Shown piece after piece: positions 1 to 60,910 of a stretch of DNA of 60,910 bases. The stretch lies in NCBI GenBank assembly GCA_944321965.1, contig CALUNH010000014.1:1-60910 (forward strand), read 5' to 3'. Below the pieces are notes generated by a model. That model was not told the DNA's origin, ran no database searches, and saw nothing but the letters and a program-made list of their open reading frames with translations. The position numbers and the translations under genes are program-made. The DNA is from an uncultured Alistipes sp. GTDB lineage: Bacteria > Bacteroidota > Bacteroidia > Bacteroidales > Rikenellaceae. The stretch's first letter is position 1. Each line of letters opens with the position of its first letter.

Positions 1-46
1 GAACCTGTTCCCCTTTTTCTTTAAGCAACTGAAACCTCTTGCCGGA

Positions 47-850
47 TCATTTCGGCGCCTTGACGAAATCGAGCAGCGCCTGGGCGGTTGCCTCGGGCTC
101 TTCGAGGAAACCCATGTGTCCCGAATTTTCGAGCCAGACGACCCGGGCTTCGGGATGGTCGGCAACCATCTTCTCGGCAGCCTCTACCGGAATGTAGTTG
201 TCCTTGCGCCCGAGGATGAAGAGTACCGGCACCCGGGTCTCGCGCAGCATTGCGTTTTGATCCTTGCGGTCGATCATGCCGTTCAGCAGCGCTACGATCC
301 CCTCATCTTCGGTGATGAAGACCTGTTCGGTGAGATCCTCGATGTAATCCTTCATCCGGTCGCGGTTCTCCTCGGCAAATCCGGCTGCCGGGGCGACCCG
401 CGCCAGCAGCTCCTTCTTGCCGGCCTTCACCAACGCGATTTCGCGGCGTCGGTTTTCGGCCTTCTCCGGCGTGTCCGGATTGGGCGTCGAGCTCAGCAAT
501 ACCAGGCCGTCGAGCAGGTCGGGGTGGCGTTCGCACACGGCCAGGGCTACGTATCCGCCCATGGAGTGCCCGACGATCGTGCAGCGGGAGATCCCCAACG
601 CGCGGATGGCATCGGCCACGGTATCGGCCAGGAACTCCATCGAGTGCTTTTCGCCCTGGACGACGGAGATGCCGTGCCCGGGGATGTCGAGCGTCACGAC
701 GCGCACCTCCTTATATAAATAAGGTATGAAATCCTCCCAGACGAGCATCGATTCGAGATAACCGTGCAGCAGCACGATACATTGCTCTCCCTGCTGGGAG
801 TCGCAGACATGCAGGGCCGTGGGTCCTGCCATGATGAATTTTTCGATCAT
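47..850 (-). CDS. alpha/beta hydrolase family protein
   Basis: A 267-residue alpha/beta-hydrolase-fold enzyme without a signal peptide, so probably cytoplasmic. The oxyanion-side HG motif (LLHGYLE) lies near residue 28, the nucleophile elbow is GHSMGG, and the C-terminal catalytic His sits in the SGHMGF motif; the acid is probably the Asp in LGRKDNYIP. The length is normal for the family. The substrate cannot be read from sequence: esterases, lipases and C-C hydrolases all share this pattern. It is the last gene of a minus-strand run behind dapF and a small acidic protein, 12 bases downstream of the latter. Confidence 0.9.
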
Positions 851-862
851 GGGTGAACGGGT

Positions 863-1063
863 TTATTCATCCTCCTCGTCGTCGAGGTAGTCGAGTGCGG
901 ATTCGCGTTTGACGTAGGAGGTGTACGCTTCGTCGTCGTCCTCCTCCTCGAATTTGCTGTAGAGGGTGTGACGTTCTTTACCGCTTTTGCGGATGGGTTC
1001 GAGGCGCTTGGCTTTCCGAAGTTCGTCCGTGTCGTGTTCACGGACTCCCTTTTGTGTTTTCAT
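863..1063 (-). CDS. small acidic protein of unknown function
   Basis: A 66-residue ORF between dapF and the hydrolase on the same strand, 27 bases after the dapF stop and 12 before the next start. The N-terminal half is basic (KAKRLEPIRKSGKER) and the C-terminal half strongly acidic (FEEEDDDEAY ... LDDEEDE). There is no signal peptide, membrane segment or Cys. It fits the operon spacing exactly, which is the main reason to believe it. I do not recognise a family. A chance ORF is possible, but the charge segregation and tight packing argue for a real gene. Confidence 0.6.
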   Translation of the reverse strand: MKTQKGVREHDTDELRKAKRLEPIRKSGKERHTLYSKFEEEDDDEAYTSYVKRESALDYLDDEEDE

Positions 1064-1090
1064 GGATAGGGAAATGGAAAAGGTTGGGAA

Positions 1091-1897
1091 TTAGAAATTT
1101 TCGCGATCGAACGTACCTCCGAAAACCCGGCGGGCGGGACCCGAGAGGCGGACGTCCGTGTAAATCTGCGTGTGGGGTTCATGCGAAAACCGTACCGCGA
1201 GTCTCCCTCCGGGTACGGAGACGGCATAGCGGGAAGTCTCGGGCTGGAGGGCGAAGCTGGTCACAATGGCTGCGGCGGTAGCCCCGGTTCCGCAGGCGAG
1301 GGTTTCGTCCTCCACGCCGCGTTCGTAGGTACGGACCCGGATGGTACCGGTCCCGGAGACCTGGACGAAATTGACGTTTGTTCCCTGGGGGAACCGTGCC
1401 GTATCGTAACGGATCGGACGTCCGCGTCCCACGACATCGACCGAATCGAGGTCGTCGACGAACTCGACGTAGTGGGGGACCCCCGTATTGAGGAACCACC
1501 AGCCCTCTCCCGTGCGGATTTCGCGCACGGCGATCATGCCGAGTTCGATCTCTCCGGCGAGCCCTTTCGTGCGGAGGATGCGGGCGGTGTGGAGACCGTC
1601 TGCGGCGTCGAAGAACTTGGTTTCGCCTCCGATTCCGAGGTGTTCGGCGAAGAGCGTGAAGCATCGGGCGCCGTTTCCGCACATTTCGCCTTCCGATCCG
1701 TCGGCGTTGTAGTAGCGCATCGAACAGTCGATTTCGGCACTGTGGGTCAGGGTCATCACACCGTCGGCTCCGATTCCGAAGTGGCGGTCGCACAACCGTG
1801 CGATCAACCCGGGCTCGGGCGTGAAAACGCCGTTGCGGTTGTCGATGAGGATGAAGTCGTTTCCGGCACCCTCGTATTTTGCAAATTCGGTTTGCAC
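1091..1897 (-). CDS. dapF: diaminopimelate epimerase
   Basis: Converts LL- to meso-diaminopimelate for lysine and peptidoglycan synthesis in the cytoplasm. The two catalytic cysteines are in MCGNGARC and in ACGTGATA, and the N-terminal signature KYEGAGNDFI is present. I start it at the GTG at 1897 (VQTEFAKYEGAGNDF), giving 268 residues, the usual length. The open frame runs further upstream to 2083, but that extension would cross the promoter region shared with the divergent nitroreductase and has no homology-like content. First gene of the run dapF, small acidic ORF, hydrolase. Confidence 0.95.
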   Translation of the reverse strand: MQTEFAKYEGAGNDFILIDNRNGVFTPEPGLIARLCDRHFGIGADGVMTLTHSAEIDCSMRYYNADGSEGEMCGNGARCFTLFAEHLGIGGETKFFDAADGLHTARILRTKGLAGEIELGMIAVREIRTGEGWWFLNTGVPHYVEFVDDLDSVDVVGRGRPIRYDTARFPQGTNVNFVQVSGTGTIRVRTYERGVEDETLACGTGATAAAIVTSFALQPETSRYAVSVPGGRLAVRFSHEPHTQIYTDVRLSGPARRVFGGTFDRENF

Positions 1898-1995
1898 CTT
1901 TCGGCTGTTTTGTCTCGACAAGTCGGTGACCTGGCGGTTGTTTCCGGATTGTACGGAGCATGGTCGGGCCTCTTTGTGCGGCGGTTTATCCTGTA

Positions 1996-2033
1996 CAAAA
2001 ATAGTAAAACTTCTAAAAGTTTTGCTACTTTTG
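1996..2033. promoter_or_regulatory. palindromic divergent promoter pair, dapF / nitroreductase
   Basis: Two Bacteroidota-type -7 boxes face away from each other: TATTTTTG on the minus strand (1996-2003) for dapF and TACTTTTG on the plus strand (2026-2033) for the nitroreductase. They are the outer ends of an imperfect inverted repeat with 17-base arms (1996-2012 and 2017-2033, 15 of 17 positions complementary) around a 4-base spacer. Starts would fall near 1989 and 2040, giving leaders of about 92 and 68 bases. The -33 region of each promoter would lie on the other -7 box. Confidence 0.65.
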
Positions 2034-2107
2034 TGAAAAATATCCGCCCGGGAGTCCCGGAGTCCGGATATTTTGTAAGACAAAGGTGTTTTTTAAAGGT
2101 CCAATCT

Positions 2108-2854
2108 ATGAAAAGTGTGCTTTTCAAGCATCGTTCGATACGTAAATTCCGCCCGACGCCGATTCCCGAAGAAGTTCTGCGCGAATGCCTTGAAGCCGCC
2201 ACGCGGGCTTCGACGTGCGGCAACATGCAGCTCTATTCACTGATCGTGACCCGTGACCGGGCGTTGCGCGAGAGACTTTCGCCGTGCCATTTCAACCAGC
2301 CGATGGTCCTTGAGGCCCCGTGCCTGGTGACGGTCTGCGCCGACGTGCACCGCTTTACGATGTGGTGCGAGCAGCGCGACGCCGATCCGGCCTACGACAA
2401 CTTCGCATGGTTCCTGAACGCATCGGCGGATGCGTGGCTGGCGACGCAGAACCTCTGCGTGGAGGCCGAGCTGCACGGGTTGGGGATCTGCATCCTCGGC
2501 ACGACGATCTATACCGCGGGTGACATTTCGCGGATCCTGGAGCTCCCGAAGGGGGTTATTCCCCTCACGACGGTGGTGCTGGGCTATCCGGCCGAATCGC
2601 CCGAGTTGACCGACCGTCTTCCGTTGGATGCGGTGGTCCACTACGAGAAATACACGGACTATACGGCCGCGGAGATCGATGAACTGTGGGCCGAACGCGA
2701 GGAGTCGGAACTGACGAAACAGCTGCTGGCGGAGAACGGTCTGCCGAATCTGGCGAAGATCTTCACCGAACGGCGTTATGTGCGTCGGGACAACCTGGCC
2801 ATCTCGGAGTCCTATTTTGCGCTGTTGAAAGAGAAGGGCTTCTTCAATCACTGA
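2108..2854 (+). CDS. nitroreductase family protein
   Basis: A 248-residue FMN-dependent nitroreductase-fold oxidoreductase, probably cytoplasmic. The N-terminal FMN-binding signature HRSIRKFRPTPIPEE is followed by the ATRASTCGNMQLYS segment, and the middle has the family's LGICILGTT loop. The length and C-terminal extension resemble the NfsA/flavin-reductase branch; the physiological substrate is unknown. The ATG at 2108 follows the promoter at 2026-2033; the frame is open far upstream but only antisense to dapF. tamL starts 6 bases after its stop, so the two are probably co-transcribed. Confidence 0.9.
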   Translation: MKSVLFKHRSIRKFRPTPIPEEVLRECLEAATRASTCGNMQLYSLIVTRDRALRERLSPCHFNQPMVLEAPCLVTVCADVHRFTMWCEQRDADPAYDNFAWFLNASADAWLATQNLCVEAELHGLGICILGTTIYTAGDISRILELPKGVIPLTTVVLGYPAESPELTDRLPLDAVVHYEKYTDYTAAEIDELWAEREESELTKQLLAENGLPNLAKIFTERRYVRRDNLAISESYFALLKEKGFFNH

Positions 2855-2860
2855 TCCTCC

Positions 2861-5242
2861 GTGGGCAAACTGTGCCGCATATTCATCGCTGCGGTGCTGA
2901 GCCTGGTCGGCTCGGCGTGCAGCGTCACGCGGCATATTCCCGAGGGCAGCTACCTTGTGCAGCAGGTGAAGGTGGAATCCGACCGGACGGTTCCGCGCCG
3001 GGAGCGGATTCCGGCCTCGGAGCTGGAGAAGTACGTGCGGCAGAGTCCGAACAAACGCTTCCTGGGGACGAATTTCTACGTCTGGCTCTACGAACAGGCC
3101 GATCCGGCGAAGGACAACCGCTGGAACGAGTGGAAACGGAAAATCGGCGAGGCTCCGGTGCTGCTGGACCAGAGCCTCACGCAGAAGAGCGCCGAGAACC
3201 TGAAGGTCTATATGGATTCGAAGGGGTTTTTCAGCTCGCAGGTTTCATTCCGGATCGACACCGTGTCGCGGCGCAAACGGGCGAAGGTCTTCTACCGCAC
3301 GCACCAGGGGGCTCCTTACCGGATCGATTCGATTTCCTACGAATTCCAGGACCGGTTCCTCGAACAGATCGTGCTTCCGGATACGTCGCGGACCCTGCTC
3401 CGGCGGGGAGCGATCTACGACGTGACGGTGCTGGATGCCGAACGCGAACGGATTACGGAGTACCTGCGGGACCGGGGTTACTACAACTTCTCGGTGAACA
3501 ACATCATGTACCTGGCCGATACGCTGGGCGGAGGCCGGAAGGTGGACCTTCGGGTGGTCGTCAAGCAGTACCTGTCGGGTTACGACGCCCGGGGCAAGGC
3601 CGTGATGGACAACAACATGGTCTACCGCCTCGACCGGATCAACATCTTTCCGGACTACGACCCGACGGATCTTCGGAACGATACGACGCTCTTCTCGCGG
3701 CTGGACACGGCCTACTACCGGGGCCTTCACATCATCTATGAGAAGCGCCCGAACCTGCGGCCGCGGGTGCTGCGGCAGACGGTCCCGCTCTACCCGAACT
3801 ACATCTACAACTCGTCGCAGGTCAACCGGGCCTATGCGGACCTGATGTCGCTGGGCTATTTCAAGAGCACGCGGATCGCATTCGAGGAGCAGCCGCAGCG
3901 GGCTGATTCCACGAACTACGTCTCGTTCATCGGATCGTCGGCGGACTCCACGCAGACGACGCTCTATACGCGGGAGGGTTATCTGACGTGCAACATTCTC
4001 TGTACGCCGACACTGCGTCAGAGCGTGAAGGTGGATCTCGAAGGGAGCACGACGTCGAGTTTCTACGGGCTGAAGGCCACGGTGGGTTATCAGAACCGGA
4101 ATATTTTCCGGGGTGCGGAGTCTTTCGACTTGTCGTTCACGGCGGGATACGAGTTCATGAAGGCCCCGGATGCGCGGAAGAAACGGGCCACCGAGTTCGG
4201 AATCACGACGGGGTTGACCTTCCCGCGGTTCCTGGCGCCGTGGCACATGCGGCGTTTCCGGAACGTGAACCAGCCGCGGACGAAGATCGAGATTTCGGTG
4301 AATTTCCAGGACCGCCCCTACTATGCGCGGACGCTGTCGAGTGCGGGTCTGACATATATGTGGACGAACAACCACTATTCGAGTTTCTCGCTGCGGCCGA
4401 TCGACATCAACGTGATCGACATGACCCGTCCGGTGGACCCGGAGTTTCTGGGGAGTACGCAGAACAAATACCTGATCAACAGTTTCAGTACGCAGTTCAT
4501 CGGGGGGCTGTCGTTCGGCTACAGCTACAACAACCAGCGGAAGAACTTCGGGGGCAACGCCACGACGGTCCGTTTCAACGGCGAGACGGCGGGCAACCTG
4601 ATCGATGCCGTGGAGCACGCCTTTTTCTCCCCGGCGGCCGGGAAGGACTACTATACGATCTTCGGCATCCAGTATTCGCAGTATTTCCGGACGGACCTGA
4701 GTGTGAGCCGTAAAATCATGCTGGGGGATGTGACGGCGCTGGTGGGGCACCTCTACGGCGGTGTGGCGATGGCCTACGGGAATTCGGAGTCGGTTCCGTT
4801 CGACCGCCAGTTCTACTGCGGCGGCAACAACGGAATGCGGGGCTGGGCGCCGCGGACGCTGGGACAGGGTTCGGTGGCGAATCCGCACAACGACTTTCCG
4901 GTTCAGACGGGTGATGTGAAACTGGAGGCGAATCTGGAGCTTCGGTTTCCGATCTGGGGCATGATCCACGGTGCGACGTTCTTCGACGTGGGCAATATCT
5001 GGTATATCCGACAGAATCCGGACGAGTATTCGGACGATGCGGTTTTCCATTTCGACCGTTTCTACCGGCAGTTGGGTTTCAACACGGGTCTGGGCCTTCG
5101 TTTCGACATCAAGTTTGCGGTGCTGCGTCTGGACTGGGGCATCCAGCTTCACAATCCGAACAATCCGGCGGGCGAGCGTTGGATCCGCAACTTCAAGTGG
5201 AAGAATACGGCGCTGAACTTCGGCGTGGGTTATCCGTTTTAG
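2861..5242 (+). CDS. TamL-type BamA/TamA-family outer-membrane lipoprotein (copy 1)
   Basis: A 793-residue outer-membrane assembly protein. The GTG start gives a lipoprotein signal with lipobox VGSAC (Cys at residue 20), then POTRA-like repeats in roughly the first 400 residues, and a C-terminal 16-strand-type barrel. The barrel loop signature is MRGWAPRTLGQGS and the protein ends in GVGYPF, a typical outer-membrane C-terminus. In Bacteroidota, TamA homologues are lipoproteins (TamL) that work with TamB. This copy follows the nitroreductase gene rather than tamB and is convergent with the second copy. Orthologous function is inferred from family only. Confidence 0.9.
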   Translation: MGKLCRIFIAAVLSLVGSACSVTRHIPEGSYLVQQVKVESDRTVPRRERIPASELEKYVRQSPNKRFLGTNFYVWLYEQADPAKDNRWNEWKRKIGEAPVLLDQSLTQKSAENLKVYMDSKGFFSSQVSFRIDTVSRRKRAKVFYRTHQGAPYRIDSISYEFQDRFLEQIVLPDTSRTLLRRGAIYDVTVLDAERERITEYLRDRGYYNFSVNNIMYLADTLGGGRKVDLRVVVKQYLSGYDARGKAVMDNNMVYRLDRINIFPDYDPTDLRNDTTLFSRLDTAYYRGLHIIYEKRPNLRPRVLRQTVPLYPNYIYNSSQVNRAYADLMSLGYFKSTRIAFEEQPQRADSTNYVSFIGSSADSTQTTLYTREGYLTCNILCTPTLRQSVKVDLEGSTTSSFYGLKATVGYQNRNIFRGAESFDLSFTAGYEFMKAPDARKKRATEFGITTGLTFPRFLAPWHMRRFRNVNQPRTKIEISVNFQDRPYYARTLSSAGLTYMWTNNHYSSFSLRPIDINVIDMTRPVDPEFLGSTQNKYLINSFSTQFIGGLSFGYSYNNQRKNFGGNATTVRFNGETAGNLIDAVEHAFFSPAAGKDYYTIFGIQYSQYFRTDLSVSRKIMLGDVTALVGHLYGGVAMAYGNSESVPFDRQFYCGGNNGMRGWAPRTLGQGSVANPHNDFPVQTGDVKLEANLELRFPIWGMIHGATFFDVGNIWYIRQNPDEYSDDAVFHFDRFYRQLGFNTGLGLRFDIKFAVLRLDWGIQLHNPNNPAGERWIRNFKWKNTALNFGVGYPF

Positions 5243-5438
5243 TGCGGGCTGCGGGGTGGAGTCGCTGCGACCCGCTCCGGCCGACCTCCCGGCCAACTTC
5301 CCGTCCCTCTCCCGATTCTTGGCCCTCTTCCGGTCCACTTCCGACCCTTTTCCGACCCTTTTCCTGCCCTTTCCTGCCCTTTCTCCGCCGCTCTTCCGGC
5401 CTTTTCCCGGTGTCTTCTCCTGCCCTCCTCTGACCTGC
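5243..5438. repeat. C/T-rich short tandem repeats between convergent tamL genes
   Basis: The gap between the two convergent tamL stops is pyrimidine-rich on the plus strand. It contains CCGACCCTTTT twice in tandem (5341-5362) followed directly by CCTGCCCTTT twice (5363-5382), and more degenerate copies to both sides. No convincing hairpin terminator with a U-tract is visible. Confidence 0.6.
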
Positions 5439-7754
5439 TTAGAAGGGATATCCGATGGCGAGGTGGAATCCCAGCCCGTCCCGGAAACTGGAGATGTTGT
5501 AATAGCCTCGCTTGTCGGGATTGGGATAGGGGGTGTGGATGCCGATCCCGAGGTCGGCACGGATGACCAGATAACTGATGTCGTAACGCAGCCCGAATCC
5601 GGTTCCGAGTGCGATTTCATTGAGCAGTCCTTTCCATTTGAGTTCGGCTCCCGGGCGGTTGGGGTCGTTTTTCAGCAGCCAGACATTCCCGGCATCGAGG
5701 AAGACGGCGCCGTTCAGACGTCCCATGATCCCGAAACGGTATTCGATATTGGCTTCGAGTTTGAAATCGCCGGTCTGGTCGAGATATCCGTCGCTGTCGT
5801 CGGCGGGCGGGCGGTAGCTGCCGGGGCCTATGGAGCGGACGGTGAAGGCGCGGATGCTGTTTGCGCCTCCGATGTAGAACTGTTCGCTGTAGGGCATCAC
5901 CTCGGAGTTCCCGTAGGCATACCCCACGCCGATGAGGAAACGGGTTGCGAGCCAGTTGTTTCGGCGGCCGATGCGGTGGTAGAACTTCACTTCGCTGACC
6001 TCCTTGACGAACTGCGAAAACTGGTTGCCGAAGAGGAGTTGGGGTTGTCGTTCGCCGCAGGCGCGCAGGATTCCGGCGAGGAGGTTCCCGGCGGAGGTGA
6101 GGCTGTTCTGCCAGTAGAAGCTGCGGTTTGCGGAGGCCCCGTATGTCTTGTCGAAGGTGTAGGTGTAGCTGATCGAGGGTACGAACTGGTTTCGGAAACT
6201 CATGGCGATGGAGGGGTTCTCCTCCATGGTCTGGTCGAAACTGGCGGTGGTATGGAGCAGCCGGTTGTAGGTAAGTTTGAAGACCGTGAGGTCGTGGCGG
6301 CTGTAGGGGGATGTCTGGAAGTTGTATCCGCCCGACCCGCTGAAGGCGATCAGGTGGAAGAAGCGGGGTCGGTTCATCAGGTCGACACCCAGCTGGAACG
6401 AGGTGCTTCCGGGGTAGCGCATCCTGCGGACCCACTCGCGGGGCAGCAGCAGACGGGGCAGGTTCAGGTTCGCATTGAGCCCCAGCTCATAGGAGTTGAG
6501 CCGTGAGGAGTGTCCTCCGGAGTTTTTGTTTCCGGTCTGCCACTCGTAGGATCCGTTGAGTTTGACGTCGAGGACCTCACCGCCGCGGAAGAGGTTGTTG
6601 TTGCTGACCTTGAGGGTGATGCCGGGTCCGATGAAGCTGTTGGACTTGGAGGTGACGTCGGTTTCGAGTGCGACCTCCAGCGGGTAGTCGAACCGGGCGT
6701 CGATGTCGACATCGAGCGAGTCCCCGCCGCGCAGCGAATCGAGCGGCGTGACGGAGAGGTTGACGGATCGGAAGATGCCGAGTTTGTTGAGTTCGGTCTG
6801 GGTTCGGTTCTGGGCCTCGACGGTGAAGAGCTCGCCGGGTTCGAGGGTGAGGGTCCGGGCGAGGAGCCGCGGTCGGATCTTCATGGGCTGCTGGGCGAAT
6901 ACCGTGGTGTTCCGGGTGCGGAGCGTATCGACGGGTCCGGGCCGGAGGTTCCTGAGATGCACGGTGACATCCCCCACACGATAGGGCTTGAGGGCCGTAG
7001 CCGGGAGATTGGGCTTGAGTTGGAGCCGCAGGTCGACCTGTTGGCGGCGCCGGGTGGTATCGGCGAGGTATTCGAGGTATTCGGGGCGGAAGTAGTAGTA
7101 TCCGCGGTTGCGGAGAATCCCGGTGATCCGCTGCTGTTCGGCGGTCAGCGTATCGAGGTTGTACTGCGCGCCGGAACGGATCAGCGAAGTGGCGCGGAGG
7201 CTGTCGATCAGGGGTTCCATCGTCGGGTTGACCTTCGGATACTCGATGCTGCCGTAGTACCAGGGTCGAGCGATGCGGAGTGTGTAGTCGACCTTTGCCT
7301 TGCGTCCGTGCTTGCGATAGCGCAGGGAGTCCGAGACGCTGGAACCGAAATAGCCGTGGTTCCCGAGGGCCTGTTCGGCGACCTGGGTGCGGACCGCGGG
7401 CTGGACCTTCGAGAGGAGGACGGGCTCTTTGGCCAGCCGCTTGTAGAACCAGTATTTGAATCCCTTTTCGCGGGGGGTGTAGCAGTAGTTCCAGGCCCAC
7501 AGTCCGGTCGGGAAGGGGGTGCGCAGATAGGGGCTGTAGAGCGGGTTGTTGGGAGCCACGGAGAGGGGTTCGCGGGCGGCGCTTTCGGCCTCGGCGGAGA
7601 GTACGACGCCCGAATCGGGGAGGATGCGGAAGTGTTTCACCCCGGTGTAGAGGACCTCGCCCTCCGGGATGCGGCGGGTTGTGGAGCAGGCTCCGAGCAG
7701 CAGCAGCCCCACGGCGGTGAGCACACGCCGGAATCTATTGAGCCTCGTCTTCAT
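5439..7754 (-). CDS. tamL: TamL-type BamA/TamA-family outer-membrane lipoprotein (copy 2)
   Basis: A 771-residue paralogue of the gene at 2861-5242. It has a lipoprotein signal with lipobox LLGAC (Cys 23), POTRA-like repeats, a barrel with the loop motif IRAFTVRSIGPGSY, and the C-terminus AIGYPF. Its start overlaps the 3' end of tamB by 20 bases, so the pair is translationally coupled and this copy is the better candidate for the dedicated TamB partner. The predicted role is insertion of a subset of outer-membrane proteins or lipid transport together with TamB. Confidence 0.92.
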   Translation of the reverse strand: MKTRLNRFRRVLTAVGLLLLGACSTTRRIPEGEVLYTGVKHFRILPDSGVVLSAEAESAAREPLSVAPNNPLYSPYLRTPFPTGLWAWNYCYTPREKGFKYWFYKRLAKEPVLLSKVQPAVRTQVAEQALGNHGYFGSSVSDSLRYRKHGRKAKVDYTLRIARPWYYGSIEYPKVNPTMEPLIDSLRATSLIRSGAQYNLDTLTAEQQRITGILRNRGYYYFRPEYLEYLADTTRRRQQVDLRLQLKPNLPATALKPYRVGDVTVHLRNLRPGPVDTLRTRNTTVFAQQPMKIRPRLLARTLTLEPGELFTVEAQNRTQTELNKLGIFRSVNLSVTPLDSLRGGDSLDVDIDARFDYPLEVALETDVTSKSNSFIGPGITLKVSNNNLFRGGEVLDVKLNGSYEWQTGNKNSGGHSSRLNSYELGLNANLNLPRLLLPREWVRRMRYPGSTSFQLGVDLMNRPRFFHLIAFSGSGGYNFQTSPYSRHDLTVFKLTYNRLLHTTASFDQTMEENPSIAMSFRNQFVPSISYTYTFDKTYGASANRSFYWQNSLTSAGNLLAGILRACGERQPQLLFGNQFSQFVKEVSEVKFYHRIGRRNNWLATRFLIGVGYAYGNSEVMPYSEQFYIGGANSIRAFTVRSIGPGSYRPPADDSDGYLDQTGDFKLEANIEYRFGIMGRLNGAVFLDAGNVWLLKNDPNRPGAELKWKGLLNEIALGTGFGLRYDISYLVIRADLGIGIHTPYPNPDKRGYYNISSFRDGLGFHLAIGYPF

Positions 7755-10700
7755 GTCGTACCTGTTTTTGGGGTTTGGGTTTCGACGACCGGAAGAGGTC
7801 CCCGAGCCGTGAGATCCGTTCGCGGATGACGAATCCGACGCCGGTTTCGGTAATTTCGCCTTCGAGGATGCTTTCGTACCCGGTGTGTCGGAAGAGTCGG
7901 ATGTACATGTTGTCGCGTTTGTCGAGCATGTATTCGATCGAGATGTCGTCGATGAGGTTCTCCTTGAGGTTTTGGGTCGGGTCGGTGTCGGTGCTGAACT
8001 TGCCTCCGATGACGGCGCGGATGCGGTCGCTGAAGAGGTTCTTGGAGAGGCGGTAGGAGTAGTCGGTCCGCTGCCCGTTGGGGTCGTCCTGGCCGTAGGA
8101 GTCGATTCCGAAGGAGAGGTCCACGCCCTTGAGGCTGTTCTGTGCCCACTGGTTCAGTTCGTTCTGGATGAAGGTGTTGAGCGGGTTTTCGGAGCTGACC
8201 TTCGCGGTGGTCCCGGGTCCGGTGTAGGTGTTGTATATCAGGAGGTTCATGGCCTGATTGGCCCGCTGTTCGGCGGTGAGGGAGTTCAGTTGGTTCTGCA
8301 TCGTGAGGTCCTCGGGCGCGGCGAGTCCGAAACTGATGGCCAGGTCGGTGAGCGTGTTGCGGATATTGATCGAAATGTCGAAATTCACCGTCCGGGCGTC
8401 CTGACCGTCGGACGAGGAGGAGACGGTTGCGCGGACGCTCTCCACGGCGGTGATGTTGAACGACGGGTCGGCGGGGTCGCCGATCCATTCCACGTAGCTG
8501 CCCTCCTTGATCCTGAAAACTTTCTGTGCGATGACGGGCGGGTTGTACCTGACGGTTCCGCCCGAGAGGACGTATTTCCCTGCGAGACGCATGTCGCCCA
8601 GGGGGTTCATCGTGTAGGCGAGGTTCCCGCCGCCGCGCAGGTCGATGCGGTTGCTGCCGTCGGTGGAGAGGTCGACGGCGGCCTTGACGTCGTTGTTGAT
8701 GTCGATGTTCAGGGCGATGTCCAGCCCTCCGATCTTCACGGGCGGGAGCTCTTCGAGGGGTTCCTGCGCGTCGAGTTCGCGGAAGGAGACGAACGAGACG
8801 AGGTTCTGCGACTGCTCCTTGACCTCCATCGGGGAACCCTGCATGACGTAGTTGATGTCTGTTCCGCCGAGCAGGGCGACGTTCCCGCGGACCGCGAGTT
8901 CGTCGACGGGCCCCTTGACGGAGGTGTTGAGATCGAGATAGGCGGTTCCGTAGACGGTTGTCCTCTCCTTGCGGGGGACGTTTACGAGTTGGAAATCCGC
9001 GGCCCGCAGGGTGAGGTCGGCGCTCATGCGCGCGAAATCCGAAAGGTCGATCTCACCGTTGATTGTCAGCGGTTTGCGGTTCGGGGCGAGGATGGCGTAC
9101 CGGTCGAAGAGCAGGCGGCTGCGGTCGAAACGGACGGTATCGTCGGCGAGCGTGAATGCGGTGCCGATCATCGGGACGCGGAGCTGCGTTGCGGCGAAGT
9201 GCAGAGCGCCGTCGAGGATGGGCCTCTGGGGCGATCCCGTTGCGTGGAGTTCGGCGGAGAGATCCCCCGAGAGTTGCAGCAGCTCTTCGGGGAGGAAGAG
9301 ATTGAGGCGTTGCAGGGGGAGCCCCGGGATGGCGAGCGAAGCCGTGAGGGGATTTTCGTCCTCTTTCCGATAGCGGGCGGAGGCCGCCAGCACCTCGATG
9401 GAATCGAGCGAGAGCCGGGCTTCGGCCTGCTGCCCGGCGCCCTGGGCATAACGTGCCGCGAGTGTCACATCCCCGAATCGCTGCCGGTCGTAGGAGAGCC
9501 CGGCGACGGAGACCGTTCCCTGCAGTCCGAGGGTATCGGCGCCCATTCCGAGCGTGAGATCGGTGCCCAGCAGCCCGTCGACGGGCGGCGCCGCGGGCAG
9601 CAGCTCCAGCATGGTTCCGATTCCGAGCCCGGCCGTTTCGAGCCGGATTCCACCCACGCTTCCCGACGGCGGGAGCGAATGGACGGCGAATCGCTGCTGC
9701 CCGCGGGTCAGGTCGAGATCGGCCTCGATCCTGCGGTCGAAACGGTAGACGAGGTAGTTGTCGGGATTGACGGCCCAGGGTTCGAATCCGAACTGGGGAT
9801 CAGCCCCGAGCGATACGCGCACGAGCGAGTCGTTCCAGGCGGCATCGATCTGCGAGCGCAGACCTTCGCGGCCGCTGCGGTCGCGCTGGTAGAGGTTGGC
9901 CCGGGCGGTATTCTGTACGATGTCGCCGTAGATGCCTGCGGCGGCCAGGTGGTCGAGATTCCCGGGGGCGTTGGCCACGCGGAGGGCGTATTGCAGCCGG
10001 GGGCCTTTTTGCCGCATCGACACCTCCACGCTGTCGAGGCGGATGCCTCCCGACGTCAACCCCTCGACCTGCATCCCGAGCGCCACGGGCAGCGAATCAC
10101 CCTTTACCCCGAGCATCTCCAGCCTCTGGAAAGCGACCTGCTTCGTGCGGAGGAAGTTGTTCAGGATGTTGTTTCTTCCGGCCGAGAGCTGCAGCCGGAA
10201 ATCGGGCAGGACGGGCCTCAGCGAATCCATGTCGAGCCGTTGGTCCTGCATCTGCTGCGTCAGCACGCCGATACACCGGGGCAGTGCGCTCTTCAGCGAA
10301 TCGAGCGCCTCCGGGGACCGGAACTCCAGGCGTAGATCCCCCGACAGCATTTCGGCCCGGGTCTGCGTCGAATCGGAATGGAAGGCTGCGCTCGTAGGAC
10401 GGATCCGGTCGACCTCCGTCCCGTTCCGGATGGCGATGCTGTCCAGGGCGATGCGGGCGTCGTAACATCCGGGGGCGTTGGCTGCGGCTTCGGCATCGAG
10501 GTGGAACATCCCGCCGATCGGTTCGGCGACCAGCCCCAGCGCCGCGAGGTCGAACCACCCGACCCGCCCAGTCATCCGACCCTGCTGCCGCTCCCGGGTC
10601 AACAGCCCCTCGATTCCGAGTGCGAGGCGCAGAGCCGAATCGCGGTCCTCGATCCGTCCGGTCAACCGTCCCTCTGCAAGTCCGGCCTTCACGCTGACCC

Positions 10701-12675
10701 CGCCGAAGTCGTGCCCGCGATACTCCGCCCGTGCAACCTCCAGCTGAACCCGGCCCCGGGTCGCGGGAGCCAGGGGATCAAACCCTTCGCCCCGGGCGGA
10801 GAGTGTCAGATCGATCCTTCCGAGCGAATCGGACGGCAGGAAACTCCCTGCCGGGAAACTGTCGCAGCGAATCGTCGCTTCGTAGGCCTTCCGTTGCGCG
10901 TCGAACCGACCCTCCAACCCGATGCGTCCCTCCGTTCCGGTGCGGCCGGTACCGTTTTCACCCGCACCCGCACCCGCACCTGTACCGCTCCGGCCCGGTC
11001 CGGCCGTCAGTACCGAAGCCAGCGAATAGACCCCGTGCGAAGCCGTTGCCGTGCCCTGCAATCCGATTCGCCGGGGGAGTGCCACCCTGCGGCGCAGGGC
11101 CGTATCGGGCAGGACCTCCAGCAGAAACGCCGGATTGCGGAGTGCACCCCGGAACCGGGCCGAAGCGGCCAGCCGTTTCGGATCGAGCGGATAGCGAGCC
11201 TTGCCGTCCAGCGTAAGGGAGAGCCATTCGGGCGAGGAGATCTCCACGCCGATTTTTTCGAACTCCTCCCACGTTCCGGCCGTGGCGAGGTGCAGCCTGA
11301 GCAGCCGGTTGTCCAGCGGTGCGGGAATCGCCGCGGGGACGATACGGGCCAAATCGCGGGTGGCCACTTCGGCCGTCAGGTTGGCCGTCAGCGGGGCGGT
11401 CGGCTCCATTTGCAGCGCCCCGGGTCCTGCCGTCAGGTCGGCCTGCAGGTGTGAGGCCGCGGTGGCGAGTTCGAATCCCGAGAGCGAAATCCCCTCCGGC
11501 CCCATCTCGAAGCGCCCTTGCGTCCGTTCTACCGTGAGCCCGCAGCGTTCGGTGAAGGCCAACTGCCGGATCTGCAGGGCGACCTCTCCGCCGCGGTTGT
11601 AGAGCGAATCGACCGTCAGATCGACCCCGCTCAGGACGATCCGCCCGGGGTCGAACCCCTCCGCCGGACGGTGCCCCGCAACGCCGTAAGCAACCCGGTT
11701 GCCGACTAACGCCACACTTCCGATCCGAATGCTCCACGGCTCCGCGGCCTCCGTTTTTGCCGCCGCTACCGTCTCTTTTGCTGTTTCTGTCTCTGTTTTT
11801 ACCGCTTTTGTCCCCTTCGACTGGACGGCCCCGGGCTCTTCCGGCTTTTCCGGCTTTTCCAAAACCCCGGATTCCTCCGGCGCTGCAGCCGTCTCTTTTC
11901 CGACCGCTCCGACTGTCCCGACTGTTTCTACCGTCCCGGCGCTCCCTGCCGCGGGGGGTGCGACGAGGTAGGCGTAGTCGCCCCGGTCGATCCATACGCG
12001 GGTTACGGCCACCTGCTGGCTGTCAAGTCGTACCCGGCACTGCTCCACACCCCCTTCGGCCAACAGTACCGAGAGCTCCGAATCGGCTCCGGGCCCGCCC
12101 ATTTCGAACGCCGTGCGGCGGATCGAGAGGGTGTCGAGGTCGATGGTCCAACGCAGCGGGGCGGTGGCGGAGTCGGTTTTTTCTTCGGCAACCGGCTCTC
12201 CGGGGTGGAGGAAGATGGCGGCGCTGTCGAGTGCGATGCGTTGTACGGCGGCCTTTTCGAGGCGCAGATCGGCCCGCAGCCGCTCCACGGCGAAGAGCCC
12301 GGCGGCGATCCGCATGTCGAATCCCGTGGCGGTATCGCGGTAGCGGGCAGCCAGCCGGTCGATCTCCAGGCTCCGGACGACGGCCTCCCTGCGGACGAGC
12401 GGCCAGAGTTCGACCTCCAGGGCGATGCGTCCGCAGTCGACGAGCGTGTCGCTGCGGTCGAGGATCCGGATCTGCTCGACGTTGAGCCGCAACGGAAAGC
12501 GCAGCCGGAAGCGTTCTGCGGAGATCTCCAGTCCGAGACTCTTCGAGAGGGGTCCCAGGGCTTTGCGCCGGGCCAGTTCCTGCACGGCCGGGACATAGAG
12601 CAGGGCCAGGCAGCAGAAGAGCAGCAGAACGAGGGCCAGCAGGGTCCGGAGCGTATATTTGAGGAACTTTTTCAC
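7735..12675 (-). CDS. tamB: TamB-family translocation and assembly module protein
   Basis: A 1646-residue periplasm-spanning AsmA/TamB-type protein with an N-terminal membrane anchor (LLALVLLLFCCLALLYVPAV) and long beta-rich repeats. The C-terminal DUF490/TamB region includes RDNMYIRLFRHTGYES and GVGFVIRERISRLG. I use the GTG at 12675, preceded by a GGAGG site 9 bases away (12685-12689); the frame extends to 12732 without support. Two low-complexity stretches interrupt it: a Val/Thr/Glu/Lys/Pro-rich segment encoded around 11740-11970, and a Gly-Ala run from CCCGCA triplication at 10961-10978. It forms an operon with the overlapping tamL. Confidence 0.92.
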   Translation of the reverse strand: MKKFLKYTLRTLLALVLLLFCCLALLYVPAVQELARRKALGPLSKSLGLEISAERFRLRFPLRLNVEQIRILDRSDTLVDCGRIALEVELWPLVRREAVVRSLEIDRLAARYRDTATGFDMRIAAGLFAVERLRADLRLEKAAVQRIALDSAAIFLHPGEPVAEEKTDSATAPLRWTIDLDTLSIRRTAFEMGGPGADSELSVLLAEGGVEQCRVRLDSQQVAVTRVWIDRGDYAYLVAPPAAGSAGTVETVGTVGAVGKETAAAPEESGVLEKPEKPEEPGAVQSKGTKAVKTETETAKETVAAAKTEAAEPWSIRIGSVALVGNRVAYGVAGHRPAEGFDPGRIVLSGVDLTVDSLYNRGGEVALQIRQLAFTERCGLTVERTQGRFEMGPEGISLSGFELATAASHLQADLTAGPGALQMEPTAPLTANLTAEVATRDLARIVPAAIPAPLDNRLLRLHLATAGTWEEFEKIGVEISSPEWLSLTLDGKARYPLDPKRLAASARFRGALRNPAFLLEVLPDTALRRRVALPRRIGLQGTATASHGVYSLASVLTAGPGRSGTGAGAGAGENGTGRTGTEGRIGLEGRFDAQRKAYEATIRCDSFPAGSFLPSDSLGRIDLTLSARGEGFDPLAPATRGRVQLEVARAEYRGHDFGGVSVKAGLAEGRLTGRIEDRDSALRLALGIEGLLTRERQQGRMTGRVGWFDLAALGLVAEPIGGMFHLDAEAAANAPGCYDARIALDSIAIRNGTEVDRIRPTSAAFHSDSTQTRAEMLSGDLRLEFRSPEALDSLKSALPRCIGVLTQQMQDQRLDMDSLRPVLPDFRLQLSAGRNNILNNFLRTKQVAFQRLEMLGVKGDSLPVALGMQVEGLTSGGIRLDSVEVSMRQKGPRLQYALRVANAPGNLDHLAAAGIYGDIVQNTARANLYQRDRSGREGLRSQIDAAWNDSLVRVSLGADPQFGFEPWAVNPDNYLVYRFDRRIEADLDLTRGQQRFAVHSLPPSGSVGGIRLETAGLGIGTMLELLPAAPPVDGLLGTDLTLGMGADTLGLQGTVSVAGLSYDRQRFGDVTLAARYAQGAGQQAEARLSLDSIEVLAASARYRKEDENPLTASLAIPGLPLQRLNLFLPEELLQLSGDLSAELHATGSPQRPILDGALHFAATQLRVPMIGTAFTLADDTVRFDRSRLLFDRYAILAPNRKPLTINGEIDLSDFARMSADLTLRAADFQLVNVPRKERTTVYGTAYLDLNTSVKGPVDELAVRGNVALLGGTDINYVMQGSPMEVKEQSQNLVSFVSFRELDAQEPLEELPPVKIGGLDIALNIDINNDVKAAVDLSTDGSNRIDLRGGGNLAYTMNPLGDMRLAGKYVLSGGTVRYNPPVIAQKVFRIKEGSYVEWIGDPADPSFNITAVESVRATVSSSSDGQDARTVNFDISINIRNTLTDLAISFGLAAPEDLTMQNQLNSLTAEQRANQAMNLLIYNTYTGPGTTAKVSSENPLNTFIQNELNQWAQNSLKGVDLSFGIDSYGQDDPNGQRTDYSYRLSKNLFSDRIRAVIGGKFSTDTDPTQNLKENLIDDISIEYMLDKRDNMYIRLFRHTGYESILEGEITETGVGFVIRERISRLGDLFRSSKPKPQKQVRHEDEAQ

Positions 12676-12684
12676 GATTTGGCG

Positions 12685-12689
12685 CCTCC
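12685..12689 (-). promoter_or_regulatory. Shine-Dalgarno site deciding the tamB start
   Basis: GGAGG on the minus strand, 9 bases before the GTG at 12675. Good SD sites are uncommon in this window, so this one supports the internal GTG start against the longer open frame. Confidence 0.6.
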
Positions 12690-12819
12690 GCGGAATTTCT
12701 CTGCAAGGTACAAAAAGCGGGCGATTAAACAATCGCCCGCCCGTAAAAATCGGTCCTATGGATATCGGTTTTCGCCTTTGTCCGACCGTTTCGGAATCGG
12801 GTTCGGCTCTCTGTCCGGC

Positions 12820-13731
12820 TTATTGCCGGGTCCTGTACTGCGACGGCGACATGCCGGTGTTGCGTTTGAAGTAGCTTCCGAAGAACGACTGGTTGGGGAA
12901 ATTCAGCGAATAGGCGATCTCCTGCACGCTCATGTCCGAATATTTGAGGAGTGTTTTCGCTTCGAGAATCACATAGCTGTCGATCCATTCCGAGACGGAC
13001 CTTCCGCTGATTCGCTTGATCAGCGTGGTGAGGTACTTGGGCGTAATGCACAGTTGTCGGGCGTAGAAGGCGACGCTTCGTTCGCGTTTGTAGTTTTCGT
13101 TGAGCAGCCGGGTGAATTGCGTGAAGTGTTCCTTGGCGCGATCACGGGCCGGGTTTTCAACTTCGGGATGCTCCGAGAGGTAGCGGCGGAGGATCTCTCC
13201 GACCTTGTAGACGGATCCCGTGATGAGGCCTCCGATGATTTCGGTCGAGAATTCGCTCTCCGGGACTTTGAGCTCCTGTTCGATCAGTGCGATGAAACTG
13301 CGCAGGGCCTGGCATTCGTTGTGCGGGATTTCCAGGCAGGGGTGTGATGCGAATTGCAGGAGCAGCGGCAGCAGATGCTTCGTGTCGATGTTGATGCGCT
13401 GGATGAAGTCGGGCGATATGGCGATGACATGCACGTTCAGCCGTTCGACGGACCGGACCTGGAGAATGTTGTTGGGCCCGAAGATGAACAGCGTGTCCTT
13501 TTTGATCCGGAATTCCTGAAGATTGTGCAGCCCGGAACATTCGCCTTCGGTTCCGACCCCGATGATGAAAGCGTTGATCCTGCAGGGATCCTGGAAGGTT
13601 TGGAGATGGGACCTTGTGCTGGCGGCGATGCGCTCGGCCATGACTCCGGTTCTGTGTTCGCCTCCGGAGATCGAGATCAGCTCCTGAAGCGTGAAGTGGT
13701 TTATCGGGCTTTCCCGGACCTCGTTGTTCAT
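12820..13731 (-). CDS. AraC-family transcriptional regulator
   Basis: About 303 residues with an N-terminal cupin-like sensing region (KKDTLFIFGPNNILQV) and a C-terminal double helix-turn-helix of AraC type, seen in YARQLCITPKYLTTLIKR and SVQEIAYSLNFPNQSFFGSY, ending FKRNTGMSPSQYR. I start at MNNEV (13731); an ATG ten codons upstream at 13761 is also open. It lies alone between the tamB/tamL operon and the ompH genes, so its target is unknown; regulators of this layout in Bacteroidales often control transport or stress genes elsewhere. Confidence 0.92.
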   Translation of the reverse strand: MNNEVRESPINHFTLQELISISGGEHRTGVMAERIAASTRSHLQTFQDPCRINAFIIGVGTEGECSGLHNLQEFRIKKDTLFIFGPNNILQVRSVERLNVHVIAISPDFIQRINIDTKHLLPLLLQFASHPCLEIPHNECQALRSFIALIEQELKVPESEFSTEIIGGLITGSVYKVGEILRRYLSEHPEVENPARDRAKEHFTQFTRLLNENYKRERSVAFYARQLCITPKYLTTLIKRISGRSVSEWIDSYVILEAKTLLKYSDMSVQEIAYSLNFPNQSFFGSYFKRNTGMSPSQYRTRQ

Positions 13732-13850
13732 GTTCTCATTAAGTAAGTTAAGGTGCGTCATCTGAAACTATAACGGCAAAGCGTGCTGAAAAGTCTTTCA
13801 AGGCGACAGAATGAACACTTCACAACCCATTTTGACAGATGAATGGTCGA

Positions 13851-13883
13851 AAAAAACGCCGAATCTCGCGATTCGACGTTTTT
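13851..13883 (-). terminator. hairpin terminator downstream of the ompH run
   Basis: CGAATC-TCGC-GATTCG stem-loop (13860-13875), extended by AACG/CGTT after one mismatch and flanked by A6 on one side and T5 on the other, so it can work in both directions. On the minus strand it is followed by a run of T and lies about 300 bases past the last ompH stop. Confidence 0.6.
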
Positions 13884-13914
13884 CGGGAGCACTCCTCCCT
13901 CAATTTTATGCGGT

Positions 13915-14165
13915 TTTCCCGTGGTGGGGTTTCCGTGGCAATTCCCTGTGCCGGGGTTCCCGTGGCAACTCCTCGTGGCAGCTCCCCGTGGTTCCCTCGT
14001 GGTGGGCTTTCCGTGGTGGGCTTTCCGTGGTGGGCTTTCCGTGGCGCCTCTGTGGTGCCCTGGTGGCGGGTTTCCGTGACGGCCCCCTTCTGCCCTCTCC
14101 CCTTCTGCCCTCTCCCCTTCTGCCCTCTCCCTCTGCGGCCCTCTCCCTCTGCGGCCCCCCCCCTC
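13915..14165. repeat. degenerate and exact tandem repeats in intergenic DNA
   Basis: The stretch between ompH and the AraC gene holds no convincing gene. It has imperfect copies of TTTCCGTGG(TGG/CAA) from about 13915, then three exact copies of GTGGTGGGCTTTCC (13999-14040), three exact copies of CCCCTTCTGCCCTCT (14084-14128), and two copies of CTCCCTCTGCGGCC. ORFs across it are in all frames and are repetitive artefacts. Confidence 0.8.
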
Positions 14166-14186
14166 CGGGATGCCGACCTCCGCGGC

Positions 14187-14729
14187 CTATTGGGCGGCGG
14201 GGGTTGCAGCGGGCGTATCGGTGATTCCGAGCTCCTTCTTTACTTCGGGAGCGATATCGGTCAGAGCCGCCTCGTCGAAATAGGCCAGCGAACCCGTCGA
14301 GGTGTCGAATATGACGAGATAACCGCCTGCCGCCGAGATTTTGTCGATGGCGTTCTTGGCCTTCTCGATAATCGGGGAGAGGAGTTCGTTCTGCTTTCTC
14401 TGATACTCCTGCTGTGCGCGCTCCTGGAATTCACGGATGCGGGCCTGGAGGTCATTCAAATCCTTTTCCTTCATCTCCTTGGCCATGTCGTTCATGGTGT
14501 TGAAGTTTTTCTGGAAGTCCTGCAGTTTGGTGTTGAACTCTACATTCATCGTCTCGATGTTGTCCTGCAGCTCTTTGGCATAAGCCTCCATGTTGGTCTG
14601 CATGGTCTTGGTCTCGGGCATCGCCATGATGATCTCCTGGGTGTTGATGCGTCCGAACTTCTGTGCGAAGAGCGACGTGGAACCCATCATCAGAGCGATA
14701 GCCAGGGTTAATTTAAGTACCTTTTTCAT
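14187..14729 (-). CDS. OmpH/Skp-family periplasmic chaperone (second copy)
   Basis: 180 residues with a signal peptide ending TSLFAQ, then the OmpH pattern KFGRINTQEIIMAMPET and a long charged coiled coil (about residues 40-130). In the family, trimers hold unfolded outer-membrane proteins in the periplasm and deliver them to BamA. It ends in an Ala/Thr/Pro tail (DTPAATPAAQ). It follows another ompH gene by 32 bases and bamA further upstream, a common Bacteroidales order. The terminator at 13851-13883 probably closes the operon. Confidence 0.93.
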   Translation of the reverse strand: MKKVLKLTLAIALMMGSTSLFAQKFGRINTQEIIMAMPETKTMQTNMEAYAKELQDNIETMNVEFNTKLQDFQKNFNTMNDMAKEMKEKDLNDLQARIREFQERAQQEYQRKQNELLSPIIEKAKNAIDKISAAGGYLVIFDTSTGSLAYFDEAALTDIAPEVKKELGITDTPAATPAAQ

Positions 14730-14761
14730 AAAATTTGACAGTTAATGTTTGATGTCTGCGG

Positions 14762-15271
14762 TTATTTTTTCAGGAGGTCGATGACCTGCTGGGTGCGCTC
14801 TACCGCGGGGTTGTTGTAGAGCAGCGTGGGGTTGTTCGAGGCGTCGAGCACCAGATCCGCCCCGACCTGTTTGGCATAGGCCTCGATGGCCGCGAATACC
14901 TTTTTCTGAATCGGGGATATCTTTTCGATTCGGGTTTTCATCAGGGTACCCTCCTGTCCGAAGAGGCTTTCCTGATACTCCTGAGCCTCCTTTTCCTTGG
15001 CGAGGATTTCATTTTCGCGGGCCTGGCGCGACGCCGACGAGAGCGACGCCTTCTGATACTGGTAGTTGTTGTAGAGGGTTTCTACCTCGGCGAATTTGGC
15101 ATCCACCTGCGTCTGGTACTGTTTGGCGAGCGAATCCAACTCTTCGATGGCCTGCTTGTAGACGGCCATCGACTTGAAAATCTTCTCGCTGTTTACGACT
15201 ATGTAATTCTGCGCCGAGAGGATTCCGGCGGACAGCACGCCTGCTGCCAATAGGATCAGCCGTTTCATCAT
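14762..15271 (-). CDS. OmpH/Skp-family periplasmic chaperone (first copy)
   Basis: 169 residues with a signal peptide (LAAGVLSAGILSAQ), the motif YIVVNSEKIFKSMAVY, and a coiled coil of about 80 residues rich in Glu, Lys and Gln. The OmpH domain ends in the typical ADLVLDASNNPTLLYNN and VIDLLKK segments. Two adjacent ATG codons are possible starts (15271 or 15268). It is 90 bases downstream of bamA and 32 upstream of a second OmpH copy. The two are paralogues with low mutual identity, perhaps with different clients. Confidence 0.93.
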   Translation of the reverse strand: MMKRLILLAAGVLSAGILSAQNYIVVNSEKIFKSMAVYKQAIEELDSLAKQYQTQVDAKFAEVETLYNNYQYQKASLSSASRQARENEILAKEKEAQEYQESLFGQEGTLMKTRIEKISPIQKKVFAAIEAYAKQVGADLVLDASNNPTLLYNNPAVERTQQVIDLLKK

Positions 15272-15336
15272 CTGAAATTTTAAGTTATTGTTCCCGGAAA
15301 GCCGGAGTTGTTGTCATAAATATAACTCTTTTCTTT

Positions 15337-15344
15337 CAAATTTA
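15337..15344 (-). promoter_or_regulatory. possible internal promoter before ompH
   Basis: TAAATTTG on the minus strand matches the -7 consensus in the 90-base gap between bamA and the first ompH gene. The -33 region is poor, so it may only be an AT-rich coincidence. Confidence 0.3.
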
Positions 15345-15361
15345 TTGCCACCAGTCACGAA

Positions 15362-17902
15362 TTAGAACTGCTGTCCGAGTACGAAGTGGAACTGGCTGCC
15401 GCTCTTGGTTGTGGAGTTTGCGGGGGGATCGAACCCGTAACCCCAGTCTATTCCGAGCATTCCGACGACGGGCAGGTAGAGTCTCACGCCGAAACCGGCC
15501 GCTCGTTTGATCTTGAATGGCGAGAACTCTTTCCAGGAGTCGAATGCGTTACCGCCTTCGAGGAATCCGAGGACGTAGATCTGCGACGAGGGCTTGAGGA
15601 TGATCGGGTAGCGGAGCTCTGCGGTGTACTTGTTGTATCCGCGGGAGTAGTAGTTGGAGGGGTCGAGGGCACCGTCTTCGTAACCGCGCATGGCGATGAT
15701 GTCGATACCGTAGATGTTGTATCCGGACATTCCGTCACCGCCGACTTCGAAGCGCTGGAAGGGCGAGACCTTGTTTTTGTTGTAGCTGCCGAGGTATCCC
15801 ATTTCGGCCTTGAGCATCAGCACGAGGTTCGAGTTGTTGAGGAATCCCTGGAACCACTGGGCCTTGAACTGCCACTTGTGGAATTCGATCCAGCGGTAGC
15901 GGTCCTGGTCGCTCATCGTCTGGTCGGCGTAGTCCTTTCCGTCCCAGAGCGAGTAGGGGAGGGTGGCCTGGACCGAAGCGCTGAACTCCGAACCGCGGCG
16001 GGGATAGATGGGCTGGTCGACGGAGTTGCGACCGAAGACGAGTTTGAGCGAGAGGAGGTTCGAGCTTCCGTTCTCGACGACGAATCCGGTCCAGTTCTTG
16101 AGGTTGTAGCGTTCGTAGCTGGCCTCGGCGTAGAAGGTGAAGTAGGGGTCGGGCCAGTTGAGCCGTTTTCCGAGACCTGCGGCGACGCCGTAGGTGCGGA
16201 AGTATTGCGTGGCGGTTTGCCAGACGTAGTAGGCGTTGTTCTGCTCGGAGATGTGGGCCGAGAAGGTGAACGAGTTGGGCTTTTTTCCGCCGAGCCAGGG
16301 GTCCGTGAAACTCAGGGCAAAGGCCTTGTAATAGGTGCCGTTGGTCTGGGCCGAGAGCGAAAGCCGCTGGTTCTGGCCCATGGGGTAGGGTCTCCAGGCC
16401 CCCTTCTTGAAGGTGTTTTTGACCGAGAGGTTGTTCAGGGTGATGCCGACGGATCCCACGAAGGTGCCGGATCCCCAGCCTCCGGCGATGTTGAACTGGT
16501 CGGAGGCCTGCTCTTCGAGGGGCCAGTTGATGTCTACGAGCTCGTTGGTGACGGGCTTGATGTCGGGCATGATGGTCTCGGGGTTGAAGTGCCCCATGGA
16601 TCCGAGGGTGCGGATGGTCTGCATCAGCAGCGAGCGGTTGTAGAGCTCTCCCGGGCGGGTGTATAGTTCGCGGCGGATGACCTCGTCGTCGACTCTCTGG
16701 TTCCCGGAGATCCCGACGTTGTTGATGGTGAACTGCTTGCCCTCGAAGACCTTGACTTCGATATCGATCGAGTCGGCTCCGATGATCGTCTCGGCGGGTT
16801 CGATCTGCGACATGAGGTATCCCTCGTTCTGGTAGAGCGACGACACGGACATTTCGTCGGGATTGGTCTCCTTGCCGATCCCGAGTCGCTTGTGCATGGA
16901 TTTCTTGTCGTAGGTGTCACCCTTCTTGACGCCGAACATGCGCTGCAGGGCGTCGGTTTCGTAGACGGAGTTTCCGACCCAGGAGACGTTCCGGATGAAG
17001 TATTTGTTTCCTTCGGAGACTTCGAGGTCGATTCCGATCCGTTTTTCATTGATCGGGTAGATCGAGTCGCGGATGATGTTTGCGTTTCGGTAACCCTTCG
17101 AGTTGTAGAAGTCGATGAGGAGTTCCTTGTCGGCCTCGTAATCGGACTCGTTGAGTTTGGCTCCCTTGAAGAAGTTGATCGACTTCTGGTGGGTTTTCTT
17201 GAAGGTTCGGCGGAGCCGTTTGTCTGCGAACTGCTGGTTTCCGATGAAGTTGATCTGGCCGATTTTCACCCGATCCTTGCGGTCGATCAGGAAGGTGACG
17301 TTGACGGCCTGGCCGGGCCGGAGCGTGTCGTTGTCGATGCGCACGTCGACTTCGGTGTTCCGGAATCCCTTTTCGGCCCAGTAGTCGCGGATGAGTTTCT
17401 TGTTCTTGTCGATGACGTAGTCGGAGAGTTCGCTGCCCCGGCGGAGTTTGAGTTTTTCGAGGAGTTCCTTCTGCTTGCCCTTTGAGATGCCCTCGAAAGC
17501 CCAGTTGTAGACGCGGGGTCTCTCCTTGAGGAAGACCTCCAGATTGAGGCTGTCGCCGTCGATTTCGGCTCCGATCTTCACGTCGGAGAAGAATCGTTGG
17601 CTCCAGAACCGGGTGATAGCGTTTGCGATGAAGTTGCTGGGCAAATAGATCGAATCGCCCTCGATCAGTCCGGCCGACGACTTGAGGACATCGGGGTTGA
17701 GGTACTTGACGCCGTGGACGTTGATTTTACGGATATAGTAAAGTTTGGGCTCTCCGGCGCTTTTGAACATGGGAGCGTTTTCGGAGATGGCGGGTTTGGG
17801 AGCCGCCGTGGTATCCTGGGGCTGAGGCTCCTGGGCGAATATATTCGAGCTGCACAGCACGAGGAGGGCAGCAGCCGAGAATATCTTACCGGAATAGTTC
17901 AT
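15362..17902 (-). CDS. bamA: outer-membrane protein assembly factor BamA
   Basis: An 846-residue Omp85 protein and the essential insertase for outer-membrane beta-barrel proteins. A signal peptide ends SSNIFAQ; five POTRA domains follow (IRKINVHGVKYLNPDVL, VKIGQINFIGNQQF, YFIRNVSWVGNSVYET and FTINNVGISGNQRVDD mark several). The C-terminal barrel carries the conserved lid-loop motif MRGYEDGALD and ends in Phe (FVLGQQF). It sits between uppS and ompH, the usual Bacteroidales order, and is a single-copy gene here apart from the more distant TamL proteins. Confidence 0.98.
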   Translation of the reverse strand: MNYSGKIFSAAALLVLCSSNIFAQEPQPQDTTAAPKPAISENAPMFKSAGEPKLYYIRKINVHGVKYLNPDVLKSSAGLIEGDSIYLPSNFIANAITRFWSQRFFSDVKIGAEIDGDSLNLEVFLKERPRVYNWAFEGISKGKQKELLEKLKLRRGSELSDYVIDKNKKLIRDYWAEKGFRNTEVDVRIDNDTLRPGQAVNVTFLIDRKDRVKIGQINFIGNQQFADKRLRRTFKKTHQKSINFFKGAKLNESDYEADKELLIDFYNSKGYRNANIIRDSIYPINEKRIGIDLEVSEGNKYFIRNVSWVGNSVYETDALQRMFGVKKGDTYDKKSMHKRLGIGKETNPDEMSVSSLYQNEGYLMSQIEPAETIIGADSIDIEVKVFEGKQFTINNVGISGNQRVDDEVIRRELYTRPGELYNRSLLMQTIRTLGSMGHFNPETIMPDIKPVTNELVDINWPLEEQASDQFNIAGGWGSGTFVGSVGITLNNLSVKNTFKKGAWRPYPMGQNQRLSLSAQTNGTYYKAFALSFTDPWLGGKKPNSFTFSAHISEQNNAYYVWQTATQYFRTYGVAAGLGKRLNWPDPYFTFYAEASYERYNLKNWTGFVVENGSSNLLSLKLVFGRNSVDQPIYPRRGSEFSASVQATLPYSLWDGKDYADQTMSDQDRYRWIEFHKWQFKAQWFQGFLNNSNLVLMLKAEMGYLGSYNKNKVSPFQRFEVGGDGMSGYNIYGIDIIAMRGYEDGALDPSNYYSRGYNKYTAELRYPIILKPSSQIYVLGFLEGGNAFDSWKEFSPFKIKRAAGFGVRLYLPVVGMLGIDWGYGFDPPANSTTKSGSQFHFVLGQQF

Positions 17903-17933
17903 CTATGATCTCTTGTCAAACAAACAAATAACT

Positions 17934-18653
17934 TCATTTACCTTTTACGAGGCCGAAACGCCGGTCCCGGTGGGCGTACTCTTCGATGGCGCGGTCGAAC
18001 TCCCTTTCGGTGAAGTCGGGCCAGAGGACCTCGGGGAACCAGAGTTCGGCGTATGAAGCCTGCCAGAGCAGGAAATTGCTCAGGCGCTGTTCTCCGCTGG
18101 TTCGGATGATCAGGTCGGGGTCGGGATAGGGAGCCGTATCGAGGTTTTCCGCGACGGTTGCCTCCTGAATCTGGTCGGGAGAGATCTGGGCGGCGGCGAC
18201 CTTTTCGGCGATTCGGCGCACGGCCCGGGTTATTTCGCTGCGCGAGGAGTAGTTGAGGGCGAGGATCAGGGTAATTGTTTTCCCTTCGGCGGTCCGTTCT
18301 TCGATTTCGGCGAGTGCTTTTTGGACCTTGTCGGAGAATCGGGCGCGTTCGCCGATCATGCGGACGCGGACACCCTGTCGGATCAGTTCGGGGGCTTCGT
18401 TGACGACGCTCTGGCAGAAGAGTTCCATCAGGGCGTCGACTTCCGCCGAGGGTCTTCCCCAGTTTTCGGTGGAGAATGCGTAGAGCGTGAGGAACTTGAC
18501 GCCGTGACGGGCTGCGGCGCGCAGGGAGGCGCGGACGGGTTCGACCCCGGCCGCATGGCCTTCGCAACGTTCCAGTCCGCGCAGTTCGGCCCAGCGGCCG
18601 TTTCCGTCCATAATGATGGCGACGTGTTGCGGTATGCGTTTCTGTTCGCTCAT
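17934..18653 (-). CDS. uppS: isoprenyl transferase (undecaprenyl diphosphate synthase)
   Basis: Makes the C55 lipid carrier for peptidoglycan and surface glycans. 239 residues with the cis-prenyltransferase signature IIMDGNGRWAE, the FSTENWGRP motif, LNYSSRSEI and the C-terminal DLIIRTSGEQRLSNFLLWQ. I start at MSEQKRIP (18653) because the longer frame to 18665 would place the ATG inside the -7 box. The bamA start lies 31 bases downstream, so the two are likely co-transcribed. Confidence 0.96.
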   Translation of the reverse strand: MSEQKRIPQHVAIIMDGNGRWAELRGLERCEGHAAGVEPVRASLRAAARHGVKFLTLYAFSTENWGRPSAEVDALMELFCQSVVNEAPELIRQGVRVRMIGERARFSDKVQKALAEIEERTAEGKTITLILALNYSSRSEITRAVRRIAEKVAAAQISPDQIQEATVAENLDTAPYPDPDLIIRTSGEQRLSNFLLWQASYAELWFPEVLWPDFTEREFDRAIEEYAHRDRRFGLVKGK

Positions 18654-18662
18654 AGTAGGGCA

Positions 18663-18670
18663 CAAATATA
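18663..18670 (-). promoter_or_regulatory. uppS -7 box (TATATTTG)
   Basis: An exact TAnnTTTG on the minus strand, with a weak TTG-like -33 in the region of the CTGTTAACAG palindrome (18681-18690). Transcription would start about 7 bases on, giving a very short uppS leader and setting the start codon at 18653. Confidence 0.6.
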
Positions 18671-18748
18671 GGGAAAAAATCTGTTAACAGCAGGAAAAAT
18701 CGGATAAATGATTTGCCATACTTTCCGCAGCGGCGCCCGGAGGGGTGC

Positions 18749-19627
18749 TCAGCCGCGGATGTCTATTCCCCACATCATCTTATTGCGTAACGTGTCGTAA
18801 AATGATATATTGTGCGGGACGGCGAGAAAAATCGGTTGTTCGGCTCTTCGGATGGAGAATGTGGCGCCGTGGGGAATGGGGTAGTTCCGGTTGTCGAGGG
18901 TGACGAAGGCGTCGGAGCGGCGGGCCTGGACGTGGAAGGTGATGACGCTGGTGTCGGGGATGACCAGGGGCCGCATAGTGAGGTTGTGCGAGGCGAGCGG
19001 CGCGATGACGAGGCACCGGCAGGCGGGTGCGACGACGGGGCCTCCGGCGCTGAGCGAGTAGGCTGTCGAGCCGGTCGGGGTGGATACGATGACTCCGTCG
19101 CCGTGATAGGTTCCGACCATCTGCCCGTCGACCCAGGTTTCGACGACGATCATGCCGGCTCCGTGGCGCTGGACGGTGAATTCGTTGAGTGCCAGATACG
19201 AATCTGGCTGCTGGGGGAATACGCCCTCGACATGGAGCAGCGAGCGGGCTTCGGTTTGTATTTTTCCTTCGGCGATCTGCTGGAAGAGGAGTCCGATATC
19301 GCTGTTGGGGGCGCTGGTGAGGAATCCGAGGTGTCCGGCGTTGATCCCCATGACGGGGATGGGGGCCCCGTGGAGCCGGTGTACGCCTTCGAGCAGGGTT
19401 CCGTCGCCGCCGTAGCAGATCATGAGCGAGTCGGCAGGCTGCTCGCCGACCTGTGGCCCGTAAATTTGTCGGGGCGGGAGATTGCATCCGGTAGCGTGTC
19501 GGAGAATGGGTGCAAACTCCACATTTACGGCGAAATCGAATCCGAGGCGTTCGATGGCTCGGAGCATTTCGCGGAGCACTTCGGGTTTGTGGGCGACCCG
19601 GGGTCGGGAAAAAAGTATGATTTTCAT
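18749..19627 (-). CDS. nadK: NAD kinase
   Basis: Phosphorylates NAD to NADP in the cytoplasm. 292 residues with the catalytic GGDGT motif (MICYGGDGTLLE), the NAG-H-LGFL segment, the NE-T NAD motif (ALNEFTV), and the Gly-rich SPTGSTAYS-type motif VSTPTGSTAYSLSAGGP. The length is normal. It is upstream of uppS but has its own promoter at 19736-19768, and uppS has another, so they may be transcribed separately. Divergent from pdxJ. Confidence 0.97.
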   Translation of the reverse strand: MKIILFSRPRVAHKPEVLREMLRAIERLGFDFAVNVEFAPILRHATGCNLPPRQIYGPQVGEQPADSLMICYGGDGTLLEGVHRLHGAPIPVMGINAGHLGFLTSAPNSDIGLLFQQIAEGKIQTEARSLLHVEGVFPQQPDSYLALNEFTVQRHGAGMIVVETWVDGQMVGTYHGDGVIVSTPTGSTAYSLSAGGPVVAPACRCLVIAPLASHNLTMRPLVIPDTSVITFHVQARRSDAFVTLDNRNYPIPHGATFSIRRAEQPIFLAVPHNISFYDTLRNKMMWGIDIRG

Positions 19628-19735
19628 CGGCGGAGTTTCGAAAAAATCCGTAACTTTACCACGCCGGAGACGCTCCGGGCCCGTCCGGGGATTGCTTCAG
19701 ACGGTTTTCGAGGCGCAGCGACCGGCATATCGATA

Positions 19736-19768
19736 CAAAGATAGGAAAAGTCGGGAGCAAAATCCAAA
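19736..19768 (-). promoter_or_regulatory. nadK promoter
   Basis: TATCTTTG on the minus strand (19736-19743) with TTTG at 19765-19768, spacing 21 bases. It predicts a leader of about 100 bases before nadK. Confidence 0.65.
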
Positions 19769-19866
19769 CTTGTCGTGGATTTTTGTCGGAAAGCCCTTCC
19801 GGGGTCCGGGACATGGTTTGAGGGAGGGCCTCGCAGCCGGGTCGCTGTATGGATGCGCTCCGGGAC

Positions 19867-19875
19867 AAGGAGGAG
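19867..19875 (+). promoter_or_regulatory. strong Shine-Dalgarno site of pdxJ
   Basis: AAGGAGGAG six bases before the ATG at 19882. It decides the start against the upstream ATG at 19849. Confidence 0.7.
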
Positions 19876-19881
19876 AAGACT

Positions 19882-20598
19882 ATGACGAAACTGAGTGTAA
19901 ACATCAATAAAATTGCCGTGATCCGGAACTCGCGGGGCGGGAATCTTCCCGACGTGGTGCTGGCGGCCACGCGCATCGAAGGGTTCGGGGCCGACGGGAT
20001 TACGGTGCATCCGCGCCCGGACGGGCGCCATATCCGCTACGACGACGTGCGCAATCTGAAACGGGTGCTCACGACGGAACTCAACATCGAGGGCAACCCC
20101 ATTCCGAGTTTCATCGACCTGGTGCTGGAGGTTGTTCCGGCGCAGGTGACCCTCGTTCCCGACGCCCACGACGCCATCACCTCGAATGCCGGTTGGGACA
20201 CCCTCGCCAACCGGGAGTTCCTGACCGGCGTGACGCGGCGTTTCCACGAGAAGGGTATCCGGGTCTCGGTTTTCGTGGACCCCGTGGCCGAGATGGTCGC
20301 CGGGGCGAAGGCGTGCGGCGCCGACCGGGTGGAGCTCTACACCGAAGCCTATGCGCGCGAATATCCCGACGGCCCCGAGCAGGCCGTCGCCCCTTACGTG
20401 GCCGCGGCCGAAGAGGCGCGCCGGCAGGGGTTGGGGCTGAACGCCGGGCATGACCTCTCGCTGGAGAACCTGCGCTATTTCGTCAGCCGCATTCCCTGGA
20501 CCGACGAGGTCTCGATCGGCCATGCGCTGATCTGCGACGCGCTCTACTACGGACTCGAAAACACCGTGCAGCTTTACCGACGCGAACTTAAATTATGA
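19882..20598 (+). CDS. pdxJ: pyridoxine 5'-phosphate synthase
   Basis: Condenses 1-deoxyxylulose 5-phosphate with 3-amino-1-hydroxyacetone phosphate to pyridoxine 5'-phosphate. 238 residues starting MTKLSVNINKIAVIRNSRGG, with the conserved TVHPRPDGRHI, LVPD and GLNAGHDLSLENL segments. The open frame reaches 19849, but the ATG at 19882 has the best Shine-Dalgarno of the window (AAGGAGGAG, 19867-19875). The stop overlaps the start of the GDSL gene as ATGA, indicating coupling. Confidence 0.97.
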   Translation: MTKLSVNINKIAVIRNSRGGNLPDVVLAATRIEGFGADGITVHPRPDGRHIRYDDVRNLKRVLTTELNIEGNPIPSFIDLVLEVVPAQVTLVPDAHDAITSNAGWDTLANREFLTGVTRRFHEKGIRVSVFVDPVAEMVAGAKACGADRVELYTEAYAREYPDGPEQAVAPYVAAAEEARRQGLGLNAGHDLSLENLRYFVSRIPWTDEVSIGHALICDALYYGLENTVQLYRRELKL

Positions 20599-21251
20599 TG
20601 ACCATGAAACGTATTCTGATCCTTTTCACGGCCCTCCTCGTTGCGGGTTCGGTGTTCGCCCAGAGCGAATACAACCTCCGCAAGCGGACGTTGTTCGAAG
20701 TGCTCCCGGTGCTTTCGAGCGACATCGTCTTTCTGGGCAATTCGATCACCGACGGCTGCGAGTGGGCCGAGCTGTTCAACAACCGCCACATCAAGAACCG
20801 CGGCATCAGCGGCGACCGTTCGGGGTGGCTGCTCGAACGTCTCGATCCGATCATCGAGGGACATCCCAAAAAACTGTTCCTGATGATCGGCATCAACGAC
20901 CTGATCTCCGGCGCCTCGCCCGACGAGGTGCTGGCCAACATCGGGCGGCTGATCGACCGTTTTCAGGCTGAATCGCGCTGGACCAAGATTTATGTCCAGA
21001 GCATCCTGCCCGTCAACGGCGTGGACCTCCCGGGCTACGAGCGCCGCAAAGCCTATGCCCCGCTCATCGTGCCGACGAACAAGCGGCTCGAAGCGCTGTG
21101 CGACGAGAAGGGCGTCACCTACCTCAATGTCTGGGGAGCCCTGGCCGACGAAAACGGCAATTTGGACAAACGTTACACGCTCGACGGACTGCATCTCAAA
21201 GGCGAAGGTTATCTGGTGTGGCGCGATGTCATCAAACCTCACGTGAAATAG
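20595..21251 (+). CDS. secreted GDSL/SGNH-type hydrolase
   Basis: 218 residues with a signal peptide (LILFTALLVAGSVFAQ), then the SGNH blocks: GNSITDG (nucleophile Ser), NRGISGD (Gly block), GINDLISG (Asn block) and a C-terminal DGLHL (Asp and His). This order fits the acetylhydrolase/esterase branch that acts on glycans or phospholipids in the periplasm. The start overlaps the pdxJ stop by 4 bases; the third Met (20604) is an alternative start and leaves the signal peptide unchanged. The substrate is not known. Confidence 0.92.
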   Translation: MMTMKRILILFTALLVAGSVFAQSEYNLRKRTLFEVLPVLSSDIVFLGNSITDGCEWAELFNNRHIKNRGISGDRSGWLLERLDPIIEGHPKKLFLMIGINDLISGASPDEVLANIGRLIDRFQAESRWTKIYVQSILPVNGVDLPGYERRKAYAPLIVPTNKRLEALCDEKGVTYLNVWGALADENGNLDKRYTLDGLHLKGEGYLVWRDVIKPHVK

Positions 21252-21255
21252 CTGC

Positions 21256-22656
21256 GTGGAGTTGACGAACCCGATATTCCGCCGGATTTCGCGCCTCGCC
21301 GACGAGCAGGGCGTGAGGGCTTTCGTCGTCGGAGGGTACGTGCGCGATCACTACCTGCGCCGACCGTCGACCGACATCGACGTGGTGGTCGTGGGCAGCG
21401 GCATCGCGCTGGCCGAGGCGCTGGGGCGCGAACTGAAAGCCAAGGTTTCGGTCTTCAAGACCTTCGGCACGGCGATGGTCCGGGCCGGGGGGATCGAGGT
21501 GGAGTTCGTCGGGGCGCGGAAGGAGTCCTACACGCGCGATTCGCGCAAGCCGGAGGTCTCGCCCGGGACGCTGGAGGATGACCAGCGGCGGCGGGACTTT
21601 ACGATCAACGCGATGGCGTGGTCGCTCAACGGGGCGACGTTCGGCGAACTGGTCGATCCGTTCGACGGGATGTCGGACCTGGAGGATTGCATCATCCGCA
21701 CGCCGTGCGACCCGGACGTGACCTTTTCGGACGATCCGCTGCGGATGATGCGGGCGGTGCGGTTCGCCGCGCAGCTGGGCTTCACGATCGAGGAGGAGAC
21801 CTTCGACGCCATCTGCCGGAATGCCGAACGGATCCGGATCGTTTCGCGGGAACGGATCGCCGTGGAGCTGAACAAGATCGTGCTGTCGCCGGTTCCGTCG
21901 ATGGGTTTCGAACTGCTGGAGATGACCGGGCTTTTGAAGCTGATTTTCCCGGAGCTGCAGGCCCTGAAGGGTGTCGAACGGCGGGGCAAACACGCCCACA
22001 AGGACAATTTCTACCATACGCTGAAGGTATTGGACAACGTTTCGCGGCGTTCGGACGACCTGTGGCTGCGCTGGGCGGCGATCCTGCACGACATCGGCAA
22101 GCCGCAGACGAAGGCCTACGATCCGCGGGTGGGGTGGACCTTCCACGGCCACGAGGTGGTGGGTTCGAAGATGGTCCCGGGGATCTTCCGCCAGCTGAAA
22201 CTCCCGCTGAACGAACACATGAAGTTCGTGCAGAAACTGGTTTTCCTGCACCTGCGTCCGATCATTCTTTCGGAGGATCTGGTGACCGATTCGGCGGTTC
22301 GGCGGCTGCTGTTCGAGGCGGGCGACGACGTGGAGGCGCTGATGACGCTGTGCGAGGCGGACATTACGTCGGGGATCGACGCGAAGGTGAAGCGCTACCT
22401 GGCGAATTTCGAACTGGTTCGGCGCAAGATGAAGGACCTGGAGGAGCGCGACCGGATCCGGAACTTCCAGCCTCCGATCACGGGCGAGATCATCATGGAG
22501 ACCTACGGCATCGGCCCCTGCCGGGTGATCGGGGAGATCAAGGAGGTGATCAAGAATGCGATCCTCGACGGGGAGATCCCGAACGAATACGGGGCGGCCC
22601 ATGCGCTGATGGAGCGTCTGGCGGCCGAGCGGGGTCTTGTGAAGGCGGCGCAGTGA
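21256..22656 (+). CDS. CCA tRNA nucleotidyltransferase / poly(A) polymerase family protein with HD domain
   Basis: 466 residues starting at GTG, 4 bases after the previous stop. The N-terminal nucleotidyltransferase head has VVGGYVRD and the metal-binding DIDVVVVG, then the RRDFTINAMAW and DPLRMMRAVRF motifs that bind nucleotide and tRNA. A central HD phosphohydrolase domain reads ILHDIGKP. This head-plus-HD form repairs or adds the 3' CCA end in many Bacteroidota, where it is usually the only such enzyme. Whether it adds all three bases is not decidable by eye. Confidence 0.94.
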   Translation: MELTNPIFRRISRLADEQGVRAFVVGGYVRDHYLRRPSTDIDVVVVGSGIALAEALGRELKAKVSVFKTFGTAMVRAGGIEVEFVGARKESYTRDSRKPEVSPGTLEDDQRRRDFTINAMAWSLNGATFGELVDPFDGMSDLEDCIIRTPCDPDVTFSDDPLRMMRAVRFAAQLGFTIEEETFDAICRNAERIRIVSRERIAVELNKIVLSPVPSMGFELLEMTGLLKLIFPELQALKGVERRGKHAHKDNFYHTLKVLDNVSRRSDDLWLRWAAILHDIGKPQTKAYDPRVGWTFHGHEVVGSKMVPGIFRQLKLPLNEHMKFVQKLVFLHLRPIILSEDLVTDSAVRRLLFEAGDDVEALMTLCEADITSGIDAKVKRYLANFELVRRKMKDLEERDRIRNFQPPITGEIIMETYGIGPCRVIGEIKEVIKNAILDGEIPNEYGAAHALMERLAAERGLVKAAQ

Positions 22657-22691
22657 CCTGATTCGGGTGGCAGTCGTCGAATGACAAATAC

Positions 22692-22729
22692 AAAGAGGGT
22701 GGAATGCGGAGATGCTTCCACCCTCTTTT
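22692..22729. terminator. bidirectional terminator between convergent genes
   Basis: A perfect 13-base stem AAAGAGGGTGGAA / TTCCACCCTCTTT with an 11-base loop, A-rich on the left and T-rich on the right. It separates the nucleotidyltransferase gene (plus) from the outer-membrane protein gene (minus). Confidence 0.88.
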
Positions 22730-22758
22730 CGTCATGTGATCCGATTGCCGGAGTCTGT

Positions 22759-23559
22759 TCAGAACAGGAATCCCAATCCTCCGTAAAGGCTGAAATACCA
22801 GCGTCCGGGGTCGGAGCGTTGGTCGGAGAACGAGGTGTAGGTGCGGAAATTGTCGGTCACATAGTAGTGAATACCCGGCGAGACGGAGAGCGTGAAACGC
22901 CAGATGCGGTAGGTGAGCCGCATCTCCGCGTCGATGGAGAGGGTGAAGGGGTGGTGTCGGAGTATTCCCTCCTCATACCACTTCCCGTTGTTGACCGACG
23001 GGGTGCGCGCGGAGTGGACGTCCTCCTTCCCGAAGATCCAGCCGGGGGTCACGCCGCCGCTGAACTCGATGCGCTGCGGCAGCAGGATGAAGAGTAGCCC
23101 CGGGAGCGGGTTGCCGCGGTTCTCGATGGTTGAGGCTGCGGCGTCGGGCCAGTTCTCGCTCCAGCGTTCGCGGCCCCGCAGCGGCGAGCGCCAGGCGAAC
23201 TGGATCGGAATCCCGAAAGATCGTTCGATCCCCCGCAACTGGGGAATGTAGAGAATCCCGACGCGGAATCCGAGGTCGTTGAACCCGAACGATGTGTAAT
23301 CGAGACGGTAACTCTCCTGAGCCCCTCCGTCCTCTCCCTGCACGGCGGTATACATGCCGATGGAGAGGATGGTTTCCTGACGGCTTTGCCACGGGTCGAA
23401 TCTCTTCCGGGCGGAGTGTTGCGTTGTTGCGATGGGATCGGTTGGCAGATAACGGGTGTCGATCAGGTATTCGGGGTCGGGATCGGTGACCGTTTGGATC
23501 GGCAGGGCCGATACGGGGAGCACTCCCGCCAGGGCAAACAAGCAGATGATGCGATACAT
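22759..23559 (-). CDS. predicted outer-membrane beta-barrel protein, unknown function
   Basis: 266 residues from the ATG at 23559: signal peptide (IICLFALAGVLPVSA), then alternating hydrophobic/aromatic strands such as FRVGILYIPQL, FTLSIDAEMRLTYRI and WYFSLYGGLGFLF, ending in Phe. This is the pattern of a small outer-membrane barrel. I do not recognise a family. The start is set by the promoter at 23590-23620, about 30 bases upstream; the frame is open to 23646 but that part would lie upstream of the transcription start. Confidence 0.8.
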   Translation of the reverse strand: MYRIICLFALAGVLPVSALPIQTVTDPDPEYLIDTRYLPTDPIATTQHSARKRFDPWQSRQETILSIGMYTAVQGEDGGAQESYRLDYTSFGFNDLGFRVGILYIPQLRGIERSFGIPIQFAWRSPLRGRERWSENWPDAAASTIENRGNPLPGLLFILLPQRIEFSGGVTPGWIFGKEDVHSARTPSVNNGKWYEEGILRHHPFTLSIDAEMRLTYRIWRFTLSVSPGIHYYVTDNFRTYTSFSDQRSDPGRWYFSLYGGLGFLF

Positions 23560-23589
23560 GTCGTTCAGAGTCTGTTTCAGGTTGCCGGG

Positions 23590-23620
23590 CAAAGATAGTA
23601 TTTTTCGGAGAACTGCCAAA
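23590..23620 (-). promoter_or_regulatory. consensus promoter of the outer-membrane protein gene
   Basis: TTTG (23617-23620) and TATCTTTG (23590-23597) on the minus strand with the canonical 19-base spacer, one of the clearest Bacteroidota-type promoters in the window. Confidence 0.75.
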
Positions 23621-23787
23621 TCCGGGCATCGCCTTCCGAAAAACATGGGCGCTTCGACTTCCTGCGGACAGCCGACCCGCCTTTCCCTCCATATTTCTTC
23701 CTCTTTTCTCTTCCTCCCCTCTTCTTGGGACCGCTTTTTTCCCGGTCCGCTTCTTTCGGTCTTCGGATTCCGCCTGTTGCGGAATCT

Positions 23788-24744
23788 CTAAGCCTTCTCT
23801 ACGTCGCTTTTCCCCTGTCGGGCCTTTTCGGCCTCCAGCTGGGCGCGGGACTTCGACTTGGTGACGAGCCATACGCCGACGAAGACGCAGAGGGCGGCGA
23901 ATCCCTTCGTGGGGCCGAAGGTGTCGAGCCCGATGGCGACGGTGAAGAGCACGGCGACGATGGGCTGGACGTAGTTGTACATTGAGACGACGGTCGGACG
24001 CAGATAGCGCTGCCCGATGGGGACCAGCAGGTAGGAGATGAATGTCGAACAGATGACCACATAGAGGATCCCGCCCCAGGTGCGGGACGAGAGGGCGGCG
24101 TAGTCGACCTCGACGAGCGGTCGGTAGTAGATTGCGACGGCGACGATGGCCGCGAAGAGGAACATCCACTTCATGACCGTCACGGGCGAATAGCGGACGA
24201 TGACGTCGCGGAAAGCCGTGAGGTAGGTGGCGTAGCTGATGGCGCTGATGATGCAGAGGACGTCTCCCTTGACGCTGGAGGTATGCCCCGTGCCGTGCTG
24301 GCTGACGAGGATGAGGATCACGGCTCCGGCGCAGCCGAGGAATACGCCTCCGGCCTTGAGCCAGGTGATGGGTTCGCGCAGGAAGAGCGTGGCGAGGACC
24401 ATCGTGAGCACGGGGACGATCGTGGCGATGATCGAGGTGTCGATGGGCGAGGTGAGCGACAGCCCCCAGAGGAAGAGCATCTGGTTGAGCTGGATGCCGA
24501 AGAGCGAGGCGAAGAAGAGCAGCACGATGTCGCGGCGTGTGACCCGTTCGCGGGGCAGGAAGAGCGAGGCTCCCCAGAAGAGCAGGGAGGCGCCGACCAT
24601 GCGGTAGACGCTCATGGCGAAGGGGCTTACGCCGCCGGGGTTGGTTGCGGAGATGAGGACGCTCTTGCCGATCGGGGCGTTGAGCCCCCAGATGATGTTG
24701 GCGACCCAGAGGGCCGCATGACCTTTGAGTTTTCCTTTGTCCAT
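23788..24744 (-). CDS. EamA/DMT-family transporter (copy 1)
   Basis: 318 residues with ten predicted membrane helices in two EamA repeats; each repeat starts with a helix like ALWVANIIWGLNAPIGKS and contains the pattern SPIDTSIIATIVPV. The C-terminus is a charged cytoplasmic tail (KSKSRAQLEAEKARQ). Drug/metabolite exporters of this family move metabolites or amino acids, and specificity cannot be read from sequence. It is divergent from a second EamA transporter at 24869. A GATTCCGC / GCGGAATC hairpin (23766-23786) follows the stop, without a U-tract. Confidence 0.92.
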   Translation of the reverse strand: MDKGKLKGHAALWVANIIWGLNAPIGKSVLISATNPGGVSPFAMSVYRMVGASLLFWGASLFLPRERVTRRDIVLLFFASLFGIQLNQMLFLWGLSLTSPIDTSIIATIVPVLTMVLATLFLREPITWLKAGGVFLGCAGAVILILVSQHGTGHTSSVKGDVLCIISAISYATYLTAFRDVIVRYSPVTVMKWMFLFAAIVAVAIYYRPLVEVDYAALSSRTWGGILYVVICSTFISYLLVPIGQRYLRPTVVSMYNYVQPIVAVLFTVAIGLDTFGPTKGFAALCVFVGVWLVTKSKSRAQLEAEKARQGKSDVEKA

Positions 24745-24821
24745 GTTCGGGAACGCTTTGAAGGGTCGTCCGTTTGCCTCGGTTCCGACCGTGACGGCGG
24801 AACGGGGCGTTGCAGACGCGG

Positions 24822-24829
24822 CAAAGTTA
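24822..24829 (-). promoter_or_regulatory. -7 box (TAACTTTG) of the minus-strand EamA gene
   Basis: An exact TAnnTTTG on the minus strand, 78 bases before the start. The -33 region is weak. Confidence 0.5.
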
Positions 24830-24868
24830 GGGAAAAAATCGGTGCGATAATTGCCGGACGGTGCATTT

Positions 24869-25840
24869 GTGGGAAAAACGCGCTATCACCTGGATCTGAT
24901 CTTCGCCAACCTCTTTTTTGGGGCGAACTTCTCGTTTTATGTCTCGCTGACGCGCAACTATCTGGATTTCCGGCAGATTTTCATGTTGCAGGTGCTCTCT
25001 GCGGCGCTGTTTTTCATCCCCTTTGCGCTCTTCACGCGCGGCTTCCGGCGCATCGGCTGGCGCGATGCGGGGCGGATCGTGCCGGTTTCGCTGCTGGTGG
25101 TCTACGGCTGGATGTACCTGCTGCTGTGGGGTTCGTCCTACACGACGCCGATCGATGCGTCGGTCATAGCGACGCTGGGCCCGGCCTTCACGCTGATCAT
25201 GGACCACCTGCTCCATCCGCACCGTTATCTGCCGGGGCGGCTGGTCGGGGTGCTTGCCGCGCTGATCGGCGCGGGGATCCTGCTCTTCAACGAGGGTTTC
25301 GATCTCACGCGCGGCAGCCGCGCCGAGGGGAATCTCTTCGTGCTGCTGGCGGTGGTGGCCATTGCGATCAACACGGTGCTGATCAAGCCGCAGCTCGAAC
25401 GCCTCGGGACGCTGGTGGTGATGGGGTGGTACTACATCATCGGGCTGGCGGTGACGGCTCCGTTTTTCTGGAAATACATCGACCATACGGCTTTTTTGCG
25501 GCTTCCGCTGTCGGCGCAGGCCGAACTGGCCTACATTCTGATCCTGGGGACGGTACTTCCGATGTACCTGCTCTACCGGGGGACGGAGAAACTCACCTCG
25601 GTGCATACGGCGCTCTACCGCTACATCCAGCCGCTGATTGCCGGGCTGCTGGCCGTTACGCGGGGGCAGGCGCACTTCAACGCGGTGAACCTCACGGCCG
25701 CGGGCTTCATCTTCACGGGGGTGATTCTCGTGGTCGTGGGGTACCGGTACGGCCTGAACCTGCGGAGCGACGGCCGTCTGCCGCACTATTCGGCCAGCAG
25801 CCGACGGCGCCACTCGTCGGGGACGGGGCGGCTGCACTGA
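24869..25840 (+). CDS. EamA/DMT-family transporter (copy 2)
   Basis: About 323 residues with ten predicted membrane helices and two EamA repeats (for example TTPIDASVIATLGPAFTLI, parallel to SPIDTSIIATIVPVLTMV in the divergent copy). I prefer the GTG at 24869; a TTG at 24851 would add six residues. Its 3' end overlaps the convergent thioesterase gene by 55 bases, so its last 18 residues (about SASSRRRHSSGTGRLH) are encoded antisense to that gene and look unlike a transporter tail. Substrate unknown. Confidence 0.9.
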   Translation: MGKTRYHLDLIFANLFFGANFSFYVSLTRNYLDFRQIFMLQVLSAALFFIPFALFTRGFRRIGWRDAGRIVPVSLLVVYGWMYLLLWGSSYTTPIDASVIATLGPAFTLIMDHLLHPHRYLPGRLVGVLAALIGAGILLFNEGFDLTRGSRAEGNLFVLLAVVAIAINTVLIKPQLERLGTLVVMGWYYIIGLAVTAPFFWKYIDHTAFLRLPLSAQAELAYILILGTVLPMYLLYRGTEKLTSVHTALYRYIQPLIAGLLAVTRGQAHFNAVNLTAAGFIFTGVILVVVGYRYGLNLRSDGRLPHYSASSRRRHSSGTGRLH

Positions 25841-26181
25841 TTCGGGAAGTCGAAGACGACCATGACGGAGCGGCTTTCGCTGCGCACGTCGCCGCCGACG
25901 AGCATCTGCTGGAAGAGTGTGAGGCTTTTGTTCCCGATGCGCTCGCAGGTGGTTGTGACCTGCACCGGATCGCCCATGCGGACCTGCCCCAGGTAGGAGG
26001 TGGAGGTCGAGACGGTGACGATGCGCAGGTCGCCCAGCAGGGCGTCGGCGCCGAGCACCTTTTCGTAATACTCCATCTTTCCGACGTCGAAATACATCTG
26101 CTGCGCGACGTTGTTCACGTGCTGGAAGGGGTCGATGTCGGAGAACCGCTTCTGAATGGGTGTTGTCAGGGTCCGTGCCAT
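25786..26181 (-). CDS. hotdog-fold acyl-CoA thioesterase
   Basis: 131 residues of the 4HBT type, with the N-terminal signature RFSDIDPFQHVNNVAQQMY, whose Asp is the usual catalytic residue in DxDxxxHVNN. The YbgC/FadM-like length suggests hydrolysis of acyl-CoA or acyl-ACP thioesters in the cytoplasm. The ATG is one base after the stop of the upstream Sua5 gene, so they are co-transcribed and likely coupled. The 3' end overlaps the convergent EamA gene. Confidence 0.92.
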   Translation of the reverse strand: MARTLTTPIQKRFSDIDPFQHVNNVAQQMYFDVGKMEYYEKVLGADALLGDLRIVTVSTSTSYLGQVRMGDPVQVTTTCERIGNKSLTLFQQMLVGGDVRSESRSVMVVFDFPNQCSRPVPDEWRRRLLAE

Positions 26182-26182
26182 C

Positions 26183-26782
26183 TTACTCGCGGATGATCTT
26201 GACCTCCCCGCCCTCTCCGAATGCGATGATCGAGGAGGCTTTGCGGGTGGGTTTCCCCTCGAAACGGGGATTCACGACGAAATCCACGCCGTCGATGATC
26301 TCGCGGGCAACGTCCTGCAACCCGACGGCGGTCGGTTCTCCGGAGATGTTGGCCGAGGTCGAGACGACGGGTTTTCCGAATGCGCGGAGCATCCGGCGGC
26401 AGAATTCGTGGTCGGGGATCCGCACGCCGAGGGTCCCTTCGTCGGGGATGAGGTTCGGGGCGACGCCTGCGGCTCCGGGGAGGATGGCCGTCAGGGGGGA
26501 GGTGGCCATCTCCATGACCTCGAAGGCGATGCCGGGGGCGCGGTTGACGTAGCGGACGACCATGTCGGCCGAAGCGCACAGTACGAGCATCGACTTCTTG
26601 TTTTCGCTGCGTTTGAGGCGGTAGATGCGCTCGACGGCCCCGGCATTGGTCGCGTCGCACCCCAGCCCCCAGACCGTATCGGTGGGATAGAGGATGATCC
26701 CGCCCTGACGGAGCGTGCGCACGGCCTCGTCGACCTCGCGCATCAGGGCTTCGTCGCGTTTCTCTTTCTGGACGTTCTGCAT
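26183..26782 (-). CDS. L-threonylcarbamoyladenylate synthase (Sua5/YciO/YrdC family)
   Basis: 199 residues covering the YrdC domain only. Family motifs: GGIILYPTDTVWGLGCDA at the N-terminus, KRSENKKSM, and the nucleotide-binding STSANISGEPT. In the family it forms threonylcarbamoyl-AMP for the t6A37 modification of ANN-decoding tRNAs. The short YrdC form lacks the Sua5 C-terminal domain, and a YciO role cannot be excluded. Middle gene of the run glyoxalase, YrdC, thioesterase. Confidence 0.93.
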   Translation of the reverse strand: MQNVQKEKRDEALMREVDEAVRTLRQGGIILYPTDTVWGLGCDATNAGAVERIYRLKRSENKKSMLVLCASADMVVRYVNRAPGIAFEVMEMATSPLTAILPGAAGVAPNLIPDEGTLGVRIPDHEFCRRMLRAFGKPVVSTSANISGEPTAVGLQDVAREIIDGVDFVVNPRFEGKPTRKASSIIAFGEGGEVKIIRE

Positions 26783-26789
26783 GGCCGGT

Positions 26790-27173
26790 CTATTTTTTGA
26801 GCGGGAGCACCTCGATCCAGTAGTCGTCGGGGTCGTTGATGAAGTAGAGCCCCATGTCGTGATTCTCGAAGCAGACGCATCCCATCGCGCGGTGGTATTC
26901 GCGGATGGCGTCGTAGTCTCCGGCCACGCGCAGGCAGAGGTGGCTTTCGTTTTCGCCCAGTTCGTAGGGGGTTGCGGCGTGATCGCGGAGCCAGGTGAGT
27001 TCGAGCTTGAAGGGCGATTCGCCGTCCCCGATGAAGACGAGTTCGTAGGAACCGTCGGCTGCCTTCTTGCGGCTGATCTCCTTGAGTCCGAGTGCCTTGT
27101 CGTAGAATTCGAGGCTGCGGTCGAGGTCGGTGACGTTGATGTTGAAATGGTCGAAACGGCTTTTGATTTCCAT
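26790..27173 (-). CDS. glyoxalase I-like VOC-family protein
   Basis: 127 residues with two beta-alpha-beta-beta-beta modules of the vicinal-oxygen-chelate fold. Metal ligands fit glyoxalase I: His in FDHFNINV, Glu in LELTW, His in ESHLCLRV and Glu in WIEVLPL. This would detoxify methylglyoxal, although a glutathione-independent thiol may be used in Bacteroidota. I start at MEIKSRFDHF (27173); the frame upstream to 27299 is open only because of GC-rich repeats. It precedes the YrdC gene by 7 bases. Confidence 0.92.
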   Translation of the reverse strand: MEIKSRFDHFNINVTDLDRSLEFYDKALGLKEISRKKAADGSYELVFIGDGESPFKLELTWLRDHAATPYELGENESHLCLRVAGDYDAIREYHRAMGCVCFENHDMGLYFINDPDDYWIEVLPLKK

Positions 27174-27200
27174 GGTTTTCTCTTTTTGTTTTCGGACGGG

Positions 27201-27295
27201 TCCGGAGCCCGGGGAACTGCCGGTCACTGCCGGGGCCCGGGGCCGGACAATCGCTGCCGGGGCCCGGGAATCGGCTTTTGCGGGGCGGAGCCGCT
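27201..27295. repeat. GC-rich direct repeats in the glyoxalase/yebC intergenic region
   Basis: CTGCCGGGGCCCGGG occurs twice (27228-27242 and 27254-27268), with further partial copies of GAGCCCGGGGAA and CTGCCGG around it. The sequence is self-complementary (GGGGCCC) and could fold strongly in RNA. Confidence 0.55.
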
Positions 27296-27392
27296 GCAAA
27301 AATAGGAAAAACCCGGGACAAATCCGCCGTTTCGGGGCAAAAGCGGCCGAATATTTTCGGGTATGAATTCCGTTTTTTTCTTGTGAATTTTA

Positions 27393-27400
27393 TACCTTTG
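27393..27400 (+). promoter_or_regulatory. yebC -7 box (TACCTTTG)
   Basis: An exact TAnnTTTG 38 bases before the ATG at 27439; the -33 region is a T-run (27373-27379). Confidence 0.55.
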
Positions 27401-27438
27401 CAGTCTGAACGAAAAAAATCCGAAAAAATTCATAATTT

Positions 27439-28161
27439 ATGGGAAGAGCCTTTGAATACCGCAAAGCGCGGAAATTGAAGCGTTGGGGTCACATGGCCCG
27501 GACCTTCACGAAACTGGGTAAGGAGATCGAAATCGCCGTGAAGGCGGGCGGCGCCGATCCTTCGGGCAACACGCGCCTCCGCATTCTGATCCAGAACGCC
27601 AAGGCCGAGAACATGCCCAAGGAGAATATCGAGCGTGCGATCAAACGTGCCACGGAGAAGGATGCCGCCGACTACAAGGAGGTGATCTACGAGGGATACG
27701 GGCCTCACGGCATTGCATTCCTGGTGGAGACGGCGACCGACAATACGAACCGCACGGTGGCCAATATCCGGATGCACTTCAACAAGTGCGGCGGTACGCT
27801 GGGCAACAGCGGCTCGGTGGGCTTCCTGTTCGACCACAAGTGTGTCTTCAAGTTCAAGGCCGGGGATGCCGATCCCGAGGAGCTGGAGCTGGAGATGATC
27901 GACCTGGGTGTCGACGAGTTCTACCCCGAGGAGGACGGCATTACGGTTTACGCTCCCTACGAGTCGTTCGGCGCCATTCAGAAGTGGCTGGACGACAAGG
28001 GCCTTGAGATTGTCTCGGGCGAATCGGTGCGGATTCCGACCGATACGAAGGAGCTCGATGCCGAGGGCCGCGAATCGGTGGAGAAACTGGTGGAGAAACT
28101 GGAGGAGGACGACGATGTGGTGAACGTTTACCACACGATGAAGGAGCCCGACGAGGAGTAA
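27439..28161 (+). CDS. YebC/PmpR-family DNA-binding regulator
   Basis: 240 residues with the family signature MGRAFEYRKARKLKRWGHMARTFTKLGKEI and the three-domain YebC length. The middle has NTRLRILIQNAKAENMPKENIERAIKRA and GYGPHGIAFLVE. Members bind DNA as regulators, and the related TACO1 branch acts in translation of proline-rich stretches; which role applies here is not decidable. It ends acidic (KLEEDDDVVNVYHTMKEPDEE). Single gene between a GC-rich repeat region and a terminator. Confidence 0.96.
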   Translation: MGRAFEYRKARKLKRWGHMARTFTKLGKEIEIAVKAGGADPSGNTRLRILIQNAKAENMPKENIERAIKRATEKDAADYKEVIYEGYGPHGIAFLVETATDNTNRTVANIRMHFNKCGGTLGNSGSVGFLFDHKCVFKFKAGDADPEELELEMIDLGVDEFYPEEDGITVYAPYESFGAIQKWLDDKGLEIVSGESVRIPTDTKELDAEGRESVEKLVEKLEEDDDVVNVYHTMKEPDEE

Positions 28162-28205
28162 CACCACGGCGGAGGGGCGCCATCGGCGCCGGTCCGTAAA
28201 ATTCG

Positions 28206-28261
28206 GGACCCGGGAGAGGGGGGCAGATAAAGGGCCGCACCTGTTCGGGTCCCCTTTTTTG
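28206..28261 (+). terminator. putative terminator after yebC
   Basis: GGGACCCG (28206-28213) can pair with CGGGTCCC followed by CTTTTTTT near 28245-28260. The loop is long, and a smaller AAAGGG/CCCTTT pairing is an alternative, but the T-run supports termination. Confidence 0.5.
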
Positions 28262-28274
28262 TGCCCGGGCCGTC

Positions 28275-28354
28275 GGCTCCCCGGCTCCCCGGTTTCCCGG
28301 TTTCCCGACTCCCCGGTTTCCCGACTCCCTGGTTCCTTGGCCCCTGATTCCCTG
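28275..28354. repeat. ten-unit degenerate octamer array
   Basis: Ten consecutive 8-base units without gaps: GGCTCCCC twice, GGTTTCCC twice, GACTCCCC, GGTTTCCC, GACTCCCT, GGTTCCTT, GGCCCCTG, ATTCCCTG. It lies between the stops of two convergent genes and ends 3 bases before the rubrerythrin-like stop. Confidence 0.85.
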
Positions 28355-28357
28355 GGG

Positions 28358-28996
28358 TTATTCGAATCGGACGAACTTCTCGCCGTCGGTCAGACAGAAG
28401 GGGCAGTAACGGTCGAGATACTCCGTGGCGTAGAGATTCCCGCAGACGGGACATACGGCGAATGCGCGGTTTTGGGTTTCGGAACGAGCCTCCATCAGAA
28501 GGATGGTCCTCAGGTCGGCGGCCGATGCCCAGACCAGCGTCCGGGCGGCATATCGGTTTCCGCGGCTCATGGCGCGGCGTATTCCGGCTTCGTGCTGCCT
28601 GTTGTAGTTCCGGCGTTCGGCCTGAATGCTCCGTTCCAGGTTTCCGTCTGTCGCCCCGCCGAAGAGGGCCCCGGGCCGTGGCGGGAGGTATTTCCCGCCG
28701 AGCCGCCGGATGGCTGCGGCACAGTTCTGCTCCTGAAGCCGTTCGGAGAAGGCCAGGGCCCGGAACAGCCGTTCGGCTTCGGGACGGTTTTCCGATGCCG
28801 CGATCTCTGCGAAGTGGACGTGCTGCACGGCCTTGAGGTGCTTTTGTCGCCCGCAGGCGTTGAGGTCGGCGATGATTTCGTTCCAGGAGGCCTTTCGTGC
28901 GTTCCGGGACGCCCGGGAGGGGACATGGCCGAACCGGACGAGCATACCGGCCGCTACGGCGAACAGCAGAAGAATCAGCATCGAACGAATTCTCAT
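28358..28996 (-). CDS. membrane-anchored degenerate rubrerythrin-like protein
   Basis: 212 residues from ATG 28996: N-terminal membrane helix (MLILLLFAVAAGMLV), a ferritin-like region aligned with rubrerythrin (FAEIAASENRPEAERLFRALAFSE), and a C-terminal rubredoxin-type ribbon with Cys at 182, 185, 198 and 201 (CPVCG ... YCPFC). The first E-x-x-H iron motif reads E-R-L-Q and the second region reads SAADLRT, so most di-iron ligands appear lost. It may be a structural or redox-sensing relative rather than a peroxidase. It ends next to the octamer array. Confidence 0.85.
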   Translation of the reverse strand: MRIRSMLILLLFAVAAGMLVRFGHVPSRASRNARKASWNEIIADLNACGRQKHLKAVQHVHFAEIAASENRPEAERLFRALAFSERLQEQNCAAAIRRLGGKYLPPRPGALFGGATDGNLERSIQAERRNYNRQHEAGIRRAMSRGNRYAARTLVWASAADLRTILLMEARSETQNRAFAVCPVCGNLYATEYLDRYCPFCLTDGEKFVRFE

Positions 28997-29158
28997 GGCA
29001 GGACTGTTTCGGGGAAAACGATACGCCTCACGGTGCATTTATTATGCCATTGACCGGGAAATTTGGTCTCATCAGGTGGATTTTGGGAGGATATTTTGGA
29101 AATCCCGATTCAATCCCGATCTTTGCGAACCGTGCCTTTGCGGTAAAAACGAATGCTT

Positions 29159-29681
29159 ATGAAATCGAAACTGACCCTTTTTGCCCTGGTGCTTTTGAGT
29201 GTTTTGGGGGGCCGTGTCCTGCTCGAAGGAGAGCGGCGGCGGAGATGCAGGCGGCGATAACGGGAGTGGCGGAGACATTCCGGGAACGGTCTCTACGTCC
29301 CATGCCTGGGAACTTACGTCATGGAACGGCAATACGGCGATTTCCGGATACATCTACCTGCAGTTGGGGGATGATGGGACCTTTACCCTCTATCAGGAGA
29401 TCGGGGACACTTCGACGGCCGGTTACAAGAAATTTACCGGGACCTATGTGATCGAGAATGACCCGGATTCGAACCGGATCATTTCGGGCCGCTATTCGGA
29501 TGATACGCCGTGGTCGGATACCTATGTCATTGAATCGTGGACGGAGACGGAGATCCGCTGGCGATCGGTTTCGGAGGGTCTTGTTTCGATCTACACATGG
29601 GTAGAGCTTCCGGATTATGTGGTGGAGCCTTCGGTTTCGGCCTCTTCCCGGAGTGCGTCAGTCCAGCATCGGTTCCTCTGA
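29159..29681 (+). pseudogene. lipoprotein gene with frameshift in its signal peptide
   Basis: ATG at 29159 opens a lipoprotein signal (MKSKLTLFALVLLSVLGG) that goes out of frame at a run of six G (29206-29211) and stops soon after. Removing one G gives LSVLGAVSCSKESGGG, a good lipobox with Cys, joined to an intact 150-residue mature part (WELTSWNGNTAISG, LGDDGTFTLYQ, IISGRYSDDT), resembling lipocalin-like secreted proteins. A GTG at 29199 could start the second frame but with a poor signal. It may be a phase-variable gene, a pseudogene or a sequencing error. Confidence 0.75.
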
Positions 29682-29705
29682 TGCTTCGGACGGATCCCGG
29701 ACAGG

Positions 29706-29742
29706 AAACGGGCTGTCGGCAATTGCCGGCAGCCCGTTTTTC
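29706..29742. terminator. bidirectional terminator between lipoprotein and PAP2 genes
   Basis: A 13-base-pair stem ACGGGCTGTCGGC / GCCGGCAGCCCGT (one G-T pair) with an AATT loop, preceded by AAA and followed by T5. It is the end point for both convergent genes. Confidence 0.88.
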
Positions 29743-29788
29743 TGATTTTCGCCCGGACGGCTTCCCGCTTGCCGCTGCCGGCCCGTGG

Positions 29789-31021
29789 TCAGAATGCGGC
29801 GCAAACCTCGATCCCGAAGGTCAGTTTGTGGAGCGGCTGGTTCGAGGAGCGTGAGATACCCGGGGCCAGGTCGTAGTCGGTGGAGAAGCGCACGCCGAGA
29901 TTCTGCATGGCGAGGTAATTCATCGAGATGCCGGTACCCACGGCCATTCCGTTCCGGCCGGGGAGGGTCCGCAGATGGGTTTCGCAACTCTTGTAGAATT
30001 CGTATCCGGCGAGGAGTTTGCTCCCGATCTGCCAGCGCAGCGAAATCGGATAGGAGACATAGGGGCCGATGTAGACGGATGCGCTTTCGAGGTTGTCGTC
30101 CTGAATCCGGCCGTTGACCTTCATGCGGAGGTTCGAGCAGGCGAGCCGGCCGCCGATACCCCAGTAGGGGGACGCGAACCAGGCGCCCTGGATGGATGTG
30201 GTAGGCCCGGAGAAGAACTCCATCTGCATTCCGTCGTAGGGTTTGTAGACCCCCGGGACGGTTGTTATGCCGATTCCGAATCCGAGGAACGAGGGGTGTC
30301 GGTAACGGTCGTATACCGAGAAGGTTTCATAGACGTTGAGCCCCTTCTCCTTGAAGATGAGGTCGGCGAGGAGGTATCCGAATTCGGTGGCGAGGATTCC
30401 GATTCCGGCGCCGACCATGACGTCGCTCATCCAGTGCCGGTTGTTGAGCTGCCGGGTGACGCCGGTGACGGTAGCGACGGCATATCCTCCGATGCTGTAC
30501 CAGGGGCTTCGGTGCCCGTACTCCTTGTGGAGCATGGTTGCGGTCATGAAGGCGGTAGCGGTGTGCCCCGAGGGGAATGAGTTCCGGGAGGAGCCGTCGG
30601 GACGTCTTACGCGGCAGGTGTACTTGAGCGAATTGACGGTGATGGCCATCAGCCCTGCGGAGAAGGCGTCGGAGACGAGCATCCGGCCCCAGGAGCTGCG
30701 TCCCTGGACGCCGCAGGCCTTCATGGCGAGCATCACCCCGGCGGGAGCATACTGGAGCCAGTCGTCATACTCCTGGTGGAACGACGGGACGTATCCGTTG
30801 CGAAGGCGGCGGAAGTCGGCGTCATAGGCCTGCATGACGACGCCTCCGACGATCAGCGGAACCCCGACGTAGAGCATCTGGTAGGCTTTCGTGGAGGTAT
30901 GGCGGTCGATTCGTTTTCGGAATTCGCCGCCGGCGCTCCAGTCAACGCTGTCGGAGGGCTGGGCTGCGGCCTCGAACCCGGCGCAGGCGAGCAGCAGGAG
31001 GAGGATCGGGCGTTTGAACAT
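29789..31021 (-). CDS. PAP2-family phosphatase with C-terminal barrel-like region
   Basis: 410 residues: signal peptide (LLLLLACAGFEAAAQ), then a PAP2 acid-phosphatase domain with the three motifs K-x6-RP (KYTCRVRRP, about 133-141), PSGH (150-153) and TRQLNNRHWMSDV (189-201). After about residue 210 there is a long segment of alternating strands (SVYIGPYVSYPISLRW, LLAGYEFYKS) ending in Phe, like an outer-membrane barrel. The substrate is probably a lipid phosphate or diphosphate. The open frame continues upstream to 32188 only as a shadow of the ATPase gene, whose stop lies 26 bases from this start. Confidence 0.9.
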   Translation of the reverse strand: MFKRPILLLLLACAGFEAAAQPSDSVDWSAGGEFRKRIDRHTSTKAYQMLYVGVPLIVGGVVMQAYDADFRRLRNGYVPSFHQEYDDWLQYAPAGVMLAMKACGVQGRSSWGRMLVSDAFSAGLMAITVNSLKYTCRVRRPDGSSRNSFPSGHTATAFMTATMLHKEYGHRSPWYSIGGYAVATVTGVTRQLNNRHWMSDVMVGAGIGILATEFGYLLADLIFKEKGLNVYETFSVYDRYRHPSFLGFGIGITTVPGVYKPYDGMQMEFFSGPTTSIQGAWFASPYWGIGGRLACSNLRMKVNGRIQDDNLESASVYIGPYVSYPISLRWQIGSKLLAGYEFYKSCETHLRTLPGRNGMAVGTGISMNYLAMQNLGVRFSTDYDLAPGISRSSNQPLHKLTFGIEVCAAF

Positions 31022-31047
31022 GGGGATCCGGATTTTGAGCTGGGGGA

Positions 31048-33621
31048 CTATTTTTTCCTGCGGAGTGCGCGGATGGCTTCGCCGCCGAAGGCCAGCAGGG
31101 AGGTCAGGCCGATGATTTCGATCCACTCCTTCCAGGAGAGCGGCACGGTGCGGAAGACGGAGCCTCCGAATTCGACGATCAGGAACTGTCCGATTCCGAT
31201 TGCGGCGAGGATGAGGAAGAATTCGCGGCATCCCTTCAGACAGGAGAAGACCGAGTGTCGGGTTTCGAAGCCTTTGGCGTTGAACATGTTCCAGAACTGC
31301 AGGAAGACGAAGGTCGTGAAGAAGAGGGTCAGCTGACGGATGGAGAGGGCGCCGTCGCGGAGGGTCCACCCGAAGAGCATTCCGAGCAGGACGACGGCCA
31401 TGACGCTTCCGCAGGTCAGGATCGTGCGGGCCATGGCCCGGGAGATGATGAATTCGTTGCGGGCGCGGGGTTTGTCGCGCATGACCTCCTCGCTGGGGGG
31501 CAGGGAGGCCATGGCCATGGCGGCGAAGGTGTCCATGATGATGTTGACCCAGAGGATCTGGACGACGGTGAGGGGCATTTCGGTGCCGAACAACGCGCCG
31601 ATGAAGCAGATGAGGATCGCCACGAAATTGATCGTGAGCTGGAAGAGGACGAAACGCTGGATGTTGCGGTAGAGGGATCGTCCCCACATCACGGCCGTGG
31701 CGATCGAGGCGAAGGAGTCGTCCAGGAGGGTGATGTCCGAGGCGTCCTTGGCGACGGAGGTTCCGGAGCCCATCGAGAGTCCGACGTTTGCGAAGTTGAG
31801 CGCCGGGGCGTCGTTGGTTCCGTCGCCGGTGACGGCGACGACTTCTCCGCGCTGCTGCAGCAGTCGGACGAGGCGCTGTTTGTCCAGCGGTCGGGCGCGG
31901 GACATGATCTTCAGCTCCTGCACACGGTCCAGCAGCTCTTCGTCCGTGGCAGCGGCGAAATCGGCTCCGGTGATGTGGTTGCGTTCGCCGTCGACGGCAT
32001 CGTCCCAGAGTCCGATCTGGCGGGCGATTTCGCGGGCCGTGGCGGGGGTGTCCCCGGTGACGATCTTCACGCCGATTCCGGCCTCCAGACAGCGGCCCAC
32101 GGCAGCCGGGACATCCTCGCGCACGGGGTCCGAGATGGCAGCCACGGCCGCGAAGTGCAGCCCTCCGGCCCGAACGGCCTCCGTACACTCCGCCGCGGAG
32201 GTCTCGGACCAGGCCACGGCGAGGGTCCGCATGGCGCGGTTCTGGAATCCGGCGAGCTGTTCGGCGACCTTCTCATCGTGCCCGTCCGGCGCACACATCG
32301 CGCGCACGATCTCCGGGGCGCCCTTCACGCAGAGCAGGCGGCGTCCCGACAGCCCGCTTTCGATGATCGTGGCCATGTACTTGCGTTCGGTGGAGAAGGT
32401 CAGACGGTCGACGATCTTCGCCGCGGCGCGCAGCGCCTCGTAGTCGTTTCCGCCGCGGCGCATCCATTCGAGCAGGGCGCCTTCCGTGGGGTTTCCGATG
32501 ATGTGGCCTTCGGCGTCGAGGAAGGCCGTGGAGTTCAACGCGACGATTTCGGCGAAATCGCGGTCGGGGAGCGCGTCGTAGCGGACGAGTTCCTGGACGT
32601 GCATCCGGTTCTGGGTGAGGGTTCCGGTCTTGTCGGTGCAGATGACCGTCACGGCGCCCATGGTTTCGCAGGCGTGCATCTTGCGCACGAGGTTGTTGGT
32701 CTTGAGCATCCGGCGCATGGACATGGCCAGCGAGAGGGTGATCGACATGGGAAGCCCTTCGGGTACGGCCATGACGATGATGGCCACCGAGACCATGAAG
32801 ATGTTCAGCACCTTCTGCGAGATCGAGAGCCAGTCCTGGTCGAGCAGCCCTCCGACGAAGACGGCCTTGGCGAGCATGACGCAGAAGATCAGCACCGAGA
32901 GGAGAATTCCGACGCGCCCGATGAGTTTCGAGAGCCGGGTCAGCTGCCGGTCGAGCGGGGTTTGCTCGTCGCTCTGGACGGTGGATTGTTCGGTGACGCG
33001 CCCGGCTTCGGTGGCGTCGCCGACGGCCGTTACGACCAGCACGCCGTATCCGTCGGCGACGGTCGTCCCGCGCATGGCGACATTCGAGGGGTAGGTGGCC
33101 TCGGGGTCGAAGTGCGCCTCATCGACGGTCTTGTCGACTTCGGGCTCTCCGGTGAGGGTCGATTCGTTGATCTTCAGCGAGACGGCTTCGACGAGTTCGC
33201 CGTCGGCCGGGACGGTTTCGCCGCCCTCGATGTAGACGACGTCGCCGACAACGACGTCGCGGCGGGGAATCTCGCGGATCGAGCCTTCGCGCATCACCTT
33301 CACGGGAATGTCGTCGTTGACCTGGTTCAGACGGCGGAAGCGGCGCTGGGCATCCCATTCGAACCAGAAGCCGACGCACGTGGCGAGGATGATGGCGCAG
33401 ATGATGCCGATCGACTCGGTGAAGTCGCGGTGCACGAATCCGATGGCCAGCGAGAGCACGGCGGCGAGCAGGAGGATGCGGATGATCGGGTCCCGGAACT
33501 TTTCGAGAAGGAGTTTCCAGGCGGAGTCGTCCTTGGGGGGAGTGATGACGTTGTTGCCGTGTTCGGCACGGCTTTTTTCGACCTCTCGGGCGGTCAGACC
33601 TTTGGGGTTGTAGGGTATCAT
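31048..33621 (-). CDS. calcium-translocating P-type ATPase, PMCA type
   Basis: 857 residues with the complete P2-type layout: N-terminal cation-ATPase domain, TGEPEV, the M4 ion site VAIIVMAVPEGLPMSITLS, phosphorylation motif CTDKTGTLTQNRM, nucleotide-binding KGAPEIV, and GDGTNDAPALNFANVG. PMCA-type ATPases export Ca2+ from the cytoplasm. The length is typical. It starts 4 bases after the rodA stop on the same strand, so it may be transcribed with the shape genes, with PAP2 following. Confidence 0.96.
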   Translation of the reverse strand: MIPYNPKGLTAREVEKSRAEHGNNVITPPKDDSAWKLLLEKFRDPIIRILLLAAVLSLAIGFVHRDFTESIGIICAIILATCVGFWFEWDAQRRFRRLNQVNDDIPVKVMREGSIREIPRRDVVVGDVVYIEGGETVPADGELVEAVSLKINESTLTGEPEVDKTVDEAHFDPEATYPSNVAMRGTTVADGYGVLVVTAVGDATEAGRVTEQSTVQSDEQTPLDRQLTRLSKLIGRVGILLSVLIFCVMLAKAVFVGGLLDQDWLSISQKVLNIFMVSVAIIVMAVPEGLPMSITLSLAMSMRRMLKTNNLVRKMHACETMGAVTVICTDKTGTLTQNRMHVQELVRYDALPDRDFAEIVALNSTAFLDAEGHIIGNPTEGALLEWMRRGGNDYEALRAAAKIVDRLTFSTERKYMATIIESGLSGRRLLCVKGAPEIVRAMCAPDGHDEKVAEQLAGFQNRAMRTLAVAWSETSAAECTEAVRAGGLHFAAVAAISDPVREDVPAAVGRCLEAGIGVKIVTGDTPATAREIARQIGLWDDAVDGERNHITGADFAAATDEELLDRVQELKIMSRARPLDKQRLVRLLQQRGEVVAVTGDGTNDAPALNFANVGLSMGSGTSVAKDASDITLLDDSFASIATAVMWGRSLYRNIQRFVLFQLTINFVAILICFIGALFGTEMPLTVVQILWVNIIMDTFAAMAMASLPPSEEVMRDKPRARNEFIISRAMARTILTCGSVMAVVLLGMLFGWTLRDGALSIRQLTLFFTTFVFLQFWNMFNAKGFETRHSVFSCLKGCREFFLILAAIGIGQFLIVEFGGSVFRTVPLSWKEWIEIIGLTSLLAFGGEAIRALRRKK

Positions 33622-33625
33622 GTTT

Positions 33626-35071
33626 TCAGGAGAATTTGTTCAGTGAAAACTGCCGGGTGGAGGCATCGAGGCGCACGGCGATGAAGAGCAGGATGGTGAA
33701 TGCGATGAGCGATGAACCCCCGTAGCTCATGAAGGGCAGGGGGATTCCCATGACGGGCATCAGGCCGATGGTCATGCCGACGTTCACGAGGACGTGGAAC
33801 AGCAGGATCGAGGCCACGCAGTAGCAGTAGATGCGCCCGAATGGCTCCTCCTGACGCTCCCCCATGCGCATGAGCCGCAGGATCAGCAGACAGAGCAGCA
33901 CGAGGACGAAGGTTGTCCCGAGGAATCCCCACTCTTCGCCGACGGTGCAGAAGATGAAGTCGGTGTGTTTTTCGGGGACGAATCCGTATTTGATCTGCGT
34001 ACCCTGGAGAAACCCCTTTCCGGCGAAGCCGCCGGAACCGATGGCGATCTTGGCCTGGTTGACGTTGTAGTCGGAGCCCAGGGGGTCGCTGATGATTCCG
34101 AGGAAGCTGAGGATTCGGTCGCGCTGGTGCTGTTTGAGGATCGAGTTGAAGATATAGTCGGTCGTGGGGAGGAAGATGAGCGACCCGACGAAGAGCCCGA
34201 GCGTAATGAAGATGTTGGTCAGGTGCGAGCGGTAGGCGTACACGGCGGCAAAGACTACGGCGGCGAGGGTCATCAGGAGGAGGCTGTGGTAGAGGTCGAG
34301 ACTCCCGGGGCTGACGAGGGCCATGACCAGACAGAGGAGGATGGCGGCGAGCATCACTGCGGCGAGGAAGATGATCCGCGAGCGCCAGTGTCCGTTCATC
34401 ATCGCTTCGGAGAGCGTGCAGACGAGGATCAGACAGAGCAGCAGCATCATCGGCGAGAGGAGGAACGAGACGATGAACAGGGCGCCGATCAGCAGGACGG
34501 GGATGCAGAGCCACTTGTTTAGCCCCTCGCGGTAGAGGACGAAGAGGAATGATCCGAGGACGATTCCGGATCCGGTATCGTTCTGGAGGATGATGATCAG
34601 CAGGGGGATGCAGATAACCAGCGCGACCTTGAAGAGGTCTGCGGGTCGGTTGATCGAGAAGGAGTAGTTGCTCATGACGCGGGCCAGGGCGAGCGCCGTT
34701 GCGATTTTGGCGAATTCGACGGGCTGGATGCGGACGGACCCGAATTCGAACCAGGCTTTGGCGCCGTTGACTTCGCGGCCGAAGAGCAGGGCGGCGACCA
34801 GCAGCCCCAGTCCGACGAAATAGGCCGGGTAGGCGAACATGTGGTAGTATCGTTCGTCGAGCAGCAGGACGACGAGCGCCGTGACCCAGGCGATTCCGAT
34901 CCAGACGAGCTGCTTCATGTAGAAGTGCGAGAGGGAGAATGTCTGCGCTGCGGAGTCGTCGTAGGAGGCGGAGATGATGGAAACGAATCCTGCCAGTACG
35001 ATAAGCACGTAGAGGAGGACGGTTCCGCGGTCCACGCCGTCGAGAATACCGTTGTGCCGGTTACTTGTCAT
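33626..35071 (-). CDS. rodA: rod shape-determining glycosyltransferase RodA
   Basis: SEDS-family peptidoglycan polymerase of the elongasome, 481 residues with about ten membrane helices. Family motifs include NGAKAWFEFGSVRIQPVEFAK, GKGFLQGTQ, VGEEWGFLG and the C-terminal GIPLPFMSYGGSS. I use the ATG at 35071 (MTSNRHNG), which overlaps the 3' end of mrdA by 11 bases, instead of the longer frame to 35209. It works with the PBP2 encoded upstream. Confidence 0.96.
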   Translation of the reverse strand: MTSNRHNGILDGVDRGTVLLYVLIVLAGFVSIISASYDDSAAQTFSLSHFYMKQLVWIGIAWVTALVVLLLDERYYHMFAYPAYFVGLGLLVAALLFGREVNGAKAWFEFGSVRIQPVEFAKIATALALARVMSNYSFSINRPADLFKVALVICIPLLIIILQNDTGSGIVLGSFLFVLYREGLNKWLCIPVLLIGALFIVSFLLSPMMLLLCLILVCTLSEAMMNGHWRSRIIFLAAVMLAAILLCLVMALVSPGSLDLYHSLLLMTLAAVVFAAVYAYRSHLTNIFITLGLFVGSLIFLPTTDYIFNSILKQHQRDRILSFLGIISDPLGSDYNVNQAKIAIGSGGFAGKGFLQGTQIKYGFVPEKHTDFIFCTVGEEWGFLGTTFVLVLLCLLILRLMRMGERQEEPFGRIYCYCVASILLFHVLVNVGMTIGLMPVMGIPLPFMSYGGSSLIAFTILLFIAVRLDASTRQFSLNKFS

Positions 35072-36887
35072 AGGCGGGGTAGTGGATTTGCATGTTTTTG
35101 ACATGATCCAGCAGGTAGGGCCGGCGGATCGTGTCCGTGAGGTAGTACTCTTCGAGAAGGCTGGCGATGGGCAGGGCGGCCGAGGCTCCGAATCCTCCGT
35201 TTTCGACATAGACCGAGATGGCGATCCGCGGGTTGTCCTTCGGTGCGAAGGAGAGGAACGTGGAGTGGTCGCGGCCGCGGGGGTTCTCGGCCGTTCCGGT
35301 CTTTCCGCAGACGTCCCAGCCTTCGAGGCGGGCCATCGTGGAGGTTCCTCCGACGTTCACGCCGCGCCACATGCCCTCGACGATGGGTTCGAAGTGTTTG
35401 GGGTCGACCTTCGTGTAGTGGCGTTCGTAGAAGCGGCGGTCGAGCGAATCGCGCCCCTCGACCTTCTTGACGATGTGGGGGATGTAGTAGTAGCCTCGGT
35501 TTGCGATGATGCAGGCGAGGTTGGCCAGCTGCAGGGGCGTGCATCCGAGGGCATCCTGCCCGATGGAGAGCGAGAGGACGGTGAGCGAGTTCCACGACCC
35601 GCGGTACTGGCGGTCGTAGTAGGCGCGGTCGGGGACGTACCCGTTCCCTTCGTCGAGGAAGTCGGAGTCGAGTTTGCGGCCGAATCCGAAGCTCTCGACA
35701 TACTCCTTCCAGACGTCGAATCCCTCCTTGACGTTTCCGTATCTGGGGTTGTCGAGGATGTCGCGGAAGACGTAGCAGAAGTAGGCGTTGCAGGAGGTGG
35801 CGACGGCGAAGCGCAGGTCGAGGGGCGAGGCGTGGGAGTGGCAGGCCATCTTGAGCCGCCCGGCCTGATAGCCGTTGTGGCAGACGTGGAGGTCCGAGGG
35901 CCGGAGCACGCCCTCCTGCAGCCCGATAAGCCCCTGGACGAGCTTGAAGGTCGACCCCGGGGGATATTTGGCCTTCACGGCGCGGTTGAACAGCGGTTTG
36001 CGCTTGTTGTAGAGCATCTTCATGTAGTTGTTTCCGCGTTCGCGTCCGACCAGCTCGTCGGGGTCGTAGGTGGGCGAGGAGACCATCATGAGGATTTCGC
36101 CGGTCGAGGGTTCGATGGCGACGGCGGCCCCGACCTTTCCGCGCATGAGCTCTTCGCCGAGCAGCTGCAGCCGGGCGTCGATCGTGCTGACGAGGTAGTT
36201 CCCGGGTTCGGGAACGGAGTCGTAACGACCGTCCATGTAGGAACCCTTGATGGCCCCGTGGGTATCTATCTCCTGGATCTTGACGCCCTTTGTGCCGCGG
36301 AGTTCGGGTTCATAGGCGGACTCCACGCCGCTCATGCCCACGTAATCGCCCACCTTGTATTCGGGGTGTCGTTTCAGGTAGGTGTCGTTGACCTCGCTGA
36401 CGTACCCGAGGAGGTTGCCTCCGATCTTGCGGGGATACTGCCGCACGGTGCGGTAGACGGTGTAGAATCCGCGGAAATTGCCCTCGTCGAAGCGGAGTTT
36501 GTCCTCCTTGGGGATGTAGCTTGTCACCACGCGGGGGGCCCGCGGGCGGACCCGGGCATTGGCCAGTTCGCGTTCGAGTTTTGCGCGGGAGATTCCGGCG
36601 ACGTCGCAGAGGCGGGCGGTATCGAATCCCCGTTTGTCGATTTCGCGGTAGATGACCATCAGGTCGTAGCATTCGCGGCTCTGGACGAGGTACTCTCCGT
36701 TCCGGTCGAAGACTTCGCCGCGCGGGGGGTACTGCACGACGTGGCGCAGGACGTTGGCTTCGGCGAGTTCGGCGTAGCGGGAGTCGAAGAGCTGAATGTA
36801 GCCCAGGCGGGCGACGAGCACCGCGAAGATGAAGATCACGATGACCTGCAGGGTCCTCATTCTCAGGAAGCTTTCGGAGTCCCTCAT
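35061..36887 (-). CDS. mrdA: penicillin-binding protein 2
   Basis: Elongation-specific D,D-transpeptidase, 608 residues: cytoplasmic tail, one membrane helix (VIVIFIFAVLVARLGYIQL), a pedestal domain with PPRGEVFDRNGEYL, and a transpeptidase domain with all active-site motifs, PPGSTFK (nucleophile Ser), SCNAY and CGKTGTAEN. The start at 36887 overlaps the mreD stop as ATGA. It is the partner of RodA in lateral wall synthesis. Confidence 0.97.
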   Translation of the reverse strand: MRDSESFLRMRTLQVIVIFIFAVLVARLGYIQLFDSRYAELAEANVLRHVVQYPPRGEVFDRNGEYLVQSRECYDLMVIYREIDKRGFDTARLCDVAGISRAKLERELANARVRPRAPRVVTSYIPKEDKLRFDEGNFRGFYTVYRTVRQYPRKIGGNLLGYVSEVNDTYLKRHPEYKVGDYVGMSGVESAYEPELRGTKGVKIQEIDTHGAIKGSYMDGRYDSVPEPGNYLVSTIDARLQLLGEELMRGKVGAAVAIEPSTGEILMMVSSPTYDPDELVGRERGNNYMKMLYNKRKPLFNRAVKAKYPPGSTFKLVQGLIGLQEGVLRPSDLHVCHNGYQAGRLKMACHSHASPLDLRFAVATSCNAYFCYVFRDILDNPRYGNVKEGFDVWKEYVESFGFGRKLDSDFLDEGNGYVPDRAYYDRQYRGSWNSLTVLSLSIGQDALGCTPLQLANLACIIANRGYYYIPHIVKKVEGRDSLDRRFYERHYTKVDPKHFEPIVEGMWRGVNVGGTSTMARLEGWDVCGKTGTAENPRGRDHSTFLSFAPKDNPRIAISVYVENGGFGASAALPIASLLEEYYLTDTIRRPYLLDHVKNMQIHYPAYDK

Positions 36888-37402
36888 ACGCGCGCGGAGA
36901 TTTTTGCGGTGAAGATGCGTGCGATGATCCACCCGAACGCCACCGAGATGGCGGAGCTGATGACGATTCTCAGGATCGTGTGGGGCATCAGGCTCCAGGA
37001 GAGGGCTTCGAGCAGGAAGAAGATCGTGTGGTGGATGATCGTCAGGGCGAGGAGGAACAGGAAGAATTTTCGGGTTCCGAGGCGGTCGGGAGCGGGGATT
37101 CCGCCTTCCCGGACGTTTTCGCGGCCGCAGATCATTTCGGCGAGCGAGGGGCGGAAGAAGGCGATGGGGAGTGTGGCGATGGTATTGATTCCCGCGGCAC
37201 CCATGGCGCAGTCCATGGTGATTCCGAGCAGGAGCCCGGATCCGAGGACCGTGACGGGCTGTGCGTCGAGCGGCAGCAGGGCGATGAAGACGACGTACAC
37301 GAGGGGGTTTAGGTATACGCTGATCGAGAGGTTGTCGAAGAGGAATACCTGCAGGAGGACGACGGCGGCGAATAGCCCGATGTATGGAATGGTTCGGTAC
37401 AT
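36884..37402 (-). CDS. mreD: rod shape-determining protein MreD
   Basis: A 172-residue hydrophobic inner-membrane protein with about five helices, weakly conserved as usual. Recognised by position between mreC and mrdA and by segments such as GSGLLLGITMDCAMGAAGINT. Its ATG is one base after the mreC stop and its stop overlaps the mrdA start, so translation of the block is coupled. It scaffolds the elongasome with MreC and RodA. Confidence 0.93.
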   Translation of the reverse strand: MYRTIPYIGLFAAVVLLQVFLFDNLSISVYLNPLVYVVFIALLPLDAQPVTVLGSGLLLGITMDCAMGAAGINTIATLPIAFFRPSLAEMICGRENVREGGIPAPDRLGTRKFFLFLLALTIIHHTIFFLLEALSWSLMPHTILRIVISSAISVAFGWIIARIFTAKISARV

Positions 37403-37403
37403 G

Positions 37404-38258
37404 TCAGTTGACTCGGGAGTGAAGTTCGACCTGTTCGCTGTGCTGGAGGTCCTGGATTTCGTATCGGTCGCGGTCTGCGACGAGGATGACCTCGTTGAGC
37501 CGGGACATTTCGGCGGCGAGCCGCACGCGGACGGTATACGAGGTTTTTGTTTCGTTGAGTTGTGCGCTTTCGACCCATCCGATGAGGATATCGGCGGGGA
37601 AGTATTCGGAGAGTCCCGCGGTGACGACCTCCTGTCCGGGTTGGGGGTCGGCGTATTTGGAGAGTTCTCCGAGCATCACGAATCCGGGATCTGCGCCGTC
37701 CCAGTAGATGGATCCGGAGTATTCGGATTGCGCGATTTTCCCGCTGGTCCGGAAGGAGGTGTTGAGTACCGACATGGCGACGGCGTACCGGTCCGTGCAG
37801 GCGACGACGTATCCGACGAGCGAACCGTCGGGGGCCAATACGCCCATCTCCTCCTCGATTCCGTCTTCGCGTCCCCGGTTGAGCGTCAGGAGGTTCTGCA
37901 TCCGGTTGAGGGTGTTCCCGACGACGGCGGCAGTGGCGAACCGGTATTTGGATTCGCCGATATCGCGGAGGTATGCGTCGAGGCGGGCTTCGGTTTCGGC
38001 CTCCTGGTATTGGGCGAGTTTTTCTTCGAGGCGTGCGACGTGTTCTGCGAGCTGCCGGTTTTCGCGTCCGAGGAAGAGGTACCGCCGGATCCCGGCGAAG
38101 AAACCGTGCACACCTCCGGCGACCTGGTTCGACCGGGCGAGCAGCCGGGCCTGGGTATAGCTGGAGGAGTGTGCATAGTAGCCGATGGCTGCGGCTTCCA
38201 GCACCACGAAGAGCACGACGACGTAGATGCTCCGGACGAACTCGATCAGCTTGCGCAC
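37404..38258 (-). CDS. mreC: rod shape-determining protein MreC
   Basis: 284 residues: a short cytoplasmic start, one membrane helix (VVVLFVVLEAAAIGYYA), a coiled coil (LAEHVARLEEKLAQYQEAETEAR) and the periplasmic beta-barrel domain with GVLAPDGSLVGYV and VVTAGLSEYFPADILIG. It links PBP2 to MreB. It is 93 bases downstream of mreB and immediately before mreD. Confidence 0.96.
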   Translation of the reverse strand: MRKLIEFVRSIYVVVLFVVLEAAAIGYYAHSSSYTQARLLARSNQVAGGVHGFFAGIRRYLFLGRENRQLAEHVARLEEKLAQYQEAETEARLDAYLRDIGESKYRFATAAVVGNTLNRMQNLLTLNRGREDGIEEEMGVLAPDGSLVGYVVACTDRYAVAMSVLNTSFRTSGKIAQSEYSGSIYWDGADPGFVMLGELSKYADPQPGQEVVTAGLSEYFPADILIGWVESAQLNETKTSYTVRVRLAAEMSRLNEVILVADRDRYEIQDLQHSEQVELHSRVN

Positions 38259-38351
38259 GGCGTTTTTCGGTTAAAGCGGGGGATTGACCTTAATTCAAGA
38301 TTGCGGACCGAGGCCCGCAATCCGTACAGTAAATTATTTGAGTTCTGATCC

Positions 38352-39371
38352 TCAGCGCATGAGGAACGAGAACCGGTTGATGTTCTTCAGGGCGATACCC
38401 GTTCCGCGGGCGATGGCGCGCAGGGGGTCTTCGGCGATGTGGAACGGGATTCCGGTTTTTTCGTTGAGCCGACGGTCGAGCCCCTTGATGAGGGCGCCGC
38501 CTCCCGCGAGGTAGATTCCGTTCTTGACGATGTCGGCGTAGAGCTCGGGGGGCATCGATTCGAGGACCTTCATCAGCGCGGCGTCGATCTTCGAGAGGGA
38601 CTTTTCGAGGGCGTATGCGATCTCGCTGTAGGAGAGCGATACGGTCTGGGGCAAGGCCGTGAGCATGTTGGGCCCTGTTACGACGAAATCCTCGGGTTCC
38701 TCTTCGAGGTCGGAGACGGCGGCACCGATCGAGCACTTGATGGCTTCTGCGGTCCGTTCCCCGATCCGGATGTTGTGCTGCTGGCGGACGTAGCTCTGGA
38801 TGTCGTTGGTGAAGACGTCTCCGGCGGTGTTGATCGATTCGGAGCAGACGATTCCGCCGAGGGAGATGCAGGCGATTTCGGAGGTACCGCCGCCGATGTC
38901 GATGACCATGTTTCCTTCGGGGGCTTCGACGTCGAGTCCGGCACCGAGGGCTGCGGCCATGGGTTCGTAGATCATGTATACCTCACGGCCTCCGGCGTGT
39001 TCGGCGGAGTCGCGCACGGCGCGGATCTCGACGTTGGTCGATCCCGAGGGGATGCAGATGACCATGCGCAGCGAGGGAGCGAAGAGGCTTCCGGAGGTTT
39101 TGACCTTCTTGATCATTCCGCGCAGCATGAGTTCCGTGGCGTTGAAGTCTGCGATCACGCCGTCCTTGAGCGGGCGGATGGTCTTGATGTTCGGATTTGT
39201 TTTCTCGTGCATCTGGCGGGCCTGCTGGCCGATGGCGACGAGTTTTCCGGTATGGACGTCGAGTGCGACGATCGAGGGTTCGTCGACGACGACCTTTCCG
39301 TTATAGATGATGAGCGTATTGGCCGTACCGAGGTCGATGGCCAACTCTTGAGTCAAAGAAAAGATTCCCAT
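38352..39371 (-). CDS. mreB: rod shape-determining actin MreB
   Basis: The 339-residue bacterial actin that orients wall synthesis under the inner membrane. Nucleotide-binding motifs: IDLGTANTLIIYNG (phosphate 1), VIDIGGGTSEIACISLGG (phosphate 2) and YLAGGGALIKGLD (adenosine). An amphipathic membrane-binding tip is probably MGIFSLTQE. First gene of the shape cluster; its promoter is at 39470-39477. Confidence 0.98.
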   Translation of the reverse strand: MGIFSLTQELAIDLGTANTLIIYNGKVVVDEPSIVALDVHTGKLVAIGQQARQMHEKTNPNIKTIRPLKDGVIADFNATELMLRGMIKKVKTSGSLFAPSLRMVICIPSGSTNVEIRAVRDSAEHAGGREVYMIYEPMAAALGAGLDVEAPEGNMVIDIGGGTSEIACISLGGIVCSESINTAGDVFTNDIQSYVRQQHNIRIGERTAEAIKCSIGAAVSDLEEEPEDFVVTGPNMLTALPQTVSLSYSEIAYALEKSLSKIDAALMKVLESMPPELYADIVKNGIYLAGGGALIKGLDRRLNEKTGIPFHIAEDPLRAIARGTGIALKNINRFSFLMR

Positions 39372-39469
39372 AAAACTACCCCAACACTATTTTTTTGTAA
39401 AGTCGTTATTTTCCAGTTACATACGCGGCTCTGCCGGTTTTCGGCGCGTCGGGAGCCGACATATCCGGA

Positions 39470-39477
39470 CAAAGGTA
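39470..39477 (-). promoter_or_regulatory. mreB operon -7 box (TACCTTTG)
   Basis: An exact TAnnTTTG on the minus strand with a T-rich -33 region; it predicts a leader of about 90 bases for mreB. Confidence 0.55.
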
Positions 39478-39604
39478 GCAAAAAGCCCCGGAAAAACGTC
39501 TATTTCAAGGTGTATTTTTTTTCGGCGGCGGCGGTTTACCCGGTAAAACGGGACCTGGAAAGATGAAATTCCGGGCGGGGGGCGTGATAATCTGCTTTTT
39601 TTGT

Positions 39605-39612
39605 TATATTTG
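39605..39612 (+). promoter_or_regulatory. gpsA -7 box (TATATTTG)
   Basis: An exact TAnnTTTG about 100 bases before the gpsA start; no clear -33 element. Confidence 0.5.
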
Positions 39613-39713
39613 TAGATTATAAATAAGGGATCGCACGCCGGCTGCCTGCCCGGAAGCCTCGGTTTCCGTTTGCCGCAGCCCCTGCTTTCCCTATTGTAAA
39701 ACAGACTTTCCGC

Positions 39714-40721
39714 ATGGAATATAAAATTGGATCCGATGCGCGCTGTGCGGTAATCGGCTATGGAAGTTGGGCGACGGCCCTGGTGGGGCTGCTTGCGGCC
39801 AACGGGCGTCGGGTGGGATGGTACGTCCGCAATCCGGAGGTGCTGGAGTCGCTGCGGAGCGAGGGCCGCAACCCCCGCTATCTGAGTGATCTGGAGTTCG
39901 ACCCGTCGGTCATTGCGCCGTCGGACGATCTGGATGCCGTGGTTCGGGATGCCGAGGTGGTGATCCTGGCCACGCCGTCGGCCTATCTGAAGGATTTTCT
40001 GGCTCCGCTGACCGTTCCGCTGCAGGATAAGTTCATCGTTTCGGCCATCAAGGGAATCGTTCCGGGCGACTACCAGACCGTCGTGGAGTATATCCACGAC
40101 CGCTACGACCTCTCCTACAGGCAGCTGGGGCTTTTTACGGGTCCTTCGCACGCCGAGGAGGTCTCGCGCGGGAAACTCTCCTACCTGACGGTGGTCTGCA
40201 CGGATCTGGAGAATGCCCGCCTGATCGGTTCGCGCTTCGCCGGGGGGAACATCCGCCTGAGCTACTCGACGGACCTCTATGGCATCGAATATGCTGCGAT
40301 TCTGAAGAATATCTACGCTCTGGCCGTGGGCCTGGCCGTGGGCCTGGGCTACGGGGATAATTTTCTGGCGGTGTTGATCGCCAACTCGGCCGGGGAGATG
40401 ACGCGCTTTCTGGAGGAGAGCTATCCCGACCGCCGCAACACGCAGGTCTCGGCCTACCTGGGGGACCTGTTGGTGACGTGCTACTCGAACTACAGCCGCA
40501 ACCGGCGTCTGGGGCTGCTGATCGGCCACGGGTGTACGGTAAAGAGTGCGCTGAACGAGATGACGATGGTGGCCGAGGGGTACTTCGCGGCGGACTGCAT
40601 CCGCCACATCAACACGCGGCACCGGGTTGAGATGCCCATTGCGGAGATGGTCTACCGGGTTCTTTACGAACGGGCATCGGCCCGCAAGGAGATGCAGGAA
40701 CTGACAACCAAACTAATTTGA
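39714..40721 (+). CDS. gpsA: NAD(P)H-dependent glycerol-3-phosphate dehydrogenase
   Basis: Reduces dihydroxyacetone phosphate to sn-glycerol 3-phosphate for phospholipid synthesis. 335 residues: an N-terminal Rossmann fold with VIGYGSWATALVGLL (a variant of the GxGxxG motif), then SAIKGIVPG, the GPSHAEEVSRG active-site motif, the catalytic Lys in AAILKNIYALAVG and NTQVSAYLGDLLVTCYS. pgi follows 6 bases after its stop. Confidence 0.96.
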   Translation: MEYKIGSDARCAVIGYGSWATALVGLLAANGRRVGWYVRNPEVLESLRSEGRNPRYLSDLEFDPSVIAPSDDLDAVVRDAEVVILATPSAYLKDFLAPLTVPLQDKFIVSAIKGIVPGDYQTVVEYIHDRYDLSYRQLGLFTGPSHAEEVSRGKLSYLTVVCTDLENARLIGSRFAGGNIRLSYSTDLYGIEYAAILKNIYALAVGLAVGLGYGDNFLAVLIANSAGEMTRFLEESYPDRRNTQVSAYLGDLLVTCYSNYSRNRRLGLLIGHGCTVKSALNEMTMVAEGYFAADCIRHINTRHRVEMPIAEMVYRVLYERASARKEMQELTTKLI

Positions 40722-40727
40722 CACGAT

Positions 40728-42059
40728 ATGAAAAACGTAAAAGTAGACATTTCGAAGGCGGGTGTGGAGATTACCGCCGAGATGGAGTCCAAGGCTCAGG
40801 CCGCCAATTCGCTGCTGCATTCGGGCAAGGGTGCGGGGAATGATTTTCTGGGATGGGTTCACCTTCCGTCGTCGATCTCCGATTCGGAGATTGCCGCGAT
40901 CAACGCTGCGGCGGCAAAGCTTCGTGCGAAGGCCGACGTGGTGATCTGCATCGGAATCGGGGGTTCGTACCTGGGCGCGAAAGCGGTTCTGGAGGCGATG
41001 AGCGACCCGTTCAAGCTGCTGCACAAGGAGCAGAAGAATCCGACGGTTCTCTTTGCCGGGCAGAACATTTCGGAGGACTATACGGCCGAACTGCTTGACG
41101 CGGTGAAGGAGCACTCGATTGCGGCGATCGTGATTTCGAAATCGGGCACGACGACCGAACCGGCCATCGCCTTCCGGCTGATCAAGGCGGAGATCGAGAA
41201 GCGCTACGGCAAGGCGGAGGCCGCCGAGCGGATCGTGGCCGTGACGGACAAGGCGCGCGGGGCGTTGAAGACGTTGGCGACGCAGGAGGGCTACCCGACG
41301 TTCGTGATTCCGGACGATGTGGGCGGACGCTATTCGGTGCTGACGCCGGTAGGTCTGCTGCCGCTGGCCGTGGCGGGCGTTGACATTGCCGCTCTGGTGC
41401 GCGGAGCACAGGAGATGGAGAAGGCGACGGCCGAGGGGGTACCCTTCGCCGAGAATCCGTCGGCAATCTACGCCACGGTGCGCAACGCACTCTACGCTTC
41501 GGGCAAGAAGATCGAGATCCTGGGCTCCTACGAACCGAAACTGCAGTATATCAACGAGTGGTGGAAGCAGCTCTACGGCGAGAGCGAAGGCAAGCAGGGC
41601 AAGGGCATCTTCCCGGCAAGCGTGACGCTGACGGCCGACCTGCACTCGATGGGGCAGTACATCCAGGAGGGTGAGCGGACGCTGTTCGAGACGATCATCT
41701 CGGTGGCCAAACCGGCCTCGAAGGTCGTTATCGAAGCAGATGCGGAAAACCTCGACGGCCTGAACTACCTGGCCGGGAAGCGGATTTCGGAGGTGAACCG
41801 CATGGCGGAACTGGGTGTACAGCTGGCCCATGTGGACGGCGGGGTCCCCAACCTGCGGGTGGAGATTCCGGAGATTTCGGAGGAGGTGATCGGTTCGCTG
41901 CTCTATTTCTTCGAGAAGGCTTGCGGAATCAGCGGCTATCTGCTGGGCGTGAATCCGTTTGACCAGCCGGGCGTGGAGGCCTACAAGAAGAACATGTTCG
42001 CGCTGCTGGAGAAGCCGGGTTACGAGGAGGCTGCCAAAGCGATCAAGGCGCGGCTGTAA
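40728..42059 (+). CDS. pgi: glucose-6-phosphate isomerase
   Basis: Interconverts glucose 6-phosphate and fructose 6-phosphate. At 443 residues it is the short bacterial form. The sugar-phosphate-binding motifs [16 protein letters not shown] and [15 protein letters not shown] are present, and the C-terminal [15 protein letters not shown] carries the conserved Lys. Co-transcribed with gpsA, so two glycolysis-linked enzymes share a transcript. Terminator at 42086-42122. Confidence 0.97.
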
Positions 42060-42085
42060 GGTCGGGCATCGACATTCGATTAGAG

Positions 42086-42122
42086 AGCCGACATCCTTTT
42101 TATAGGGTGTCGGCTTTTTTTG
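42086..42122 (+). terminator. pgi terminator
   Basis: AGCCGACATCC / GGGTGTCGGCT stem with a T/A-rich loop, followed by T7. Confidence 0.85.
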
Positions 42123-42312
42123 TGGGCGACTGTGGGCGATTTCTGGGCTGACGGGGATGTCGGCCCCTTTTTGTGTGTGGCGATTCGTTTTGTTGCTTGC
42201 TGGGAGATGCGTACTCGCTGTGTTCGGAGCGGGTGATTTGATCCGGGTATCGGAAAAATTTTTGTCAATGGCACCCGATCCGGTTTTTGGGGGCATACTT
42301 CCCGCCAAATGG

Positions 42313-42351
42313 AGCAAAAAAACGGCTGTCCGAATTTCGGACAGCCGTTTT
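42313..42351 (-). terminator. terminator downstream of the minus-strand lipoprotein
   Basis: A nearly uninterrupted inverted repeat AAAACGGCTGTCCGAA / TTCGGACAGCCGTTTT (42319-42351), followed on the minus strand by a T7 run; about 90 bases after the lipoprotein stop. Confidence 0.85.
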
Positions 42352-42443
42352 CGCTTGCGGCCGACGGCCAGGCCTTTTCCTGTTGACCGATGATGCGTGG
42401 CCTGGCTTTGGCCCGGAGCGGGAAAGGCCCGCTCTGACGCGGA

Positions 42444-43061
42444 TTACTGCTTTTGGGCCGTGAATTCCAGTTCGTTGACCAGATCGAACGGCTCACCGGC
42501 CGATTCGCCCTCGCCCAACTGGCACTTCGTGGTCTTGATGGTGAACTGAACGCTTCCGTCACTGGCGTAGACCAGCTGCTCGGGGGCCTCGATCGTGATC
42601 AGCACGACCATCACCCCCTGCAGATCGATCCGCAGCTGCGGCGTCGTCAGCGGAGCCGAGAGCTTCGATGCGTCGGCCGTCGGGGTGCCGATCGTTACGT
42701 CGTAGGTGATCGTCCCCAGCATGGGAAGCAGCGCCGAGGCGTTCTCCTCGCCGAGCAGCGCCTTGACCAGCGTGGCGGCCGGGAACTCCGGGAAGTGGAT
42801 CGCCCCCTTGTCGGTCACCTCGAACGCGACGGCTACACCGGTCTGCGGCTGCGGATCGGGGTTCAGCGAACTGGGCGAAGCCGTGAAGTCGAACGTTCCC
42901 GTATAGCTGCCCGTCATCGAGGCGAGGGTCAGCGTCTGTTCCTGACCGCCGGTGGGGGTGGTTTGCTTGTCATCGTCCTTGCTGCAGGCCGTCGAAGCCA
43001 GCATCAGCAGGGCCACCGCTGCGGCAGCCACTCTGCTCGTGAAATTCTGCATGTGTACCAT
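42444..43061 (-). CDS. lipoprotein of unknown function
   Basis: About 205 residues with a lipoprotein signal (AAVALLMLASTACSKDDD, lipobox STAC) and a beta-rich mature part starting LASMTGSYTGTFDFT and ending FTIKTTKCQ ... LVNELEF. The pattern recalls calycin-like Bacteroidales lipoproteins, but I cannot name a family. Two Met codons (43061 and 43052) are possible starts; both lie after the promoter. Asp/Lys residues after the Cys (SKDDDK) fit surface export of Bacteroidota lipoproteins. Confidence 0.85.
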   Translation of the reverse strand: MVHMQNFTSRVAAAAVALLMLASTACSKDDDKQTTPTGGQEQTLTLASMTGSYTGTFDFTASPSSLNPDPQPQTGVAVAFEVTDKGAIHFPEFPAATLVKALLGEENASALLPMLGTITYDVTIGTPTADASKLSAPLTTPQLRIDLQGVMVVLITIEAPEQLVYASDGSVQFTIKTTKCQLGEGESAGEPFDLVNELEFTAQKQ

Positions 43062-43093
43062 AATTTCTTGCGTCGTTTGGTTTGACTTGCAGG

Positions 43094-43125
43094 CAAAGAT
43101 AGAGGGCCGCACCCTTTGCGGCAAA
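43094..43125 (-). promoter_or_regulatory. promoter of the lipoprotein gene
   Basis: TTTG (43122-43125) and TATCTTTG (43094-43101) on the minus strand, spacer 20 bases. It excludes the upstream part of the open frame to 43124. Confidence 0.7.
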
Positions 43126-43220
43126 TAAATTCAACCGATCCGGGGATTTTGATCATGAATCCCGGATTTTTCACCATGAATGTTTTCGCGATATCAGGTT
43201 GATTCTGAGTGATGTGTATG

Positions 43221-43250
43221 AAAAAGGCCGCCCGGTAGTCCGAACGGCCT
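43221..43250 (-). terminator. gdhA terminator
   Basis: AGGCCG / CGGCCT stem with inner CGG/CCG pairing, then T5 on the minus strand; 22 bases after the gdhA stop. Confidence 0.75.
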
Positions 43251-43271
43251 CCGATTTTTGCCGATCGGTCG

Positions 43272-44609
43272 TTACAGGATTCCCTGCTCGACCATCGACT
43301 TGGCAACCTTCATGAATCCGGCGATGTTGGCGCCCTTCATGTAGTTGATGTATCCGTCGGCCTCGGTGCCGTATTCCAGGCAGGCGTGGTGGATCGACGA
43401 CATGATCTGGTGCAGCTTGGCATCGACCTCTTCGGCCGTCCAGTTGAGTTTCTGGGCGTTCTGGGTCATTTCGAGTCCCGAGGTGGCCACGCCTCCGGCA
43501 TTCACGGCCTTGCCGGGTCCGTAGGGGATCTTGGCGGCGATGAAGGCGTCGATGGCCTCGGGGCGGCAGCCCATGTTCGAAACTTCGGCCACGATCTTCA
43601 CGCCGTTGGCCAGCAGCATCTTGGCATCCTCGCCGTCCAACTCGTTCTGCGTGGCGCACGGCATGGCGATGTCGACCTTGACCTCCCAGGGCTTGCGGCC
43701 GGGGAAGAACTTCGCGTTGGGGAACTTCTCGACGTAGGGTTCCACGACGTCGTTGTTCGAGGCGCGGAGTTCGAGCATGTAGGCGATCTTTTCGGCATTG
43801 AGGCCCTCTTCGTCATAGACGTACCCGTCGGGTCCGGAGATCGTGACGACCTTGGCTCCGAGCTCCGTGGCTTTGGTAGCGGCGCCCCAGGCGACGTTTC
43901 CGAACCCGGAGATGGCGATGGTCTGGCCCTTGATGTCCATGCCGACCTTTTCGAGCATCTGGCGCAGGAAGTAGACGGCGCCGAACCCGGTGGCCTCGGG
44001 GCGGATCAGCGAACCGCCGTAGGTCATGCCCTTTCCGGTCAGTACGCCGGTATTCTCCTGGGCGAGTTTGCGGTACATGCCGTAGAGGAATCCGATTTCG
44101 CGGCCTCCGACGCCGATATCACCGGCCGGGACGTCGGTTTCGGGCCCGATGTGCCGCCAGAGTTCGGTCATGAAGGCCTGGCAGAAGCGCATGACTTCGC
44201 GGTCGGACTTGCCTTTGGGGTTGAAGTCCGAGCCGCCCTTGGCGCCGCCCATGGGGAGCGTGGTGAGGGCGTTCTTGAAGATCTGCTCGAAGCCGAGGAA
44301 CTTGAGGATCGAGAGGTTTACGGAGGGGTGGAAACGCAGACCGCCCTTGTAGGGGCCGATGGCGTTGTTGAACTGGACACGGTAGCCGATGTTGGTCTGT
44401 ACTTCGCCCTTGTCGTCTACCCATACGACTTTGAACGTAAAGATGCGGTCGGGTTCGACGATCCGTTCCGCGATACGGTTAGCCTCGAATTCGGGGTGCT
44501 GGTTGTAGGCGTCTTCGACGGTCATCAGCACTTCGCGCACGGCCTGGAGGTATTCGCTTTCACCGGGGTGTTTGCGTTCGAGGTCGGTCATGATTTTGTT
44601 AACGTTCAT
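43272..44609 (-). CDS. gdhA: glutamate dehydrogenase
   Basis: Interconverts 2-oxoglutarate plus ammonia and glutamate. 445 residues of the hexameric class: the substrate-binding and catalytic Lys region LPMGGAKGGSDFNPKGKSDRE, the catalytic Asp region ETDVPAGDIGVGGREIG, and a Rossmann domain with ISGFGNVAWGAATKA. Coenzyme preference is not certain from sequence. It has its own promoter and terminator, and is the gene downstream of the receiver/PEP-synthase-like protein. Confidence 0.97.
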   Translation of the reverse strand: MNVNKIMTDLERKHPGESEYLQAVREVLMTVEDAYNQHPEFEANRIAERIVEPDRIFTFKVVWVDDKGEVQTNIGYRVQFNNAIGPYKGGLRFHPSVNLSILKFLGFEQIFKNALTTLPMGGAKGGSDFNPKGKSDREVMRFCQAFMTELWRHIGPETDVPAGDIGVGGREIGFLYGMYRKLAQENTGVLTGKGMTYGGSLIRPEATGFGAVYFLRQMLEKVGMDIKGQTIAISGFGNVAWGAATKATELGAKVVTISGPDGYVYDEEGLNAEKIAYMLELRASNNDVVEPYVEKFPNAKFFPGRKPWEVKVDIAMPCATQNELDGEDAKMLLANGVKIVAEVSNMGCRPEAIDAFIAAKIPYGPGKAVNAGGVATSGLEMTQNAQKLNWTAEEVDAKLHQIMSSIHHACLEYGTEADGYINYMKGANIAGFMKVAKSMVEQGIL

Positions 44610-44645
44610 AGCACAGAAGTTTTTAGGTTTGGCGTTCTTTTGTTA

Positions 44646-44653
44646 CAAATATA
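44646..44653 (-). promoter_or_regulatory. gdhA -7 box (TATATTTG)
   Basis: An exact TAnnTTTG on the minus strand, 37 bases before the gdhA start, in AT-rich DNA; the -33 region is only partly matching. Confidence 0.55.
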
Positions 44654-44705
44654 ACAATATTTATTATGGATTGTAACTTTTTTCGGGGAATTTTCGGGAA
44701 TTTTT

Positions 44706-47687
44706 TCATTCTTCGGCATTTTCCCGAATCATTCCCTTGTTCGAACGCCCGTCGACGCAGACCCAGAGTGGCCGCTCGAAGCGCACCTGCCGCAAATAGG
44801 TTCCGTCGTAATGGGCGGGCATGGCGTTGAGGCGCTCTTCGCGGAAGATTCCGTCGCCGCGGAAGGGGCTGATGGTCAGATACCCGACTCCGAGCGAGGT
44901 GACGTTCTGGAAGAAGTGGGTTCCCTGGGAGGGTTCGACCTCGAACTTTTCGATTCCGCACTCGACGATGACCTTCGCCTCGGAGATGTGGTTCCACTTG
45001 ACGGGCACGCCGAGGAAGGGATCGGAGGATCCCCAGCGTCCGGGTCCGACGAGGATGTACGAACGCCCCTCGTCGCGCATCCGGTTGTTGAGCGTGAGGA
45101 GTTCCGTGGCGATCTTCTCGGTGGAGAGCGAGTCGAAGGTGTCGTTCTTGACATAGATGATGTCCGCGAGGTCGGCCATCATGCCGATTCCGAGGGCCTG
45201 TTCGCCGTAGATCAGGGCCTGTCCGGGGTCTTCGACGGACCAGTCGATGGCGCGGTTGTCCTGGTTGTCGATGATGGGTCGGATCTGGAGGAGGTTGAAG
45301 ATCTGCTTGCGTCCGGGTGCGACGTCCATGTTGACGGCGAACTCCACCTCGACGGGGCAACGCATCTCCTCGGCGCCCATGCGGAGGATGTCCGAAATGA
45401 TTTCGGCGAGGGGGAAGGTGTTGTACTTGAGGATGTTGTTGAACGTGATGACTTTCCGGCCACGGTCGAAGGGGCTGTCGGAGATCCGTTCGTTTTCGCG
45501 GTCCCAGACCGAGCAGACGAACTTCGAGTTTCGGAAATCGGCGATTTCGCGCAGGCTCAGGTGGCGGAGGTTCACGGCGTCGTCGATCGAGGTCCGGAAC
45601 TCCTCGGGGCGGAGGCTCAGGGCGAGGACTTCGGTCTGGGTGTCGCTCAGGGCCAGCTCGGGGGTTGAGGTCTGGAGCACCTTCTGCGGGTATCGGGGCG
45701 AGAAGCGGAGGGTGCGTCCTCCGTCGACGACGAGTTTTCCGAGCCCCATGGCGACGTTGCAGACGCCGTCGGCGGCCTGTTCGTCGCCGATGGGGTAGTA
45801 GTTGATCGAGCGGGCGACACCGGAGCAGGTGGGGAACCAGAGACCGTTCTGCTCCGTACCGCAGACCTCCTGGATGATGACGGCCATCTTCTCTTCGGAG
45901 ATGAGGTTCTGCGAGGTGGTGATGTAGGCCCTCGACGCGGCGAAGTAGACCGAGGCGTAGACGCTCTTGACGGCGCGCAGCAAAAGACGCAGCATCTGGT
46001 CCTCGTTGTCGGTGTAGGGGATCATGTAGGTGGAGTAAATCCCGGCAAATGGCTGGTAATGTGAGTCTTCGAGTTTCGAGGAGGACCGCACGGCGAGCGG
46101 GGTCCGGACGGTCCGGATGTATGCCTTGAGCTCCTCCTGGAGGCGTTGCGGCATGGTCGAGGTGACGAATTCCGAGAGGATCTCCTCGTCGGAAAACTCC
46201 TGGGAGATGATGTACTGGAGTCCGTTGCGGCGTATGAACTCGTCGAAGTACTCCGTAGCGATGACCACCGAGCGGGGGATCATGATGCGGACGTTGTCGT
46301 GTTTGTCGTACTGGCGGTGCTTCATGAGCATGGAGTTCATGAAGGCCAGTCCGCGGGCCTTTCCGCCGAGCGAGCCCTCGCCGATGCGGGCGAACGCCAC
46401 GGCATCGGAGTAGGTTTCGGGGTCGAAACGCGCGACGACGCCCTGGCCGAGCAGGGTTCGGTAGTCGCGGATGAGGTTTACGAGGACGCGGCGGTGCTCC
46501 TCGACCGTGGAGAAGTGGCTTTTGTTGTACTGGCGGATGGAGGCGGCCAGGGGAAAGAGTCCGCGCGAATAGAGCCACTTGGAGAGGTGGTTCTGCGAGG
46601 TATGGTACTCGAAGGCCTCGTCGGGGATCGTGGCGATCATCTGCTGCATCTGGGTGAGGTCCTTGGCGCGTCCGATTTCGGCCCCGGTTTCGGGGTCTTC
46701 GAAGACGAAGTCGCCGAATGCGAACTCCTTGGCGATGTATTCGCTCAGTTGGGAGAGGAGCGTCTTGGAGTTTTTGGCGATGAATCCGGCTCCGAGTTCG
46801 CGGGCCTGCTCCTCGAAGGAGGTCTGCGAGGACTGCAGCAGGACGGGCATCAGGGGGTTGTCCTGCTTGATGCGTCGGCAGAGGTCGATCCCGGCGTCGA
46901 GTTTTTCGGTATCGGAGGGGTCGTTGCGGTGGAGGACGAACCCCACGTCGGAGATCACGCCGAGGAGGTTTTTGCTGTAACGGTCGTAGAGCTCCGTCGC
47001 CTCGTCGTAGCTGCGTGCCAGGAGGATTTTGGGCCGGGCGCGTTTGCGGAGGACCTGCTGCTGTTCGTTGAAGGCGTCCTTGAGGAACTCGGTGTTCTGG
47101 AGGAGGATCAGCTTGTAGAGCTCGGGCAGGTAGGTGGAGTAGAAGCGGATGGAGTCCTCGACCAGGAGGATGGCCTGCACGCCCCCTTCGAGAATATCCT
47201 CGTCGGCGTTCATCTTGTCCTCGATGAGCTTGATGATACCGATGATCAGGTCGGTGTTCCCGTGCCAGGAGAAGATGTAGTCGAGCCCCGAATGGTCCTG
47301 CTCCTCGATGCGGCGGTAGATGTCCTTGGAGAAGGAGGTGAGCAGCGCGACGGGGATGTTGGGATGGCGCTCCTTGACGATGCGGGCGAAAGCGAAGACG
47401 TCGGGCTCCCCGACGTTGTACATCGTGAGGATGAAGTCGTAGGAGTCGTCCTCGCGCAGGGCTTCGAGGGCCTCGGCCGTGGAGCTCACGCGGGTGAGCG
47501 ACGGGGGGTTCGACATGTTGAGGTCGATATACTCCTGGTTGATCTGGGATTCGATGTGTCCGTCCTCTTCGAGGATGTATCCGTCGTAGCTGCAGCAGAC
47601 GAGGAGGATCTTGTGGATCCGGTATTTCATGAAGCGGTACGGGAGTTTGCTCCCGTCGGGCATGTACTGTTCGAGGCTTTTGTTCAT
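44706..47687 (-). CDS. two-receiver / PEP-synthase-like ATP-grasp fusion protein
   Basis: 993 residues, cytoplasmic. Residues about 26-158 resemble a receiver domain but lack the phospho-acceptor Asp (DFILTMYN) and the Lys. Residues about 171-320 form a second receiver with ED at 176-177, Asp 247 (ISDV), Ser 286-287 and Lys 305. Residues about 437-806 are a PEP/pyruvate-binding ATP-grasp domain: GSLGGKARGL, VRSSSKLED, FAGIYSTY, VEFAVNMD and LLQIRPI. The last 190 residues (GPGRWGSSDP, SQGTHFFQN) are unfamiliar. The phospho-His swivel and PEP TIM-barrel of true PEP synthase are absent. Annotations as PEP synthase would be misleading. Confidence 0.9.
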   Translation of the reverse strand: MNKSLEQYMPDGSKLPYRFMKYRIHKILLVCCSYDGYILEEDGHIESQINQEYIDLNMSNPPSLTRVSSTAEALEALREDDSYDFILTMYNVGEPDVFAFARIVKERHPNIPVALLTSFSKDIYRRIEEQDHSGLDYIFSWHGNTDLIIGIIKLIEDKMNADEDILEGGVQAILLVEDSIRFYSTYLPELYKLILLQNTEFLKDAFNEQQQVLRKRARPKILLARSYDEATELYDRYSKNLLGVISDVGFVLHRNDPSDTEKLDAGIDLCRRIKQDNPLMPVLLQSSQTSFEEQARELGAGFIAKNSKTLLSQLSEYIAKEFAFGDFVFEDPETGAEIGRAKDLTQMQQMIATIPDEAFEYHTSQNHLSKWLYSRGLFPLAASIRQYNKSHFSTVEEHRRVLVNLIRDYRTLLGQGVVARFDPETYSDAVAFARIGEGSLGGKARGLAFMNSMLMKHRQYDKHDNVRIMIPRSVVIATEYFDEFIRRNGLQYIISQEFSDEEILSEFVTSTMPQRLQEELKAYIRTVRTPLAVRSSSKLEDSHYQPFAGIYSTYMIPYTDNEDQMLRLLLRAVKSVYASVYFAASRAYITTSQNLISEEKMAVIIQEVCGTEQNGLWFPTCSGVARSINYYPIGDEQAADGVCNVAMGLGKLVVDGGRTLRFSPRYPQKVLQTSTPELALSDTQTEVLALSLRPEEFRTSIDDAVNLRHLSLREIADFRNSKFVCSVWDRENERISDSPFDRGRKVITFNNILKYNTFPLAEIISDILRMGAEEMRCPVEVEFAVNMDVAPGRKQIFNLLQIRPIIDNQDNRAIDWSVEDPGQALIYGEQALGIGMMADLADIIYVKNDTFDSLSTEKIATELLTLNNRMRDEGRSYILVGPGRWGSSDPFLGVPVKWNHISEAKVIVECGIEKFEVEPSQGTHFFQNVTSLGVGYLTISPFRGDGIFREERLNAMPAHYDGTYLRQVRFERPLWVCVDGRSNKGMIRENAEE

Positions 47688-47712
47688 TCGGATTCGAAAT
47701 TTGATAGATGAA

Positions 47713-47741
47713 CAAAAATAAGGAAAAAATTGTTACCTTTG
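47713..47741. promoter_or_regulatory. back-to-back promoters of the fusion-protein and GNAT genes
   Basis: TATTTTTG on the minus strand (47713-47720) and TACCTTTG on the plus strand (47734-47741). The boxes start 21 bases apart, facing away. Predicted leaders are about 20 and 27 bases. Each -33 region would overlap the opposite -7 box. Confidence 0.65.
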
Positions 47742-47774
47742 GATGTTGGAAACGTTGAAAATAACCGTAGAATC

Positions 47775-48980
47775 ATGAATCAGGGAAAATATACGTTGCA
47801 GGAGGTGACGACGCCGGCCGTGGAGCGGGAGTGGCTGAACCTTCCGAAACGGATCTACAAGGGCAACCGGAACTGGGTCTGCCCGCTGGACCAGGATGTG
47901 CTGGAGGTCTTCGACCCGGCGCGGAACGAGCTTTTCGCCGACGGCGAAGCGATCCGCTGGGTGGTCCGGAATGCTTCGGGCGAGGTCGTGGGGCGCATTG
48001 CCGCGTTCTACAACCGTGAGAAGGCGGCCATCGAGGAGCAGCCGACGGGCGGCTGCGGCTTTTTCGAGTCGATCGAGGATCAGGCGGTGGCCGACATGCT
48101 GTTCGACGCCGCGCGGATGTGGCTGGCGAGCCGGGGCATGGAGGCGATGGACGGTCCGGTCAACTTCGGGCAGCGGCGCGACTGGTGGGGGCTTCTGGTC
48201 GAGGGCTACGAGTTCCAGCCGCTCTACAAAAACCCCTACAACCTGCCCTACTACAAGGATCTGTTCGAAAACTACGGCTTTCAGAACTACTTCAACCAGC
48301 ACAGCTTCATCTGGCGGGTGAACAATTCGGAGGCCAACAAGCAGATCTTCGCACGGGCCGAACGGCTCTATACGGTTCCGGGCTATCGCGTCGAGACGAT
48401 CGACATGAAGAATCTGGAGGAGGCTGCCGAGAACTTCCGGGTGATCTACAACAAGGCGTGGGCGCTCTTCTCGGGCGTAAGGCCGATGACGCAGGAGGAG
48501 GCTCTGATGATGGTCCGCGAGATGAAGCCGATCATCGATCCGCATATTATCTTCTTCGCCTACTTCAACGACGAGCCGATCGGCTTCTTCATCACGGTTC
48601 CGGACCTGAACCGCCTGATCGGGAAGTTCAACGGCAAGTTCGGGCTGTGGCAGAAGCTGCGGCTGATGTGGGACCTGAAGGTGCGGAAGTCGTGCGACCG
48701 GATCTTCGGGATCATCTTCGGGATCACGCCTGAGTTCCACGGCAAGGGCGTGGAGTCGGCGATCATGGTGAAGTACTACGAGTTCCTGGAGCTGACGAAG
48801 AACCCCTACAAGACGATGGAACTGGCGTGGATCGGCGACTTCAACCCGGTGATGAACCGGATGATCGAGACCTACGTGTGCGCCACGCGGCACAAGATCC
48901 ACACGACGTACCGCTACCTGTTCGACCGCACGAAGGAGTTCCACCGCTGCCCGCGCCTGGGCGTGAAACGCCGCGAGTAA
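47775..48980 (+). CDS. GNAT-like acyltransferase family protein, unknown substrate
   Basis: 401 residues without signal or membrane helices. The C-terminal half resembles a GNAT domain: IIFFAYFNDEPIGFFITVPD followed by GITPEFHGKGVESAIMVKYYEF, which holds a variant of the acetyl-CoA loop, and an Asn-rich MELAWIGDFNPVMNRM. The N-terminal half (PKRIYKGNRNWVCPLDQDVLEVFDP ... DGPVNFGQRRDWWG) looks like a second, decayed GNAT fold. The ATG at 47775 follows the promoter. gcvT starts 15 bases after the stop. Confidence 0.85.
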   Translation: MNQGKYTLQEVTTPAVEREWLNLPKRIYKGNRNWVCPLDQDVLEVFDPARNELFADGEAIRWVVRNASGEVVGRIAAFYNREKAAIEEQPTGGCGFFESIEDQAVADMLFDAARMWLASRGMEAMDGPVNFGQRRDWWGLLVEGYEFQPLYKNPYNLPYYKDLFENYGFQNYFNQHSFIWRVNNSEANKQIFARAERLYTVPGYRVETIDMKNLEEAAENFRVIYNKAWALFSGVRPMTQEEALMMVREMKPIIDPHIIFFAYFNDEPIGFFITVPDLNRLIGKFNGKFGLWQKLRLMWDLKVRKSCDRIFGIIFGITPEFHGKGVESAIMVKYYEFLELTKNPYKTMELAWIGDFNPVMNRMIETYVCATRHKIHTTYRYLFDRTKEFHRCPRLGVKRRE

Positions 48981-48995
48981 CACCAAACCACCTAT

Positions 48996-50099
48996 ATGAA
49001 AACCACCGTATTTACCGATTATCACATTGCCGCGGGGGCCAGGATGGCCGAATTCGCGGGTTACAACATGCCCATCGAGTTCACGGGCATCACCGACGAA
49101 CACCTGACCGTGCGCCAGGGCGCCGGGGTCTTCGACGTGAGCCACATGGGCGAGATCTGGGTCAAGGGCCCGCAGGCCGAGGCGCTACTGCAGCGCATCA
49201 CGACGAACGACGTGGCGAAACTCTACGACGGGAAGGTGCAGTATTCGTGTATGCCGAACGGCCGCGGGGGGATCGTGGACGACATCCTGGTCTACCGGAT
49301 CGACGCCGAGACCTACATGCTGTGCGTCAACGCCGCGAACATCGACAAGGACTGGGCGCATATCTGCGCCGTGGGGCGCGCGGAGTTCGGCATGGAGGCG
49401 GGTCCGGGCAAGGAGCTCTACAACGCTTCGGACGAGATCTGCCAGCTGGCCGTGCAGGGGCCGCTGGCGATGAAGGTCGTGCAGAAGATGTGTGCGGAGC
49501 CGGTCGAGGAGATGGAGTATTATACCTTCCGGAAGATGGAGGTGGCCGGGTGCCGGGCGATCCTCTCGATCACGGGCTATACGGGTGCCGGGGGCTGCGA
49601 GATCTACGTGGCCAACGAGGACGGTGCGAAACTCTGGAAGGCGCTCTGGGAGGCCGGGGCCGAATACGGGCTGAAGAATATCGGCCTGGGGGCTCGTGAC
49701 ACGCTGCGCCTGGAGAAGGGCTTCTGCCTCTACGGCAACGACATCGACGACGGGACCTCGCCGCTGGAGGCGGGCCTGGGGTGGATCACGAAGTTCGCCG
49801 AAGGGAAGAATTTCATCGACCGGGAGCTGCTGGAGCGTCAGAAGGCCGAAGGCGTGACGCGCAAGCTCGTCGGGCTGAAGATGGTCGAGCGGGGCATTCC
49901 GCGCCACGGCTACCGGCTGGCGGCTGCGGACGGCCGGGAGATCGGCCACGTGACGTCGGGCACGATGTCGCCGTGTCTGAAGGTGGGTGTGGCGCTGGGC
50001 TACGTCGAGACGGCTTATGCCAAACCCGGTACGGAGGTTGCGGTCATCATCCGCGAGAAGCCCGTGAAGGCCGAAGTGGTCAAGATACCTTTTATTTAA
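48996..50099 (+). CDS. gcvT: aminomethyltransferase, glycine cleavage system T protein
   Basis: Transfers the methylene of aminomethyl-lipoyl H protein to tetrahydrofolate. 367 residues: [32 protein letters not shown], the catalytic-Asp loop around [27 protein letters not shown] and [19 protein letters not shown]. Other glycine-cleavage genes are not in this window. It lies between the GNAT-like gene and a DHOD-like gene on one strand. Confidence 0.96.
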
Positions 50100-50119
50100 C
50101 GAACAAATAGCGCAAAAAC

Positions 50120-51088
50120 ATGAAAACGGAATATTTGGGACTTCAACTGTCGAGTCCCGTGATTGTGAGCAGTTCGCCCTACACGTCGAACATGTCCCAT
50201 ATCGAGTCGTGCGTCCGCGCGGGAGCGGGCGCCGTGGTGCTGAAATCGATCTTCGAGGAACAGATCTACCGCCAGGCGGCTTCGCTGGACAAGATGGAGG
50301 GCTATGGCGACGCCGGGGAGTACCTCGAACGCTACCTGGGCGACGCCTACAAGGCCGAGTTGCTGCAGCTCGTGAAGGATGCTGCCAAGACGGGCGTGCC
50401 GGTGATCGGCAGCATCAACTGCGCGGGTTCGGGGGATGCGTGGATCGACTATGCGACGTCGATGCAGGCTGCCGGGGCTTCGGCTCTGGAGCTGAATATC
50501 TTCCTGCTCCCGACGGACCGCCACGCCTCGGCCGCCGGGATCGAGCAGCACTATGCGGACATCGTGCGCAAGGTTTGCGCGGCGGTGACGATCCCGGTCT
50601 CGGTGAAGCTGCCGATGCGTCTGACGAACGTGCTCTCGACGTGCGACACGCTGCTGGCCCGCGGTGCGAAGGGCGTTGTGCTGTTCAACCGTTTCTTCGA
50701 ACCCGATATCGACATCGAGAAACTGACGTTCCAGCCTGCGGATCCGTTCAGCCAGCCGACGGAGCTTCGTCACGTGCTGCGCAGTACGGCCCTGTGTTCG
50801 CACGCGCTGCCCCAACTGGACATCTCGGTTTCGACGGGCGTACACGACGGTGCTGCGGCGGTCAAGGCTTTGCTTTGCGGTGCTTCGGCGGTCCAGGTCT
50901 GCACGGCGATTCACAAACACGGTTACGAGGTGATCGGCCAGATCGGGTCGTTCATCGACGAGTGGGCCGCACGCCACGGTTTCGACACGCTGTCGGCATT
51001 CCGCGGGCGGATGGACTACGGCTCCTCGCAGGGTGAGTTCTTCCAGCGCGTGCAGTATATGAAATACTTCCCGCACGACGCCGAGTAG
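50120..51088 (+). CDS. dihydroorotate-dehydrogenase-like flavoprotein
   Basis: 322 residues with the class 1 DHOD TIM-barrel pattern: LGLQLSSPVIVSSSPYTSN at the start, ELNIFLLPTDR in place of the NxSCPN loop, the FMN-binding Lys in IPVSVKLPMRLTN, and a C-terminal STGVHDGAAAVKALLCGASAVQVCTA phosphate site. The usual active-site Cys or Ser base (NxSCPN) is not evident, so pyrimidine synthesis is doubtful; substrate unknown. It follows gcvT by 20 bases. Confidence 0.88.
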   Translation: MKTEYLGLQLSSPVIVSSSPYTSNMSHIESCVRAGAGAVVLKSIFEEQIYRQAASLDKMEGYGDAGEYLERYLGDAYKAELLQLVKDAAKTGVPVIGSINCAGSGDAWIDYATSMQAAGASALELNIFLLPTDRHASAAGIEQHYADIVRKVCAAVTIPVSVKLPMRLTNVLSTCDTLLARGAKGVVLFNRFFEPDIDIEKLTFQPADPFSQPTELRHVLRSTALCSHALPQLDISVSTGVHDGAAAVKALLCGASAVQVCTAIHKHGYEVIGQIGSFIDEWAARHGFDTLSAFRGRMDYGSSQGEFFQRVQYMKYFPHDAE

Positions 51089-51126
51089 GCGTCATCCGGG
51101 AGCGGCGCCGGACAGGTGTCGCGCAA

Positions 51127-51170
51127 AGGGAAATGGCGTGGATCCGGATTCGGATCCACGCCATTTCCCT
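51127..51170. terminator. 20-base perfect inverted repeat between convergent genes
   Basis: AGGGAAATGGCGTGGATCCG, loop GATT, then its exact complement. It lies between the DHOD-like stop (51088) and the hexosaminidase stop (51188). There is no T-run, so termination is by position rather than a classic intrinsic signal. Confidence 0.7.
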
Positions 51171-51187
51171 GTCGGGGGCGTTGCGGC

Positions 51188-52780
51188 CTATTTTCCTGCT
51201 TCGGCGGTTTCGAAGAAGTAGGGGGCGTAGCGGTATCCGCACATCCTGTAAATCTTGCGGAGGTGTTCCATGCGGCGGCGGAAATCCCCGATGTCGCGGC
51301 GGTCATAGCTCCACCCCACTTCGGCCAGGGCGGCCAGACGCGGCAGGGCCATGTGCTGTACGTGGGCGAATGAGCCCATGTATTCGGTCCAGATGTTGCC
51401 CTGTACCCCGAGGATATAGGGGCGCTCGGCATCGGTCAGCTGGTCGTAGGGGTCGAGGGCGTAGGCCTTCTCGACGGGAATGTATCCGCCGATTCCCCAC
51501 GGTTCGCGGCCCTCGGGGTGCTCCGTCTGGTAGTAATCCAGGTAGCAGTGGGTGTTGGGGGTCATGATGACCTTGTTTCCGGCGCGGGCTGCGGCGATGC
51601 CGCCCGTGGCGCCGCGCCACGACATGATGGTCGCGCTCTGCGAGATACCCCCTTCGAGGATCTCGTCCCAGCCGATCAGACGGCGTCCGTGCTCGTTGAG
51701 CCACTTCTCCATCCGGAGCACGAAGTAGCTCTGCAGTTCGTGTTCGTCCTTCAGGTGCTCGTCGCGGATGCGCTGCTGGCAGGCGGGGCAGACTTTCCAG
51801 CTCTGTTTCGGGCACTCGTCGCCTCCCACGTGGATGTACTCCGAGGGGAAGAGTTCGATCACCTCCGCGAGGACGTTCTGCAGGAATTCGAACGTGGACT
51901 CCTTGCCGGCGCAGAAGACCTCGGGGAAGACACCCCACCTGGTCTGGACCTTGTACTCCTCGCCGGTGCACCCCAGGAAGGGGTAGGCCGCCAGTGCGGC
52001 CGAGGCGTGGCCCGGCATTTCGATCTCGGGGACCACGACGATGAAGCGTTCCGCGGCATAGGCTACCACGTCGCGCACCTGCTTCTGGGTGTAATAACCT
52101 CCGTAGGGGGTTCCGTCGTAGACCGGGGAGTTGTTGCCGAGGACGGTTTCCGCACGCTGCGACCCGATCCTGGTCAACTCGGGATAGCGGCGGATCTCGA
52201 TTCGCCAGCCCTGGTCTTCGGTCAGGTGCCAGTGGAAGCGGTTGATTTTGTGCAGGGCCAGCAGGTCGATGAAACTCTTGATCTCGTCGACCGTGAAGAA
52301 GTGGCGTCCGCAGTCGAGCATTGCTCCGCGGTATCCGAACGAGGGCGCATCCTCAACCTGCAGGGAGGGGAGCGTCGTTCCGTACTGGGCGAGGAGCTGC
52401 CGCAGGCTCTGGAGCCCGTAGAAGAGTCCGGCGGGCGATCCGCCCCGGATATCGATCCCCGAAGCGGCGATATCGAGCCGGTAGGCCTCCTCGCCGAGCG
52501 ACGGGTCGACCGCGAGGCGGATCTCTGCGGGGCTTTTCCCGACCACCTTCAGCTGCAGGTTCTCTTCCCGGGCGATCGTCCGGGCGAAGATCTCCGCGGC
52601 ACGGCGCAGTGCCTTGTCTGCCCGGGGCAGCGAGATCCGGGCGGATTCCGTCAGGGTGAAGGTCTGTGTGCCGTCGGCGACCACCTTCTGGGGTATGGGG
52701 ACGATGGCGGGCAGCTCCTCCGCGGCGAGCCCCGTACCGGCCAGTGCGAGTGCGAAGGCCGAAAGGATGAGTTTTTTCAT
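51188..52780 (-). CDS. beta-N-acetylhexosaminidase, GH20
   Basis: 530 residues with a signal peptide (AFALALAGTGLAA), an N-terminal GH20b domain, and the GH20 barrel. Key motifs: FHWHLTEDQGWRIEI, IEMPGHASAALAAYP, and the catalytic Asp-Glu pair in HVGGDECPK (Asp 321, Glu 322). It cleaves terminal GlcNAc or GalNAc from host glycans or peptidoglycan fragments in the periplasm or on the surface. Not part of a visible polysaccharide utilisation locus: no SusC/SusD neighbours. Confidence 0.96.
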   Translation of the reverse strand: MKKLILSAFALALAGTGLAAEELPAIVPIPQKVVADGTQTFTLTESARISLPRADKALRRAAEIFARTIAREENLQLKVVGKSPAEIRLAVDPSLGEEAYRLDIAASGIDIRGGSPAGLFYGLQSLRQLLAQYGTTLPSLQVEDAPSFGYRGAMLDCGRHFFTVDEIKSFIDLLALHKINRFHWHLTEDQGWRIEIRRYPELTRIGSQRAETVLGNNSPVYDGTPYGGYYTQKQVRDVVAYAAERFIVVVPEIEMPGHASAALAAYPFLGCTGEEYKVQTRWGVFPEVFCAGKESTFEFLQNVLAEVIELFPSEYIHVGGDECPKQSWKVCPACQQRIRDEHLKDEHELQSYFVLRMEKWLNEHGRRLIGWDEILEGGISQSATIMSWRGATGGIAAARAGNKVIMTPNTHCYLDYYQTEHPEGREPWGIGGYIPVEKAYALDPYDQLTDAERPYILGVQGNIWTEYMGSFAHVQHMALPRLAALAEVGWSYDRRDIGDFRRRMEHLRKIYRMCGYRYAPYFFETAEAGK

Positions 52781-52862
52781 TTTTCCGAGTATTTTGGGGG
52801 TTAGAGTTCGTGCGGTTCATTCCGACGCCGGGCGGTCTCGGTCCGGGTGTGCATCGGGATCA

Positions 52863-52894
52863 TAAAGTTATGTTTTTTTGGTTTCCGACCCAAA
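52863..52894 (-). promoter_or_regulatory. hexosaminidase promoter
   Basis: TTTG (52891-52894) and TAACTTTA (52863-52870) on the minus strand, spacer 20 bases, one mismatch in the -7 box. Confidence 0.6.
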
Positions 52895-52925
52895 AAAAAA
52901 ATCGAAATTGCCTCGTCCGGGGCGT

Positions 52926-53600
52926 CTAAATCCTCCCGTTCGGACCGTGCGGGGCGCTTCCGGCCCGGCATTCGGCATCGAAGGCTTCATCGAAAAGGCT
53001 GCGCAGGAGTTCCTCGTCACGGATGATCCGCCTCAACTCTTCGAGCCGACGCGCATTCTCCGAAGGTTCGATCCAGAGCCGCAGGTAACCTCCTTCGGCA
53101 TACTTCGCCCGGAGGTGTCCGAGACAGCGGGCATAGTGCCCCTCGCGGTCGAGTTCAGGGTAGTGGGCCGCGCCGTACTGGACCGTGCGGCGGATGATCG
53201 TCGCGGGGTCGATCATCCGGTCGGCTTCGGCGACGATCCGTCCGTAGACCGACCGCGGGGCGTGTTTCGACGAGGCGCGGTGGTCCTCCACGGCCTCGCG
53301 CATCGTGCGGATCTGCTCCTCCGAGAACCAGCGTCTCAGTTCCCGGTCTGCGGCGAGGATTCGCCCGGCATCGAGGTGGTGGTTTTCGCGTCCGTTGACC
53401 AGTCCGGTATCGTGGTAGGCCGCAATCGCGTAGACCATGTCGGGGTTGACGTCGTAATCGGCGGCCAGGGTCAGGCTGCGGTCGATTACCGCCCGTGCAT
53501 GGTCGAGGTCGTGTGCGCGGTCGAACTCCCGATAGCGGGGGAGGATTCGTTGCTCGATGTAGCTGGTGAGTTCGGGATTCAGCGGTTGTGCGTTTTTCAT
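52926..53600 (-). CDS. HD-domain phosphohydrolase
   Basis: 224 residues, no signal peptide. HD metal ligands: His 30 and His 34 in AHDLDHARAV, HD 63-64 in AAYHDTGL, and a later DHRASSK. This small single-domain form resembles the YedJ-type hydrolases acting on nucleotides or other phosphate esters; substrate unknown. Single gene between hexosaminidase and the rny terminator. Confidence 0.88.
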   Translation of the reverse strand: MKNAQPLNPELTSYIEQRILPRYREFDRAHDLDHARAVIDRSLTLAADYDVNPDMVYAIAAYHDTGLVNGRENHHLDAGRILAADRELRRWFSEEQIRTMREAVEDHRASSKHAPRSVYGRIVAEADRMIDPATIIRRTVQYGAAHYPELDREGHYARCLGHLRAKYAEGGYLRLWIEPSENARRLEELRRIIRDEELLRSLFDEAFDAECRAGSAPHGPNGRI

Positions 53601-53650
53601 GGCGTTTGCGGTGCGGTATGGGGTTCTGTCCCGGGGCTGCCTCCTTTACG

Positions 53651-53682
53651 AAAAATCCTCCGGAGATTTCCGAAGGATTTTT
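53651..53682 (-). terminator. rny terminator
   Basis: On the minus strand AAAAATCCTTCGGA, loop AATC, TCCGGAGGATTTTT: an 8-pair GC-rich core plus A/T arms ending in a T-run, about 50 bases after the rny stop. Confidence 0.82.
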
Positions 53683-53733
53683 CATGCGGGGGAATTGCGC
53701 CCCCCCCTCCCGTTTGTACGGCCCCTCCGGTGC

Positions 53734-55281
53734 CTACTTGGCGTAGGCCACGGCGCGGGTTTCGCGGATGACGGTGATCTTCACCTGTCCGGGGTAGGTC
53801 ATCTCGTCCTGGATCTTCTTGGCGATATCGTGCGAAAGTCCCTCCGACTCCTGATCCGAGAGTTTGTCGGCTCCGACGATGACGCGCAGCTCGCGTCCGG
53901 CCTGGATGGCGTAGGTCTTCACGACGCCGGGGTAGGAGAGTGCAATGTCCTCCATCTCCTTGAGCCGCTTGATGTAGCTCTCGACGACCTCGCGGCGTGC
54001 GCCGGGGCGTGCGCCGGAGATGGCGTCGCAAACCTGGATGATCGGCGCGATGAGCGATGTCATCTCCACCTCGTCGTGGTGGGCGCCGATGGCGTTGCAG
54101 ACTTCGGCCTTCTCCTTGTACTTTTCGGCGAGTTTCATGCCGATGATGGCGTGCGGGAGTTCGGGTTCGTCGTCGGGCACCTTGCCGATGTCGTGCAACA
54201 GTCCGGCGCGGCGGGCGATCTTGGGGTTGAGCCCCAGTTCGGCGGCCATGATTCCTGCGAGGTTCGCCGTCTCCCGGGCGTGCTGGAGCAGGTTTTGGCC
54301 GTAGGACGAACGGTATTTCATCTTACCGATGAGGCGGATCATTTCGGGATGGAGCCCGTGGATTCCGAGGTCGATGGCGGTGCGTTTTCCGACCTCGACG
54401 ATCTCCTCCTCGATCTGCTTCTGGACCTTGGCGACGACCTCCTCGATGCGTGCGGGGTGGATGCGGCCGTCGGTGACGAGCTGGTGCAGCGCGAGACGTG
54501 CGATTTCGCGGCGCACGGGGTCGAATCCCGAGAGGATGATCGCCTCGGGGGTATCGTCTACGATGATCTCGATGCCTGTTGCGGCCTCCAGGGCGCGGAT
54601 GTTGCGGCCTTCGCGTCCGATGATGCGGCCCTTGACCTCATCGCTCTCGATGTTGAATACCGTGACGGCATTCTCGATGGCGGTTTCGGTTGCGACGCGC
54701 TGGATCGAGGCAACGATGATTCGTTTGGCCTCTTTCGACGCGGTCATCTTGGCCTCTTCGATGGTTTCGTTGATGTAGGAGGCGGCTTCGGTCTTGGCCT
54801 CGGCCTTCATGTTCTCCATGAGGATGTTCTTGGCCTCCTCGGCGCTCATCCCGGAGATCTGTTCGAGTCGGACGTTCTGTTCGCGTCGCACCTGGTCGAT
54901 CTCCTCCTTCTTGTGCTCGATGAGCTGCATCTGGTTCTGCATCTGCTCCTTGAGCCGGTCGTTTTCCCGGATTTTGTTTTCCAGGTCGCGCTCCTTGTTC
55001 TGGAGGTTCTGTTCGAGCTGTTTGGCGCGTTGTTCGCTCTGTGCGAGTTTCTGATTCCGTTCGTTGACCTGCCGGTCGTGTTCGCTTTTCAGTTGGATAA
55101 ACTTTTCCTTGGCCTGGAGGATTCTCTCCTTCTTGATCATCTCGGCTTCGGCTTCGGCCTCCTTGAGTGCAGTTTCGCGTCGTTTTCGGATGGTATTCTT
55201 GACCACGAAGTTGGTAACGACGGCGTAAACTGCAATGGCGACCACCGCGGAGATACATGCTGCCAAAATGGTGATATACAT
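53734..55281 (-). CDS. rny: ribonuclease Y
   Basis: Membrane-bound endoribonuclease that starts mRNA decay. 515 residues: N-terminal helix ([20 protein letters not shown]), a long Glu/Lys coiled coil (to about 190), a KH domain with [15 protein letters not shown], and an HD domain with [11 protein letters not shown]. Length and order are standard. It starts about 50 bases downstream of the probable 6S RNA terminator. Confidence 0.97.
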
Positions 55282-55331
55282 TGTACTTTACGTGTTTTTA
55301 ATTATTAAACAGGTGTTTAGAGTGTTCAAAT

Positions 55332-55536
55332 AAAAAAACCGCATAGTCTTCCTTATTCTTGTTTGACGAATCTGCAGATCAGTCATGTGTGGGGGCTCCG
55401 ACAATCGCAATCTTCCAACGGTGCGCCGTAACGCACTCCCCGGGTTGCGGGTACTGGGCCTGATTTTGAAGCATCGTAAGTTACCCCAATTTAAAAAGTG
55501 TTCAGTTTCGCAAAGCTTTAAGGAATCTATGCGGGT
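55332..55536 (-). ncRNA. ssrS: probable 6S RNA
   Basis: On the minus strand a transcript of about 200 bases has its ends paired: CCGCATAG (55527-55534) with CTATGCGG (55339-55346), then UUCCUUA (55519-55525) with UAAGGAA (55349-55355), then UUUGCGAA with UUCGUCAAA, followed by a large internal bubble and an apical rod with CGCAA/UUGCG and GUGCG/CGCAC pairs. The 3' end runs into T7, an intrinsic terminator. Size, closed-rod shape with central bubble and position next to zapA fit 6S RNA, which sequesters RNA polymerase. The 5' end is approximate and no good promoter is seen. Confidence 0.7.
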
Positions 55537-55671
55537 AGATTCTGACGTATGTATAAGAACGCAGTTTGTTTCGGAACAGTCCGGTGTTTTCGGCACCTGA
55601 GCTATCTTGTCGTCGGGCTTCCGGATTTCGGCTCCTTCGGCCTTCGGTTTCCTTTTCGTAACAGTTCCCTC

Positions 55672-55926
55672 TCCCCTCTTTTTCGCTTCCTTCTCTCCTT
55701 TTCCTCTTCCTCTTCCTCTTCCTCTTCCTCTTTTACTCTTCCCTTCTCTCTCCTTCTCTCTCCTTCTCTCTCCTTCTCTTTTTCTCTTTCGTCTCTTTCT
55801 CGCGGCGTCTTTCTTCTCCTCTCCTTTCTTCTCCTCTCCTCTTCTTCTCCTCTCCTCTCCTCTCCTCTCTGCTCCTCTTTCTCCCCATTTCTCCTCTCTC
55901 CCTCTCGTCTCTCTTGCCCCCCCCTC
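55672..55926. repeat. polypyrimidine tandem-repeat tract
   Basis: About 255 bases almost wholly C/T on the plus strand, containing CCTCTT five times (55703-55732), the decamer CTTCTCTCTC three times (55743-55772), TCTCC four times (55846-55865) and many degenerate copies. It starts directly at the zapA stop, so the zapA transcript would carry a purine-rich 3' region. Confidence 0.88.
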
Positions 55927-56229
55927 TCAGGGTTTCAGGGTGTTGAGGTATGAGTCTATTTCGGTGCCGATTTTTTCCAGTTTGTTGAGGTCTTCGCTGT
56001 CGACCTCTCTGCTCTGCCGCATGGCGACATTTGCAATTGCGAATTTCAGGGCTGCCATTGCGAGATAATCCTGATCTCCCCAGCCTTTGATATTCTGTTG
56101 TTTTATCAGCACGAGATAGCTGTTCACCTCCCGTTCAGCCAGTCGATAGACCTCTTCCTTTCCGCTTTCGATATTGAATGGATAGCTTTTACCGGCTATC
56201 TTGAGGGTTATCGCCTGTTTTTTCGACAT
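55927..56229 (-). CDS. zapA: cell division protein ZapA
   Basis: A small cytoplasmic protein that cross-links FtsZ filaments. About 100 residues from MSKKQAITLKIAGKSYPFNI, with the ZapA pattern EEVYRLAEREVNSYLVLIKQQ and AMAALKFAIANV, and a C-terminal helix. An upstream ATG at 56268 would add 13 residues (MLDVTVDVNEKKK). It follows the coiled-coil gene and precedes the 6S RNA candidate. Confidence 0.92.
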   Translation of the reverse strand: MSKKQAITLKIAGKSYPFNIESGKEEVYRLAEREVNSYLVLIKQQNIKGWGDQDYLAMAALKFAIANVAMRQSREVDSEDLNKLEKIGTEIDSYLNTLKP

Positions 56230-56281
56230 TTTCTTTTTTTCGTTTACATCGACCGTCACATCCAGCATCCTGTCGGAACCG

Positions 56282-56605
56282 TCATTCCGGGAGGTTGTCG
56301 GTTTCGGGGTTTACCGACGTCTGTCCCAGCAAAGCGATGCACTTGTCTACCTCCCGCATCAGCCGGTTAACACGTGCTCTTGCCTTTTCGCGGTTGGTTC
56401 CGCCTCCCGCGAGTCCTTCCGCGAGCTGCATTCGGGCCACTTCGGCCTCCAGCTCCTTGATCCGTTCTTCGAGCGTCCGTTTTTCGGAGCGCCAGGCGTC
56501 CCGTTGCGCGGCGAGGTCGTCACAGATCTTCGACAGCCTTTTGTGGTCGTCAATCAACTGCCTGACACGGGCTTCGATGTTCGTTATCACACTTTTTTCG
56601 GCCAT
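56282..56605 (-). CDS. small coiled-coil protein, ZapB-like
   Basis: A 107-residue, highly charged protein with a continuous heptad pattern over about residues 5-60 (RVRQLIDDHKRLSKICDDL, KRTLEERIKELEAEV) and a second helix (ARARVNRLMREVDKCIALL). Adjacent to and co-directional with zapA, it probably acts in division. It is not similar enough to enterobacterial ZapB to name it so. Confidence 0.85.
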   Translation of the reverse strand: MAEKSVITNIEARVRQLIDDHKRLSKICDDLAAQRDAWRSEKRTLEERIKELEAEVARMQLAEGLAGGGTNREKARARVNRLMREVDKCIALLGQTSVNPETDNLPE

Positions 56606-56633
56606 CGGTTTCGGAAAGGTCCGTTTCGCTTTT

Positions 56634-56665
56634 CAAAGGTAGAAAAAAAAGGAGAAAAAAACAAA
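56634..56665 (-). promoter_or_regulatory. promoter of the coiled-coil/zapA pair
   Basis: TTTG (56662-56665) and TACCTTTG (56634-56641) on the minus strand with a 20-base, nearly pure T/C spacer. Confidence 0.7.
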
Positions 56666-57964
56666 TTATTTTGCAAAGGGCTCCCCGTAGAGGTCGTAAT
56701 CTTCGGCCTGTACTACCTTTATGTCGTAAAAATGTCCTTTTCGGAGCCTTTTCCCATCGGCCGGGACGAGAATCTCCTGGTCAACCTCCGGGGAGTCGTA
56801 CTGCGTGCGCCCGACATACCAGTCGCCCTGCCGGGAGTCGATCAGTACGCGCTCGGTGCGTCCCACACGCCGACGGTTGTTTTCGAGCGAGATTTCGTTC
56901 TGCAGGGCCATGATGCGGTCCACGCGCTGCTGCTTGATCTCCTCGGGAACGTCGTCGCGGAGTTCGCGGGCGGAATAGGTTCCCTCCTCCTCGGAGTAGG
57001 GGAATACGCCGAGCCGCTCGAAACGCACCTCGCGCACGAAGTCGAGCAGCTCCTCGAAATCGGCCTCGGTCTCCCCGGGGTATCCGACCAGCAGGGTGGT
57101 GCGCAGGGCCAGGTCGGGAATCGCCTCCCGCAGACGCCGGATCAGCTCCAGGGCTTCGGCCTTGGTGTGGCGGCGCAGCATGGCCGTGAGCTGGGCGTCG
57201 GAGATGTGCTGGAAGGGGATGTCGAGGTATTTGCAGATCTTGGGCTCGGAGGCCATCACTTCGATGAGCTCCCCGGGGAACGCCGCCGGATAGGCGTAGT
57301 GGAGGCGGATCCACTCGATTCCGTCGATGCGGCACAGACGGCGCAGCAATTCGGCGATCATCCGTTTCCCGTAAAGGTCGAGTCCGTAGTAGGTGGTGTC
57401 CTGGGCGATGACGATCAACTCGCGGACGCCCTGCGCGGCCAGCTTGCGGGCCTCCTCCTCCAGCACCTCCATGGGCACCGAGACGTGCGGCCCGCGGATG
57501 AGCGGGATGGCGCAGTAGCCGCACTTCCAGTTGCAGCCTTCGGAGATCTTCAGGTAGGCGTAGTGCTTCGGGGTCGTGAGGTGGCGTTCGGTCTCCAGCG
57601 CGGGGTCCTCCGAGGCCCCGAGGGCCCGGACAATACCGTCCCAGGTGCGGGCCCCGAAATATTCGTCGACTTCGGGGATCTCCGAGCGCAGGTCGTCGGC
57701 ATAACGCTCCGAAAGGCAGCCGATGACGAACAGGTGTTCGATCTTTCCGGCCTTCTTGGCTTCGGCGGCGCGGAGGATCATCTCCACGGACTCCTGCTTG
57801 GCGTCGCCGATGAACCCGCAGGTGTTGATGACGACCACCTTGGCGTCGGTGCGGTCGCTGTCGAAGCGGACTTCGTATCCGGCTGCCGCCAACCGGGCCA
57901 TGAGATGCTCGCTGTCGACGGTGTTCTTCGAGCAGCCGAGCGTGATGACGTTAATTTTTTTCAT
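56666..57964 (-). CDS. rimO: ribosomal protein S12 methylthiotransferase RimO
   Basis: Radical SAM enzyme that methylthiolates Asp89 of ribosomal protein S12. 432 residues: the N-terminal UPF0004 domain with three cluster Cys (LGCSKNTVD, NTCGFIGDAKQES, GCLSERY), the radical SAM motif in EGCNWKCGYCAIP, and a C-terminal TRAM domain. I start at MKKINVITLG (57964), which overlaps the ftsY stop by 14 bases. The methylthiotransferase type follows from these blocks and length; MiaB is less likely. Confidence 0.95.
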   Translation of the reverse strand: MKKINVITLGCSKNTVDSEHLMARLAAAGYEVRFDSDRTDAKVVVINTCGFIGDAKQESVEMILRAAEAKKAGKIEHLFVIGCLSERYADDLRSEIPEVDEYFGARTWDGIVRALGASEDPALETERHLTTPKHYAYLKISEGCNWKCGYCAIPLIRGPHVSVPMEVLEEEARKLAAQGVRELIVIAQDTTYYGLDLYGKRMIAELLRRLCRIDGIEWIRLHYAYPAAFPGELIEVMASEPKICKYLDIPFQHISDAQLTAMLRRHTKAEALELIRRLREAIPDLALRTTLLVGYPGETEADFEELLDFVREVRFERLGVFPYSEEEGTYSARELRDDVPEEIKQQRVDRIMALQNEISLENNRRRVGRTERVLIDSRQGDWYVGRTQYDSPEVDQEILVPADGKRLRKGHFYDIKVVQAEDYDLYGEPFAK

Positions 57965-58952
57965 CTCCGAACAATGCGTTGACAAACTCCCGGCGGTCGA
58001 AGATCCGCAGCTGGTCGATCCCCTCGCCGATGCCGATGTAGCGTACCGGAATGTGGAACTGGTCGCTGATGCCGATCACCACACCGCCCTTGGCCGTGCC
58101 GTCGAGCTTCGTGATCGTGAGCGAGGTGACCTGCGTGGCCTGGGTGAACTGGCGGGCCTGCTCGAAGGCGTTCTGGCCGGTCGAGCCGTCCAGTACGAGC
58201 ATCACCTCGTGGGGCGCCCCGGGGATCACCTTCGACATGACGTTGCGGATCTTCGTCAGCTCGTTCATCAGGTTGATCTTGTTGTGCAGGCGTCCGGCGG
58301 TGTCGATCAACACCACGTCGGCGCCGTTTGCCTTGGCCGAGGTGAGCGTGTCGAAGGCCACCGAGGCGGGGTCGGAGCCCATCTGCTGCCGGATCATCGT
58401 GGCCCCGGCACGGTCGGCCCAGACCTGCAGCTGGTCGATCGCCGCGGCGCGGAACGTATCGGCGGCTCCGATCCAGACCTTCCGACCGGCCTTCGTGAGC
58501 TGTGCGGCAAGTTTCCCGATCGTGGTGGTCTTCCCGGCGCCGTTCACGCCGACGACCATCACCACGTAGGGTTCCCCCTCGCGGGCGTCGAGCCCGAAAT
58601 GCGCTGCGGACCCGTGGGCCTGTTCGAGCAGGTCGGCGATCTCCTCGCGCAGAATCGACTGCAGCTCGGAGGTGTTCATGTATTTGTCGCGGGCCACGCG
58701 CTCCTCGATGCGGCGGATGATCTTTACGGTGGTCTCGACCCCGACGTCCGAAGTGATGAGCACCTCTTCCAGATCATCGAGTACGTCGGCATCGACCGTG
58801 GAGCGTCCGGCGACGGCGCGGGCGAGTTTCGAGAAGAGCCCGGTTTTGGTCTTCTCCAGTCCGGCGCTCAGCTCCTGCCGCTGTTGTCGGGCCTGCTCCT
58901 CGGAGACGGGAGTCTCCTGCTGTTTTTTGCGGAAAATATCGAAAAAAGCCAT
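57951..58952 (-). CDS. ftsY: signal recognition particle receptor FtsY
   Basis: The SRP receptor GTPase that docks ribosomes at the Sec translocon. 333 residues with a short acidic/basic start (MAFFDIFRKKQQET), an N domain, and a G domain with P-loop GVNGAGKTTTIGKLA, GAADTFRAAA, DTAGRLHN and TKLDGTAKGG. Normal length for forms lacking the long acidic A domain. Overlaps rimO; divergent from the secreted protein gene. Confidence 0.97.
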   Translation of the reverse strand: MAFFDIFRKKQQETPVSEEQARQQRQELSAGLEKTKTGLFSKLARAVAGRSTVDADVLDDLEEVLITSDVGVETTVKIIRRIEERVARDKYMNTSELQSILREEIADLLEQAHGSAAHFGLDAREGEPYVVMVVGVNGAGKTTTIGKLAAQLTKAGRKVWIGAADTFRAAAIDQLQVWADRAGATMIRQQMGSDPASVAFDTLTSAKANGADVVLIDTAGRLHNKINLMNELTKIRNVMSKVIPGAPHEVMLVLDGSTGQNAFEQARQFTQATQVTSLTITKLDGTAKGGVVIGISDQFHIPVRYIGIGEGIDQLRIFDRREFVNALFGDEKN

Positions 58953-58974
58953 GTTCGGAAAATTTATCTCGGGA

Positions 58975-59012
58975 CAAAGATAACAAGAATGTTTGGAAAA
59001 GCGTTATCTTTG
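58975..59012. promoter_or_regulatory. palindromic divergent promoter pair, ftsY / secreted protein
   Basis: TATCTTTG on each strand (58975-58982 minus, 59005-59012 plus), extended to a perfect 10-base inverted repeat CAAAGATAAC ... GTTATCTTTG. The boxes start 30 bases apart, the same as in the dapF pair. Predicted leaders are about 15 bases on both sides. Confidence 0.7.
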
Positions 59013-59034
59013 CGACAAACCCTTTTGCGAGAAG

Positions 59035-59931
59035 ATGAAAAGAAGTTTACTGTTGCTGGTTGCAGCCATCTGCGGGGTCTTCACGGCCGCCGCTCAGGAT
59101 TTGATTGTCAAGACCGACTCGACGAAGGTCGAAGCCAAGGTGATCGAGATCACCCCGGAGAATGTGCGCTACAAGCGCTTCTCGAATCCGGAGGGCCCGA
59201 CCTACGTGCTTCCCGTGGTCGAGATCCACTATATCCGCTACGCCAACGGCGAGACGGAATACTATACGCGGAGCATTCCCGCAACGCCACTCACCCCGGC
59301 GGCTCCGGCGGCTCCGGCAGCCCCTGCAGCCCCGGCGGCTTCGGAGGCGATGTCGCAGACTCCCGGCGGACAGTACGTGCTCAAGGAGTACGAGATCGGG
59401 GAACTTTACGACCGGGACGGCGTGAAGGGCATCGTGTGCCAGCTTTCGGAGGACAAGCGCCACGGGCTGGTGATTTCGCTGGATGAAATCTACCTTCACT
59501 GGAGCGAGTTCCGCAAGCCGGACCTGCGGGTCGTGGGGGCCGACAACCGTACCGACGGCCGGGACAACATGGAGAAGGTGGCGCGCTATATCGAGGCGAA
59601 CGGTCTTTCGTGGGATGATTTCCCGGCCTTCAAGTGGTGCCGCGACAAGGGTGAGGGCTGGTACCTTCCGGCGATCGACGAACTGCTGACCATCGGCCAC
59701 AACTACAACGGCGGTACGCGAATGCGCAACGACCGTCAGGCCCGGAACAAGTTCAACGGGGCGCTGAAGGATGCCGGCGGCGAGCGGATGGACCGGATGG
59801 TCTACTACTTCTCCTCAACGGAACTGGACGAGAAGAGTGCCCAGACTTCGCATATGAATATCGAACCGCCCTACGTGGTCGAGATCCCGAAATACAACAA
59901 GTTCCTCGTGCGGGCGGTTCACCGCTTCTGA
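59035..59931 (+). CDS. secreted protein with Pro-Ala linker and DUF1566-like C-terminus
   Basis: 298 residues: signal peptide (LLLLVAAICGVFTAAAQ), a beta-rich first part with KTDSTKVEAKVIEITPENVRYKRF as in Bacteroidales cell-surface proteins, a flexible linker of about four PAA repeats (TPAAPAAPAAPAAPAAS), and a C-terminal part with DFPAFKWCRDKGEGWYLPAIDELL, typical of DUF1566-like domains. The ATG at 59035 follows its promoter. No catalytic motif is recognisable. Confidence 0.85.
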   Translation: MKRSLLLLVAAICGVFTAAAQDLIVKTDSTKVEAKVIEITPENVRYKRFSNPEGPTYVLPVVEIHYIRYANGETEYYTRSIPATPLTPAAPAAPAAPAAPAASEAMSQTPGGQYVLKEYEIGELYDRDGVKGIVCQLSEDKRHGLVISLDEIYLHWSEFRKPDLRVVGADNRTDGRDNMEKVARYIEANGLSWDDFPAFKWCRDKGEGWYLPAIDELLTIGHNYNGGTRMRNDRQARNKFNGALKDAGGERMDRMVYYFSSTELDEKSAQTSHMNIEPPYVVEIPKYNKFLVRAVHRF

Positions 59932-60040
59932 GGCGAGGGGCCGCTGAAATAAAGGGCGGTCCGGCTCGGAGGTGAACAGGTCGTTCGTTTCCGGGGCGAG
60001 GGGTGTCCGGCCCTGAGGCGAGGGTTGCTCCGGCGCTATT

Positions 60041-60910
60041 TCAATTGGCAGCCGGGGCTTTTTTTTCGGGATCCGGCTTGTTGTCGGAATCCAGCTCCCG
60101 GAAGAGCCGGAGCCACTGTTCCCCGATCATTTTCAATTCATAGCGTGCGGCAGCCTGATAACACGTCTGCCGCATTAGTTCCTGCCCCTTTTCATCCGCG
60201 AAGGCCCGGAGCAGCGCTTTGGCATACTTGCGGATGCTGAATGGCGGAACGAGGATGCCGGCCTCTCCGTTCTCCGTGATTTCACGTACGGCGGCGTAGG
60301 AGTCGAACGAGACCGGAATTGCCCCGTATTGCTGGGCCTCGACCAGACACATGCCGAATCCTTCGAATGCGGAGGTCAGGCAGACGAACGAGGCCCGGCG
60401 GTAAAATGGGGCGGGGTCCGTCTGATATCCTGCGAATTCGACCCTTTTCAGTTTGAGTTTTGCGGCCAGTTTCCGCAGGTTGGCCTCTTCGCCGCCGCCG
60501 CCCACCAGGACCAGCCGCCAGTCGGGGGCATTCTTCTCCACAATCTTCCAGATCTTCAAAAGCCGGTCTACGCGCTTGTCGCAATAGGAGAATCTTCCGA
60601 CATAGAGGACGGTTTTTTCTTTCGGACAGGTGGTGGGCTCCTGTGCGGGCAGCACCGGATTGGCGATGGCTGCGAATTTGCTCAGGTCCGGATTGAATTT
60701 TTTCAGCGATTGATACAGTTGCAGGTAGTATTCCGGACAAAGCGCTACGAACTTGTCGGTATTTTTATGGATTCTGGAGTATCTCCGCAGGTAGCGCCGT
60801 TTGAGTTTGTCGGTAAAGCGGTAAACGGGTTTTCGGAGGAAGATGAACTCCATCCTGCGGAGGAACGTCGGATTCCACAGTTGCGAGCTTTTCCGGATCC
60901 TCCAGTCGTA
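60041..60910 (-). CDS. glycosyltransferase family 4, 5'-truncated by the window
   Basis: At least 289 residues; the frame is open through the window edge (…NPTFLRRMEF), so the true start is outside. GT-B fold C-terminal half: TVLYVGRFSYCDKRVDRLLK, LVLVGGGGEEANL, AGYQTDPAPFYRRASFVCLTS, and the donor-binding FEGFGMCLVEAQQYG (E-x7-E type). This would transfer a sugar in surface polysaccharide or lipopolysaccharide synthesis; the donor is unknown. Confidence 0.9.
   Translation of the reverse strand, partial: YDWRIRKSSQLWNPTFLRRMEFIFLRKPVYRFTDKLKRRYLRRYSRIHKNTDKFVALCPEYYLQLYQSLKKFNPDLSKFAAIANPVLPAQEPTTCPKEKTVLYVGRFSYCDKRVDRLLKIWKIVEKNAPDWRLVLVGGGGEEANLRKLAAKLKLKRVEFAGYQTDPAPFYRRASFVCLTSAFEGFGMCLVEAQQYGAIPVSFDSYAAVREITENGEAGILVPPFSIRKYAKALLRAFADEKGQELMRQTCYQAAARYELKMIGEQWLRLFRELDSDNKPDPEKKAPAAN

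Follow-up and report, generated by a model that had tools for sequence, protein, structure and literature searches.

In many Bacteroidota the gene for glutamate dehydrogenase (GDH) adjoins a gene for a protein in which two receiver domains are fused to an ATP-grasp domain, and because of this adjacency the family enzyme probably controls or serves GDH. The member described here is located in a 60,910-nucleotide stretch of DNA from an uncultured Alistipes sp. (the window), where gdhA follows on the same strand, 97 bp downstream, in agreement with the first-pass annotation. We consider it an evenly balanced proposition that this is a signal-gated, ATP-using regulatory enzyme, switched by a phosphorelay and dedicated to GDH, which acts either on GDH, by modification or some other form of control, or on its metabolite. 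The features on which the argument draws are the following.

44706..47687, minus strand: 993-residue receiver-receiver-ATP-grasp-C-terminal protein, ATG start (Pfam, structure model)
47208..47618, minus strand: receiver 1 (residues about 24-160), a degenerate domain with Met89 where the phospho-Asp would be
46698..47180, minus strand: receiver 2 (residues about 170-330), its pocket of Glu177/Asp178, Asp247, Ser286 and Lys305 intact
46398..46697, minus strand: mainly helical linker, residues about 331-430 (modelled secondary structure)
45270..46397, minus strand: ATP-grasp domain of PPDK_N type, residues about 431-806 (Pfam, Foldseek, conservation)
44709..45269, minus strand: C-terminal domain, residues 807-993 (roughly 185), with motifs GPGRWGS and S.GTHFF
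44916..44918, minus strand: codon of His924, which is His in 231 of 234 members (3 gaps)
43272..44609, minus strand: gdhA, glutamate dehydrogenase, 445 residues (Pfam)
47730..48980, plus strand: divergent gene of 416 residues, outside the proposed system

The divergent neighbour had been called a GNAT gene; its position and orientation are as described, but the label finds no support in Pfam or NCBIfam, which assign it to no family. No histidine kinase gene was noticed adjoining the 993-residue gene in the window.

Domain anatomy and conserved positions

Pfam detects PPDK_N at residues 439-810 (137.6 bits, E=7.5e-40) and Response_reg in two stretches (E=1.7e-5, 25.4 bits, below the cut-off of 30.2), and two other matches both have E > 0.1. 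The AlphaFold model, built with a 58-sequence alignment, is confident (pLDDT 87.7, pTM 0.80), and its secondary structure is consistent with two receivers, a helical linker, an ATP-grasp domain and an alpha/beta domain at the C-terminus. The top Foldseek ranks for the model are rifampin phosphotransferase (RPH, 5hv1), HpeI (9goj) and PleD. Taken together with residue conservation, these results bear out the architecture that had been read from the sequence.

The two receivers are conserved in different ways among the 198 receiver-type members. Position 89, at the end of the third strand of receiver 1, is Met in 130 members, Thr in 58 and another residue in 10, which confirms that the first receiver has no phospho-Asp. 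Receiver 2 carries everything that is expected of a response regulator (acidic pair, phospho-Asp, Ser/Thr and Lys), with a Pfam score under the cut-off: Glu177 is kept in 197 members (1 gap), Asp178 in 190 (7 Asn, 1 gap), Asp247 in 197 (1 gap), Ser286 in 197 (1 Thr) and Lys305 in all 198. The pocket described earlier is thus intact, and Asp247 and Lys305 were named correctly, but position 177, given as Asp, is Glu, and the acidic pair is Glu177/Asp178.

The nucleotide site of the ATP-grasp domain is intact, as the reported core motifs had implied: Lys443, Arg534, Ser535, Ser536, Glu540 and Asp541 are present in 234 of 234 members, and Glu782 and Gln801 in 232 (2 gaps). Such a PPDK_N domain is what PEP synthase and PPDK have, and its nearest folds, 5hv1 and 9goj, are those of the RPH-like ATP-grasp found in small-molecule dikinases.

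The C-terminal domain is modelled well (pLDDT 91.6), and it is as unfamiliar as was first suggested. Pfam assigns no family to member 1 and gives single-member matches of E 0.017-0.074 among 58 members; no sequence relatives were found in the PDB (best E=0.21), and Foldseek against the PDB gives a best E=0.031 and nothing at or below 0.001. No swivelling phosphohistidine domain (PF00391, motif GGxTSH) was detected in the 993-residue protein by Pfam or Foldseek, and a profile of the C-terminal domain did not match the genome's own PPDK, in a comparison that is not sensitive. Pfam likewise finds no PEP/pyruvate TIM barrel, and only about 185 mixed alpha/beta residues follow the ATP-grasp domain. 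The proposal that both domains are missing therefore withstood the three approaches (Pfam, profile comparison and Foldseek). However, to say that the protein is without phosphotransfer domains may go too far, since His924 in its C-terminal domain is invariant. Arg884, Glu909, Ser920 and His924 are strictly conserved to nearly invariant across the 234 members, and His924 is the sole His of this domain that is conserved in at least 90% of them. Kept in all 231 ungapped members, His924 is a possible phosphoacceptor in cis, but it could instead be structural.

Family members occur in 45 of 61 relatives, in 105 of 180 genomes belonging to the genus and, at E<=1e-30, in 69 of 395 from the phylum, the window's own genome being counted each time, and this wide occurrence means that 44706..47687 is no chance open reading frame. 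The genome scan, covering the best 80 of 587 relatives, did not establish an occurrence outside the phylum. Three of the five plasmid matches are full-length and come from Bacteroidales, and the other two (Methylocystis, Peptoclostridium) cover just part of the ATP-grasp domain. The Parabacteroides distasonis homologue is annotated as a 'PEP/pyruvate-binding domain-containing protein'. Relatives of about 1060 residues end in a nucleotidyltransferase domain in all three that were scanned, and paralogues adjoin 2-oxoacid:ferredoxin oxidoreductase genes. N-terminal repeats seen in paralogues have no Pfam match. Two other identities were rejected: a defence system, for which PADLOC gives no match at E<=0.1, and a phage origin, for which PHROGs gives two weak matches only (E=0.00053 and 0.027) and a viral-contig scan gives 8 pattern matches and no confirmed relatives.

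Linkage to glutamate dehydrogenase

In an even sample of the phylum, a GDH gene lies within 6 kb of the family member in 58 of the 68 genomes that have one. The same result was obtained without labels: when 683 neighbouring open reading frames were clustered, GDH was the commonest neighbour (58 genomes), followed by an aminotransferase (19 genomes; one member checked by Pfam), and it was the sole partner that occurs in most genomes. The linked GDHs belong to three types, separate on the GDH tree, and occur in several gene orders. On the family tree, parsimony requires 11 changes of partner type and 14 of gene order for 114 rows, the former count being inflated where a gene has different GDH types on its two sides; without the 13 such genes, the remaining 101 rows require 7 and 10 changes. 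Since partner type and gene order have changed repeatedly, the linkage is not one inherited block. Relatives of other architecture share it in part: some ATP-grasp/C-terminal-only proteins and nucleotidyltransferase fusions also adjoin GDH, and the 428-type GDH is present in 20 of 26 loci that hold type-4 (nucleotidyltransferase-ending) relatives. The conserved neighbourhood thus provides a specific candidate, GDH, for the partner protein that had been suggested as a possible substrate.

The linkage is absent in 10 of the 68 genomes, six with type-4 relatives, two of them short at about 777 residues, and four with the receiver type; several clades of the genus likewise have no GDH linkage when gene places are compared. 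Two genomes (G020 and G531) have kept gdhA but have no family gene at the syntenic place, and therefore gdhA need not depend on the family gene. G558 and G560 are not among the matches of the genus search, and their loci (L152, L153) do not show the neighbour genes, so that they are uninformative on the site; a 100-base stretch of G550 was set aside. Among 70 good genomes of the genus, at least two GDH matches are present in 39 of the 49 with the gene, the other 10 having one match, and in 1 of the 21 without it, where the matches seem to be fragments. This co-loss of the gene and a second GDH gives p=3e-9 in a plain Fisher test that ignores relatedness; a tree-aware count gives 3 concordant, 0 opposite and 2 undecided pairs and is not significant (p 0.25). 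Other companions in the fetched phylum loci are a LuxR-type regulator (12 genomes, 3 by weak matches only), oligopeptidase-like genes (11 genomes, 10 within 6 kb), a histidine kinase (9 genomes) and an ammonium transporter (1 genome).

Proposed function and alternatives

The kinase or nucleotidyl-transfer activity put forward in the first-pass annotation remains putative. Considering the anatomy and the linkage, the following mechanism is proposed for a regulatory enzyme dedicated to GDH. A histidine kinase or another phosphodonor would phosphorylate Asp247 of receiver 2, and the resulting change would reach the ATP-grasp domain by way of the receivers and the helical linker. This domain would bind ATP in the manner of RPH and hand on phosphate, possibly with His924 standing in for a swivelling-His domain; the recipient would be either GDH or a small molecule held by the C-terminal domain. 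As an outcome, GDH activity would track nitrogen or carbon status, the direction of the effect being conjectural. A bolder form of this proposal, to which we give perhaps a minority share of belief, is that the family represents a new protein-modifying class, a receiver-switched ATP-grasp phosphotransferase with its own undescribed His924 phosphoacceptor domain, which covalently controls Bacteroidota GDH and has nucleotidyltransferase sister forms.

From linkage alone one cannot tell whether the protein regulates GDH or works beside it in a pathway. It could be a dikinase for small molecules in the catabolism of glutamate or peptides, phosphorylating a metabolite bound by the C-terminal domain, for example a 2-oxoacid, in which case the linkage would reflect a shared pathway. 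On the one hand, RPH and HpeI, its nearest folds, are kinases that act on small molecules, and oligopeptidase-like genes and the aminotransferase occur in the loci. On the other hand, the receivers and the unassigned N-terminal repeats of the paralogues suggest regulation over bulk catalysis, and no partner other than GDH is common to most genomes; we consider this explanation rather unlikely. Still less probable is a non-catalytic regulator that combines receivers with an ATP/ADP-sensing ATP-grasp domain and binds GDH without modifying it. A binding partner fits the linkage as well as a substrate does, and receivers commonly regulate by controlling binding, but the near-absolute conservation of Lys443, Arg534, Glu782, Gln801, Arg884, Glu909, Ser920 and His924 argues for catalysis.

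The protein might also be half of a split dikinase whose swivelling-His domain is supplied in trans, for which HpeHI is the precedent, with the two domains on different proteins (PMC12167813). This is improbable, as the genome (assembly 85% complete) has yielded a single PF00391 domain, that of the ordinary PPDK, the motif GGx[TS][SC]H[AS] occurs in no open reading frame of at least 100 residues among 78 fetched loci of the phylum, and a search of these loci with the swivel region of that PPDK gives no relative (best E=0.43). A misannotated PEP synthase or PPDK, for which the PPDK_N match speaks, can be set aside, because neither the swivelling-His domain nor the PEP barrel was found and a normal PPDK is encoded elsewhere in the genome.

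In Bacteroidota, a phylum abundant in the human gut, GDH is one of the chief points at which carbon and nitrogen metabolism meet. Members of the phylum frequently hold two or more GDH genes, and we know of no explanation of how a futile cycle between them is avoided; a dedicated receiver-bearing family adjoining several GDH types would supply a mechanism. If covalent control is true, the enzyme would be for GDH what GlnE and GlnD are for glutamine synthetase and PII. The dikinase superfamily would gain an ATP-grasp protein in which no swivelling-His domain can be recognised, along with a C-terminal domain that has no significant PDB match.

Comparison with known systems

A 1996 paper by Baggio and Morrison reportedly, by its title, deals with neighbouring trans-acting gene(s) that affect GdhA activity in Bacteroides thetaiotaomicron. 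Such gene(s), near gdhA and in the same phylum, are a possible counterpart, and the family would make that report testable. BT_1970-1973 of the same species was rejected as an equivalent layout; BT_1971 is called a catalase in two papers. Among the open papers listed, none deals, judging by title and opening of the abstract, with the receiver-ATP-grasp architecture or its link to GDH.

The protein shares the PPDK_N ATP-grasp domain with PEP synthase and PPDK, but not their PEP-utilizers His domain and TIM barrel. Rifampin phosphotransferase RPH-Lm (PDB 5hv1, 5fbs) resembles it in the ATP-grasp fold (Foldseek E=1.5e-11) and in an AVRSS-type motif aligned by HMMER. In RPH, Lys22 and Arg117 hold the ATP phosphates in position (PMC4844700); Lys443 and Arg534 were paired with them by motif, not by superposition. 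Whereas RPH-Lm has a RIF-binding domain and a swivel phosphohistidine domain, neither was detected here, and N-terminal receivers and the unassigned C-terminal domain are added. HpeI (9goj, Foldseek E=2.7e-9) likewise has a PPDK-type ATP-grasp and no swivel domain in its chain, but it pairs with HpeH, the bearer of the swivel His, and no equivalent partner was found for the 993-residue protein in the genome assembly or in the fetched phylum loci. Among multi-domain response regulators, PleD (Foldseek E about 1e-6) and, by a weak match (0.002), PorX are similar. PleD has tandem receivers and a diguanylate cyclase as its output, and the output of PorX is a phosphatase-like domain; unlike in both, the receivers of the 993-residue protein are joined to an ATP-grasp domain.

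Domains and conserved residues

The family gene is a single open reading frame of 993 residues with an ATG start, exactly where the first-pass annotation had placed it.

43094-43125, minus strand: match to the Bacteroidetes-type promoter pattern, overlapping the 5' end of a called DUF4840-like ORF
43272-44609, minus strand: gdhA, encoding glutamate dehydrogenase (GDH)
44706-47687, minus strand: family gene
47730-48980, plus strand: divergent 416-residue gene adjoining the family gene
50120-51088, plus strand: dihydroorotate-dehydrogenase-like flavoprotein gene (PF01180, 39.4 bits)

Four matches to the promoter pattern were observed against 0.17 expected by shuffling, with no exact match in front of either gdhA or the family gene. 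The divergent gene's product has nothing above cut-off in Pfam or NCBIfam, and its homologue stays beside gcvT in three relatives' loci, even without the family gene (L148, L151).

In the window protein, Pfam places a PPDK_N ATP-grasp at residues 439-810 (137.6 bits), and the response-regulator stretches are weak (25.4 bits, under the 30.2 cut-off); no NCBIfam model exceeded its cut-off, PADLOC gave no match and PHROGs gave two weak matches only. The AlphaFold model, built from 58 homologues, has high confidence along most of the chain (mean pLDDT 87.7, pTM 0.80; 55 of 993 residues below 70) and gives the following layout.

Residues ~24-160: receiver 1
Residues ~170-330: receiver 2
Between receiver 2 and the ATP-grasp: mainly helical linker
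Residues ~431-806: ATP-grasp
After the ATP-grasp: C-terminal domain, ~185 residues

The best Foldseek match in the PDB is rifampin phosphotransferase 5hv1 (E=1.5e-11), followed by HpeI 9goj (E=2.7e-9) and PleD (E ~1e-6).

Residues were counted over 234 family members (198 receiver-type, 26 type-4 pieces and 10 type-3), rows that are partly non-independent, with many congeners and two overlapping genome collections; nine loci (six repeats, two incomplete and, by oversight, L025) stand outside the count. Lys443, Arg534, Ser535, Ser536, Glu540 and Asp541 are invariant across the 234 members; Glu782 and Gln801, also of the ATP-grasp, are kept in 232, the remaining 2 having gaps. The phospho-Asp is missing from receiver 1, the position of Met89 being Met in 130, Thr in 58 and others in 10 of the 198 receiver-type members. 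In receiver 2 of the same members, Lys305 is invariant, Glu177, Asp247 and Ser286 are each kept in 197, and Asp178 in 190. These counts bear out the earlier reading of one dead and one live receiver and correct its Asp 177, which is Glu177.

The C-terminus, described at first pass as unfamiliar, remains so: it has no Pfam family and no relative among PDB sequences, and its best Foldseek match (E=0.031) falls short of significance. In isolation it is predicted to fold confidently (pLDDT 91.6, pTM 0.90). Its profile showed no similarity to the genome's own PPDK, a test that is insensitive because the whole-protein profile also scored poorly against that one sequence despite the related ATP-grasps. 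Five positions stand out, each kept in 231 of 234 members: Glu909, Ser920 and His924 (3 gaps each), Arg884 (one Gln, 2 gaps) and Tyr936 (one Phe, 2 gaps). His924 is the sole His of this domain in the window protein that at least 90% of members keep, and is therefore a candidate phosphate acceptor, which could replace the swivelling-His domain.

Linkage to glutamate dehydrogenase

Counting the window's own genome, homologues occur in 45 of 61 relatives, in 105 of 180 genomes within the genus and in 69 of 395 drawn across the phylum (E<=1e-30, scoring limited to two candidates per genome). Linkage was assessed in the 68 other matched phylum genomes, from the region around one or more matches in each (78 loci, some genomes' second matches lying outside them). 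The main evidence is that in 58 of the 68 a GDH gene lies no more than 6 kb from the family gene; chance placement would give about 1%, as estimated from 2-3 GDH genes per ~3.7 Mb. The ten unlinked genomes each have a single family match, either type-4 (G429, G347, G256, G169, G220, G449) or receiver type (G296, G192, G276, G074). When 683 neighbouring ORFs were clustered without prior labels, GDH was the commonest of the top 15 clusters (58 genomes), followed by aminotransferase (19; a Pfam check of one member gave PF00155 at 192.5 bits), response regulator (12), and oligopeptidase-like and histidine-kinase clusters (10 each). Within the fetched phylum loci, histidine kinases occur in 9 genomes (best NCBIfam matches of MctS, UhpB and NarQ/NarX types, all under cut-off), LuxR-type regulators in 12, 3 of them weakly matched, and an ammonium transporter once. 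In each of three loci (L237, L241, L244) one cluster brings together a histidine kinase, a LuxR-type regulator, two family genes and three GDH genes, the last being of two types.

A GDH gene lies within 1 kb of 115 of the 234 family genes; for some of the others, the contig or locus stops too soon for such a neighbour to be judged. Parabacteroides distasonis has gdhA and a gene for a "PEP/pyruvate-binding domain-containing protein" in divergent orientation, and a few genes further along is another GDH gene; in G290 and G298, of the same order, the family member lies directly downstream of a 444-446-residue GDH gene, tail to tail. Linked GDHs were typed by best BLAST match to three references, and their tree has 445-, 451- and 428-type groups (support for 451 only 38, with long-branch warnings). 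By parsimony, a FastTree of 114 labelled family genes requires 11 changes of partner type and 14 of gene order; 13 of 115 labelled genes have GDHs of two types within 1 kb, and with these dual-type genes set aside (101 rows) 7 partner and 10 order changes are counted. Well-supported branches alone force 4 changes for the 451 type, 3 for 445 and 2 for 428, so the GDH link has outlasted repeated rearrangement or exchange of partner.

Among 70 good genomes of the genus, at least two GDH matches were found in 39 of 49 that bear the family gene and in 1 of 21 that lack it, the matches of that one (G550) appearing to be fragments. Counting kinship on the GdhA tree leaves three concordant pairs, two undecided and none opposite (p 0.25); co-loss of the family gene and a second GDH is thus suggestive, not proven. 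Both G020 and G531 keep gdhA but have no family gene between it and the neighbour gene; in G020 the family gene's place is taken by genes for a DUF5020 protein and a xanthine/uracil-type permease (L148:6795-8861).

Architectures of the family

Four architectures occur, the first being that of the window protein. The second adds one or more N-terminal repeats, which match no Pfam family, and adjoins 2-oxoacid:ferredoxin oxidoreductase genes in several loci. The third (type-3, ~580 residues) has only the ATP-grasp and C-terminal domain, and the fourth (type-4) is mostly ~1060 residues long with a C-terminal nucleotidyltransferase.

L031:10765-17171, L032:1523-8348, L033:8609-14786: long paralogues with N-terminal repeats (ERLKEL..AWQYPE)
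L132:6374-9565 (plus strand), L128:4805-7987, L141:6446-9646: ~1060-residue relatives with NTP_transf_2

The long paralogues are flanked by the short family gene and the oxidoreductase genes (POR_N, POR and TPP_enzyme_C in L031), with gdhA on the opposite side, possibly a 2-oxoglutarate-centred cluster. NTP_transf_2 scored above the Pfam cut-off in all three ~1060-residue relatives scanned and is absent from a 778-residue type-4 relative; this signature is reminiscent of GlnD/GlnE. A 428-type GDH gene is present in 20 of 26 type-4 loci of the phylum sample, and type-3 and type-4 stand together beside one in 10 loci. At L144:6840-11011 (minus strand) the type-4 gene, as called by the ORF finder, shares about ten bases with the GDH gene upstream of it, an overlap suggestive of translational coupling.

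Proposed function and comparison with known systems

Beyond the observed anatomy, conservation and GDH linkage of the family, we think that the window protein is a phosphorelay-gated, ATP-dependent regulator of GDH, its gating, transfer and target being putative. Phosphorylation of Asp247 would alter the ATP-grasp, and the phosphate that the latter hands on, perhaps with His924 as relay, would reach either GDH or a molecule bound by the C-terminal domain. By title, a 1996 paper of Baggio and Morrison reportedly concerns B. thetaiotaomicron GdhA activity affected by neighbouring trans-acting gene(s). The main rival reading is an enzyme of the same pathway, with a glutamate-related metabolite as its substrate. 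Identity with PEP synthase or PPDK is rejected: in the ~185 residues left after the ATP-grasp, Pfam, profile comparison and Foldseek detected neither the swivelling-His (PEP-utilizers) domain nor the TIM barrel, either of which would have overturned the first-pass proposal. The one PF00391 domain detected in the genome (assembly 85% complete) sits in a complete PPDK; in the 78 phylum loci, no ORF of at least 100 residues has the swivel-His motif, and no ORF is related to the swivel region of that PPDK (best E=0.43).

Should a family protein prove to modify GDH, it would represent a new kind of regulator. Neither the fusion of receivers and ATP-grasp with a highly conserved C-terminal domain of no assigned family nor the phylum-wide GDH tie was noticed among the open-access papers listed by the literature searches. 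The ATP-grasp and the receivers are of known kinds, the former belonging to the PPDK-type ATP-grasp superfamily. According to PMC4844700, the ATP phosphates in rifampin phosphotransferase are positioned by Lys22 and Arg117, and the Lys22Ala variant has no activity; by motif, these residues pair with Lys443 and Arg534 of the window protein.
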